Of a stretch of 38,700 nucleotides of DNA, positions 1 through 38,700 are shown piece after piece. The first letter of the stretch is position 1. Every line of letters begins with the position of its first letter. The notes below the pieces were generated by a model that searched no databases, had not been told where the DNA came from, and was given only the letters and a program-made list of their open reading frames with translations. Origin of the DNA: Candidatus Roizmanbacteria bacterium RIFOXYC1_FULL_41_16 (GTDB lineage: Bacteria; Patescibacteriota; Microgenomatia; UBA1406); NCBI GenBank assembly GCA_001788295.1, contig MGBO01000013.1, positions 1 through 38,700 of the forward strand, read 5' to 3'. Both the position numbers and the translations under genes were made by a program.

Positions 1-84
1 AGACAGGTCCATGGCGGTCATCACTTTAAAAATCAAGGGATCATTTTTTCTAAAATGAGCTTTAATTACCGATAAAGTAGCCAT
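1..84 (-). CDS. DNA-3-methyladenine glycosylase-like protein (AlkA family), N-terminal fragment
   Basis: An open frame of 28 codons starts with ATG at 84 and runs off the left edge. The visible peptide begins MATLSVIKAHFRKNDPLIF and continues to MTAMDLS. The pattern His-x-Arg/Lys-Lys-x-Asp-Pro matches the opening helix of the AlkA/HhH-GPD glycosylase family, whose members often start with a version of HLKKADPVL. These enzymes excise alkylated bases such as 3-methyladenine. The catalytic helix-hairpin-helix and Asp lie outside the window, so this rests on a short N-terminus only. It is head to head with an MGMT-type gene, 17 bases away, and that neighbour supports an alkylation-repair role. 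A possible minus-strand -10 (TATAAT) lies at 115-110. Confidence 0.55.
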   Translation of the reverse strand, partial: MATLSVIKAHFRKNDPLIFKVMTAMDLS

Positions 85-115
85 ATAATATTGTATCAGT
101 GATGACAATATTATA
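84..115. promoter_or_regulatory. divergent promoter between two alkylation-repair genes
   Basis: TATAAT on the plus strand lies at 84-89, 12 bases before the ATG at 102, so plus transcription would start about at the start codon. TATAAT on the minus strand lies at 115-110 and would give a leader of about 19 bases for the AlkA-like gene. The two -10 boxes face each other across a 17-base gap. No Shine-Dalgarno site is visible for either gene. Confidence 0.5.
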
Positions 116-398
116 CTCACGGATCTTAGCCATTTTGATCCAAATTCCCAAAGGTAAAGTTGTTACTTATAAGCAAGTGGCCGAATTGGTAGGCACCAGT
201 CCCAGAGTAGTGGGTAACCTTATTCACCGCAATCCTGATCCAGTCAAATACCCTTGTCATCGGGTGGTCAAAAGCGACGGTAGTCTGGCTTCGGGTTATG
301 CCTTTGGCGGCCCTGTTACACAGCGCCGCAAGCTGCAGAAAGAAGGCGTAATTTTTCACAACAACAAAATCGACCTAGAGCTTTATCTATATTATTAG
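102..398 (+). CDS. MGMT-family methylated-DNA--protein cysteine methyltransferase domain protein (single domain)
   Basis: A 98-residue protein consisting of only the C-terminal DNA-binding/active-site domain of O6-alkylguanine-DNA alkyltransferases. Visible blocks are IPKGKVVTYKQVAELVG (winged-helix recognition region), SPRVVGNLIHRNPDP with the Arg finger, the active-site motif PCHRVV, and GYAFGG...RRKLQKEGV. The acceptor Cys is present, unlike the alkyltransferase-like (ATL/YbaZ) proteins of the same size that carry Trp or Ala there. It could therefore be a true suicide methyltransferase that lacks the usual N-terminal domain. A GTG at 99 is also in frame, but ATG 102 is preferred. It is divergent from an AlkA-like gene, so the pair resembles the division of labour in Ada/AlkA systems. 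Confidence 0.85.
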   Translation: MTILYSRILAILIQIPKGKVVTYKQVAELVGTSPRVVGNLIHRNPDPVKYPCHRVVKSDGSLASGYAFGGPVTQRRKLQKEGVIFHNNKIDLELYLYY

Positions 399-471
399 AA
401 TAGGCCGAGTCCGGAATAATGCGGCGTAAAAACTCTAGTCAAGAAAATCCTAACGACTTATTATTTTCTTG

Positions 472-699
472 ATGTCCAAACGAAGCATTTATAAAATAAT
501 CGGCTTTAACATCCAGATTTTGCGAAGAGAACTTGACATGACTCAAGAGAAGCTGGCCATCCTGACGGCGATTGACCGCAGCTATCTTGGCAAAATGGAA
601 AATGGTCGGGTCAATCCGTCTTTGCAAAAACTATTCTTTATCGCCCTGACTCTCAAAATCCCTTTGTCGACTTTATTCAAAAATGGCGTGGTCGAATAA
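472..699 (+). CDS. XRE-family helix-turn-helix transcriptional regulator
   Basis: A 75-residue protein made almost entirely of one Cro/C1-type HTH domain. The motif is LDMTQEKLAILTAIDRSYLGKMENG followed by VNPSLQKLFFIALTL and a short hydrophobic tail. The Gln in MTQEKLA and the Glu-Asn-Gly turn are standard for the family. ATG 472 is chosen over an in-frame TTG at 469. TATTAT at 459-464 lies 7 bases before this ATG, so the mRNA is probably leaderless. The gene ends 2 bases from the end of glmS on the other strand (tail to tail). Its target is unknown; no inverted repeat stands out in the short upstream region. Confidence 0.85.
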   Translation: MSKRSIYKIIGFNIQILRRELDMTQEKLAILTAIDRSYLGKMENGRVNPSLQKLFFIALTLKIPLSTLFKNGVVE

Positions 700-701
700 G
701 G

Positions 702-2480
702 CTATTTCACGGTTACGCTTTTGGCAATATGCCGAGGTTTGTCGACATTGTTTCCAAGGGCAATTGCCAGATAATAAGCCAGCAGTTGCAAAGGAATAAC
801 ATTGCCAATCGCATCAGTTTCCCCGGTCTCTGGTGTTTCTAAATAATAGTCGTAGTTCTTTTGATTCTCGTGACCGATGGCAATCACTTGGGCTCCCCGC
901 AGGCGGATCTCGTTGATAGCAGTATCGAGATCGTTTTTCACCTCGTCGTTGGAAACAACGACAATAGCAAACACGCCTTTTTCCATCAAAGTGATGGCGT
1001 AGTGTTTCAGGTCGCCGGCCGGAATGGCATGGGCGTGGATATAGCTCCCTTCGGTCAGTTTTACCATCCCTTCTTGAGTGATGGCCAGGTTTTGATACTT
1101 GCCCAAAAGAAACAAATCCCGTTGATTGGCCAAAAGTTTCACCAGTTGTTTGATTTTGGCCAACATTTTTTTATTGTGTAGATAAGTGTCTAACTTTATC
1201 TCGAGATTTTTTAAATTACGGCGCCCTTGTTCTAATTTATTCTGTACAGTTTTGGCAACCAGATATCCCCAGGCGATTTGGGAAATAAAAACCTTGGTCG
1301 ACATCACGCAAATTTCCGGTCCGGCGTTGCCCATAAAAGGCCAATCCGATAAACGGCTGATCATCGAGCCTGGCATATTAACAAGGCTGGCAATTTTCAC
1401 CTCCTTAAGTTTAGCGTATTCCAGCACTTCAATTACGTCTGCGGTTTCACCACTCTGGGAAGTGACAATTATCAGGTCACCTTTTTGAAAAAGGGGATAA
1501 TAACTGCGCGCCTCTGCGCCAATTAGACCAATGGCATTAATTCGGCCGTACACTCTCAAATAAAAAGCAATCTGACTGGCCGCATATCCGGCTGTACCGG
1601 AGCCAATTGTATACACTTGTTTGGCGCCTTTAATTGCGCTTGCCAGTTTGGCCAGCCGTTCCTGGTCTTGAAGGAGTATCTGCTTAATGACATAAGGAGT
1701 TTCCATAATCTCTTTAATCATAAAATGATCGTAGCCTTCTTTGTCGATTTTATTAGCTTTGACTGTAATTTTATTCAGAGATACTGTTTGTTTTTGACCA
1801 TTGGTGACTTTAATAATTCTTAAAGGTTTTTTGTGCTCCAGAACAACCAGTTGCTGATTGTCTACGACTTGGATTTTATCCACATACGGCGCAAAAGACA
1901 AAGTGTCGGAGGAAACAAAGGTTTCGCGAGTCTGACTATTGTAGCCAATGATAAGCGGCGAACCATTGCGACAGGCATAAATGTCACCGGTTTGAGTCAG
2001 AATAATAATGGTGTTGCGACCCCGGAGCTGTGCAAACGCTTTACGTATGGCCTCCAGCAACTGTTTGTTTTTTTTGAGTTCATTCTCAATCAGACGCACA
2101 ATCACTTCGGTATCGGTTTCTGATTCAAATTGATAATGTTGCTTCTTGAGCTTGTCTTTGAGCTCCTGATAATTTTCCACAATCCCGTTTTGCGCCAAAA
2201 CAAAACTTTTGTCAGTGGCATAGTGCGGGTGAGCGTTTTTCTGGGTTACGGCCCCTGTTGTCGCCCAGCGGGTGTGGCCGATGCCCAAGTTCGCTTTTGG
2301 CAGTTTGGCAGAGCTGGCCAAATCACCGATTGCCCCCACCTGTTTGGTGATTTTAATTTTTCCCTGATTCAGTAGGGCAATGCCCCAGGAATCATAGCCT
2401 CGATATTCCAAGCGCTTAAGACCATTGATAATGATCGATCCCGCGTCCTTTGATCCGGTGTAGGCAAATATTCCACACAT
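702..2480 (-). CDS. glmS: glutamine--fructose-6-phosphate aminotransferase (isomerizing)
   Basis: This enzyme makes glucosamine-6-phosphate from fructose-6-phosphate and glutamine, the first step to UDP-GlcNAc for peptidoglycan. At 592 residues it is full length (family about 600). The N-terminus MCGIFAYTG supplies the Cys2 nucleophile of the class II glutaminase domain, with GHTRWATTGAVTQKNAHPH further on. Two SIS sugar-binding domains follow: GSGTAGYAASQIAFYLR with TSQSGETADVIEVLE, then LGKYQNLAITQEGMVKLTE. The C-terminus DKPRHIAKSVTVK matches the conserved tail that closes the active site. No clear Shine-Dalgarno site and no glmS-ribozyme-like element was recognised upstream. It supplies precursor for the penicillin-binding proteins encoded elsewhere in the window. 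Confidence 0.97.
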   Translation of the reverse strand: MCGIFAYTGSKDAGSIIINGLKRLEYRGYDSWGIALLNQGKIKITKQVGAIGDLASSAKLPKANLGIGHTRWATTGAVTQKNAHPHYATDKSFVLAQNGIVENYQELKDKLKKQHYQFESETDTEVIVRLIENELKKNKQLLEAIRKAFAQLRGRNTIIILTQTGDIYACRNGSPLIIGYNSQTRETFVSSDTLSFAPYVDKIQVVDNQQLVVLEHKKPLRIIKVTNGQKQTVSLNKITVKANKIDKEGYDHFMIKEIMETPYVIKQILLQDQERLAKLASAIKGAKQVYTIGSGTAGYAASQIAFYLRVYGRINAIGLIGAEARSYYPLFQKGDLIIVTSQSGETADVIEVLEYAKLKEVKIASLVNMPGSMISRLSDWPFMGNAGPEICVMSTKVFISQIAWGYLVAKTVQNKLEQGRRNLKNLEIKLDTYLHNKKMLAKIKQLVKLLANQRDLFLLGKYQNLAITQEGMVKLTEGSYIHAHAIPAGDLKHYAITLMEKGVFAIVVVSNDEVKNDLDTAINEIRLRGAQVIAIGHENQKNYDYYLETPETGETDAIGNVIPLQLLAYYLAIALGNNVDKPRHIAKSVTVK

Positions 2481-2584
2481 AGGAAAATAAATAAATTAAT
2501 AATGGGGCGCTTTGGAAAATAGATGGTCTGCCATTGGCAGAAGTCGTCAGCTGCTTTTTTGTGGCTTTGATTACTCAAAGTTTT

Positions 2585-2719
2585 TTAAGCTGCCTTATGG
2601 TTGACAACCGCAACCAGAGGGTGCCCGCAGATATTTCGAATTGCCCTCTCCTCGTTTTCCGCGATCTCGACTAAGTCGAGGTCGGGACCACACGCTCTGT
2701 TTTTGAAAGTTCTATTCTC
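2585..2719 (-). other. structured intergenic stretch with a startless 44-codon open frame
   Basis: The 290-base gap between glmS and tRNA-Arg is more GC-rich than its surroundings. A minus-strand frame of 44 codons ending at TAA 2587-2585 reads sensibly (for example DLDLVEIAENEERAIRN, then CGHPLVAVVNHKAA) but has no ATG, GTG or TTG after its upstream stop. The same stretch folds: CGATCTCGAC at 2662-2671 pairs with GTCGAGGTCG at 2675-2684 around a 3-base loop, and AGAGGG 2616-2621 can pair with CCCTCT 2644-2649. It could be a gene remnant or a small structured RNA. I cannot tell which. Confidence 0.25.
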
Positions 2720-2728
2720 TCAAAGAGC

Positions 2729-2757
2729 TTAAAAATAGCTTACCAAAGCAGTATAAT
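2729..2757 (+). promoter_or_regulatory. promoter of tRNA-Arg
   Basis: A perfect -10 TATAAT lies at 2752-2757 with a weak -35 (TTAAAA, 2729-2734) at 17-base spacing. Transcription would begin about 2764, a few bases before the tRNA at 2772. Confidence 0.55.
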
Positions 2758-2771
2758 AGAGTCAAGCCAAA

Positions 2772-2843
2772 GCCCTCTTAGCTTAATGGATAGAGTAGCG
2801 GTTTCCGGAACCGCTGATAGGCGTTCGATTCGCCTAGAGGGCA
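2772..2843 (+). tRNA. tRNA-Arg (anticodon CCG)
   Basis: Acceptor arms GCCCTCT (2772-2778) and AGAGGGC (2836-2842) pair fully, with discriminator A at 2843. The anticodon stem GCGGT/ACCGC encloses the loop TTCCGGA, giving anticodon CCG. The T arm is AGGCG-TTCGATT-CGCCT. CCA is not encoded. Confidence 0.95.
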
Positions 2844-2864
2844 CTAATTTAATATACATTTTTG

Positions 2865-3548
2865 ATGCTGTCGGAATTTGTATTTGATGATCCAAATGCT
2901 CACGAAAAAGTTAAGCCTGGAATGGAAGCGATTGAAGTGGTTGAAAATATTTTAAAAGGTAATAAGGATGTTACTCAACTTACCGTTATTACTCATCCGG
3001 TAGGCCTAAATTGGAGCCAAGATTATTCTACTAAAGAAGAAAGAAAGCAGAATTTTTTGTGCGCCTATGAACCGGAATTTACTCAATTAGGAATTCATCC
3101 TTTAAAGGTAGCGGAATTTACAAAAGCACGAATTGTCGACATTCAGGAGAAGGCTCGTAAACAATGCAATAATAATCATATTGTGGTTTCTCTAACTTCG
3201 GAAGTTGTTTTAATTGCTGGAGGCAAAATGCATTTGGCAATGATGAATTTTCATCCCGAAGGGGACTATGGTACTGACGAAATAGTCAAAGCTCTTGAGT
3301 TTCGGCACCCCGGGATGCCAGCCGTGTTATTGAATAGCGGGCGGCATCAACATCTTTATGGTTTTGAATTGCTTAGTCAAAGGCAATGGGAAGAATGGAT
3401 GGGGACGTGGGCGATCCCATTCTATTTTATCCATCCCGGTTATCTTGGTTACCGTTTAAGCGCTGGTTACAGCACTCTTAGGCTTACTTCCGACGCTCAA
3501 TTTAAACCGACCGTTCCCTACGTTACTAAAATAATTTCCAACCGTTAA
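2865..3548 (+). CDS. uncharacterised protein (227 aa), possibly primase-fold related
   Basis: I do not recognise this gene with confidence. It begins MLSEFVFDDPNAHEKVKPGM, has no signal peptide or membrane segment, and is soluble and rich in His and aromatic residues. The second half contains EFRHPGMPAVLLNSGRHQHL, then YGFELLSQRQWEEWMGTWAI, and a Gly/Tyr-rich HPGYLGYRLSAGYSTLRLT ending in KPTVPYVTKI. The order Ser-Gly-x-His-x-His-Leu-Tyr, then a Trp-rich helix, then Gly-Tyr-Arg-Leu, then Leu-Arg-Leu-Thr is faintly like the core of archaeo-eukaryotic primase-like domains, but this is a weak impression. ATG 2865 is preferred over TTG 2862. It lies 22 bases after tRNA-Arg and may share its transcript. 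Confidence 0.7.
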   Translation: MLSEFVFDDPNAHEKVKPGMEAIEVVENILKGNKDVTQLTVITHPVGLNWSQDYSTKEERKQNFLCAYEPEFTQLGIHPLKVAEFTKARIVDIQEKARKQCNNNHIVVSLTSEVVLIAGGKMHLAMMNFHPEGDYGTDEIVKALEFRHPGMPAVLLNSGRHQHLYGFELLSQRQWEEWMGTWAIPFYFIHPGYLGYRLSAGYSTLRLTSDAQFKPTVPYVTKIISNR

Positions 3549-3591
3549 ACAGTTAACCTTATACTGGTGTAGATGTTAAAATTGGATTAAT

Positions 3592-3666
3592 GCTCCTGTA
3601 GCTCAGCGGTAGAGCACCAAACTTATAATTTGGTGGTCCTTGGTTCGATCCCAAGCAGGAGCACCA
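3592..3666 (+). tRNA. tRNA-Ile (anticodon UAU)
   Basis: Acceptor GCTCCTG (3592-3598) pairs with CAGGAGC (3656-3662), discriminator A is at 3663, and CCA is encoded at 3664-3666. The anticodon stem CCAAA/TTTGG encloses CTTATAA, giving anticodon TAT with T33 and A37 in place. The T arm is CTTGG-TTCGATC-CCAAG. UAU would read the AUA isoleucine codon, which is used in the neighbouring genes (for example the HTH gene at 472). Most bacteria instead use a CAU anticodon modified to lysidine. A TAAAAT -10 lies at 3577-3582. The 3' half is antisense to the end of the Nudix gene. Confidence 0.92.
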
Positions 3667-4072
3667 GGCCTTTTTTTAGATTCTGCCGATCGTTTTCATA
3701 AGTGAGGGTTTGAGACGCTTGTTCAATTGTAAAAAATCCGGCCTGGCTGACTTCCTGATCATGGTTGTTGGGATTGCCGGATAAATATTGCATCACAAAA
3801 TAGTGAACAGTTTTGTCAATTGGTTCGCCACGCCAGCTTGTTTGATATCGGGTGGGACTAGGTAAGGCCGTTATAATTTTGGCTTTAACTCCGCCTTCTT
3901 CTTGCACTTCGCGCAAAGCGGCCTCTTTCAATGACTCGTCTTTTTGATGGTCAGCGACCACTCCTTTGGGAAATCCCCAGTATTTTGTGGCCGCATGCTT
4001 AACCAAAAGTACTTGCCACTCTTGGTCTTTTTGGCAAAAAACAATGCCGCCGCTGGAAATTTCTGATTTCAT
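3623..4072 (-). CDS. Nudix hydrolase
   Basis: A 149-residue Nudix-fold protein. It begins MKSEISSGGIVF and contains GFPKGVVADHQ followed by ESLKEAALREVQEEGGV. The Nudix box REVQEEGG is intact, but the loop between the box Gly and the first Glu is about three residues longer than the canonical GX5E. The start resembles diadenosine-polyphosphate hydrolases (SSGGIVF...WGFPKG), so cleavage of Ap4A or a similar nucleotide is a reasonable guess. The last 14 or so codons (LLGIEPRTTKL) are simply the antisense of tRNA-Ile at 3592-3666, so the ORF has no private 3' end. It overlaps the upstream cobalamin adenosyltransferase gene by 4 bases. Confidence 0.88.
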   Translation of the reverse strand: MKSEISSGGIVFCQKDQEWQVLLVKHAATKYWGFPKGVVADHQKDESLKEAALREVQEEGGVKAKIITALPSPTRYQTSWRGEPIDKTVHYFVMQYLSGNPNNHDQEVSQAGFFTIEQASQTLTYENDRQNLKKGLVLLLGIEPRTTKL

Positions 4073-4554
4073 GGTTTGAGTAAATACTGGCTGATCACAA
4101 AAAAATAATCAGACAAACGGTTAAAGTAGGGGATTAACTCAATCTGTTTGTGTTTGGAAAGCAGTCGTTCAACCTGGCGGGTCTGAGTTCTGGCCAGGTG
4201 GGCAAAGGCTTCCGCTTCGTTTTGGCCAGGAATCACAAACTGATTTTTAATCGAACTTTTCTTAATCCAAAAAGCCTGCCAGACTTCCAATTGCTTGGTT
4301 TCGGTCGCTAATTCTTGAGAAATTAGGGCTTTGGTATTAGCTATGGCCGCCATTGTTCGGTAAAGAGTCTTCTGGATAGCCAGGAGCTCTGCTAAAATTC
4401 TGGTTTTTGAGACTTTGGTTTTGAGAAGCCCTATAACTACTTGCAGTTGATCCAGCTGGCCAATAATTTCGATCTTAAAATGGTGTTTGGATACTCTCTT
4501 AGCTCCAAACAAAACAGTGTTTCCTTGGTCGCCGTGCTTGGTAGTGACAATCAT
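4069..4554 (-). CDS. cob(I)alamin adenosyltransferase, PduO type
   Basis: A 161-residue protein that would transfer adenosyl from ATP to cob(I)alamin to make coenzyme B12. Family signatures: an ATP-binding N-terminus TTKHGDQGNTVLFGAKRVSK (family TxTGDxGxTxLxxGxRxxK), then GQLDQLQVVIG (family GxxDELNAxIG), FVIPGQNEAEAFAHLARTQT followed by RQVERLL (family ARTxxRxxER), and YFNRLSDYFFVISQYL (family YLNRLSDYLF). Several positions are substituted: Gln for Glu in DEL and Gln for the second Arg of RRxER. The protein is divergent but complete. The genome segment also encodes an adenosylcobalamin-dependent ribonucleotide reductase (7959-10310), the likely user of the product. It is the middle gene of a tightly overlapping three-gene operon. 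Confidence 0.85.
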   Translation of the reverse strand: MIVTTKHGDQGNTVLFGAKRVSKHHFKIEIIGQLDQLQVVIGLLKTKVSKTRILAELLAIQKTLYRTMAAIANTKALISQELATETKQLEVWQAFWIKKSSIKNQFVIPGQNEAEAFAHLARTQTRQVERLLSKHKQIELIPYFNRLSDYFFVISQYLLKP

Positions 4555-4934
4555 TGGTGATTAAACAGTTGCAGCCATAACTTATAATTGGCAATATAAG
4601 GAGTGACTGTGGGCGTGATTTTGGCCTTGGGTGATGGCGAGGCCATGATAACCACAAATTCATTCGGTTTGGAAAGTGTCAGTTTGCGCGCCTGTTCCTC
4701 AATGTATTCCTGGCTTTGATGCTTTTTGATCTTCAACTTTAGCTTATTCTGCTGGTCTACAAGCGCAGAGTAGTCGCGCGTGTTTTCCTGCAAAATTTTC
4801 TTTTTCAAAGCATATTCGCGCACCAGTTTGACAAAATTTACCGATAAAGTAAGGATAAAAAAGCCAATAATAATCACAAAAGAATATCCAGAATTATCTT
4901 GCTTTTTGGTTTGCGACTTGATATTATAGGACAT
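4551..4934 (-). CDS. DivIC/FtsL-like septum formation initiator, single-pass membrane protein
   Basis: A 127-residue protein with a short cytoplasmic N-terminus, one transmembrane segment (about residues 17-38, FVIIIGFFILTLSVNFV), then a charged heptad-like helix (ALKKKILQENTRDYSALVDQ to LKLKIKKHQS). This is followed by EYIEEQARKLTLSKPNEFVV, which matches the FtsB/DivIC/FtsL pattern in which EEqARe.l...k.gE follows the coiled coil. The tail carries a Ser-Pro-rich linker. Such proteins belong to the FtsQLB divisome module. The start is taken at ATG 4934-4932; an in-frame TTG at 4940 would add two residues. It heads the minus-strand operon with the adenosyltransferase and Nudix genes, overlapping by 4 bases. 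Confidence 0.8.
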   Translation of the reverse strand: MSYNIKSQTKKQDNSGYSFVIIIGFFILTLSVNFVKLVREYALKKKILQENTRDYSALVDQQNKLKLKIKKHQSQEYIEEQARKLTLSKPNEFVVIMASPSPKAKITPTVTPYIANYKLWLQLFNHQ

Positions 4935-4937
4935 ATG
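4922..4937. promoter_or_regulatory. zero-gap divergent start: CATATG holds two start codons
   Basis: CATATG at 4932-4937 contains the minus-strand ATG (4934-4932) of the DivIC-like gene and the plus-strand ATG (4935-4937) of the recombinase-like gene, so nothing separates them. TATTAT at 4922-4927 sits 7 bases before the plus ATG and would give a leaderless mRNA. Each gene's promoter must lie inside the other gene's coding sequence. Confidence 0.6.
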
Positions 4938-5804
4938 CAAAGTGATAACCTGTTGTTTAGCGATTATCTGAACAAATTTATAGCAAACCTAACACAAAAG
5001 GGCAAGTCCCGCTATACTATTATTGCTTATAAGAAGGATATTGAGCAGTTTTTGGGTTTTTTGGCCAAAACTCAGACCAATAATATTGGTGATATCAAAA
5101 AAGAGAACATTGCCGAGTTCATTGCCGAATTAATTGCCACTAGCTATACCAAGAAAAGCGCTTCCCGTAAGCTTAATTCAATTAGGACTTTTTACCGATT
5201 TCTAAAAGAAGAGGGAATTGTCACGATTAATCCGGCGCTCGACGTTGCCCATCCCCGATTTGAAAACAACAAGCCGCGGATTTTAAGCAAGCTTGAATAC
5301 CGCGCCTTGCGTGATTTTGCCCGTCAGGACAAACGCACCTATGCCATTATCGAATTATTTCTTCAAACCGGTTTGCGCATCGGCGAATTGTCTTCGCTTC
5401 GGCTGTCAGACGTGGGCACCAGCGAACTGTCAATCAGGGGCTATGGTAAAAACAAGGAGCGCAAAATTCCCCTTAACAAACTATTGAGTCAGGCAATCAA
5501 AGACTATCTGGCTGTCCGGCCGGAGGCTCAAGTTGACCACCTGTTTATTACTAAAAACCAAAAACCCTTACTGATCAGAAACATCCGTAATATTGTTGAT
5601 CGTTGTTTCCGGGAAGTGGGGATTGAAAATGTGAAGGTCAACGATCTTCGCAATACTTTTATCGCTCATCAATTGGCCGCCGGCGTGCCTTTGGCTTATG
5701 TTTCCAAAATTGTCGGTCATAAAAGATTGTCATCCACCGAGCAGTTCCTGGATCTGATCGAACAGGAACAAGCTCCTTCGCAGTACAAGCTCAACGAACT
5801 CTAA
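4935..5804 (+). CDS. tyrosine recombinase/integrase-fold protein (Xer-like) lacking the catalytic tyrosine
   Basis: A 289-residue protein with the Xer layout: an N-terminal SAM-like core-binding domain (FIANLTQKGKSRYTIIAYKK, then FYRFLKEEG) and a C-terminal catalytic fold. Catalytic Arg I is present (LQTGLRIGELSSLRL), as is the beta-hairpin Lys (GKNKERKIPL). However, the HxxR motif reads NDLR (Asn236, Arg239), and the nucleophile position reads GHKRLSSTEQF with Phe271 where the family has Tyr (usually TTxxYTH). It is therefore expected to bind DNA but not to cleave it by the normal chemistry. ATG 4935 is chosen over upstream in-frame starts because the family N-terminus begins here and a -10 lies just upstream. 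Confidence 0.88.
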   Translation: MQSDNLLFSDYLNKFIANLTQKGKSRYTIIAYKKDIEQFLGFLAKTQTNNIGDIKKENIAEFIAELIATSYTKKSASRKLNSIRTFYRFLKEEGIVTINPALDVAHPRFENNKPRILSKLEYRALRDFARQDKRTYAIIELFLQTGLRIGELSSLRLSDVGTSELSIRGYGKNKERKIPLNKLLSQAIKDYLAVRPEAQVDHLFITKNQKPLLIRNIRNIVDRCFREVGIENVKVNDLRNTFIAHQLAAGVPLAYVSKIVGHKRLSSTEQFLDLIEQEQAPSQYKLNEL

Positions 5805-5806
5805 AT

Positions 5807-5842
5807 TGCTATAATTAGAGCACTAAAATATTTAGACAGAGG
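5807..5842 (+). promoter_or_regulatory. promoter and ribosome binding site of the penicillin-binding protein gene
   Basis: An extended -10, TGC followed by TATAAT (5810-5815), lies in the 48-base gap. AGAGG at 5838-5842 is 10 bases before the ATG at 5853 and is one of the few Shine-Dalgarno-like sites in the window, giving a leader of about 30 bases. Confidence 0.45.
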
Positions 5843-5852
5843 TTTTTAGCTG

Positions 5853-7391
5853 ATGTTCAATCAACAAGGTCATTTATACAAAAACAGGCTTATTCTGGCT
5901 TACTTTGTGCTTTTGTCGGTTTTCTTGATTTTGCTGCAGTCGTTGTTTTCCAAAACGATTTTAGGTCACAAATATTACCATTCTCTTTCCGAAACCAATC
6001 GTGTTAAAGAAGAAAAAATCATTGCCCCAAGAGGGGTTTTTTTGGATCGGGACGGTCGTTTGTTGGTGGTAAACGACAAGAATGAGCTCTATGGCTATTC
6101 CCGGCGCTATCTTTACCCAAAGGCCACTGCTCACTTATTGGGTTATCTGTCGCTGCCGGACGAAGTTAATTTACAGGATTACTCCTGCGGGGCTCAGCCA
6201 CTTACCAATCAATTCATTGGCAAAACCGGTTTGGAAAAGTATTTTGAATGCCGGTTGCGTGGCCAATTAGGCAAGGCGATTTACGAAACTAATGCCTTAG
6301 GAGAAAAGACGCGAGAACTAGCCAGGCAGGAACCCAAAGAAGGAGAGAACATCAAGCTGACAGTTTCTTTAAAATTGCAGAAAACGGCGTTAAAAGCCTT
6401 TGGTAGTCTTAAGGGAGCGGCAATTGCCAGCAATCCCAAAACCGGAGAAATTCTGCTTTTTCATTCCAGCCCGAGCTACAATAATAATCAGATTGTAAGG
6501 GAAAACGGTTTGTATACTCAATTAAGCCAAGACGAAAATAAGCCCTTGTTTAACCGTCTGGCTTTGGGTTTATACCCACCCGGATCGGTAGTTAAGCCGC
6601 TGATTGCCTTGGGCGCTTTGGAAAACGGAGTCATCACTCCCGAAACTCAATATACGGACAACGGCATTTTCAAACTGGGCGGAGTTGAATTTGGCAATTG
6701 GTATTATTTGCAATACGGCAAAACCGAGGGGGAAGTCGACGTAATCAAAGGCATCAAGCGCTCCAACGACATCTTTTTTTATCACCTGGGCGTAGAAATG
6801 GGAATAGGCGAAATTAATCGCTGGCTAACCAAGTTCGGTCTTAAAGAACAAAGTCTGCAACAATACTTCAATCAGTCACAAAGCCTGTTGCCAAACGCTC
6901 AGTGGAAAAAACAAACTCTCAACGAACCCTGGTATTTGGGCGATACGGTCAACCTTTCTATTGGTCAAGGCTACCTGTTGGTCAATCCGGTGCAGTTTCA
7001 TGTAGCAGCAAGCATTATTGCCAGTAATGGTCATAAATGTCAGCTGGCCTTTGATAAAAACAGTTTGAGGCACTGCCAGGACCTGAGATTTGATCAAAAA
7101 CATTTGGATACTGTCATTCAAGGAATGGTTCAGGCTTGCAGTCCCGGAGGGACAGGATGGCCTCTCTTTGATTACAAAATCAATGGAAAACAGTGGCCGG
7201 TGGCCTGCAAAACCGGTACTGCCGAATCAACCGCTGATGGAGCCCTGCCGCACGCATGGTTTACGGTGTTTGCGCCGGTCTTAGATCCGGAGATTGTCCT
7301 GACAGTATTGGTGGAGAATGGTGGCGAAGGTTCAGAGGTGGCCGCTCCCATTGCCAAACAAATTCTGACCGAATTTTTTAGTCAGGATTGA
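5853..7391 (+). CDS. mrdA: class B penicillin-binding protein (PBP2/FtsI-type peptidoglycan transpeptidase)
   Basis: A 512-residue single-pass membrane transpeptidase that cross-links peptidoglycan. A transmembrane helix covers about residues 12-33, followed by the dimerisation region (IIAPRGVFLDRDGRLLVVND, NQFIGKTGLEKYFECRLRGQ). The penicillin-binding domain carries all three motifs: SVVK (Ser245 to Lys248, in YPPGSVVKP), SND (304-306) and KTG (453-455, in CKTGTAES). At 512 residues it is shorter than typical PBP2 (about 600) but complete. It could serve elongation (PBP2) or division (FtsI); the sequence alone does not decide, and the symbol is a best guess. The neighbouring DivIC-like gene on the other strand points to wall growth or division. 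Confidence 0.88.
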   Translation: MFNQQGHLYKNRLILAYFVLLSVFLILLQSLFSKTILGHKYYHSLSETNRVKEEKIIAPRGVFLDRDGRLLVVNDKNELYGYSRRYLYPKATAHLLGYLSLPDEVNLQDYSCGAQPLTNQFIGKTGLEKYFECRLRGQLGKAIYETNALGEKTRELARQEPKEGENIKLTVSLKLQKTALKAFGSLKGAAIASNPKTGEILLFHSSPSYNNNQIVRENGLYTQLSQDENKPLFNRLALGLYPPGSVVKPLIALGALENGVITPETQYTDNGIFKLGGVEFGNWYYLQYGKTEGEVDVIKGIKRSNDIFFYHLGVEMGIGEINRWLTKFGLKEQSLQQYFNQSQSLLPNAQWKKQTLNEPWYLGDTVNLSIGQGYLLVNPVQFHVAASIIASNGHKCQLAFDKNSLRHCQDLRFDQKHLDTVIQGMVQACSPGGTGWPLFDYKINGKQWPVACKTGTAESTADGALPHAWFTVFAPVLDPEIVLTVLVENGGEGSEVAAPIAKQILTEFFSQD

Positions 7392-7416
7392 TATAGTCAG
7401 TCTATATTTAATCATC

Positions 7417-7469
7417 TTGACTCTTGCTCCCTAGCGTGTTAAAAATAGATGTTGCACTAGTGATAGTGT
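7417..7469 (+). promoter_or_regulatory. nrdR-nrdJ promoter with a probable NrdR box
   Basis: TTGACT (7417-7422) and a weak TAAAAA (7440-7445) at 17-base spacing form a promoter. GCACTAGTGATAGTGT at 7454-7469 is a 16-bp near-palindrome that agrees with the NrdR-box consensus (about ACACWATATWTWGTGT) at 12 of 16 positions, including both CAC/GTG arms. It overlaps the expected start of transcription. A degenerate second half-site (ending GCGTGT, 7434-7439) lies about 30 bases upstream, near the usual two-box spacing. This suggests autorepression and control of nrdJ by NrdR. Confidence 0.5.
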
Positions 7470-7484
7470 TTTTTAGACAAAAAC

Positions 7485-7931
7485 ATGAAATGTCCATTTT
7501 GCGGTTCCACCAAACACGAAGTTGTCGAAACTCGAGTCGCCGAGGAGGGTCGCTCTTTAAGAAGACGCCGTGAATGTCCCAGTTGTCAAAAGCGTTTTAC
7601 AACTTATGAGAGAGTTGATAGATTACCTATTGTCGTTATTAAAAGAAAAGGGACCCGCGAAGTTTACGATCGCAACAAAGCCAAGGGTGGTTTGATTAAG
7701 TCGAGCGAAAACACCACGATTACTAATGAGCAGATCGAGCAAATCCTGGACGATTTGGAAAACGATTTAAGAAAACTGGAATCAACAGAAGTTGAAAGCA
7801 AAAAGATCGGCGATCTTTTAGCTCGTAAACTAAAAAAACTGAGCAAGATTGCCTATATTCGTTTTGCGTCAGTTTTTCGGCGTTTTGTGGATGTCGAGGA
7901 TTTTGAAAAAGAAATCAAAAAGTTACTTTAA
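7485..7931 (+). CDS. nrdR: transcriptional repressor NrdR
   Basis: A 148-residue regulator of ribonucleotide reductase genes. The N-terminal zinc ribbon is intact (MKCPFCGSTKHEVVETR, then RRRRECPSCQKRFTTYERV, giving CxxC...CxxC). The ATP-cone domain follows from about residue 46 (LPIVVIKRKGTREVYDRNK to the helical KIAYIRFASVFRRFVDVEDF). ATP or dATP binding in this domain controls oligomerisation and DNA binding. Length is typical (about 150). It lies 27 bases upstream of nrdJ on the same strand, the classic arrangement, and behind a probable NrdR box. No Shine-Dalgarno site is visible. Confidence 0.97.
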   Translation: MKCPFCGSTKHEVVETRVAEEGRSLRRRRECPSCQKRFTTYERVDRLPIVVIKRKGTREVYDRNKAKGGLIKSSENTTITNEQIEQILDDLENDLRKLESTEVESKKIGDLLARKLKKLSKIAYIRFASVFRRFVDVEDFEKEIKKLL

Positions 7932-7958
7932 AATTAACAGTTTATAAAAAACAAGCCT

Positions 7959-10310
7959 ATGACTTTAGATGGCATTGCTAACAAAGTTTTTTTGGATCGG
8001 TATACTTTAAAAGACAAAAGTGGCAAAGCCATTGAAAGTAAGCCGCAAGAGATGTGGAAAAGAGTGGCCAAGGGAATTGCCAAAATCGAAGAACCGGCCA
8101 AGCGCCAGTATTGGGAAAAGAAATTCTACCAGACGATGGTGGACTTTAAATATGTTCCGGGCGGTCGAATTCTGGCCGGCGCCGGCACTGGCTACCAAAC
8201 CACTTTTTACAACTGTTTTGTAATTCCCTCACCCAAAGATTCCCGTGACGGCATTTTGGAAACTCTGAAACAAATGGTGGAAATCATGGCCCACGGTGGT
8301 GGGGTAGGGATCAATCTTTCCTCATTGCGGCCTCGGGGATTTCGGGTTCACAAAGTCAATGGCTTTTCTTCCGGCCCGGTTAATTGGGCCGAACTTTTCT
8401 CAGTCGCCACCAAGGATATTATTCAGCAGGGTGGTTCCCGCCGGGGAGCGCTCATGCTGATGCTTTGGGATTGGCATCCGGATATTGCCGAGTTTATTAC
8501 TGTGAAACAAAATCTGCAAAAAATCAATGGCGCCAATTTGTCGGTCGCTATTTCCGACAGTTTTATGGAAGCGGTCAAAAAAGACAAAGATTGGGATTTA
8601 CTTTTTCCCGATACAAGCGACAAAAAATACGACACGGTTTGGAATGGTGACATGACTGCTTGGCGTCAGGCTGGTGGTAAGGTCAAGATGGCCAAGACAA
8701 TCAAAGCCCGCGAGCTTTGGGATTTGGTGGCCAATGCCGCCTGGAAGAGCGCCGAACCGGGTGTGGTCTTTATGGAGCGTTATAACAAGTGGCACAACAA
8801 CTGGTATTGGAATCGCATTAATTGCGTCAATCCCTGTGGTGAAGAGGGTTTGCCTCCTTGGGGAGTCTGCAATTTGGGTTCGATCAATTTGTCGGCGCTT
8901 GTTAAGCAATCTCACGGTTTTAAAACGGCCGGCAAGTTCGATTTTAAAAAACTCAAAGACACGGTTAAAATCGCAGTTCGTTTTCAGGACGATGTCGTTC
9001 AGGGTGATACCTATATTTTTGAAGGCATTAAAAAAATTCAGCTCAACGGTGAGCGACGTATTGGTTTGGGCACGATGGGATTGGGTGACACTTTGATTAA
9101 AATGCAATTGCGCTATGGATCGCCCAAGTCGCTCAAATTTGTCGAAAAAGTTTATCGCTTGATTCGCGACGCGGCTTATGAGGCTTCCAGCGAGATTGCC
9201 AAAGAAAAAGGCACTTTTCCCAAGTTTGATCAAAAACAATATTTAAAAGGTAAGTTCATTCAGGCTCTGCCTGAAAAAGTGAAAGCCAAAATCAGCAAAC
9301 AAGGGATTCGGAATTCATTATTATTAATGCAAGCCCCAACTGGCTCAACTTCATTAATGGCCGGTACGACCTCGGGAATTGAACCAGTTTATGAATTTGA
9401 ATTTACCAGACGTGATCGATTGGGTGAGCATATTATCCGACATCCGCTTTATGATCAATGGCTCAAAGAAAACGGAGTCGTAAACGGGCAAGCTAAAACT
9501 GTCAAACGGCCGGATTATTTTGTCACTGCCAACGATCTTTCGCCTGAGGATCATGTCAAAGTACAGGCTGTGATTCAAAAATATGTCGACGCCTCAATTT
9601 CCAAAACAGTCAACGCCCCTAATACCCATACTGTTGAAGAAGTCAAAAAAGTCTATAACCTGGCTTATGATTTGGGTCTAAAAGGGATTGCTTATATGAG
9701 AGACGGAAGCCGGCCTGGAGTTTTGTCTCGCAAAGAGGAGAAAAAACCTGAGCCTGTCGCACCGGTTAATTACGAAATGATGCCGCGGCCGGTGATGATT
9801 AAAGGCGCTACTTATCAGATCGACACACCAGTAGGCCGCGCTTTTATTACCATTAACACCAATGAAAAGGGTGATCCGTTTGAGGTCTTTATCAATATTG
9901 GTAAAGCCGGTACCGATGTTTTTGCCATGGCCGAGGGTTTGGGCAGAGTGGTCTCTCTTATTTTAAGAATGAATTCACCCCTACCGGGTAAGAAAAAACT
10001 GGAGCTGGTTATTGAACAGCTGGCTGGAATCGGTGGCGCCAAGACCTTGGGTTTTGGCGACAATAAAATTCGGTCTCTGCCCGATGCCGTCGCCAAGGTT
10101 TTGGTTCGCCATTTTGCTTTGAATCTGGCCAATGGTAATGGTCATGTTAAAAAAGTAGCTGAAATCAAGCAGGAATCATTGCCCATGGTTGCCAGTGTTC
10201 AAAAACAAGATTCCAATTTTGATATTTGCCCTGATTGCGGCGTCGCCTCATTTGCTTATGAGGAGGGTTGCAAAAAGTGCTATAGCTGTGGTTACTCCGA
10301 ATGCGGCTAG
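7959..10310 (+). CDS. nrdJ: adenosylcobalamin-dependent class II ribonucleoside-diphosphate reductase
   Basis: A 783-residue enzyme that makes deoxyribonucleotides with a radical from adenosylcobalamin. Catalytic features: the redox Cys in FYNCFVIPS, the substrate loop GGGVGINLSSLRPRG, the radical site NPCGE (Asn291, Cys293, Glu295) followed by GVCNLGSINLS with the partner Cys, RIGLGTMGLGD, and QAPTGSTSLMAGTTSGIEPV. A TSCPD-type C-terminal domain follows (TPVGRAFITINTNEKGDPFE to AGIGGAKTLGFGDNKI). The end is a Cys-rich ribbon (CPDCG...CKKCYSCGYSECG) that can bind zinc or shuttle disulfides. No ATP cone is seen at the N-terminus. It is co-oriented with nrdR; a cobalamin adenosyltransferase is encoded at 4069-4554. 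Confidence 0.96.
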   Translation: MTLDGIANKVFLDRYTLKDKSGKAIESKPQEMWKRVAKGIAKIEEPAKRQYWEKKFYQTMVDFKYVPGGRILAGAGTGYQTTFYNCFVIPSPKDSRDGILETLKQMVEIMAHGGGVGINLSSLRPRGFRVHKVNGFSSGPVNWAELFSVATKDIIQQGGSRRGALMLMLWDWHPDIAEFITVKQNLQKINGANLSVAISDSFMEAVKKDKDWDLLFPDTSDKKYDTVWNGDMTAWRQAGGKVKMAKTIKARELWDLVANAAWKSAEPGVVFMERYNKWHNNWYWNRINCVNPCGEEGLPPWGVCNLGSINLSALVKQSHGFKTAGKFDFKKLKDTVKIAVRFQDDVVQGDTYIFEGIKKIQLNGERRIGLGTMGLGDTLIKMQLRYGSPKSLKFVEKVYRLIRDAAYEASSEIAKEKGTFPKFDQKQYLKGKFIQALPEKVKAKISKQGIRNSLLLMQAPTGSTSLMAGTTSGIEPVYEFEFTRRDRLGEHIIRHPLYDQWLKENGVVNGQAKTVKRPDYFVTANDLSPEDHVKVQAVIQKYVDASISKTVNAPNTHTVEEVKKVYNLAYDLGLKGIAYMRDGSRPGVLSRKEEKKPEPVAPVNYEMMPRPVMIKGATYQIDTPVGRAFITINTNEKGDPFEVFINIGKAGTDVFAMAEGLGRVVSLILRMNSPLPGKKKLELVIEQLAGIGGAKTLGFGDNKIRSLPDAVAKVLVRHFALNLANGNGHVKKVAEIKQESLPMVASVQKQDSNFDICPDCGVASFAYEEGCKKCYSCGYSECG

Positions 10311-10319
10311 AATAATTCC

Positions 10320-10364
10320 TTGACAGGCAACCGAACCCCTGTTATATTATGAATATATATTCAT
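10320..10364 (+). promoter_or_regulatory. strong promoter with a perfect 16-bp palindromic operator
   Basis: TTGACA (10320-10325) and TATATT (10343-10348) are separated by exactly 17 bases, close to the sigma-70 optimum. ATGAATATATATTCAT (10349-10364) is a perfect palindrome directly after the -10 and covers the expected transcription start, a standard position for a repressor operator. The UPF0251 DNA-binding protein encoded at 10522 is the obvious candidate ligand. A purine-rich GAAGGGAG (10371-10378) lies before the first gene. Confidence 0.7.
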
Positions 10365-10390
10365 TATATAGAAGGGAGATGAAAAAAATA

Positions 10391-10501
10391 ATGCCAAGAT
10401 TTGATGGAACCGGACCACAAGGAAAAGGTCCAAAAACCGGACGAGGTATGGGCAAATGTCAAGACAAAAAACCGCCCCAGCCCACAGACAAGAAACGTTA
10501 A
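10391..10501 (+). CDS. DUF5320-type small Gly/Pro-rich protein (36 aa)
   Basis: A short ORF beginning MPRFDGTGPQGKGPKTGRGM and ending GKCQDKKPPQPTDKKR. The start matches the family pattern MPRGDGTGPxGxGPxTGRGxGxC, including the single Cys after the GRG repeat. Family members are small proteins of unknown function that often sit beside UPF0251 regulators and iron-sulfur or cofactor genes, as here. An in-frame ATG at 10379 would add four residues, but the family begins at MPR and the purine-rich GAAGGGAG (10371-10378) would overlap too closely with it. It is the first gene of the operon and is followed 20 bases later by the UPF0251 gene. Confidence 0.75.
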   Translation: MPRFDGTGPQGKGPKTGRGMGKCQDKKPPQPTDKKR

Positions 10502-10521
10502 AAATAGATACAATAGCAATT

Positions 10522-10797
10522 ATGTCCAGACCCAAAAAGCCGCGCCAGCTGTTTTTTCAACCAGGAGTGCGCTATTTTAAACCTCAGGGAGTGCCGTTGC
10601 GACAATTAAGTGAAGTAGTTTTGATGCCGGACGAACTGGAAGCTTTAAAACTGCACGAGCAGGATCGTTTGTCTCAAATAGAAGCGGCAACTAAGATGCA
10701 AATTTCCCAGCCCACTTTTGCCCGGATTTTGGGCAGTGCTTACCAAAAGATTAGTTTGGCTATTCTTAATGGTCAGGCAATTAAGTTACAGCAGTAA
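10522..10797 (+). CDS. UPF0251 (DUF134) family DNA-binding protein
   Basis: A 91-residue protein starting MSRPKKPRQLFFQPGVRYFK, with GVPLRQLSEVVLMPDELEAL, then a sigma-70 region-4-like helix-turn-helix (HEQDRLSQIEAATKMQISQP followed by TFARILGSAYQKI) and a tail ILNGQAIKL. This matches the UPF0251 layout (RPKK...YFKPxGVPL...DELEALRL...EEAAxxMxVSRxTFxRIL...VNGKAL). ATG 10522 is chosen to match the family start; the open frame extends further upstream. It probably binds the palindrome at 10349-10364 and so regulates its own operon. It overlaps the following redox gene by one base (TAATG), implying translational coupling. Confidence 0.88.
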   Translation: MSRPKKPRQLFFQPGVRYFKPQGVPLRQLSEVVLMPDELEALKLHEQDRLSQIEAATKMQISQPTFARILGSAYQKISLAILNGQAIKLQQ

Positions 10798-11942
10798 TGA
10801 AAAAAATAATTGTTTTTTTTAGCTTGATTTTGTTCTGGCTGGTTTTTAGGCCAGCCCCGGTTTTAGCTCAAGCTCCGGTTGAATTAAAACTATTTTATTC
10901 TGAATTTTGTCCGCATTGCCAAAAAGAAGAACTTTTTCTGTCAAAACTGGTCGACAAATACCCAAACCTCAAAATTACCAAATATCAGATTGATACTGAT
11001 AAAAATAATCAGAAACTGTTTGCGATTACAGCTGCGAGATTTGGCATCACTCAGCTGGGCGTGCCCCTGACAGTAATAAGCGATCAGGTTATTCAAGGTT
11101 ATGGCGACGATAGTACTACTGGCGTGGCAATTGAACAGGCAATTAAAAATCAGCTTTCCAAGGCCACGTCGGAAAAAGAAAAGCCTGAGCTACCAAGTCA
11201 GATTAGTGTGCCTATTTTGGGAACTTTAACAATCAGTCAATTGTCTTTGCCGATTTTTACTATTATTATTGCCGCACTTGACGGCTTTAATCCCTGTGCC
11301 ATGTGGACCTTATTGTTTTTGATCAGTTTATTACTGGGAATGAAAGATCGTCGGCGAATGTGGATTTTAGGAACGGCTTTTATTGTTACTTCGGCCTTTG
11401 TTTATTTTCTGTTTTTATCAGCCTGGCTTAATTTTTTCTTGTTTGTCGGCTACTCAACCTGGGTTAGATATTTAATTGGATTGGTTGCACTTGGGGCTGG
11501 TGGCTATTATCTATATGACTATGTGAAAAATAAAGACGGTGGTTGTCGGGTAACCGGTAATGAAAAACGGCAACAGGTATTTAACAGAATTAAAGAAATT
11601 GCTTATCGCCAACAATTTTGGTTGGCATTGTTTGGCATGATTCTGTTGGCTTTTGCCGTCAATATGGTCGAATTGGTTTGCTCTGCCGGCTTACCGGCGG
11701 TTTACACTCAAGTGCTTAGTTATGCTAAGCTGCCGAGTTGGCAACATTATCTGTATCTAGTTTTCTATATTCTGGTGTTTATGCTGGATGATTTATTTGT
11801 CTTTTTTACAGCCATGTTGACTTTAAAAGCCGTTGGCTTGGAAAGTAAATATTCCCGCTATTCACATTTAATCGGCGGGATTTTGATTTTGTTGATTGGA
11901 ATTCTGATGTTGTTTAAACCCGAGTGGCTGATGTTTGGATAG
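10797..11942 (+). CDS. secreted thioredoxin-like domain fused to a CcdA/DsbD-like membrane domain
   Basis: A 381-residue membrane protein. A signal peptide covers residues 1-24 (ending PAPVLA), followed by an extracytoplasmic thioredoxin-like domain with the active site CPHC at 38-41 (YSEFCPHCQKEE) and a cis-Pro region (QLGVPLTVI). A linker leads to about six transmembrane helices. The first carries NPCAMW and a later one ELVCSAGLPAVY, the paired membrane cysteines typical of CcdA/DsbD electron carriers. The protein would pass electrons from cytoplasmic thioredoxin to the outside domain and reduce or isomerise secreted disulfides. It is coupled to the UPF0251 gene. Likely clients include Cys-rich secreted proteins such as the pilin at 16588. 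Confidence 0.85.
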   Translation: MKKIIVFFSLILFWLVFRPAPVLAQAPVELKLFYSEFCPHCQKEELFLSKLVDKYPNLKITKYQIDTDKNNQKLFAITAARFGITQLGVPLTVISDQVIQGYGDDSTTGVAIEQAIKNQLSKATSEKEKPELPSQISVPILGTLTISQLSLPIFTIIIAALDGFNPCAMWTLLFLISLLLGMKDRRRMWILGTAFIVTSAFVYFLFLSAWLNFFLFVGYSTWVRYLIGLVALGAGGYYLYDYVKNKDGGCRVTGNEKRQQVFNRIKEIAYRQQFWLALFGMILLAFAVNMVELVCSAGLPAVYTQVLSYAKLPSWQHYLYLVFYILVFMLDDLFVFFTAMLTLKAVGLESKYSRYSHLIGGILILLIGILMLFKPEWLMFG

Positions 11943-11957
11943 CTGAAAAAAATATTT

Positions 11958-12044
11958 TGGTCCAGAGGGATGGATTCGAACCATCGAAGGGGAAACCCCG
12001 CGGGTTTTACAGACCCGTGCATTTGGCCACTCTGCCACCTCTGG
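11958..12044 (-). tRNA. tRNA-Tyr (anticodon GUA)
   Basis: Minus-strand class II tRNA. Acceptor CCAGAGG (12044-12038) pairs with CCTCTGG (11968-11962), the discriminator is A (11961), and CCA is encoded (11960-11958). The anticodon stem CGGGT/ACCCG encloses CTGTAAA, giving GTA. It has a long variable arm (CGGGGTTTCCCC region) and a T arm GATGG-TTCGAAT-CCATC. The first acceptor pair is C1-G72, unlike the usual bacterial G1-C72 of tRNA-Tyr. Confidence 0.95.
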
Positions 12045-12134
12045 TATTAACACAACTCTTTTATATTTTAGCACAACTTAATTGATAATCCTGGCTAATA
12101 GTGGCCACAAAATGTTAAAATAAACAACATTATT

Positions 12135-12206
12135 GGTGCGGTGGCGAAGTGGAAACGCGGATGTCTGCAAAACATCTATGCAGGGGTTCAATTCCCCTCC
12201 GCACCT
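12135..12206 (+). tRNA. tRNA-Cys (anticodon GCA)
   Basis: Acceptor GGTGCGG (12135-12141) pairs with CCGCACC (12199-12205) and the discriminator is T (12206), as required for cysteine identity. The anticodon stem GATGT/ACATC encloses CTGCAAA, giving GCA. The T arm is AGGGG-TTCAATT-CCCCT. CCA is not encoded. A TAAAAT -10 lies at 12116-12121. Confidence 0.95.
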
Positions 12207-12219
12207 CAATTAACAAAGT

Positions 12220-12310
12220 GGAGAGGTGGCAGAGTGGCCGATCGCGCACGCCTTGAGAGCGTGTTCCCGCCTTTGGCGGGACGTGGGTTCGAATCCCACC
12301 CTCTCCGCCA
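12220..12310 (+). tRNA. tRNA-Ser (anticodon UGA)
   Basis: Class II tRNA 13 bases after tRNA-Cys. Acceptor GGAGAGG (12220-12226) pairs with CCTCTCC (12300-12306), the discriminator is G (12307), and CCA is encoded (12308-12310). The anticodon stem CACGC/GCGTG encloses CTTGAGA, giving TGA. The long variable arm is CCCGCC-TTT-GGCGGG. The adjacent recombinase frame runs through this tRNA in antisense, so its 3' end is the likely integration site of the island. Confidence 0.96.
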
Positions 12311-13587
12311 GTTGGGAAACTGGGGGGAATTGGCAAGGGTTCGCCAGCCGATTTTCCCTTCAAATAAGAATTTTTTATCTTTCAAAATGAAGTTCGAGCC
12401 GATATTTTTTAGAAATGCTCGGATTTTTTGATTGTCGTTTTGCAACAAAAGAATTTTGGCTTGGCAACTGTTTAAAATCATTTCTTTCATCGGTTCGAGC
12501 CGATTATTTCCCATTTGTTCAAAATCATTTATTCGCTGTTGAATATCCAGCTTCTCATTGAGAAGTTTTTGTTTTTTAGTTTGATATTCTTCTGGTTCAA
12601 TGCCTTTGCCTTCAATAAAAAGATCTAGCAGTTTTTCAGTTGTTATTTCAATTTCAGTTTTTCGGCTTTGGAGATTTTGAACAATAACTTTTGTTTCTTC
12701 TCGGGCTTGTTCTTTTTCTTTGTCTATTTCAGTAAGCATATTTTTTGCCCAATCGTCAGGCAAAGAAACTTTTTGAATAATTTCTTTCATCTGTTCAACA
12801 AGTTTTTCTTCCCGCAAATATTTTTCATCGCATTTTTGCTTTTTCTTGGTGCAACGATAATAATGATGTCCTTTTTGCTTTTCAGCAGTTATGAGGCAAC
12901 CGCAAAAACCGCATTTCATCAAACCTGAAAAAGCAAATTCATGCTTTCTCTTTCTTTGTTTTTTTCCTCTATTGCTCATGACTTGTTGAACGGAATCAAA
13001 AAGTTTCTTGGAAATAATCGGCTCGTGTGTTCCGTCGTAAACTTCGCCATTGAAAGAAAATACGCCGTAATAAATCGAGTTTTGAAGCATGCGCTGGACA
13101 CTGGAAACGGAAAGAACATTGCCTTTATAGCTTTTTAGCCCCGCTTGCCCTAAAACCTTTACAATGGCCTTTAGCGTGTATTCGCCAGTTCCGTAAAGCT
13201 CAAATGCTTTTCTGATAAATGGCGCTCTTTCTAGGTCAATGTCAATCCCTTTAGTTTTGTGATTATTCAAATAGCCAAGCGGGGCAAAAGTCGGCCAAAT
13301 TCCTTTTCGCAGTTTCGCCCGATGTCCTCGCTTGATATTCTCGCTTAGATTATCGATATAATACTTGCTTTGGCCAAAGGCAATGTTCAGCATGAATTTT
13401 CCTTGCGGTGTAGAGTCAAACCAAAAAGTGGGAAATTTCAAATCTTTAATCTGTCCAGTGTCCAGCAAGTAAATGATTTTACCTCCGTCAATGGAATTTC
13501 TAGCCAGTCTATCCGGATGCCAAGCCAAAATTCCGCCGGCTTCGCCTTTGCAAATCCGATCGAGCATTTCTCCGAACACAGTTCGGC

Positions 13588-13607
13588 CAGGTTCTTTGGC
13601 AGTTTTT
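13588..13607 (+). repeat. 20-base direct repeat, copy 1
   Basis: CAGGTTCTTTGGCAGTTTTT is identical to 15449-15468 in the same orientation. This copy codes for the AKTAKEPG part of the serine recombinase catalytic domain. The two copies bracket the three cargo genes. Confidence 0.85.
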
Positions 13608-13665
13608 GCCTCGCTAAACGAGGCGACGATTCCAAGTTTTTCTTTGGCGGCAAATTCTTTTTTAA

Positions 13666-14361
13666 TTATACAAATTCTAAAACTTTTTTTATAATTTTCT
13701 CTCCGTCTTCAACGGATTTCTTACACAACCAAAGGACATTAATATCGCTACCTTCAAACAAAAATGATACCCAATTCTCAATTTTCGTTTCAATGACATT
13801 ATTGGAAACTGGCATTTGTGTTGCTGGATCGATAGGAACACCCATAATACTAACACCGCCACCAAAAGTCACGCCCGAACCCCAAGATACCGCGCCACCG
13901 CCACGAGAAACGGTTACCCTTTTTGTTTCCGTTTTTGTTTGAGGTGTTAGTCTAATATGTTTTTCTGAGGCATAGTTTGTCAAATACTTTAACCACAAAT
14001 AATTTTGATTGTATGGCTGAACGGAATCAATAAATTTATAAAAATCTTGATGATTTGTTTCAAGATCGCTCATTTTTGCTCTACCAAAAACTGACCTTAA
14101 ATCGTCATTTTTAGAAACTGTAGGGAAATAGACTTTTGCAGATTTTTTATCTTTCTCAGAAAGATTTGGCAAATAATGTTTTTCAAAAAATTTATAAATG
14201 GATTGGTCTAGCAAATGCCTAACTTTAAGTAAAACTTCTTGCGATAGATTTTTTGTTTTGCCAGAAACATTTTTTGTTTGCAAATCATTATCACAAGCTT
14301 TTTTTAGCTCTTGCAATAATTCCTTTGCTCTATCTAATTGTGATTGAATGTCTTTATCCAT
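13666..14361 (-). CDS. uncharacterised cargo protein with coiled coil and Gly-rich segment (231 aa)
   Basis: I do not recognise this protein. The N-terminal third is highly charged and helical (MDKDIQSQLDRAKELLQELK), followed by a His/Phe/Tyr-rich middle (DQSIYKFFEKHYLPNLSEKD) and a Gly/Ser-rich strip (TVSRGGGAVSWGSGVTFGGG). The C-terminal block is ENWVSFLFEGSDINVLWLCK. No signal peptide or membrane helix is evident. It is last in a three-gene set with an XRE regulator and a GIY-YIG nuclease, one base after the nuclease gene. Its stop lies exactly where the headless recombinase homology begins, so its 3' end marks a recombination junction. A role as a cargo or defence-type effector is possible but unproven. 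Confidence 0.75.
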   Translation of the reverse strand: MDKDIQSQLDRAKELLQELKKACDNDLQTKNVSGKTKNLSQEVLLKVRHLLDQSIYKFFEKHYLPNLSEKDKKSAKVYFPTVSKNDDLRSVFGRAKMSDLETNHQDFYKFIDSVQPYNQNYLWLKYLTNYASEKHIRLTPQTKTETKRVTVSRGGGAVSWGSGVTFGGGVSIMGVPIDPATQMPVSNNVIETKIENWVSFLFEGSDINVLWLCKKSVEDGEKIIKKVLEFV

Positions 14362-14362
14362 G

Positions 14363-15094
14363 TTAAATTATGCGTCTCCAACATTTAAATGCTTTTATAT
14401 CAGTAGAGTTTAAATCAAACCATTCCCCATTCTTCCTCTTTGTTTCAAAACGTTTATGCCAATATGCCTCTATTCCACTTGGGTCATCAGTTTTAATTTC
14501 GTGTATCAAATCTAAATTCTCAGGCAACTGAATTTTAAGTTCATTTCCTCTCCGCACAGTATCATTAGTTTTTCCAATTTTATAATATTTACCATGCTTG
14601 AAAAGATATACTGCACCCAAAACTTCTTTGCTTCTATCATCAGAATCCTCCTTCTTGCCAGTTTTTTCAGAAACAGCGTCACATAACTTGATTATATCTT
14701 CGTAACCATTTTTGCTTTGACAATACTCAATTACTTTCTTTGCGAATCGCTTTTTAGAACCAAAGGCGCGTATAAAGACTGAAAAAATGGGAAGCTCGGG
14801 ATTGTTGTTTCTTTCCACGGTAAGTTCTTGATAGGTTGGAAACTTACCTAGTCTGCGAATTACTATAATTATTTTTTCAATTAAAAAATCATCAGTGTAA
14901 ACAAAACCGAATTGGTTTGGCGTAAATCCAGCTTCTAGTAGAACATCACCAAACCTAGACCAATATTTCAGCCAATCATACTTTTTTATTCCGGTCTCCT
15001 TTTCAAATCCGCCTATACCTAAGGGCTTACCCCCATTTTCTTTTGCGGTTCGGCGGATGGCCTCAAGAATATCTTGTTTAGTTATATTGCTCAT
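14363..15094 (-). CDS. GIY-YIG (T5orf172/MUG113-like) nuclease with HNH-associated repeats
   Basis: A 243-residue protein. The N-terminal half carries repeats of the type found with homing endonucleases (LEAIRRTAKENGGKPLGIGG, KKYDWLKYWSRFGDVLLEAG, FTPNQFG, then IIVIRRLGKFPTYQEL), each a small DNA-binding helical unit. The C-terminal half is a GIY-YIG domain: GAVYLFKHGKYYKIGKTND with both Tyr-containing strands, VRRGNEL with the catalytic Arg, and GIEAYWHKRFETKRKNGEWF with the Glu and His. This layout suggests a sequence-recognising nuclease like a homing or mobility enzyme. It sits four bases after an XRE regulator and one base before an unknown gene, inside the degraded island. Confidence 0.82.
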   Translation of the reverse strand: MSNITKQDILEAIRRTAKENGGKPLGIGGFEKETGIKKYDWLKYWSRFGDVLLEAGFTPNQFGFVYTDDFLIEKIIIVIRRLGKFPTYQELTVERNNNPELPIFSVFIRAFGSKKRFAKKVIEYCQSKNGYEDIIKLCDAVSEKTGKKEDSDDRSKEVLGAVYLFKHGKYYKIGKTNDTVRRGNELKIQLPENLDLIHEIKTDDPSGIEAYWHKRFETKRKNGEWFDLNSTDIKAFKCWRRII

Positions 15095-15098
15095 AATT

Positions 15099-15305
15099 TT
15101 ATTTTATTAAATCTTCAATTGAAACGCCTAATGTTTTAGCTAATTTTTCCATAATAAATACAGACGGCTTTTTAATCACGTTACTTTCAATTTTTGTTAA
15201 AGTAGTATATTTAACATCAGATATTTTGGCAAAATCCTCTTGTGATAAACCTAGTTTTGCGCGATACCGCTTTATGTTTTCTCCGATATTAATTTCTATT
15301 GCCAT
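15099..15305 (-). CDS. XRE-family helix-turn-helix regulator of the island cargo
   Basis: A 68-residue Cro/C1-type HTH protein: NIGENIKRYRAKLGLSQEDF, AKISDVKYTTLTKIES, then a short helix MEKLAKTLGVSIEDLIK. Such single-domain regulators often repress their own operon. It is first of three co-directional minus-strand genes. Its ATG (15305) is preceded by a promoter containing perfect 12-base inverted repeats (15320-15363), which are good candidates for its own operator. It is a different lineage from the HTH gene at 472. Confidence 0.9.
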   Translation of the reverse strand: MAIEINIGENIKRYRAKLGLSQEDFAKISDVKYTTLTKIESNVIKKPSVFIMEKLAKTLGVSIEDLIK

Positions 15306-15319
15306 AGTTTCAATAATTT

Positions 15320-15363
15320 GATAGTATTATACTGATATGATATTATTTCAATATAATACTATC
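15320..15363 (-). promoter_or_regulatory. promoter/operator with perfect 12-bp inverted repeats
   Basis: GATAGTATTATA (15320-15331) and TATAATACTATC (15352-15363) are exact reverse complements separated by 20 bases, so each arm presents TATAAT outward. On the minus strand TATAAT (15331-15326) ends 20 bases before the ATG of the XRE gene, giving a short leader. On the plus strand the right arm (15352-15357) could also act as an outward -10. The arms overlap the core promoter, as expected for a dimeric XRE repressor. Confidence 0.7.
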
Positions 15364-15389
15364 ACAAAATTAGAAATTCGGAAAGCCCG

Positions 15390-15470
15390 CTTTTGGCCTA
15401 AAATGAATTCGAGCCGATCCCAGTCATTCGACGGGATAAATATTTTTTCAGGTTCTTTGGCAGTTTTTCA
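15390..15470 (-). pseudogene. scrap of a second serine recombinase gene
   Basis: On the minus strand, bases 15468-15449 match the AKTAKEPG codons of the recombinase at 13607-13588 (20 of 20). Bases 15418-15400 match the C-terminal IGSNFIL codons near 12403-12384 with a one-base gap, and both sites have a nearby run of A and TAT. The pieces are joined with the whole middle missing, and a TGA stops the frame upstream. This looks like an internally deleted relic of a related recombinase. Confidence 0.5.
15449..15468 (+). repeat. 20-base direct repeat, copy 2
   Basis: Identical to 13588-13607 and in the same orientation. The distance between the copies is about 1.86 kb and contains the whole cargo plus its control region. 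Confidence 0.85.
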
Positions 15471-15523
15471 ATTCTGAAAGGGTCGCCTCTCCCACTTCGC
15501 CAAGGCTACGAGGGACACAGTGC

Positions 15524-15562
15524 GGGCGGGCGGAAGGGGGGTTTGGGGGGAATTCCGCCCGC
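15524..15562 (+). other. G-quadruplex motif within a GC-rich inverted repeat
   Basis: Four G-tracts, GGG (15524-15526), GGG (15528-15530), GGGGGG (15536-15541) and GGGGGG (15545-15550), are separated by loops of 1, 5 and 3 bases and satisfy the canonical G3+N1-7 rule. GCGGGCGGAA (15526-15535) also pairs with TTCCGCCCGC (15553-15562), placing two of the tracts in the loop of a 10-bp hairpin. The rest of the 314-base gap 15306-15619 holds the operator, the recombinase scrap and no other gene. Confidence 0.6.
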
Positions 15563-15619
15563 TCCGCTTAATTTTCGCTGAAATCGGTTCGGATATTTTC
15601 GAAAGCACACCGCAAACAA

Positions 15620-16426
15620 ATGACAGACTATAGTCGAGAACTGCAATTTGCCAAAGACTTGGCTTATGAGGCGGGGAAGGTAATGGTCAAGTATCTGCCG
15701 GCCTCAATAAAGACAGTCAAACAAAACAGTTCACCGGTGACTGAGGCGGATCTGATTATTTCCAAATTAGTCATTGCCTCAGTCAAAAAACATTTTCCCG
15801 ATCACGCCATTATCGATGAGGAGATTGAGAACACGATTTCCAAAAAGGAGTTTGTTTGGGTGTGTGATCCCATCGACGGCACTATTCCTTTTGCGGCCGG
15901 AGTGCCGACTTCAATGTTTTCTCTGGGGCTCTGTAGAAACCAAAAGCCAGTAGTGGCCGTGTGCTACGATCCTTATCTTAAAAAACTTTATTTTAGTTCC
16001 CAAAACACCGGCTCTTTTGTCAATAATCGGCCAATCAAAACCAACGAAAATGGATTTGAAAAAGGCGAATTTGTTTTGGCCATTCCATATTGGTTTGATC
16101 AATTTTTAAAGACCAAAAAATTCGACACTAATTTGTTTTTTGAAAAACTTCATCAAAAACAAATTGTTTTGTCTTTAGTTGAATCTTGTGTTTATTCGAG
16201 CATGATGGTGGCATCGGGTAAAGTTCTGGCAGCGGTATTGCCTTCGGCCAATCCCTGGGACAGAGCCGCGGCAAAATTAATTGTTGAAAATGCCGGCGGC
16301 GTTAATTTGGATGAAAAGGGGAGCGTCCTGACAGTCTTTGGTAAGCACGGCTTGTGGATCGTTTCTAACCGGAAAGTAGCTAAAAATATGCAGCAAATTG
16401 TGAAAGAATCGCTACTCAATTCTTAG
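15620..16426 (+). CDS. inositol monophosphatase family protein
   Basis: A 268-residue Mg-dependent sugar or nucleotide phosphatase of the IMPase/SuhB/CysQ superfamily. Metal-binding motifs are intact: Glu pair in AIIDEEIEN, CDPIDGTIPFAAG with both Asp residues, and NPWDRAAAKLIVENAGG with the Trp-Asp. SSPVTEADLIISK is also present. The exact substrate (inositol-1-phosphate, 3'-phosphoadenosine 5'-phosphate or a sugar bisphosphate) cannot be told from motifs. ATG 15620 follows the GC-rich island edge without a Shine-Dalgarno site or a good -10. A divergent paralogue lies at 31687-32493. Confidence 0.92.
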   Translation: MTDYSRELQFAKDLAYEAGKVMVKYLPASIKTVKQNSSPVTEADLIISKLVIASVKKHFPDHAIIDEEIENTISKKEFVWVCDPIDGTIPFAAGVPTSMFSLGLCRNQKPVVAVCYDPYLKKLYFSSQNTGSFVNNRPIKTNENGFEKGEFVLAIPYWFDQFLKTKKFDTNLFFEKLHQKQIVLSLVESCVYSSMMVASGKVLAAVLPSANPWDRAAAKLIVENAGGVNLDEKGSVLTVFGKHGLWIVSNRKVAKNMQQIVKESLLNS

Positions 16427-16465
16427 TGATTTTTGCGGTTTTAAGACCGGCTGATAGCCAAATTC

Positions 16466-16490
16466 TGCCTAGCTGTTTTTTTAGCAGGCA
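16466..16490 (+). terminator. possible hairpin terminator after the phosphatase gene
   Basis: TGCCT (16466-16470) and GCT (16472-16474) pair with AGC (16483-16485) and AGGCA (16486-16490) around a T-rich loop, with one bulged A. No U-tract follows on the plus strand, so its activity as a terminator is doubtful. Confidence 0.3.
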
Positions 16491-16551
16491 ACTGACTGTT
16501 CTGCTGTCATCAGAGCCTTTGATTGACTGCTAAATTAGCTGTTTTTATGAG

Positions 16552-16580
16552 TTGCCAAATGCGGGAAAATTACCTAAACT
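16552..16580 (+). promoter_or_regulatory. promoter of the pilin pair
   Basis: TTGCCA (16552-16557) and TAAACT (16575-16580) are 17 bases apart, and the -10 ends 7 bases before ATG 16588. The promoter supports this start over the upstream in-frame alternative at 16552, which it overlaps, and implies a leaderless mRNA. Confidence 0.55.
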
Positions 16581-16587
16581 GATAACA

Positions 16588-17118
16588 ATGAAACGGTTGT
16601 TCTTATTATTCATTGTGGCTTTAATTATTGGAGTATTTTTTGGAAAAGTGCAATTGGTTAAAGCCCAAACTACTTGTGATGTTTGCGGCTATTGTCAAAA
16701 TAGCGAACCGCCGGCTAGTTGGGAAACTTGTGCTCAATGTTTGTATGGTACCAATGATCCAAATGTGACATTGTCTTCTGATCCGGATTCCGGTAAAGCC
16801 TATACCGTGTTTGGTTGTCTACAAATTGGCGCTAATTGTGACGTGGCCACTGATCCGGATTGTGTGGCCAAGGCCGGCGCGGCCAGTTTTGCTAATTTTT
16901 TTCTAAACTTTTTTACTACCATCATTGGTGGTTTGGCCTTTATGGCGATGTTGTTTGGCGGCGCCAAAGTGATGTTGGCCCGCGGTGATGTGGACGCCAT
17001 GCGCGAAGGTAAGCGCTATGTATACGGCGCCATTTTGGGGTTAATTGTGGTCGTATCTTCGGTATTGATTGTCAAGATCATCGGTGGTTCGATATTACAA
17101 ATCCCGTTTCTACAATGA
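16588..17118 (+). CDS. T4SS pilin-like (VirB2-type) secreted membrane protein, Cys-rich
   Basis: A 176-residue protein. A signal peptide (MKRLFLLFIVALIIGVFFG to VKA) is followed by a Cys-rich segment with closely spaced cysteines (CDVCGYC, CAQC, then CLQIGANC and DPDC). Two transmembrane helices end the protein: NFFTTIIGGLAFMAMLFGG, a short loop KVMLARGDVDAMREGKRYV, and AILGLIVVVSSVLIVKIIGG, closing with LQIP. The two-helix plus charged-loop plan matches the VirB2/TrbC-like T4SS pilin family common in Patescibacteria. The C-terminal half resembles that of the next gene. It overlaps that gene by 4 bases. Many cysteines suggest disulfide bonding outside the membrane. Confidence 0.75.
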   Translation: MKRLFLLFIVALIIGVFFGKVQLVKAQTTCDVCGYCQNSEPPASWETCAQCLYGTNDPNVTLSSDPDSGKAYTVFGCLQIGANCDVATDPDCVAKAGAASFANFFLNFFTTIIGGLAFMAMLFGGAKVMLARGDVDAMREGKRYVYGAILGLIVVVSSVLIVKIIGGSILQIPFLQ

Positions 17119-18443
17119 AAATAATAATTAAAAACATTGTTTTGGTTTTCTTATTCTTTTTCGTTTTTCTTAGTCAAGTGCAGGCCCAAAACGCTTACGA
17201 TTATATTGATAAAATAAGAATCAGGCTTGATGGTGGCGATAATAGCGGTCGGACTGTGGTCCCCAAAAATTTCAGCGACAGTGTCACTATTTATACCGAG
17301 CAGGATGAAAGCTACTTAAAAAGTAGTCTTGATTCGGTTGATTATGTCCCTATTGGCATTCATGACTCATCAGTCAGATTGGTGACATCGGTTTATTTTG
17401 ATAAAAACAAATTACTATCAATTGCCGGATGGAATAATTACAAAACTATTGTCGTTAAAAAACATTGTCAGGGCACGGTTCTTGGTGACCAGACAGTAAC
17501 GGTGAGTATTTCTGAGTTTGTCAATGATGATTATACCGTTGAATTTCCAGCTGACCCAAATTGCATGATTGATCTTTTTTATCAGCAAAATTTTTTGGAA
17601 ATAGAATTTGAACTTAAAAATGGGACGACCAAAAAGTATGCCAAAAGTAGCTATATTTTTGATCTGCAGCCAAAACCATTAGCCAACACTTGTCAGTTAG
17701 AGGTTCAAAATACCAATCGGGAAAAACTGGTTTTTGCAAACAACAATACCAGTCTAATAGTTGTAGGCACTGGTATTGATGATGGAGGCCAAGGTTATAG
17801 CTTGACCTTGAATGGAGAAGTCAAAACTAGTTTTACCGAAATAATCGGAGATTTTGGATCAATGGGTCTTAGTGACGGGCCGCCAGAATTTACTTATAAT
17901 TTAGGTCCATTGGAAGTTAAAGATTACACTTTGGCAGTCAAGCAATATGACAGTAATATTATTCTATGTTCAATGTCTTTGCCGATTTATCAAGACGGAA
18001 CTCAGCCCACGCCGTTTTCGCAAGTCACTCGGCCACCGGATCAAGACGGTTATATTAGTAGCAGTGTAGTCGATATTGCCGTCACCATTCCCCTTTGTGA
18101 TTCAATCACTGATCCGGACTTAAAAAGTAAATGTCAGGCTTGTGAAGGTAGCGGCACTGTCATTGGCGGTGTGTGGACAGGTCTGGGCTGTTTGCCCACC
18201 AATTTTAGCGGAATTGTCGGCTCCATTTTTACTCTTTTTTCCGGGCTGATGGGAGGATTGGTTTTCCTTTGTTTGGTTAGTAACGGTATCAAAATTATGA
18301 GCTCCCGCGGTAATCCCGAAGCGCTCAAAAAAGGTCAAGAAGCAATCACTGCTTGTTTGGTTGGTTTTGTTGTTCTGGCGTTGTCGATCCTCTTTTTGAA
18401 AATTGTTGGAGTTGACATTTTGCAAATCCCCGGCTGGAGTTAA
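17115..18443 (+). CDS. large secreted protein with C-terminal T4SS pilin-like membrane domain
   Basis: A 442-residue protein. A signal peptide (MKIIIKNIVLVFLFFFVFLS to VQA) leads into about 330 residues of an extracellular, probably beta-rich region with few cysteines and repeated Asp/Thr/Val-rich strands. The C-terminus has two transmembrane helices, SIFTLFSGLMGGLVFLCLV and ACLVGFVVLALSILFLKIVG, joined by KIMSSRGNPEALKKGQEAI and ending LQIPGWS. This end aligns with that of the preceding pilin (K.M..RG....A...G, VV..S.L..KI.G...LQIP). The pair looks like a pilin domain with and without a large external module, translated together through an ATGA overlap. Function is unknown; a surface appendage or adhesin is an inference. 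Confidence 0.72.
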   Translation: MKIIIKNIVLVFLFFFVFLSQVQAQNAYDYIDKIRIRLDGGDNSGRTVVPKNFSDSVTIYTEQDESYLKSSLDSVDYVPIGIHDSSVRLVTSVYFDKNKLLSIAGWNNYKTIVVKKHCQGTVLGDQTVTVSISEFVNDDYTVEFPADPNCMIDLFYQQNFLEIEFELKNGTTKKYAKSSYIFDLQPKPLANTCQLEVQNTNREKLVFANNNTSLIVVGTGIDDGGQGYSLTLNGEVKTSFTEIIGDFGSMGLSDGPPEFTYNLGPLEVKDYTLAVKQYDSNIILCSMSLPIYQDGTQPTPFSQVTRPPDQDGYISSSVVDIAVTIPLCDSITDPDLKSKCQACEGSGTVIGGVWTGLGCLPTNFSGIVGSIFTLFSGLMGGLVFLCLVSNGIKIMSSRGNPEALKKGQEAITACLVGFVVLALSILFLKIVGVDILQIPGWS

Positions 18444-18458
18444 TTGTCTTTCCCGGCT

Positions 18459-18467
18459 TGATATAAT
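18459..18467 (+). promoter_or_regulatory. extended -10 promoter of the ligase operon
   Basis: TGA followed by TATAAT (18462-18467) is an extended -10. The ATG at 18474 follows after 6 bases, so the mRNA should begin at or within a base or two of the start codon. Confidence 0.6.
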
Positions 18468-18473
18468 TAGACT

Positions 18474-20210
18474 ATGCAATTTGCCGAATTTACCCAAGTC
18501 TTGTCTCAATTGGAACAAACCAGTTCCAGGCTAGAAATGACTCAACTGCTGAGCCAGTTGTTTAAAAAAACCAGCGCTCAAGAGATTGATAAAGTCGTTT
18601 ACTTATTACAAGGGAGCGTGGTACCGCAATACGAACAGTTGGAATTTGGATTGGCCGAAAGATTGGTTTTTAAGTCTTTTGTCAGTAGTTTCTCACTGAA
18701 CGAGGCGCAAGCTCGCCAGCGCTTTAAACAGATAGGTGATTTGGGCGCGACGGTTGAGGAATTCCGTCGCACCAATCATAGTTTGTTTGAGGCCAGCTCA
18801 TCGCTTGATCTACTCACTGTCTTTGGTAAATTAAAAACTCTGGCGCATCAATCCGGAACCGGTTCTCAAGAGACTAAATTAGGTATTTTATCCGATCTTT
18901 TTCAGCAATTGGATCCGCTTTCCTGCCGTTATTTGGTCAGAATGGTTGTTGGCAAACTACGCTTGGGTTTTTCTGATATGACGGTTTTGGACGCCTTGAG
19001 CTGGTATTTAAAGCAAGACAAAAGTTTAAAATCGGTAATTGAAACAGCTTACAATGTGCGGCCGGACTTAGGGCTGATTGCCAAATTAATCAAAACCGAA
19101 GGAATCGAAAAGATCAAGCAGATCGAGCCTGAGGTTGGAGTGCCGATTCTGATGGCCAAAGCTGAGCGGGTAGGCAATGCCGGTGAGATAATCAAAAAAA
19201 TTGGTGCCTGTGCAATCGAACCTAAATACGACGGTTTTCGTTTGCAGATACACAAGATGTCATCAGGCCAAGTAAAGATTTTTTCCCGAAATTTGGAAAA
19301 TGTGGTTCAGATGTTTCCGGATTTGGTAATGGCAGTTAATCAGGAAATAGCGGCTCAGAACTGTATCTTTGAAGCCGAGGCAGTCGGCTACAATCCCAAA
19401 ACCAAAAAAATTCTTCCCTTTCAAGAGGTTGTTCAGCGCAAACGTAAATACCAAATTGAAGAAAAAGCCAAAGAAATTCCTCTTAAATTATTTGCCTTTG
19501 ATTTACTTTATTATAATAGTCAGTCTTATCTTAACAGGACTTATTTAGAAAGGCGGCAGCAATTAAATAAAGTCGTAAAATCACGACAGCAAGTAATTAA
19601 TCTTGCCAGTGAGACAATTGCCCAAAACACAGATCTTATTAACCAATTGTTTGAACAAGCAGTTAGTGACGGTTTGGAGGGGATTATGGCCAAAAAACTG
19701 TCCGGTACTTATCGAGCCGGGGCGCGGGATTGGAACTGGATCAAATTTAAACACAGTTATTCCACTCGACTGATAGACACAATTGATTGTTTGGTAATGG
19801 GTTTTGATTACGGCAAAGGCAAACGAACTGATTTTGGTCTGGGTGCTTTTTTGGTGGGTGTATTTGATCCACAAACAGACAATTTTGTCACTGTTGCCAA
19901 AATTGGCACCGGTCTAACCGATCAGGAATGGCGTTATCTGAAAACCCAAAGTCAGAGTTTGCTGACACCGTCCCGACCGAGTATTTATCGGGTCGCCAAA
20001 CAAAATGAATGTGATGTCTGGCTAAAACCGGGCTTGGTCGTTGAGATCAGGGCCGACGAATTAAGTCTGTCGCCGGCGCATACTGCCGGGCTGGCCTTGC
20101 GGTTTCCCAGGCTGGAACGTTTCCGGCAAGACAAAGCCCCGCACCAAACCACCACTTTACCGGAAATTCAAAAAATGCAGCAGTTACAACACAAATCCTC
20201 TCTAAAATGA
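18474..20210 (+). CDS. ATP-dependent DNA ligase, archaeal/eukaryotic type
   Basis: A 578-residue ligase that seals nicks through an enzyme-AMP intermediate. It has an N-terminal helical DNA-binding domain (about residues 1-225), then the adenylation motif AIEPKYDGFRLQIHK with Lys251 as the AMP acceptor. FEAEAVGYNPKTKKILPFQE and LFAFDLLYYN follow, then DGLEGIMAKKLSGTYRAG and WNWIKFKHSY, the remaining nucleotidyltransferase motifs. A C-terminal OB fold begins near LVMGFDYGKGKRTDFGLGAF. Length and three-domain plan match archaeal replicative or repair ligases rather than short bacterial LigD/LigB forms. It overlaps the following nuclease gene by 4 bases, suggesting a repair role. Bacteria normally use NAD-dependent LigA for replication; whether this cell has one is not visible here. 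Confidence 0.95.
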   Translation: MQFAEFTQVLSQLEQTSSRLEMTQLLSQLFKKTSAQEIDKVVYLLQGSVVPQYEQLEFGLAERLVFKSFVSSFSLNEAQARQRFKQIGDLGATVEEFRRTNHSLFEASSSLDLLTVFGKLKTLAHQSGTGSQETKLGILSDLFQQLDPLSCRYLVRMVVGKLRLGFSDMTVLDALSWYLKQDKSLKSVIETAYNVRPDLGLIAKLIKTEGIEKIKQIEPEVGVPILMAKAERVGNAGEIIKKIGACAIEPKYDGFRLQIHKMSSGQVKIFSRNLENVVQMFPDLVMAVNQEIAAQNCIFEAEAVGYNPKTKKILPFQEVVQRKRKYQIEEKAKEIPLKLFAFDLLYYNSQSYLNRTYLERRQQLNKVVKSRQQVINLASETIAQNTDLINQLFEQAVSDGLEGIMAKKLSGTYRAGARDWNWIKFKHSYSTRLIDTIDCLVMGFDYGKGKRTDFGLGAFLVGVFDPQTDNFVTVAKIGTGLTDQEWRYLKTQSQSLLTPSRPSIYRVAKQNECDVWLKPGLVVEIRADELSLSPAHTAGLALRFPRLERFRQDKAPHQTTTLPEIQKMQQLQHKSSLK

Positions 20211-20938
20211 AACAATCGTTCTTAGTTCTAAGTTATAATTTGTGCTTTGGCAAAGCCTTTCCGGATTTATTCAAACTGTTTGCCGAACACCGGCCGGATA
20301 TTGTTTGTCTTCAGGAGTTTGTGGTCAGTGAAGCATTTATTAGCCAGTTAGAAAAAGCCGGTTACGAGCTGGCCGATTATTCTCACACTTTTTTCAAACA
20401 CTTTCGGCTTTATAGTGTCGCCACTTTTTATAATCAGAAAACAATCAAACACAACAATGGCACAACCATTAGCTTGAGTCGGGGTCTTTATGAATCAATT
20501 TTATTTATTCTGCGCATTGGCAGGACAGTGAGAACTGCGCTTAATAATAATTTTATTCTAAAAAAGAACCAGGCCGCTTTTCGAGTTTGCAATGTTCATC
20601 TTACGGCGATGCAGAGCACTAATCCTGTTCGGGTAAAACAACTGCAGATCGCGCTTGGGTTTTTAAAAGACAATGGTCAGAGCACCCCCACCATCGTTAT
20701 GGGTGACTTTAATTATGTCTACAAACGCAAAGTTTTGGAAAAGATTTTTGAAAAAGAAAATTATCACGAAGCCACTAACAATCTTTTTTACTCTTTGGAG
20801 TGGATTATCCTCAAATTCTTTAAGTTTCACTCCAAACCGGATTATATCTGGTATCGTAATTTAAAGAAAATTAAAACGATCCGACTCAATCGAGGGCTAT
20901 CCGATCATTTTCCAATTCTGACCGAGTTTGGTCTCTAA
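20207..20938 (+). CDS. endonuclease/exonuclease/phosphatase (EEP) family protein
   Basis: A 243-residue metal-dependent phosphoesterase of the DNase I-like fold. Motifs in order: LSYNLCFGKAF, PDIVCLQEF with the metal-binding Glu, FRVCNVHLTA, VMGDFNYVY with Asp and Asn, KPDYIWYR, and GLSDHFPILTEF with the catalytic Asp-His. No signal peptide is seen. The family includes AP endonucleases, sphingomyelinase-like and inositol phosphatases, so motifs do not fix the substrate. Translation is coupled to the upstream DNA ligase (ATGA overlap), which favours a role in DNA repair. Confidence 0.88.
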   Translation: MKQSFLVLSYNLCFGKAFPDLFKLFAEHRPDIVCLQEFVVSEAFISQLEKAGYELADYSHTFFKHFRLYSVATFYNQKTIKHNNGTTISLSRGLYESILFILRIGRTVRTALNNNFILKKNQAAFRVCNVHLTAMQSTNPVRVKQLQIALGFLKDNGQSTPTIVMGDFNYVYKRKVLEKIFEKENYHEATNNLFYSLEWIILKFFKFHSKPDYIWYRNLKKIKTIRLNRGLSDHFPILTEFGL

Positions 20939-21082
20939 AGTATCCCTTTTTTAGCAGTCTTACTGTTTTCACCGACTTATTCACAATGGCGTGTGATAAA
21001 AATGCAGCCTATTAGCATAATCTATAATTAGCATTATTTATTATAAGTCTATTAATATTTTATAGTCAGAAAACTATAGGAC

Positions 21083-21111
21083 TTGACAATCATCAGACTC
21101 CAATTTACAAT
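21083..21111 (+). promoter_or_regulatory. near-consensus promoter of a 42-codon ORF
   Basis: TTGACA (21083-21088) and TACAAT (21106-21111) are separated by exactly 17 bases, and the ATG at 21119 follows 7 bases later. TATAGT (21061-21066) and ACTATA (21073-21078) form an inverted repeat just upstream of the -35. The rest of 20939-21082 shows no gene. Confidence 0.65.
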
Positions 21112-21118
21112 AAAAACA

Positions 21119-21247
21119 ATGAAGAAATTTCTAAAAATTGGTTTATTACGCTACGGGGCTAATAGAGTGAGAAAGTCAAATTTTACCGCCGAACTAAAGA
21201 AGCTGATCAGTCTAAAGCAGAGATTGCCTTTGCAATATATGCAATAA
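21119..21247 (+). CDS. small basic peptide (42 aa), unrecognised
   Basis: A short ORF, MKKFLKIGLLRYGANRVRKS then NFTAELKKLI and QRLPLQYMQ. It is strongly basic, has no membrane helix, and I know no family for it. The case for it being real is its promoter: a near-perfect -35/-10 pair placed so that transcription would begin at the ATG, the same leaderless layout used by confident genes in this window. It is followed directly by an A-run and a strong hairpin that serves as a terminator on the opposite strand. It could also be an RNA gene rather than a peptide gene. Confidence 0.45.
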   Translation: MKKFLKIGLLRYGANRVRKSNFTAELKKLISLKQRLPLQYMQ

Positions 21248-21296
21248 AAAAAAGAGCATTACTACCGCTCGCGGGGGTTGCGACGAATAGTAATGC
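21246..21296 (-). terminator. strong intrinsic terminator reading on the minus strand
   Basis: GCATTACTA (21256-21264) pairs with TAGTAATGC (21288-21296), and TCGC (21269-21272) pairs with GCGA (21280-21283) inside the loop. On the minus strand the stem is followed by eight T (complement of the A-run 21246-21253), the classic rho-independent form. On the plus strand no T-run follows. It ends at the stop codon of the 42-codon ORF. Confidence 0.7.
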
Positions 21297-21309
21297 CCTA
21301 GTTGGTCCT

Positions 21310-21337
21310 ATTCTACAAAATCACTTTTTTTTGTCAA
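21310..21337 (-). promoter_or_regulatory. minus-strand promoter just upstream of the terminator
   Basis: TTGACA (21337-21332) and TAGAAT (21315-21310) at 16-base spacing would start transcription near 21303, only about 55 bases before the terminator. The transcript would consist of little more than the hairpin, so this may be a tiny non-coding RNA unit or a coincidence. Confidence 0.4.
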
Positions 21338-21394
21338 ACAGCCCGATTTGTTCCTCTCTACTTATCATAAAGCCTGTTTGATAGATTTATTTAG

Positions 21395-21400
21395 TATAAT
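21395..21400 (+). promoter_or_regulatory. -10 box of tRNA-Ser(GCU)
   Basis: TATAAT lies at 21395-21400, giving a start near 21407 and a leader of about 15 bases before the tRNA. No good -35 at 17 bases is visible. Confidence 0.5.
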
Positions 21401-21421
21401 TATTTATCTTTAAAAGAAACT

Positions 21422-21507
21422 GGAGGCGTCGCATAGTGGCCTATTGCACAGGTTTGCTAAACCTGCGAGTCGAAAGGCTCTCGTGGGTTCGAATCCCACC
21501 GCCTCCG
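21422..21507 (+). tRNA. tRNA-Ser (anticodon GCU)
   Basis: Acceptor GGAGGCG (21422-21428) pairs with CGCCTCC (21500-21506) and the discriminator is G (21507). The anticodon stem CAGGT/ACCTG encloses TTGCTAA, giving GCT. A long variable arm and the T arm GTGGG-TTCGAAT-CCCAC are present. CCA is not encoded: the next bases are C, then the ATG of the cyclophilin gene. Confidence 0.95.
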
Positions 21508-21508
21508 C

Positions 21509-22156
21509 ATGAATAAACAAATAATGTACCTTTTAGTCATTTTGGCCGTTATTTTCCTGACTGTACTTTTGCTTAGTCAGAATCAGCCTAAAACCAGTTC
21601 TCAAATCACGCCTGAACCCACCCCTCAAGCTTTGCCAACGTCCCAAGCTTTGCCATCTCCTGAAAGTCAAATCGACCAAAATAAAACCTACCAAGCTGTC
21701 ATCACCACCACTGCCGGCGAAATAATTATTAATCTCAACGTTAAGCAAACGCCAATTACGGCTAACAATTTTGTTTATTTGGCAAATAAGGGTTTTTACA
21801 ACAACACTATTTTTCACCGGGTGATTGAGGGCTTTATGATTCAGGGTGGTGATCCTCAAGGAACTGGCAGTGGCGGGCCCGGATACCGCTTTGACGACGA
21901 ACCTTTTGAAGGTGAATATACCCGAGGCACGGTGGCGATGGCCAATTCCGGCCCGAATACCAATGGCAGTCAGTTTTTTATTATGCATCAGGATTATGCT
22001 TTGCCAAAAGATTATGTCATTTTTGGCCAAGTGATTTCCGGTTTGGAAGTGGTGGACAAAATTGCCACTGCCCAGGTGACTATGGGTTCAGACGGAGCCG
22101 CCTCCAAGCCAGTTGAGCCGGTCACGATTCAAGACGTTAGAATAATCGAGGAGTAA
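21509..22156 (+). CDS. membrane-anchored cyclophilin-type peptidyl-prolyl cis-trans isomerase
   Basis: A 215-residue protein. An N-terminal membrane anchor (about residues 5-23, IMYLLVILAVIFLTVLLLS) is followed by a Pro/Ser/Thr-rich linker to residue 60, then a compact cyclophilin domain: ANNFVYLANKGFYNNTIFHR, VIEGFMIQGGDPQGTGSGGP, FDDEPFEGEYTRGTVAMANS, and NGSQFFIMHQDYALPKDYVI. The FHRVI, IQGGDP, NGSQFFI and F-x-x-G-x-V blocks are the family signatures, including the catalytic Arg. It should assist folding on the outer face of the membrane. Its ATG starts one base after tRNA-Ser, so its mRNA 5' end is probably made by tRNA processing and carries no leader. Confidence 0.95.
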   Translation: MNKQIMYLLVILAVIFLTVLLLSQNQPKTSSQITPEPTPQALPTSQALPSPESQIDQNKTYQAVITTTAGEIIINLNVKQTPITANNFVYLANKGFYNNTIFHRVIEGFMIQGGDPQGTGSGGPGYRFDDEPFEGEYTRGTVAMANSGPNTNGSQFFIMHQDYALPKDYVIFGQVISGLEVVDKIATAQVTMGSDGAASKPVEPVTIQDVRIIEE

Positions 22157-22162
22157 GCCTTG

Positions 22163-22168
22163 TATAAT
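22163..22168 (+). promoter_or_regulatory. -10 box of the ABC exporter operon
   Basis: TATAAT at 22163-22168 ends 6 bases before ATG 22175 and supports that start over the in-frame TTG at 22160, which would lie upstream of the transcript. Confidence 0.55.
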
Positions 22169-22174
22169 GGCCTT

Positions 22175-22966
22175 ATGCGTAAAATCCTGGCAATTGCCAA
22201 AATCAATTTGGCCCAATATTTGGTTTATCGCTTGAGCTTTGTTCTTTGGCGTGTCCGGGTAATCCTGAGCCTATTTTTAACCTTTTTCCTCTGGAGCGCG
22301 GTTTACCAAAGCCGGTTAAGTATTTTTAATTACTCCCATCGCCAGATTATGACCTACATTCTGCTTATTTATGTGATTGGCGATTTGGTTTATTCCAGCC
22401 GGGTGTCTGACCTTTCAATTCAGATTCGAAACGGGGCTATCATTAACCAACTACTCAAACCGTTTCCTTTTTTGCACAATCTTTTTACCAGAGAGGTTAC
22501 GGACAAACTGCTTAATTTATTTTTCTCTATTTTTGAAGTGGGTTTGGTGATTCTTTTGTTTAAACCCGCGCTTTTTATTCAAACTGATATCCTCACTATT
22601 TTATTAATGCTTTTGGCGATTGGAATGGGGATAGTCATTTCTTTTTTTATTTCCTTTGCCATTTCTCTGGTTGCTTTCTGGAGCGCTGAGGTTTGGGGTC
22701 CGCGCTTTGTCTTTATGACTTTGATCACGGTTTTATCCGGTTCTTACTTCCCTCTGGATATTTTACCAACCCTTTTTTATCGCTTATTATTACTGACGCC
22801 CTTTCCGTATTTCACTTATTTGCCTACCAAAATCTTTTTGGATGGCTTTAGCTTTCAATATCTGGGTATGGTTGGCATATCTTTGGTTTGGGTTGTCCTG
22901 TCATATTTTTTTGCCCGAGCCTTGTGGCGAAAAGGAATTAGAGAGTTTTCATTTTTTGGCCGATGA
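22175..22966 (+). CDS. ABC-2 type transporter permease, subunit 1
   Basis: A 263-residue integral membrane protein with about six transmembrane helices. It begins MRKILAIAKINLAQYLVYRL with SFVLWRVRVILSLFLTFFLW next, and contains the polar stretch SSRVSDLSIQIRNGAIINQL LKPFPF in the cytoplasmic loop. This is the layout of the ABC-2 permeases related to COG4587/COG3694, which work as a heterodimer with a second permease and one ATPase. All three genes are consecutive here. The substrate is unknown; lipid, polysaccharide or drug export are all possible. It overlaps the second permease by 4 bases. Confidence 0.85.
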   Translation: MRKILAIAKINLAQYLVYRLSFVLWRVRVILSLFLTFFLWSAVYQSRLSIFNYSHRQIMTYILLIYVIGDLVYSSRVSDLSIQIRNGAIINQLLKPFPFLHNLFTREVTDKLLNLFFSIFEVGLVILLFKPALFIQTDILTILLMLLAIGMGIVISFFISFAISLVAFWSAEVWGPRFVFMTLITVLSGSYFPLDILPTLFYRLLLLTPFPYFTYLPTKIFLDGFSFQYLGMVGISLVWVVLSYFFARALWRKGIREFSFFGR

Positions 22967-23745
22967 AAAGATATTTGAAGCTCTATTGGCTGTTTAGTGT
23001 GCAAAGCCTGAAAGTTGTTTGGCAGCACAAAACCGGAGTCCTTTTTTTTATGTTTGGCAAACTGATCCGTTTTTTGATGTTTTTGTTTTTTGTCATGATT
23101 CTTGTCAAAAACACCAAAACCTTGGTCGGCTATACCTTTAACGAAACCTTGGTTTTCTATTTTACTTTCAATGTCATTGATACTTTAACTCAAATGTTGT
23201 TTCGGGAGGTGTACCGCTTCCGCTGGCTGGTGACTTCCGGCGAATTAGACGGGGTGCTGGTGCGGCCCTACCATCCGTTTATCAGAGTGCTGCTGGGCGG
23301 TTTGGATATTTTGGACTTATTAATGCTGGGGCCATATTTGGCTCTACTAACTTATTTTTTATTACAAATTGGTTTGACTACTTCTTATAACTTATCTTTA
23401 TATTTACTGTTGGTCGTAAACAGTTTAATTATTGCTACTGCCTTTCATATTGTGGTTTTGGCCTTAGGTGTCTTAACCACAGAAGTTGACCATACCATTA
23501 TGATTTATCGCGATTTGAGTAAGCTGGCCGTGGTGCCGGTCGACATTTATCGCGAGCCCATTCGCAGCCTGGTCACCTTTGTTTTACCCATCGGCATTAT
23601 GATGACTTATCCGGTTAAGGGACTGCTAAACATGTTAAACTGGAATTTAATAATTGTCAGTTTGGTTTTGGGCCTGGCCAGTTTATTATTTAGTTTGTGG
23701 TTGTGGGGGCGGGCTCTGAAAAAATATCAAAGTTGGGGCTCTTAA
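22963..23745 (+). CDS. ABC-2 type transporter permease, subunit 2
   Basis: A 260-residue integral membrane protein with about six transmembrane helices (for example LIRFLMFLFFVMILV and LLMLGPYLALLTYFLL). The cytoplasmic segment RWLVTSGELDGVLVRPYHPF carries the Gly-Glu-Leu-Asp...Leu-x-Arg-Pro motif typical of this permease family and equivalent to RNGAIINQLLKP in subunit 1. It starts inside the end of subunit 1 (ATGA) and ends 5 bases before the ATPase gene, so the three are one transcription and assembly unit. Confidence 0.87.
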   Translation: MKRYLKLYWLFSVQSLKVVWQHKTGVLFFMFGKLIRFLMFLFFVMILVKNTKTLVGYTFNETLVFYFTFNVIDTLTQMLFREVYRFRWLVTSGELDGVLVRPYHPFIRVLLGGLDILDLLMLGPYLALLTYFLLQIGLTTSYNLSLYLLLVVNSLIIATAFHIVVLALGVLTTEVDHTIMIYRDLSKLAVVPVDIYREPIRSLVTFVLPIGIMMTYPVKGLLNMLNWNLIIVSLVLGLASLLFSLWLWGRALKKYQSWGS

Positions 23746-23750
23746 AAAAA

Positions 23751-24713
23751 ATGATCAAAGTTGAAAATCTAATCAAAGTTTACAAAAGCCAAAAAGGCAA
23801 CCGCAGTTTTCTGCAGGACTTTTTCAAACGGGAGTACGAGGAAAAACCGGCTTTGAAACAAATCAGTTTTGAAATCGGATCCGGTGAATTAGTAGGATTT
23901 ATCGGTCCAAATGGCGCCGGTAAAACGACCACTCTCAAAATTTTGGCCGGTATTTTATATCCCACGTCTGGCAAAGTGAGTGTTTTGGGTCACGTTCCTT
24001 TTGACAAAGAAAAAGAGTTTCTAAAACAAATTTCCTTTGTGATGGGCCAAAAAAACCAGCTGATCTGGGAGCTGCCGCCGCGCGAGTCGTATTTATTGAA
24101 CAAAGAGATTTATGAGATTTCAGACGTGGCTTTCCAAAAACATCTGGCTGATCTGATTGACTTGCTGGAGGCCAAGGAGATTGTTGATAAGCCGGTCCGG
24201 ACCTTATCTTTGGGCCAGCGGATGCGGGCCGAGCTCATTGCCGCTCTTATTCATCGGCCCAAAGTCATGTTTTTGGACGAACCCACTATTGGCTTGGATA
24301 TCTTTGCCCAAACCACGATTGTTAATTTTATTAAAGAATATCAAAAACAGTTTAAGGCCACGATTATCCTAACTTCCCATTATATGAAAGACATTGCCTC
24401 GCTAGCCAAAAGAGTCATATTGATCGACAAGGGGCAGATTTTGTTCGACGGTTTATTGGATAAGCTGATCCGTAGCTATTCACGGGAAAAAACCTTAACC
24501 ATTATTCTCAAAAAATCCATTCCTGCGCCTTTACTTGAGAAGTTTAAGTTGCCTTTTGAGTATCAGATGCCGCTTTTAAAGATCAAAGCCGAGAAAACTC
24601 AATTACTCAAATTTATGGCTCAATATCTTTCGGAATTGGAATTTTCCGATTTTACCCTGCAGGACGAACCAATTGAAGAAGTAATAAAAAAGGCCTTTCG
24701 GAAAAAGCCCTGA
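23751..24713 (+). CDS. ABC transporter ATP-binding protein
   Basis: A 320-residue ATPase for the two upstream permeases. It starts MIKVENLIKVYKSQKGNRSF; the extended frame upstream is not used. Walker A is GPNGAGKTTTLK, the signature motif is LSLGQRMRAEL, Walker B is VMFLDEPTIGLD, and the H-loop is ILTSHYMKDI. The signature carries LSLGQ, common in the daunorubicin/NatA-like exporters. A C-terminal extension of about 90 residues (GLLDKLIRSYSREKTLTIIL onward) is typical of this export subfamily. The start follows six consecutive A bases rather than a Shine-Dalgarno site. Confidence 0.94.
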   Translation: MIKVENLIKVYKSQKGNRSFLQDFFKREYEEKPALKQISFEIGSGELVGFIGPNGAGKTTTLKILAGILYPTSGKVSVLGHVPFDKEKEFLKQISFVMGQKNQLIWELPPRESYLLNKEIYEISDVAFQKHLADLIDLLEAKEIVDKPVRTLSLGQRMRAELIAALIHRPKVMFLDEPTIGLDIFAQTTIVNFIKEYQKQFKATIILTSHYMKDIASLAKRVILIDKGQILFDGLLDKLIRSYSREKTLTIILKKSIPAPLLEKFKLPFEYQMPLLKIKAEKTQLLKFMAQYLSELEFSDFTLQDEPIEEVIKKAFRKKP

Positions 24714-24719
24714 AACAGG

Positions 24720-24725
24720 TATAAT
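24720..24725 (+). promoter_or_regulatory. -10 box of hisS
   Basis: TATAAT at 24720-24725 ends 7 bases before the hisS ATG at 24733. It lies in the 19-base gap after the ATPase gene and implies a separate, leaderless transcript for hisS and the genes behind it. Confidence 0.55.
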
Positions 24726-24732
24726 ATAAAGT

Positions 24733-25980
24733 ATGAAAAAGCCAACAATACCGCAAAATCTAAAGGGTTTTCGTGATCTTTTGCCGCAAGACAAAAGGCA
24801 ACGGGACTATATATTGAACAAAGCCAGGGCCGTGGCCGAAACTTTTGGATTTGAGCCACTGGAAACCCCGACATTAGAATATGCTTCATTGTTACTGGGA
24901 AAATATGGTGAAGAGGCAGATAAGCTGGTTTATTCTTTTGTGGATCGAGGCAAGCGGGAAGTCGCCTTAAGATATGATCAAACCGTACCAACGGCCCGTA
25001 TCTTGGCTCAATACCGGGCCCAGCTACCCAAATACTTTCGCCGTTACCAAATTCAAAACGTCTTTCGGGCCGACAAGCCGCAAAAAGGCCGATTCCGCGA
25101 ATTTACCCAGTTTGATATTGATATTTTTAATTCACAGTCACCCCTTGCCGACGCCGAGATTATTGCCTGCACTTACTTTATTTTTAAGTCTATTAATTAC
25201 CCCGGTCTTAAATTAAAGCTTAATGATCGGGAGATCTTGTTTTCGGTACTCAAGCCGTTTGTTAATTCCCAAGCCAGCGTTTTTTCGCTCATTCAAACCA
25301 TTGATAAATTGGAGAAAATTGGGCCAGACGGTGTCACTGCCGAATTAATCAAAAAAGGAGTCAGTCTTGAGGCAGTCAAAATGATTCTGGCGCAGTTTGC
25401 CAAAGTTAAGCCAAGCGAAAATTTGACTACCATTATCGATTATGTTCGAGCCATGGGAGTGCCGGCTGAAGCAATTGAATTTGTGCCGACTCTGGCGCGC
25501 GGATTAGATTACTATACCGGCATGATCTTTGAAATCGCTGTCCCGCAATATTTGGCCGGTTCTCTTGGCGGCGGCGGCCGGTACGATAATTTAATTGAGC
25601 AGCTTAGCGGAATAAGAACGCCGGCAGTAGGCATTGCTTATGGTGTAGATCGGATGATTGAGGCGGCAAAGCAGTTTAATTTATTCAAAGCTCAGACTTT
25701 CGGCACCAGAGTCATGGTCACGGTTTTTTCCAGCCAAACTTTGAAACAGTCGCTGGAGGCGGCCGAATTTTTGCGCAACAACAACATCAGCACCGAGCTC
25801 TATCCGGAAATGGACAAATTGGATAAGCAGCTCAAATATGCCGACAGTAAACAAATTCCTTTTTGTCTGATCATTGGTGAAGAAGAAGCTAAGGCAGGCA
25901 AAGTGACCCTCAAGAATATGAAGCAACGCACTCAACAAACTGTCATATTGGCGCAGTTAAATAAATTGTTAAAATCATAA
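24733..25980 (+). CDS. hisS: histidine--tRNA ligase
   Basis: A 415-residue class II aminoacyl-tRNA synthetase. Motif 1 region: GFRDLLPQDKRQRDYI. Motif 2: ALRYDQTVPTARIL followed by YFRRYQIQNVFRADKPQKGR and FREFTQFDIDIF. Histidine-specific GLDYYTGMIFEI follows, then motif 3 GGGGRYDNLIEQLSG and PAVGIAYGVDRMIEA. A C-terminal anticodon-binding domain ends with SLEAAEFLRNNNISTELYPE and QIPFCLIIGEEEAKAGKVTL. Length matches the family (about 420). It is followed 3 bases later by a sugar transferase gene, so translation enzymes and envelope genes share an operon here. Confidence 0.97.
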   Translation: MKKPTIPQNLKGFRDLLPQDKRQRDYILNKARAVAETFGFEPLETPTLEYASLLLGKYGEEADKLVYSFVDRGKREVALRYDQTVPTARILAQYRAQLPKYFRRYQIQNVFRADKPQKGRFREFTQFDIDIFNSQSPLADAEIIACTYFIFKSINYPGLKLKLNDREILFSVLKPFVNSQASVFSLIQTIDKLEKIGPDGVTAELIKKGVSLEAVKMILAQFAKVKPSENLTTIIDYVRAMGVPAEAIEFVPTLARGLDYYTGMIFEIAVPQYLAGSLGGGGRYDNLIEQLSGIRTPAVGIAYGVDRMIEAAKQFNLFKAQTFGTRVMVTVFSSQTLKQSLEAAEFLRNNNISTELYPEMDKLDKQLKYADSKQIPFCLIIGEEEAKAGKVTLKNMKQRTQQTVILAQLNKLLKS

Positions 25981-25983
25981 TCT

Positions 25984-26652
25984 ATGCCCAAAGGCAATCT
26001 TTTTTACGGTGAGATTTATGCGCGGACAACCAAAAGAGTCATGGATCTGATTTTGGGAATTATTTTGACACTTGTTTTTCTTCCAATCTGTTTGATAATT
26101 GCGATTTTGATTAAGCTCGATTCCAGCGGCCCGGTTTTTGCCGATACGCCTTCGAGAGTAGGCAGACACGGAAAGAAATTTAAAATGTTCAAATTCCGCT
26201 CGATGATCAGAAACGCTCATCAAATGCTGCGGGAGGACCCCAAATTCAAAGAACTATATCAAGAATACAAAAGAAGCAGCTATAAGCTTTATCACGATCC
26301 GAGGGTAACCCGTTTTGGCAAATTTATCCGCAAATATTCGCTCGACGAAGTGCCTCAGTTTTTAAATATGCTGCGAGGTGATATGAGTTTGGTTGGGCCT
26401 CGTGCCTATTATCCGGACGAGATCAAAGAACAGCTCAAAAAACACCCGATTGCCAAGAATTATCTGGATACGGCTCTTCAGGTTAAGCCCGGCATTACCG
26501 GCTTTTGGCAAGTATACGGCCGGAGCGAGGTTCATTTTGACAAACGGATTAAAATGGACGCAGAATATGTCAAAAATATTTCTCTATGGTATGATATTAA
26601 GATCATTATTAAAACACCTTATGCCATGGTCAGCGGCAAAGGCGCAATATGA
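25984..26652 (+). CDS. bacterial sugar transferase (undecaprenyl-phosphate phosphoglycosyltransferase)
   Basis: A 222-residue monotopic phosphoglycosyl transferase that puts the first sugar-phosphate on undecaprenyl phosphate for surface glycans. Family features: TTKRVMDLILGIILTLVFLP (re-entrant membrane helix), FKMFKFRSMIRNA, DPRVTRFGKFIRKYSLDEVP with the catalytic Asp-Glu, QFLNMLRGDMSLVGPRAYYP, and VKPGITGFWQVYGRSEVHFD. This is the catalytic core alone, without the N-terminal multi-helix domain of WbaP. It overlaps the DUF4012 gene by 4 bases, tying it to a surface or envelope process. Confidence 0.94.
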   Translation: MPKGNLFYGEIYARTTKRVMDLILGIILTLVFLPICLIIAILIKLDSSGPVFADTPSRVGRHGKKFKMFKFRSMIRNAHQMLREDPKFKELYQEYKRSSYKLYHDPRVTRFGKFIRKYSLDEVPQFLNMLRGDMSLVGPRAYYPDEIKEQLKKHPIAKNYLDTALQVKPGITGFWQVYGRSEVHFDKRIKMDAEYVKNISLWYDIKIIIKTPYAMVSGKGAI

Positions 26653-28580
26653 GAAAACTTGATTTTGATACCAGTCAAACGCGTGATTTTGCCGGCGACC
26701 GGCAACCGATGAATATGACCAAAACCCGTAAATTCAAATTCCGGCTTAACCGTAAACAACTACTCAAAATATGGGTGGTGATGATGGTTTTTTTAAGCCT
26801 GTTTTATTTCACTCTCATTAATCCGCTTTTAAAAGCCAGAGCCAGTATGAATAGATTGCAGGCGTTGGCGCAAGAGGCCAAAGAGGCGGCCAAGAGCCAG
26901 GATTTGGTGGCAGTGGAAGACAGCATTAAAGCCATTAAGGTTGAGGTGGCGCAATTGCAAAAAGATTTGAAGCCGGTCTATATTTATCGCTATTTGCCTT
27001 TTGTGGGCTATATGTTTAGCGATTTGCAAAATGGGTTGGCGGCCGGCGGTTATATGCTTTCGGCCGGCGAAAAAGCCGTGGTAGCGATCGAACCTTATGC
27101 TGATTTGATCGGATTTAAAAAAGGCAGCGAGTTTTCGCAGCAACCCACCGAACAAAGGCTTGAGACCGCTATTTTGACTATCGACAAGCTCATTCCTCAC
27201 ATCGACAAAATCGATAAAGATATGGAAAAAGCCAAAGGCTATTTGGAAAAAATCGACCCCGATCGTTATCCCAAACAAATCGGCAAGAAAATGATTCGTG
27301 ACCGGGTAAAGCAGTATTACGATCAGATTTTTGGTTTGGTGACTTTAGCCACCGATGCCAAACCGCTTCTAAAACGACTCCCCTATATTTTAGGCAAAGA
27401 CGAGGAACGGCGCTATCTGGTTTTGTTTCTCAACGACGCCGAACTTCGGCCTACCGGCGGTTTTATTACCGCCTATGCCGTCTTTTCGGTTGAGCGGGGT
27501 AAAATCAGTGTCAGTGAATCTTCAGATATATATGATCTGGACAATACGATCAGCCATCCGCGGGCGCCTGAGAAAATTCTGACCTATCATAAAAATGTAT
27601 CTAACTTTAATATTCGAGATAGTAACTTGTCGCCGGACTATGTGGAATCGATTAAACTGTTTGAGGGATTGCTCGAGCGGTCCACCCGCGATTTAAACTA
27701 CGACGGCGTAATCTCAATCGATACCAGAGTATTGGTCGATATTTTAAGAGTGCTCGAGGCCACCGAAGCCGGTGGTGTTTGGTTTAAAGCCGACATTGAT
27801 CCGCGCTGTGATTGTCCTCAGGTCATTTATGAACTGGAAAATATCATTACCCGGCCGACGCCTTATTTTCGTGAACAGCGAAAGAGTATTTTGAGCGTGT
27901 TGCTTTACAATCTGATGCAAAAAGCCTTAGGTGTGTCACCCTCGCAATATTGGGGCCGGCTGATGCAATCATTTTTGCTCGACGCCGACGAAAAACACAT
28001 CTTAGTATATTTCAAGGATAAACCATCACAAAAGGCGATTGAATCGCTTGGTTACGGCGGCCGAATTGTAGAGACCGACGCCGATTATCTGCATATTTCA
28101 AACACTAATTTTGCCGGCCAGAAAAGCAATATGTATGTTAAATACAAAGTCGAATCGGAAACAGTTAAAAAAGGTAATAAGTATGAGCGAAAACTGACCT
28201 TGGAATACAACAATATTTATCCGGCTTCAGACTGTAATTTGGAGCGGGGCGGTTTATGTATCAATGCTACCCTTAGAAATTGGCTGCGGGTGTATGTGCC
28301 CAAAGGCGCCAAGCTGATCGAATTTTCCGGTTCACAGATGAAAGTGCAGCAATACGAAGAACTGGGTAAGCAGGTGTTTGAGGGTTTTCTCACGGTTAAT
28401 CCTTTGGGCCGGGCGCTGGTTGAAATCACTTACGAAGTGCCGGCTTCTGTAGTTAAAACAGATGAGTATCAGCTCTTGTTTCAAAAACAGCCAGGAGTTG
28501 AGGAAATGGAAACCGTTGTTTCTTACGGCAATAGCCAGGTTGAGGAAGTTCTTCGCAAAGACAAACTCTTCAAATTTTAA
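26649..28580 (+). CDS. DUF4012 domain-containing membrane-anchored protein
   Basis: A 643-residue protein with a cytoplasmic N-terminus of about 38 residues rich in basic residues, one transmembrane helix (about residues 40-60, IWVVMMVFLSLFYFTLINPL), then a helical extracytoplasmic region (LQALAQEAKEAAKSQDLVAV). The DUF4012 core follows: YLVLFLNDAELRPTGGFITA, YAVFSVERGKI, and later YDGVISIDTRVLVDILRVLE. The pattern NDAELRPTGGF is diagnostic. The family is widespread in Patescibacteria and Actinobacteria and of unknown function, often beside glycan genes, as here behind a phosphoglycosyl transferase. The last 140 residues are beta-rich and probably face outward. Confidence 0.9.
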   Translation: MRKLDFDTSQTRDFAGDRQPMNMTKTRKFKFRLNRKQLLKIWVVMMVFLSLFYFTLINPLLKARASMNRLQALAQEAKEAAKSQDLVAVEDSIKAIKVEVAQLQKDLKPVYIYRYLPFVGYMFSDLQNGLAAGGYMLSAGEKAVVAIEPYADLIGFKKGSEFSQQPTEQRLETAILTIDKLIPHIDKIDKDMEKAKGYLEKIDPDRYPKQIGKKMIRDRVKQYYDQIFGLVTLATDAKPLLKRLPYILGKDEERRYLVLFLNDAELRPTGGFITAYAVFSVERGKISVSESSDIYDLDNTISHPRAPEKILTYHKNVSNFNIRDSNLSPDYVESIKLFEGLLERSTRDLNYDGVISIDTRVLVDILRVLEATEAGGVWFKADIDPRCDCPQVIYELENIITRPTPYFREQRKSILSVLLYNLMQKALGVSPSQYWGRLMQSFLLDADEKHILVYFKDKPSQKAIESLGYGGRIVETDADYLHISNTNFAGQKSNMYVKYKVESETVKKGNKYERKLTLEYNNIYPASDCNLERGGLCINATLRNWLRVYVPKGAKLIEFSGSQMKVQQYEELGKQVFEGFLTVNPLGRALVEITYEVPASVVKTDEYQLLFQKQPGVEEMETVVSYGNSQVEEVLRKDKLFKF

Positions 28581-28583
28581 TTT

Positions 28584-28862
28584 CTAGAGAGAACGTCCGA
28601 ACATGTCTTGTTTTCTATGATCAAGGGCTTTAATTTTTTTTTCAATCTCGCCGGCAAGATCGTAATTATTATTTTTCAAAGCATCCCTGTATGCTAAAGT
28701 AAGTTTAGATAATTCAGAGTTTGGATCATAATAATCAATTTCTGATTGTGCGACACGGTCGCCTTTATGTTCATTCCTGATTTTAGCCAATTTTTTAGGG
28801 GGTGTCTTTGGATCATTTAACAAGCCATGTTCATCTGGAGACAATCCTTCTTTTTCTGGCAT
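28584..28862 (-). CDS. small uncharacterised protein (92 aa)
   Basis: I do not recognise this. It is a charged, Lys/Asp/Glu-rich soluble protein, MPEKEGLSPDEHGLLNDPKT followed by AKIRNEHKGDRVAQSEIDYY, ending AGEIEKKIKALDHRKQDMFG. The second half looks helical. ATG 28862 is preceded by TATAAT (28874-28869), 6 bases away, so a leaderless transcript is likely; this supports it as a real gene. It is divergent from the Nudix gene at 28905 and convergent with the DUF4012 gene, whose stop is 3 bases from its own. Confidence 0.65.
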   Translation of the reverse strand: MPEKEGLSPDEHGLLNDPKTPPKKLAKIRNEHKGDRVAQSEIDYYDPNSELSKLTLAYRDALKNNNYDLAGEIEKKIKALDHRKQDMFGRSL

Positions 28863-28904
28863 AATTATATTATAGTTGAAAACTTAATATATAATATTAT
28901 TAGT

Positions 28905-29327
28905 ATGCCGAGAATAATTTCTTCCGTCAAGGCTCTGATTAAACACAAGAATAAATATTTATTTCTATACCTGACTTTGTCAAAAAAGAGTGGTTGGAGC
29001 TTGCCCGGCGGCCAAATTGAATATGGCGAAGAGCCTAAACAGGCGTTGCTACGGGAAGTCAAAGAAGAAACCGGCTTGAGAATCACAATAAATAGATCAA
29101 TTGGTCTTTGGTGGTTTTACACACAAAAAGATCAGCATCAGGTAATCTGCCATACATATTTATGCGAAGCTAATACAGACAAGATTGATTTAACTCATAA
29201 TCCGGCCAATGAACCTATTACAGACTTTAAATGGTTTATTCCAAAAGACATTCTCAATGACAAAAAGATCGTTTTGGCCCCCAGTTTGCGCAAACTTTTG
29301 TTATCCTATATTAAACGTTCTTTATAA
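28905..29327 (+). CDS. Nudix hydrolase (MutT-like)
   Basis: A 140-residue protein with a perfect Nudix box: GGQIEYGEEP, then KQALLREVKEETGLRI (GX5EX7REUXEEXGU). It starts MPRIISSVKALIKHKNKYLF, typical for the family's first strand. The substrate cannot be inferred. ATG 28905 is chosen because the frame upstream reads through the divergent promoter; TATAAT at 28890-28895 lies 9 bases before it. The next gene's -10 box overlaps this gene's last codons. Confidence 0.9.
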   Translation: MPRIISSVKALIKHKNKYLFLYLTLSKKSGWSLPGGQIEYGEEPKQALLREVKEETGLRITINRSIGLWWFYTQKDQHQVICHTYLCEANTDKIDLTHNPANEPITDFKWFIPKDILNDKKIVLAPSLRKLLLSYIKRSL

Positions 29328-29334
29328 TATTGTT

Positions 29335-29607
29335 ATGACCACTCTACAGAGTTTACAAAAGGAAATTGATGAGGTCAAAAAACGTAATCGGAGTGTTGAG
29401 ATAAACAAGGCTTGGGAAATAAGCTTGGCCCGTAGACTGTTATTAATTCTATTCACTTATCTATCGATTGGATTTTATATGCAGGCAATTAGTGTCCAAG
29501 ATCCTTGGTTGAATGCGGTCGTGCCCAGTCTTGGTTTTTTACTGTCAACTCTTACCCTGCCATTTTTTAAATCAATATGGATCAAAAAAACACAAAAATT
29601 AGATTGA
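29335..29607 (+). CDS. small two-helix membrane protein (90 aa)
   Basis: A 90-residue protein. It has an N-terminal amphipathic helix (MTTLQSLQKEIDEVKKRNRS), the segment NKAWEISLARR, and two transmembrane helices (LLLILFTYLSIGFYMQAI and LNAVVPSLGFLLSTLTLPFF), ending with KSIWIKK. I recall similar small proteins of this pattern (KAWE...R, NA.VP.LGF.LSTL.LP..K..W) as frequent in Patescibacteria with no known role. ATG 29335 is preceded at 6 bases by TATAAT (29323-29328), which overlaps the stop of the Nudix gene, so a leaderless transcript is likely. Longer in-frame starts within the Nudix gene are not needed. Confidence 0.8.
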   Translation: MTTLQSLQKEIDEVKKRNRSVEINKAWEISLARRLLLILFTYLSIGFYMQAISVQDPWLNAVVPSLGFLLSTLTLPFFKSIWIKKTQKLD

Positions 29608-29681
29608 ATTGCCTGATGAACTCTGTCTTTAAATTAACAGAAACGTTATAAGTTGCTTTCACTAGAAAAGAGGTGAGAAAT

Positions 29682-30314
29682 ATGAAAAAACTACTTTCTT
29701 TTTTGTTTATTTTATCTTTGTCTTTTTTGATCGCAACTTCAATGGTCTTGGCAAAATCAGATAAACCATCACAACAAGCAAATAACACCTGTGTCACTAT
29801 TCAAAGCGGTGATTTGTTAGCCAGTGACGACTCAATAATATCTACCGGTTTTGATCAATGGGGCTATAACTACCAAGGCCATCTATTTAATGGTTTTTAT
29901 TGTGATGCTTATCGCGACGCGGATTGGTGCCAATCTTATGAGGAAGATGAATTAATTATGAAATGGAACGATGCCTGGTTATCAAATAAAGACTGCGATG
30001 GTGATTATTTATTAGATAGGCATTATGAGTACACTAGTTATATTGGTTCTGGAGCTTGGTTAACTAACCAGCAGAAAGGCGAGTATGGAGAAGATGACCA
30101 AATCTGTAAATGGAACTATTTCGTTAAAATTGTCGCTGCGCCAGATGGAGCAGAAATCAACGATGGGATTTGGTATACAGACACAAATGATGAGATTGGG
30201 CCGGCCATATGGGGTGAGTTTGCCATAATTCAAGAAGTGTACAATGACCCCTGTGCTGGAGAACACGGACTGTCAAGCAAAAGTCCGGTTGGCCCGGGTT
30301 TTGGCAAGTTTTAA
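29682..30314 (+). CDS. secreted protein of unknown function
   Basis: A 210-residue protein with a signal peptide (MKKLLSFLFILSLSFLIATS to VLA) and no further membrane helix. The mature part is rich in Trp, Tyr, Asp and Cys: SIISTGFDQWGYNYQGHLFN, WNDAWLSNKDCDGDYLLDRH, WLTNQQKGEYG, CKWNYFVKIV, and GEFAIIQEVYNDPCAGEHG. The Asp-rich CDGDYLLDR may bind calcium. Similar end motifs (WGEFA...EVYNDP..GEHG) occur in secreted proteins of unknown function. It has one of the window's clearest Shine-Dalgarno sites, AGGTGAG (29671-29677), and so chooses ATG 29682 over GTG 29673. A bidirectional terminator follows. Confidence 0.8.
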   Translation: MKKLLSFLFILSLSFLIATSMVLAKSDKPSQQANNTCVTIQSGDLLASDDSIISTGFDQWGYNYQGHLFNGFYCDAYRDADWCQSYEEDELIMKWNDAWLSNKDCDGDYLLDRHYEYTSYIGSGAWLTNQQKGEYGEDDQICKWNYFVKIVAAPDGAEINDGIWYTDTNDEIGPAIWGEFAIIQEVYNDPCAGEHGLSSKSPVGPGFGKF

Positions 30315-30340
30315 TTGTCAGAAACAGAGTTAGAACTGAA

Positions 30341-30365
30341 AACAACCCATTTTAAGTGGGTTGTT
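30341..30365. terminator. bidirectional hairpin terminator
   Basis: AACAACCCA (30341-30349) pairs with TGGGTTGTT (30357-30365) around a 7-base loop. It lies in the 67-base gap between the convergent ends of the secreted-protein gene and the gene at 30382-31107. T-runs are short on both sides, but the 9-bp perfect stem and position support a shared terminator. Confidence 0.7.
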
Positions 30366-30381
30366 TGGTGATAAAAATAGT

Positions 30382-31107
30382 CTATTTTTTTGAAGTCCCC
30401 AGAAGCATAATACGATTGACATTCTTTGGTTGGCCAAAATAATCTTCAACGTACTGAACAACTGTGGATATTAGTTTTTGTTTCAAGTTATTTGGTACTT
30501 TAGATAGAATCTCTGTTCTGACATTTTCTACCAGCCCAATTTCTTGAATAACTTTTTGTTCATGTATTCTAAGGCTATCTTGCATTTCTTTTACTTGATC
30601 AAGTATTTGCTGTATATACAAGACTACGTCATTATATTGAGCATCTCTGGTAATATCGAGTTGTAAAATATTCTCCATTATTGTTTCAACGTTACAGTCT
30701 AATGATTGCGTAAGCGGACTCAGTAATAAATGAATTTGTTCATGAGTAGCTTGATGCTTTATTTTTAATTCCAAAAGTTCTTTAATATGGGCAATGCATA
30801 GACAATAAGTAATTGCAAATTGATTAAGACTTCTGACATTGATGTCAATTATTGGCGTTGATATAGTGAAATTTTTTCCTAATAACTTTAATGCCAAAAC
30901 GGTATAGGTTTCTTGCCAATCTTCTAAGGCGTCTGATTTTGGTTCAAATAATTTAAATTGTTCTAAAAAAGCATTATTAAAAGAAGTGGGGATATTTGAT
31001 TGATCGGCTATTTGTAGATATTCAGGATATCGAATTTCGCCTTGTTCAAAATAAGCGCGGCCCATCGCCTCCATTAAATAAGGCATAAGGCCTAATTCAC
31101 TAGTCAT
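30382..31107 (-). CDS. uncharacterised helical protein (241 aa)
   Basis: I do not recognise this protein. It is predicted to be all helical and soluble. It begins MTSELGLMPYLMEAMGRAYF, with a long segment VVLYIQQILDQVKEMQDSLR and EQKVIQEIGLVENVRTEILS that looks like a coiled coil, ending KLISTVVQYVEDYFGQ. No membrane helix or signal peptide is seen. A good promoter lies upstream: TTGAAT (31141-31136) and TAAAAT (31118-31113) at 17-base spacing, 5 bases from ATG 31107. It stands alone, convergent with the secreted-protein gene. Confidence 0.7.
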   Translation of the reverse strand: MTSELGLMPYLMEAMGRAYFEQGEIRYPEYLQIADQSNIPTSFNNAFLEQFKLFEPKSDALEDWQETYTVLALKLLGKNFTISTPIIDINVRSLNQFAITYCLCIAHIKELLELKIKHQATHEQIHLLLSPLTQSLDCNVETIMENILQLDITRDAQYNDVVLYIQQILDQVKEMQDSLRIHEQKVIQEIGLVENVRTEILSKVPNNLKQKLISTVVQYVEDYFGQPKNVNRIMLLGTSKK

Positions 31108-31112
31108 AGCCT

Positions 31113-31141
31113 ATTTTACCAATCAAGTCAAAGTAATTCAA
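31113..31141 (-). promoter_or_regulatory. promoter of the helical protein gene
   Basis: TTGAAT (31141-31136) and TAAAAT (31118-31113) on the minus strand, spacing 17, with the -10 ending 5 bases before the start codon. This again implies a near-leaderless mRNA. Confidence 0.55.
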
Positions 31142-31181
31142 TATTATAGGATATTAGATTAAGCGCCGCAGATAAAAGAGC

Positions 31182-31646
31182 TCAAAATTTAATTAAGCGA
31201 TAAGTTTTCCCAGCATGAATAAAGCCCATTTTTTCATAAAAAGCGTGTGCGCGGTCAAGGCCATGACCAGAATAGAGACGAATGCAATCAAGTCCTTCTG
31301 TTTTCGCCCAACTTCTAGCCGCCTCCATTAACTGTGTTGCTATTCCAGTTCCCTGATAAGCTTTCTTAACAAACATACCTTCGATTTCGCCGTAATATTT
31401 TGCTTTACGTAATCGAGGCACTTGATGAATTTCCAAATAACCTACAACCTGATCTTGGTTGAAGGCAATAAAAAGTTTTGATCGATTTGAGGATACAATT
31501 TCGTTGTATAGACCAATGGAATATTTTTGACTAAAAGACGATGGTTTGTTGCGATTATTTCCTTGTGAATTGGCAAAGTCGTTAAACTCATCAACAGTTT
31601 TAAGAACCTCTTCTCGATCTTCAAGTTTAGCTGCCCGTATTTCCAT
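31182..31646 (-). CDS. GNAT-family N-acetyltransferase
   Basis: A 154-residue acetyltransferase. It starts MEIRAAKLEDREEVLKTVDE. The acetyl-CoA pocket is visible as EGMFVKKAYQGTGIATQLME AARSWAK (family Q/RxxGxG/A), followed by LDCIRLYSGHGLDRAHAFYE and KMGFIHAGKTYRL, the typical C-terminal strand and helix pair. The acceptor (amine, peptide or antibiotic) is not evident. TTG 31649 directly precedes ATG 31646, which is preferred. Confidence 0.9.
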   Translation of the reverse strand: MEIRAAKLEDREEVLKTVDEFNDFANSQGNNRNKPSSFSQKYSIGLYNEIVSSNRSKLFIAFNQDQVVGYLEIHQVPRLRKAKYYGEIEGMFVKKAYQGTGIATQLMEAARSWAKTEGLDCIRLYSGHGLDRAHAFYEKMGFIHAGKTYRLIKF

Positions 31647-31686
31647 CAAATATTATTTTACTATAATCCACTCAGGTGATAATAAT

Positions 31687-32493
31687 CTATTTTCCCCAGT
31701 GACTTTTGATTGTATTCAATAGATATTGATGTGTTTTTTTATCTAAACTTCCGACTAGATATTTAGAATCCAATTGCCAGGGATTGCCACTGAAATCAGT
31801 GACTATTCCGCCATTTTTCTCCATTAAATAGCAGGCTGCAATATTATCCCACGGATAAGTATAGGTTACTAAGAAAGCAGCGTAGCGGGCAATGGCGGCA
31901 TAGGAGAAAGATAAAGAAGTACTTAAAGTAATTACCCAATATTTGTCTCTAATTAAATTGGCAACAATATTAGCTACCTGATTAATTTCTTGAGCAGTTC
32001 CCTTTTGGGGTAAATAACCATAATCAACACTAATTAAGGTTTTGGTATCAAGTAATAAATGGTTATTAGTTTTGGCATTTTTGACATAAACTCCGGGTTT
32101 GTCCTGAGAAGCAAATAAATAGGTGCGATTAGGATAATCGGCAACCAAAGCTAACACTGGCCTCTTATTTTCTACTAAAACGATATTGGTAGTAAAGCTC
32201 ATGACTCCACTGGCAAAATTACTGGTTCCGCAAATTGGATCCAAAACCCAAACTCGCTTAGTCCAATCTATTTTTGTAAAAGAAGCTTCTTCTGAAAGTA
32301 CCTGATCTTTTGGGAAAACCGACTTAATATTCTGAGTGATTAACTTATCCATTTTCAAATCCGTTTCAGTAAGTGTGCTATATTCATCTTTCATTTCACG
32401 TCTCAGAAAGGGTGAATAATAGTCTTTTAAAACAGTTTCTTCTAGTTTTGGGTACAGTTCTTGTACAAGCTTAGTTTCGGTGGAATAATTCAT
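31687..32493 (-). CDS. inositol monophosphatase family protein with an altered metal site
   Basis: A 268-residue IMPase-like protein, the same length as the paralogue at 15620. Recognisable blocks: TLTETDLKMDKLITQNI, VLSEEASF (Glu pair), VLDPICGTSNFASG, and YTYPWDNIAACYLMEKNGG. The family DPIDGT motif reads DPICGT: Cys88 replaces the second metal-binding Asp. Other metal ligands look intact, so activity may be reduced, altered or lost. ATG 32493 (MNYSTETK) is chosen; the longer open frame upstream would run into the divergent recO promoter. TAAATT lies 7 bases before this ATG on the minus strand. Confidence 0.87.
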   Translation of the reverse strand: MNYSTETKLVQELYPKLEETVLKDYYSPFLRREMKDEYSTLTETDLKMDKLITQNIKSVFPKDQVLSEEASFTKIDWTKRVWVLDPICGTSNFASGVMSFTTNIVLVENKRPVLALVADYPNRTYLFASQDKPGVYVKNAKTNNHLLLDTKTLISVDYGYLPQKGTAQEINQVANIVANLIRDKYWVITLSTSLSFSYAAIARYAAFLVTYTYPWDNIAACYLMEKNGGIVTDFSGNPWQLDSKYLVGSLDKKTHQYLLNTIKSHWGK

Positions 32494-32523
32494 TACCAAT
32501 AATTTAAATAATAATAAACGTAT

Positions 32524-32529
32524 TATAAT
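32524..32529 (+). promoter_or_regulatory. -10 box of recO
   Basis: TATAAT at 32524-32529 lies 7 bases before the recO ATG at 32537, giving a leaderless transcript. It faces the divergent phosphatase promoter in a 43-base gap. Confidence 0.55.
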
Positions 32530-32536
32530 ACTTTGC

Positions 32537-33064
32537 ATGTGGCAAAAAGTGACCGGGCTCATTCTTAAAAAATCTCGAACGCGAGACAATGATCAACTGT
32601 TAACGGTCTATACCAAAGAGTTGGGCAAGATTATGGTTTATGGCCGAGGCGCGCAAAAATTAACCAGCCGCCGGCTTGGGGCACTGGATACTCTCAATTA
32701 TGTTCAACTAGTAGTCAAAGAGTTTGGCCACAGTTATTCGTTAAGAGAAGTCAGTTTGAAAAGCAGTTTGCAAAGTTTAAAACAGGACTATGATAAGAAA
32801 AAACACCTGTTATTGATCGTCGAAATCATTGATAAACTTACTTCTTTCAACCAGCAGGATCCGCCATTGTTTAAATATTTACACGTTTTTCTCAAGAAAC
32901 AAGCTGATCAGTCGCTCTCCAGCAATGAGTTGTTTAATCAGACAATTGAATTATTGAGAGTAATGGGTTATTCTTTGCCTCCCAAAACCATTCGTTCTTG
33001 GGTGACGCTGGAGCAATACATCGAATCCCTGTCTCAGAAATCACTACAGAGTCGGCAGTTGTAG
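32537..33064 (+). CDS. recO: DNA repair protein RecO (short form)
   Basis: RecO helps load RecA onto SSB-coated single strands in the RecFOR pathway. This 175-residue version shows the OB-fold N-terminus MWQKVTGLILKKSRTRDNDQ LLTVYTKELGKIMVYGRGAQ, where Arg/Asp-rich REND-like and L-x-x-x-T-x-x-x-G patterns are standard. A helical domain (VEIIDKLTSFNQQ) with ELLRVMGYSLPP follows. It is about 65 residues shorter than E. coli RecO and lacks the Cys-rich zinc finger and the end of the helical domain. Reduction of this kind is common in Patescibacteria. It is followed by glyQS after 50 bases. Confidence 0.85.
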   Translation: MWQKVTGLILKKSRTRDNDQLLTVYTKELGKIMVYGRGAQKLTSRRLGALDTLNYVQLVVKEFGHSYSLREVSLKSSLQSLKQDYDKKKHLLLIVEIIDKLTSFNQQDPPLFKYLHVFLKKQADQSLSSNELFNQTIELLRVMGYSLPPKTIRSWVTLEQYIESLSQKSLQSRQL

Positions 33065-33114
33065 AACTGTAATTCTTCTGGCACAAGTGTGGAGGTTGTT
33101 ATACAATTACTGTT

Positions 33115-34491
33115 ATGCCTAAACTGGAGGAAATTGTTGCTTTGTGCAAGCGTCGGGGGTTTGTTTATCCCTCGTCTGAAATCTACGGTGGTCTGGCGAA
33201 TGCCTATGATTACGGCCCGCTGGGAGTAGAATTGTTGCGCAAAATCAAAGAGCTCTGGTGGAAGCGTTTTATCAGTCAGCGAGCTGATATGGTTGGCTTG
33301 GATTCGCAAATCATTCTCCATCCCAAAACCTGGGAAGCCTCAGGCCATGTAACTGCGTTTTTTGATCCGCTGGTTGAAGACAAAATCAGTCATCAGCGCT
33401 ATCGGGCCGATCATCTTTTAGAGGCCTGGCTGCAAAAACATCCGCAAACCCCGGCCATTGTTGTCGAAGACCTGAGTCTGGAAGAAATGCAGCAACTGAT
33501 TAAGAAATTTAAAATCAAAAGCCCGCAGGGTAATGAGCTAACCGAACCCAAGAAATTTGATTTGTTGTTTGAAACTAGTTTAGGAATCATTGCCGGACAG
33601 AAAAGCAGCGCCTATCTTCGAGGTGAAACTGCTCAAGGCATTTTCAGCAATTTCAAACAGATTACCGATTCCACCCGAGTGAAATTACCTTTTGGGGTCG
33701 GCCAGATCGGAAAAAGTTTTCGGAACGAAATTACTACCGGTCAGTTTGTGTTTCGGACTTTTGAATTTGAGCAGGCCGAGATTGAATATTTTTTTGATCC
33801 AGAACAGTCCAATTGGCAAAAATTATTGAAAACTTGGCAGCAGCAGATGTGGGATTTTGTGACCAAAGATTTGGGCGTAAGAGCTGAGAATTTACGCTGG
33901 CGGCGTCATACTGATAAAGAGCGCAGTCATTATTCTCAAGATACCTATGATTTGGAGTACCATTTTTCTTTTGGCTGGAAAGAACTGTGGGGAGTGGCTT
34001 ATCGCACTGACTACGACCTCAAACAGCACCAAAAGTTCAGCGGCGTTAATCTGAATTACAAAGACCCTCAGACCAATCGAGAGTTTATCCCGCACGTGAT
34101 CGAGCCGGCAGTGGGGATTAATCGTTTGTTTTTAATGATTCTCACCGACAGTTATCGGCAGGAGCCGGAAAGAATTAGTCTTAAGTTGCCCCAAGCTTTG
34201 GCACCATATCAAATTGCCGTGTTTCCGCTTCTTGCCAATAAACCCGAACTTGTCTCCAAAGCCAAACAAATTTATACTGAATTGCAGTCGGACTTTACTG
34301 TTTACTGGGATGATCGCGGCAATATTGGCAAGCGGTACCGCTATCAAGACGAAATGGGTACGCCCTTTTGTGTGACAGTTGATTTTGACAGTTTGGAAGA
34401 TCAGGCAGTGACGGTGCGCGAGCGAGACAGTATGAAACAAGAGCGAATCGCGATTTCAAAACTTAAAAGTTATTTTCAAAAACAGCCATGA
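33115..34491 (+). CDS. glyQS: glycine--tRNA ligase, dimeric class II type
   Basis: A 458-residue glycyl-tRNA synthetase of the homodimeric (archaeal, eukaryotic and some bacterial) type. The start LCKRRGFVYPSSEIYGGLAN and AYDYGPLGVELLRKIKELWW is diagnostic. LRGETAQGIFSNFKQITDS and LPFGVGQIGKSFRNEI (motif 2 region with Arg), FRTFEFEQAEIEYFF, and HVIEPAVGINRLFLMIL (motif 3) follow. A C-terminal anticodon-binding domain ends with YQDEMGTPFCVTVDFDSLED. TACAAT (33102-33107) lies 7 bases before the ATG, so it is likely leaderless. It overlaps the next gene by 4 bases. Confidence 0.96.
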   Translation: MPKLEEIVALCKRRGFVYPSSEIYGGLANAYDYGPLGVELLRKIKELWWKRFISQRADMVGLDSQIILHPKTWEASGHVTAFFDPLVEDKISHQRYRADHLLEAWLQKHPQTPAIVVEDLSLEEMQQLIKKFKIKSPQGNELTEPKKFDLLFETSLGIIAGQKSSAYLRGETAQGIFSNFKQITDSTRVKLPFGVGQIGKSFRNEITTGQFVFRTFEFEQAEIEYFFDPEQSNWQKLLKTWQQQMWDFVTKDLGVRAENLRWRRHTDKERSHYSQDTYDLEYHFSFGWKELWGVAYRTDYDLKQHQKFSGVNLNYKDPQTNREFIPHVIEPAVGINRLFLMILTDSYRQEPERISLKLPQALAPYQIAVFPLLANKPELVSKAKQIYTELQSDFTVYWDDRGNIGKRYRYQDEMGTPFCVTVDFDSLEDQAVTVRERDSMKQERIAISKLKSYFQKQP

Positions 34492-34949
34492 ACCAAAAAA
34501 AATTAATCATTTTGTCTGTTATCTTTGTTATTTTATTGATCGTGGGTGTGGGTTGGTTGGTTGCCAAAAAAGGCGGAACTAAAGAAGAAGTTGGTGAGAG
34601 TACGTTGCCGGTCGGGCAACGGTATGAAAAGGTTGAGCCAGGGATTGAGGTGACGGTGGAGAGAGTCAAAGACGGTCGCCGGGTCGACTTTCAGGTTAGT
34701 CAAATTCCGGCCAAATACGAAACCATTGAATACGAATTTTCTTACAAAACCGGTTCCGGTGGTTTGCAAGGCGGTATTGGCTCGCCCAGTGTCATTAAAA
34801 AAGGGGCATATCAAAAGGAAATCCTGCTTGGAACCTGTTCGGCCGGCGGCGCCTGTACTTATGACGAGGGTGTTGAAAAGATCAAATTTACGATCTTTTT
34901 TAATACCGGCAGCCAAAAGCGCTATTTTGAAAAAGAATTCACGATTTAA
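34488..34949 (+). CDS. membrane-anchored uncharacterised protein (153 aa)
   Basis: Not recognised. An N-terminal membrane anchor (about residues 5-25, KLIILSVIFVILLIVGVGWL) is followed by a charged linker (KKGGTKEEVGES) and a beta-rich external domain of about 110 residues: VTVERVKDGRRVDFQV, YETIEYEFSYKTGSGGLQGG, EILLGTCSAGGACTYDEGVE, and FTIFFNTGSQKRYFEKEF. Two cysteines in GTCSAGGACTY may form a disulfide. The domain looks immunoglobulin-like, but this is an impression only. It is translationally coupled to glyQS (ATGA) with no obvious functional link. Confidence 0.75.
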   Translation: MNQKKLIILSVIFVILLIVGVGWLVAKKGGTKEEVGESTLPVGQRYEKVEPGIEVTVERVKDGRRVDFQVSQIPAKYETIEYEFSYKTGSGGLQGGIGSPSVIKKGAYQKEILLGTCSAGGACTYDEGVEKIKFTIFFNTGSQKRYFEKEFTI

Positions 34950-35013
34950 ATTTGGTTCTGGCCCGTGCATTCCCTTGCTTAGTTAACCACCTCAGTGTAG
35001 AATAAGAGGTACT

Positions 35014-35976
35014 ATGGCAATAAGAAAAACCGAATTTGCACTGGCTCTAAATCAGGTGGCGACTGAGCGCGGAATTCCGATTGAGGAAGTATTGGAATCA
35101 ATCAAAACCGCGGTCAAAGTGGCTTATAAGAAAGAATATAATCTGGCCGAAGAAGAGGATTTTAATGTTGAAGTCAATGGTGATAGCGGTGAAGCCCGCA
35201 TTTTTAAAGATAATCAAGACATCACTCCGCCTGGATTTGGTCGCATTGCCGCCCAAACCGCCAAACAAGTGATTATTCAAAAGATCCGCGAAGCAGAGAA
35301 AAAAGCCGTGGTTCATTATTTCGACAAGCAAGTGGGCATGGTTATTTCCGGCAGAGTTATTCGCTCAGACGGTAAGAATGTCTATGTTGACATTGGCCGC
35401 GCCGAAGCCGTGTTGCCGCCGGACGAGCAAATCCGCAACGAAAAATATTATCCCAATACCAGGCTGTTGTTTTATTTAATCAATGTCGGTGGTGAAGATA
35501 CCCGCTATCGGATTATCATTTCCCGCCGTCACGAAAACCTGGTTAAAGAGCTGTTTCGTCGTGAAGTGCCGGAATTGGCCTCGGGCGCCATTGAGATTAA
35601 AGCGATTGTTCGGGAAGCTGGCGAACGCACCAAAATTGCCGTGGCTTCACGTGAAAAAGGCGTTGATCCGGTCGGCAGTTGTGTTGGCCAAAAAGGCATC
35701 CGCATTCAATCAGTGATCAGCTCTCTTGGAATTGACGAAAAAATCGACGTTATTCAATGGAGTGATGATATCAAAACTCTGATTATCAACGCGGTTTCAC
35801 CTTCCAAAGCTATGGAAGTAGTTCTAAAAGAAAAGCAAAAAACCGCTGATTTGTACGTTGATACGGATGAACTCTCTCTAATCATTGGTCGCGACGGCCA
35901 AAATATCCGCCTCGCTTCTCAGCTGACTGGCTATTCTCTGAACGCGCTTAGCAATACCGAAAAAGTTAAAAAGTAA
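35014..35976 (+). CDS. nusA: transcription elongation/termination factor NusA (compact form)
   Basis: A 320-residue NusA that binds RNA polymerase and RNA during pausing, termination and antitermination. It shows the N-terminal RNAP-binding helix (RGIPIEEVLESIKTAVKVAY), GFGRIAAQTAKQVIIQKIRE, an S1 domain (GMVISGRVIRSDGKNVYVDI), KH1 with the diagnostic DPVGSCVGQKGIRIQSVISS, and KH2 (LSLIIGRDGQNIRLASQLTG). The N-terminal domain is about 25 residues shorter than that of Bacillus NusA, just before GFGRIAAQ, and there are no C-terminal acidic repeats. AGAGG (35005-35009) lies before ATG 35014. It is 7 bases upstream of infB, the usual order. Confidence 0.95.
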   Translation: MAIRKTEFALALNQVATERGIPIEEVLESIKTAVKVAYKKEYNLAEEEDFNVEVNGDSGEARIFKDNQDITPPGFGRIAAQTAKQVIIQKIREAEKKAVVHYFDKQVGMVISGRVIRSDGKNVYVDIGRAEAVLPPDEQIRNEKYYPNTRLLFYLINVGGEDTRYRIIISRRHENLVKELFRREVPELASGAIEIKAIVREAGERTKIAVASREKGVDPVGSCVGQKGIRIQSVISSLGIDEKIDVIQWSDDIKTLIINAVSPSKAMEVVLKEKQKTADLYVDTDELSLIIGRDGQNIRLASQLTGYSLNALSNTEKVKK

Positions 35977-35983
35977 TTTCAAA

Positions 35984-37423
35984 ATGGATAAAAATCAGGT
36001 TAAACCACCGGTGGTGGTTGTTTTAGGTCATGTTGATCACGGAAAAACTACCCTTTTGGATGCCTTGCGTCACAGTCGCGTGGCCGAGGGTGAATTTGGC
36101 CAAATTACACAGCACATCGGGGCTTATGAAATTAGCACCAAAGAAGGTCAGAAAATTACTTTTATTGACACTCCAGGTCACGAAGCCTTTAACACTTTAA
36201 GGTCCAGAGGGGCGAAGCTGGCCGATTTGGCTCTTTTGATTGTCGCGGCCGACAGTTCGGTCAAACCCCAGACTTTGGAAGCTCTGAAACAAATCAGGCT
36301 TAATAAAATTCCTTTTATTGTGGTGATCAACAAAGTGGATTTGGAAACAGCCAATTTGGAAAAAGTGATAAAGGATCTAACTAAGCATGAGGTTTATCTG
36401 GAGGGCCGGGGTGGCGATGTTCCTTATGTGCAAATAAGCGCTAAAAATAAAACCGGTCTGGATACTCTTTTGGAACTGATTACTTTGGTTGCGGATCTAA
36501 ACAGCCTGACTTATAGTCCCAAAGCCGAGACTGAAGGCGTGGTAATTGAAGCTAAAAAAGACCGCCGCGGCGTGGTTTTGACCATTATTTTAACCAATGG
36601 TAGTTTGAAAGTCGGTGATCAGATATATGCAGATCAGGAAGTAATTAAAATCCGGGCAATGTTTAATGATTTGGGTCAGGGAGTGAAAGAACTTTTCCCC
36701 AGCACGCCGGCTGAAATCCTAGGCAGCAAGCAGGTGGTTGTTCCTGGGACTATCTTGTCCAAAAAACCCATTGTTAAAGCCGAAACTAATAAAGCCGCCT
36801 CAAGAACCGGGTTGACAGAAGAGGAGTGGTTTGATCAGAATCAAACCAAGTTTAACTTTATTATCAAGGCCGATACTTTTGGAACTCTGGAGGCCATTTT
36901 GGAAAAATTCCAGGAATTCGACGAAATAAAAGTCATCAAGAGCGAAACCGGCGAACTTACCGAGGCGGATCTGGAACTGGCCAAGACCACCAAAGCCAAT
37001 ATTTTGGTTTTTAACAGCAAACTTCGTCACACCATCAAAGAAAAAGCCGAAAAAGAAGACATTAATGTTTTTGAATACAATTTGATTTACGAATTACTTG
37101 ATCAAGTTGAAGATTTGATTTACGCACTGCGGACACGGCAGGAAAAAGAAGCCAAAAAAGTTGCTGAGGCCAAAGTAATTGCCAAATTTATCAAAGGTGA
37201 TCAAGTTATTGCCGGCTTAAAAGTGCTCACCGGTAAGCTCAGTACCAAAGAAAAGGCCGAAGTAATGCGGGGTAAGAAAGTCCTTGGAGAAACAACTATA
37301 AGCTCATTGTATCAAAAGAGCGATGCCGTTTTGTCAGTGACAAAAGGAGAAGAATGTGGCGCGATATTTGCCGATAAAATTGACTTTCAACAGGGTGATA
37401 TAGTAAAATTATATACACCATGA
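35984..37423 (+). CDS. infB: translation initiation factor IF-2 (minimal, no N-terminal domain)
   Basis: A 479-residue IF-2, the GTPase that delivers initiator tRNA to the ribosome. The protein begins almost directly with the G domain: PVVVVLGHVDHGKTTLLDAL (G1), IDTPGHEAFNTLRSRG (G3), and FIVVINKVDL (G4). G2 is visible as TQHIGAYEI. Domains II, III and IV follow, ending in EECGAIFADKIDFQQGDIVK. The long N-terminal domain (200-400 residues in most bacteria) is absent, so this is close to the minimal functional core. It lies 7 bases after nusA and overlaps the DHH-like gene by 4 bases; no rbfA gene lies in between. Confidence 0.97.
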   Translation: MDKNQVKPPVVVVLGHVDHGKTTLLDALRHSRVAEGEFGQITQHIGAYEISTKEGQKITFIDTPGHEAFNTLRSRGAKLADLALLIVAADSSVKPQTLEALKQIRLNKIPFIVVINKVDLETANLEKVIKDLTKHEVYLEGRGGDVPYVQISAKNKTGLDTLLELITLVADLNSLTYSPKAETEGVVIEAKKDRRGVVLTIILTNGSLKVGDQIYADQEVIKIRAMFNDLGQGVKELFPSTPAEILGSKQVVVPGTILSKKPIVKAETNKAASRTGLTEEEWFDQNQTKFNFIIKADTFGTLEAILEKFQEFDEIKVIKSETGELTEADLELAKTTKANILVFNSKLRHTIKEKAEKEDINVFEYNLIYELLDQVEDLIYALRTRQEKEAKKVAEAKVIAKFIKGDQVIAGLKVLTGKLSTKEKAEVMRGKKVLGETTISSLYQKSDAVLSVTKGEECGAIFADKIDFQQGDIVKLYTP

Positions 37424-38355
37424 ATAACGACCTAATAACTTTATTTGCGAACGCCAAAGCAGTATTGATCGTGGTCGCCAAAACCGCCAAATTAGACAGC
37501 TTAGCGGCGGCTCTGGCTTTGCAGTTGGCTCTAATTCAGCAGGGCAAAAGTGCCAAAGTTTGCAGTGAAGCGACAGTGGCTGAAGCCGACAAACTGACCG
37601 GTGCCAACAATATCAGCAAAACTTTGGATTTGGGCGGCAACGTTCTCAAAGTATCTTTTCCCTATAGCGACGGCGCGATTGATAAAGTAACCTACAATAT
37701 CACCGACGATCGTTTTAATTTATTAATTGAGCCCAGAGTTGGTAATCCGCCCTTAAAAAACCAGGACGTTCAGTTTGCCTATACCGGTGGTGAAGTTGAT
37801 TTGATTGTGGCGCTGGATGCTCCCAATTTGGAAGCTTTGGGTGATTTGTATTTGGAAAATCCGGATCTTTTTCAAAAAGAAAAACTGGTTAATCTGGACC
37901 GTCGATTTGATAATCAACAGTACGGAGCATTTAACCTGGTTGAAAAACAGTTTTCCTCAACTTGCGAGATTGTGACCAAATTGCTGGAAAGCTTGCGCTG
38001 GGATCTTAATCCGGACATTGCCACCAATCTTTATACCGGTCTGGTTGCCTCAACCAATAACTTTACTTCATTTTCCACTAACGCTCAGTCGTTTGAAACC
38101 GCTTCTTATCTGTTGAAAAATGGCGCTCGTAAAATTCCTTTGAGTTCTTTAAGGCCATCCACCATGCGAACCGGTTCAGATACTAGACCTCAGTCGCCGT
38201 TTTCCAATCAGCCCGCCCCTGTGGCCGGCTCTTTAAATCAAAACATTTTTCAGAGTCCAGCGCCTGCGCCTGAAGAAAAGCCACAATCGACTAAAAAACA
38301 GCCACCTCAGGATTGGCTCAAACCCAAAATCTTCAAAAGCTCAGACCTGATTTAG
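37420..38355 (+). CDS. DHH-superfamily-like protein with a degenerate catalytic motif
   Basis: A 311-residue protein that aligns in outline with DHH phosphoesterases such as NrnA, which often follow infB. Family-like blocks: LDSLAAALALQLALIQQGK (motif I region), VDLIVALDAPNLEALGDLY (motif II with Asp), LVNLDRRFDNQQYGAFNLVE (DHH motif region), and SSTCEIVTKLLESL, then NLYTGLVASTNNF. The catalytic DHH triad reads DRR (Asp160, Arg161, Arg162), and the motif I HxNPDxD is reduced to AKLDS. It is therefore probably not an active phosphoesterase. The last 60 residues are a Pro/Gln/Ser-rich disordered tail. ATG 37420 overlaps the infB stop. Confidence 0.78.
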   Translation: MNNDLITLFANAKAVLIVVAKTAKLDSLAAALALQLALIQQGKSAKVCSEATVAEADKLTGANNISKTLDLGGNVLKVSFPYSDGAIDKVTYNITDDRFNLLIEPRVGNPPLKNQDVQFAYTGGEVDLIVALDAPNLEALGDLYLENPDLFQKEKLVNLDRRFDNQQYGAFNLVEKQFSSTCEIVTKLLESLRWDLNPDIATNLYTGLVASTNNFTSFSTNAQSFETASYLLKNGARKIPLSSLRPSTMRTGSDTRPQSPFSNQPAPVAGSLNQNIFQSPAPAPEEKPQSTKKQPPQDWLKPKIFKSSDLI

Positions 38356-38361
38356 TATAAT
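38356..38361 (+). promoter_or_regulatory. -10 box of the terminal penicillin-binding protein gene
   Basis: TATAAT at 38356-38361 ends 6 bases before ATG 38368. The pattern is the same as for the other leaderless genes in this window. Confidence 0.55.
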
Positions 38362-38367
38362 TAATGA

Positions 38368-38700
38368 ATGGATTTTGTCCGCCAATTTTTGACTAAATTT
38401 TCCAAACTCACCCGTCGTCAGCTGATTATTGGTTTAGCCGGAGGAGTCTTTTTCTTTTTCTTACTATTTAGCGTCTATATTCTTAAAGATTTGCCCAGCC
38501 CCAGCCGGTTAGACGACGGCGGCGCCATTCCGTATTCTACCCACCTTTATTCCCGTGACAACAAGTTGCTCTATGAGATCTATCATGAACAGAACCGCAC
38601 TCCCATTGAATTGGAATCACTTCCGGTCTATGTCAAGCAAGCAACCATCAGCATCGAAGACAAAGACTTCTACAAACATTCCGGTATCTCAGTCTTTGGT
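38368..38700 (+). CDS. class A penicillin-binding protein (PBP1-type glycosyltransferase/transpeptidase), N-terminal part
   Basis: The first 111 codons of a gene that runs off the right edge. It has a cytoplasmic stretch MDFVRQFLTKFSKLTRRQLI, one transmembrane helix (about residues 20-43, IGLAGGVFFFFLLFSVYILK), and the start of the glycosyltransferase domain. DLPSPSRLDDGGAIPYSTHL, the strand LYSRDNKLLYEIYHEQNRTP, and LPVYVKQATISIEDKDFYKH follow. EDKDFYKHSGI is the family's EDxxFxxHxG motif, with the catalytic Glu. It would polymerise glycan strands outside the membrane. Confidence 0.9.
   Translation, partial: MDFVRQFLTKFSKLTRRQLIIGLAGGVFFFFLLFSVYILKDLPSPSRLDDGGAIPYSTHLYSRDNKLLYEIYHEQNRTPIELESLPVYVKQATISIEDKDFYKHSGISVFG

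Follow-up and report, generated by a model that had tools for sequence, protein, structure and literature searches.

The window, i.e. the whole 38,700-nucleotide stretch of DNA that was analysed, is one contig of a 0.9-Mb genome and carries on its + strand an operon headed by a sigma-70-type promoter (10320-10348). The promoter consists of a TTGACA box (10320-10325), a 17-bp spacer and a TATATT box (10343-10348), is near-consensus (11/12 matches) and has a TG-extended -10. Directly 3' of the -10 box lies the perfect 16-bp palindrome ATGAATATATATTCAT (10349-10364, assigned to neither strand), the putative operator of UPF0251, within which the predicted +1 falls; a near-consensus promoter with a perfect palindrome over the start site, as described by the first-pass annotation, is thus confirmed. 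Three + strand genes follow: a DUF5320 miniprotein of 36 aa beginning with MPRFDGTGPQGKGPKTGRGMGKC (10391-10501), a UPF0251/DUF134 helix-turn-helix (HTH) protein of 91 aa (10522-10797) and a membrane thiol-disulfide carrier (10797-11942) with a signal segment, a thioredoxin-like domain and a CcdA-like membrane domain (thioredoxin-CcdA), the start of which overlaps the UPF0251 stop by one base (TAATG). Profile matches and coordinates uphold this order, from palindrome to carrier gene, as it had been read before.

Directly upstream of the operon (7485-10310) lie NrdR and then an adenosylcobalamin-type (NrdJ) ribonucleotide reductase with a TSCPD domain; no terminator-like site is listed on the + strand between nrdJ and the promoter. 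Downstream of thioredoxin-CcdA a tRNA gene (11958-12044) occupies the strand opposite to the operon. The adjoining segment (12206-15305), with a serine-recombinase gene, a T5orf172/MUG113 protein and an HTH_3 protein that abut tRNA-Ser (12220-12310), resembles a small integrative element that may be decayed; the Resolvase N-terminal domain of the recombinase is matched only from position 52, and its frame extends antisense into this tRNA-Ser.

The DUF5320 miniprotein matches PF17253 (E 2.7e-9; 38.5 bits, gathering score 27) over only positions 1-30 of 99 and is a short form, with a single Cys codon at 10457-10459. A Cys within residues 15-30 is shared by 55/61 of the DUF5320 homologues near UPF0251, and most of those without it have cysteines further on. 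The homologues at loci L052, L076, L100, L102 and L111 have Zn-ribbon or metallothionein-like, Cys-rich C-terminal tails.

The UPF0251 protein matches PF02001 (E 4.1e-18) with 66.2 bits (gathering score 27) over profile positions 5-89 of 98. It scores below the cut-off of the NCBIfam equivalog PRK04217 (NF003257; 46.1 bits vs 115) and is a member of the same superfamily, not of that equivalog. Alignments and the structural model agree on an HTH with the conserved FKP region and an S-Q/R-x-T recognition helix, which in the window begins S62-QPTFAR68; in the AlphaFold2 model (mean pLDDT 83.7) the HTH consists of helices 52-58 and 63-83. Among the PDB folds the model is nearest to the operator-bound DeoR HTH and to sigma region 4, and the structure search yielded no solved UPF0251 structure, only distant HTH matches. 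The window copy has no Cys and one His. Its role as a direct thiol switch was rejected, because without a Cys it cannot itself be one; 42/154 UPF0251 domains have no Cys.

In thioredoxin-CcdA the CPHC codons of the thioredoxin-like domain lie at 10908-10919 and the Cys codons of the CcdA-like domain at 11295-11297 and 11679-11681. Across the 17 sequences aligned, CPHC and V-P (cis-Pro) are invariant in the former domain, as are C167 (NPC) and C295 (CSAG) in the latter, where the second stretch reads CSAG or CTxG. The window protein reaches 21.8 bits with Pfam Thioredoxin, slightly below the cut-off of 23.5; a fold search with its structure model, which is of moderate confidence (pLDDT 71.6), retrieved thioredoxin folds and confirmed the thioredoxin part only. 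Pfam DsbD_TM matches 3/17 family members, the window protein not among them, and NCBIfam DsbD matches 5/17. A DsbD in the strict sense is unsupported, with both the domain order and the Pfam results against it. From the "thioredoxin-DsbD fusion" annotated at first, the CPHC thioredoxin and the membrane carrier are retained, but the protein is better described as an N-terminal thioredoxin plus a CcdA-like membrane domain.

ATGAATATATATTCAT is the sole perfect 16-bp palindrome of the window, has no second match with up to two mismatches in the 0.9-Mb genome, and its symmetry extends to 20 + 20 bp if mismatches are allowed. The chance expectation at the base composition of the window is 0.93 perfect 16-bp palindromes per window, so that the palindrome is not significant on its own and the weight falls on its position and conservation; the chance of finding one in a given 90-bp stretch is ~0.3%. 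The same expectation of about one per window would suit a chance AT-rich feature, a reading that is contradicted by the conservation of the motif, its position and its co-variation with the recognition helix (below), and that we consider scarcely credible.

DUF134 was found in 66/380 Patescibacteria genomes and, within the window's own order, in 7/57 genomes searched (the window's genome counted). A survey of the 600 bp upstream of 74 oriented patescibacterial UPF0251 loci detected the motif WTGRRTANNTAYYCAW, at 15/16 positions or better, in 53/74 loci. Exact WTGRRTANNTAYYCAW occurs there at 0.97/kb vs 0.009/kb elsewhere in the same loci, a ~100-fold enrichment that is descriptive because the pattern was refined on these very loci. 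In 17/74 loci the 600 bp searched hold no motif at 14/16 or better; some operons are longer. Searched over whole genomes, the narrower pattern ATGRRTATATAYYCAT is present in 22/380, of which 19 have DUF134 (exact matches in 19/66 genomes with DUF134 vs 3/314 without it); no related genes lie near the site in the three genomes without DUF134. In many relatives DUF5320 lies 40-60 nt 3' of the motif, and the -35/-10 arrangement relative to the palindrome is met with again among relatives. The absence of the operon linkage from related genomes had been named beforehand as grounds for refutation; relatives share both the motif and the linkage of the genes. A regulon of several operons was mostly rejected for the genomes searched, where the distant matches examined fall in or near unrelated genes with no shared theme. 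A search of IMG/VR returned two distant relatives only.

Protein and site are tied by the correspondence of the recognition helix with the half-site. At loci with a callable site, UPF0251 proteins with Gln go with TGRRTA half-sites (n = 58) and those with Arg go with TGRRCA (n = 22), without exception; 43 Arg-type and 25 Gln-type loci have no callable site and stand outside this count. The residues concerned are placed by the AlphaFold2 model at the start of the recognition helix 63-83. The helix SQPTFAR, that of the window protein, is always accompanied by TGAATA half-sites (17/17), and by its sequence the putative window operator is of the TGAATA-N2-TATTCA class. Helices of the SQS..Q type (S-Q-S-x-x-Q-R) have a TGGG-type half-site on at least one side in 26/30 cases. 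Proteins with an S-R helix are found in Deltaproteobacteria, Chloroflexi, Verrucomicrobia, Lentisphaerae, Clostridia and a few Patescibacteria, at loci with TGRRCA sites such as ATGAGCATATGCTCAT, which typically precede the start of the domain by 30-50 bp. When the helix is masked for tree building, helix residue and half-site class each change four times; few branches of this tree are supported, so that common descent is only incompletely corrected for in the co-variation count. Four loci fetched later as a held-out set (n = 4) all have the half-site class predicted from the helix; a second draw from the phylum returned a nearly identical set of genomes.

Two further observations touch on this correspondence. 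At L107 a UPF0251 protein with the helix SRSQFQR is found with the mixed site ATGGGTATATGCCCAT, in which one half is TGGGTA and the other TGGGCA, possibly an intermediate of the recognition code. L057 and L192 encode UPF0251 proteins with the helix SQATFFR and have the perfect palindrome ATGAATTATAATTCAT 34 bp upstream, which may be a further operator class.

The position of the motif relative to the promoter is confined to a few registers. In 24 loci the palindrome contains the -10 hexamer (offset +7), and in 17 loci the hexamer comes just before the palindrome (offset -4); both registers have a TTGACA-like box at the appropriate distance. The window has an offset of -6, and at Arg-type loci the palindrome often occupies the spacer and covers the -10 (offset +13). 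As judged from this geometry, the candidate operator overlaps the core promoter of the regulator's own operon, and since it does so in few fixed registers, autorepression is the best reading. The proposal that the operon regulates itself is strongly supported by a palindrome that tracks UPF0251 phylum-wide, by a half-site that follows the helix and by a site on the core promoter. Repression is the likely mode of action. Co-variation, from which binding is deduced, leaves the sign of regulation undefined, and UPF0251 could on this ground activate from the palindrome instead of repressing; in most loci, however, the site overlaps the -10 box or the +1 and the spacer is a normal 16-18 bp. Activators usually bind further upstream or, MerR-like, need a long spacer. 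Activation is accordingly a reading to which we assign little probability.

We propose, with good though not full confidence, that UPF0251 is an HTH autorepressor that acts on the promoter palindrome of an operon including thioredoxin-CcdA and that is released by stress. The parts of this model that can be read from the sequence itself are motif conservation, protein-DNA co-variation, promoter geometry and operon structure.

The link of thioredoxin-CcdA to UPF0251 is real but partial. It stands beside DUF134 in 20/74 loci, 20/21 of its ORFs being on the same strand, and sits between the motif and DUF134 in three of the loci. The full-length fusion is present in 36/66 DUF134 genomes vs 38/314 others (OR 8.7). 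The linkage recurs in several DPANN archaea; an Aenigmatarchaeota locus has the order motif-DUF5320-UPF0251-Trx-Trx/CcdA-rubrerythrin-desulfoferrodoxin. The last two genes, together with the Trx and Trx-CcdA genes that they follow, constitute an oxygen-defence set (L155, 3945-4905). Should thioredoxin-CcdA be a chance neighbour and the operon devoid of a common redox function, its absence from 54/74 loci and the many fusion copies elsewhere, in genomes without DUF134, would be accounted for. What this does not accommodate is the close linkage, within a few kb of DUF134, in ~15 genomes, against a chance expectation of well under one, nor the association by presence, nor the equal linkage in DPANN archaea, nor genome G315, in which a fusion gene on the opposite strand has its own exact motif, a candidate operator, ~10 bp from its start. 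We hold chance neighbourhood to be unlikely.

The nature of the signal is less well defined by the neighbours. Besides the loci with thioredoxin-CcdA, the comparison of UPF0251 neighbours suggested in the first-pass annotation brought up metal-transport, Fe-S and rubrerythrin/desulfoferrodoxin genes, and the carrier linkage on which that suggestion was built holds for a part of the loci only. Other loci have rhodanese, nitroreductase, flavodoxin, ZIP, CDF, an ABC-3 metal transporter, ArsR, YibE/F, CsoR with an HMA-DsbD-cupredoxin protein, NifX, MinD/4Fe-4S genes and Feo/Fur-like ORFs. What these neighbours share is chemistry of thiols, Fe-S, oxidants and metals rather than a single signal. The redox-sensing role at first suggested for the operon gained no support for UPF0251 itself, which is Cys-free here, and thioredoxin-CcdA stands at only about a quarter of the UPF0251 loci; given the different neighbours of most loci, the signal could be metal or Fe-S instead of redox. 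Redox sensing is possible and competes with metal sensing.

The UPF0251 autorepressor might thus sense a metal ion or the Fe-S/iron status, with thioredoxin-CcdA serving metal-damaged thiols as in Scs copper-tolerance systems, an explanation that we find plausible and rate somewhat below an even chance. It is favoured by the ZIP, CDF, ABC-3, CsoR/HMA-DsbD-cupredoxin, Feo/Fur-like, ArsR and NifX neighbours, by MinD ATPases with 4Fe-4S sites, and by those DUF5320 homologues that end in Zn-ribbons or Cys-rich tails, but no one metal is common to all loci, the window operon has no metal gene, and UPF0251 offers here a single His and no Cys. In the portions of the literature available, Scs proteins are tied to copper and thiol chemistry (PMC8900818, PMC5524982), Cu(I) is bound by ScsC (PMC8900818), and Mrp/NifX-type proteins are tied to Fe-S biogenesis in anaerobes (PMC6345978).

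For the operon of the window, we infer that UPF0251 binds as a dimer and represses, and that thiol, oxidative or metal stress induces the operon. UPF0251, probably as a dimer, would bind the palindrome at the head of its own operon and block RNA polymerase, the site covering the predicted transcription start, until an inducing signal releases it. A single mRNA would then yield DUF5320, more UPF0251 and thioredoxin-CcdA, and the latter would carry electrons from the cytoplasmic thiol pool via the membrane to external thiols in oxidised or metal-bound form. DUF5320, with its conserved Cys, is perhaps a sensor or co-factor, and as judged from sequence a sensor or partner role next to UPF0251 is possible.

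The portions of the open-access literature on DUF134/UPF0251/DUF5320 retrieved by whole-word matching give neither a function nor an operator for UPF0251. In its widest form, which we put forward as speculation and consider rather doubtful, the proposal is that UPF0251 is an unrecognised autorepressor family of bacteria and archaea, in which Gln/Arg and Pro..Ala/Ser..Gln set TGAATA, TGGGTA or TGARCA on thiol, Fe-S and metal operons, with DUF5320 as a Cys-bearing sensor or co-repressor. If the code is true, each UPF0251 type should prefer its own class among ATGAATATATATTCAT, ATGGGTATATACCCAT and ATGAGCATATGCTCAT. Since UPF0251 is widespread in bacteria and archaea, a predicted operator, a residue-to-base code and target genes make the family testable at the bench. 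For uncultured groups, e.g. Patescibacteria and DPANN, the genome sequence alone may suffice to call regulons, and the operon suggests a way in which very small genomes keep an extracytoplasmic thiol-redox carrier under control.

Thioredoxin-CcdA resembles the CcdA, DsbD and ScsB carriers, which also have a CcdA-like membrane domain with an invariant Cys pair and a CxxC thioredoxin domain; unlike in these, the thioredoxin domain of the window protein is N-terminal and fused directly, and no nDsbD-type domain is seen. Thiol sensors of the OxyR/OhrR type have the reactive Cys in the regulator, which the UPF0251 of the window does not. The closest solved HTH, both by sequence (E 4.5e-5) and by fold, is the DNA-binding domain of Bacillus DeoR (PDB 7bhy, 8r7y), but UPF0251 is devoid of the DeoR effector domain. 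The fold is also like that of sigma-70 region 4; UPF0251, however, is not a sigma factor, being a protein of 91 aa with an N-terminal FKP region of its own. Small metal/thiol autorepressors of the CsoR, ArsR and CopY type act on their own stress operons from a promoter palindrome, as the short UPF0251 protein would; UPF0251 is another protein family, with no known ligand or sensor residues. Within UPF0251/DUF134 (PF02001, COG1342), a family often found beside DUF5320, the window copy is a member with an HTH, and the operator class and its tie to the recognition helix are what we propose here for this family from sequence comparison.
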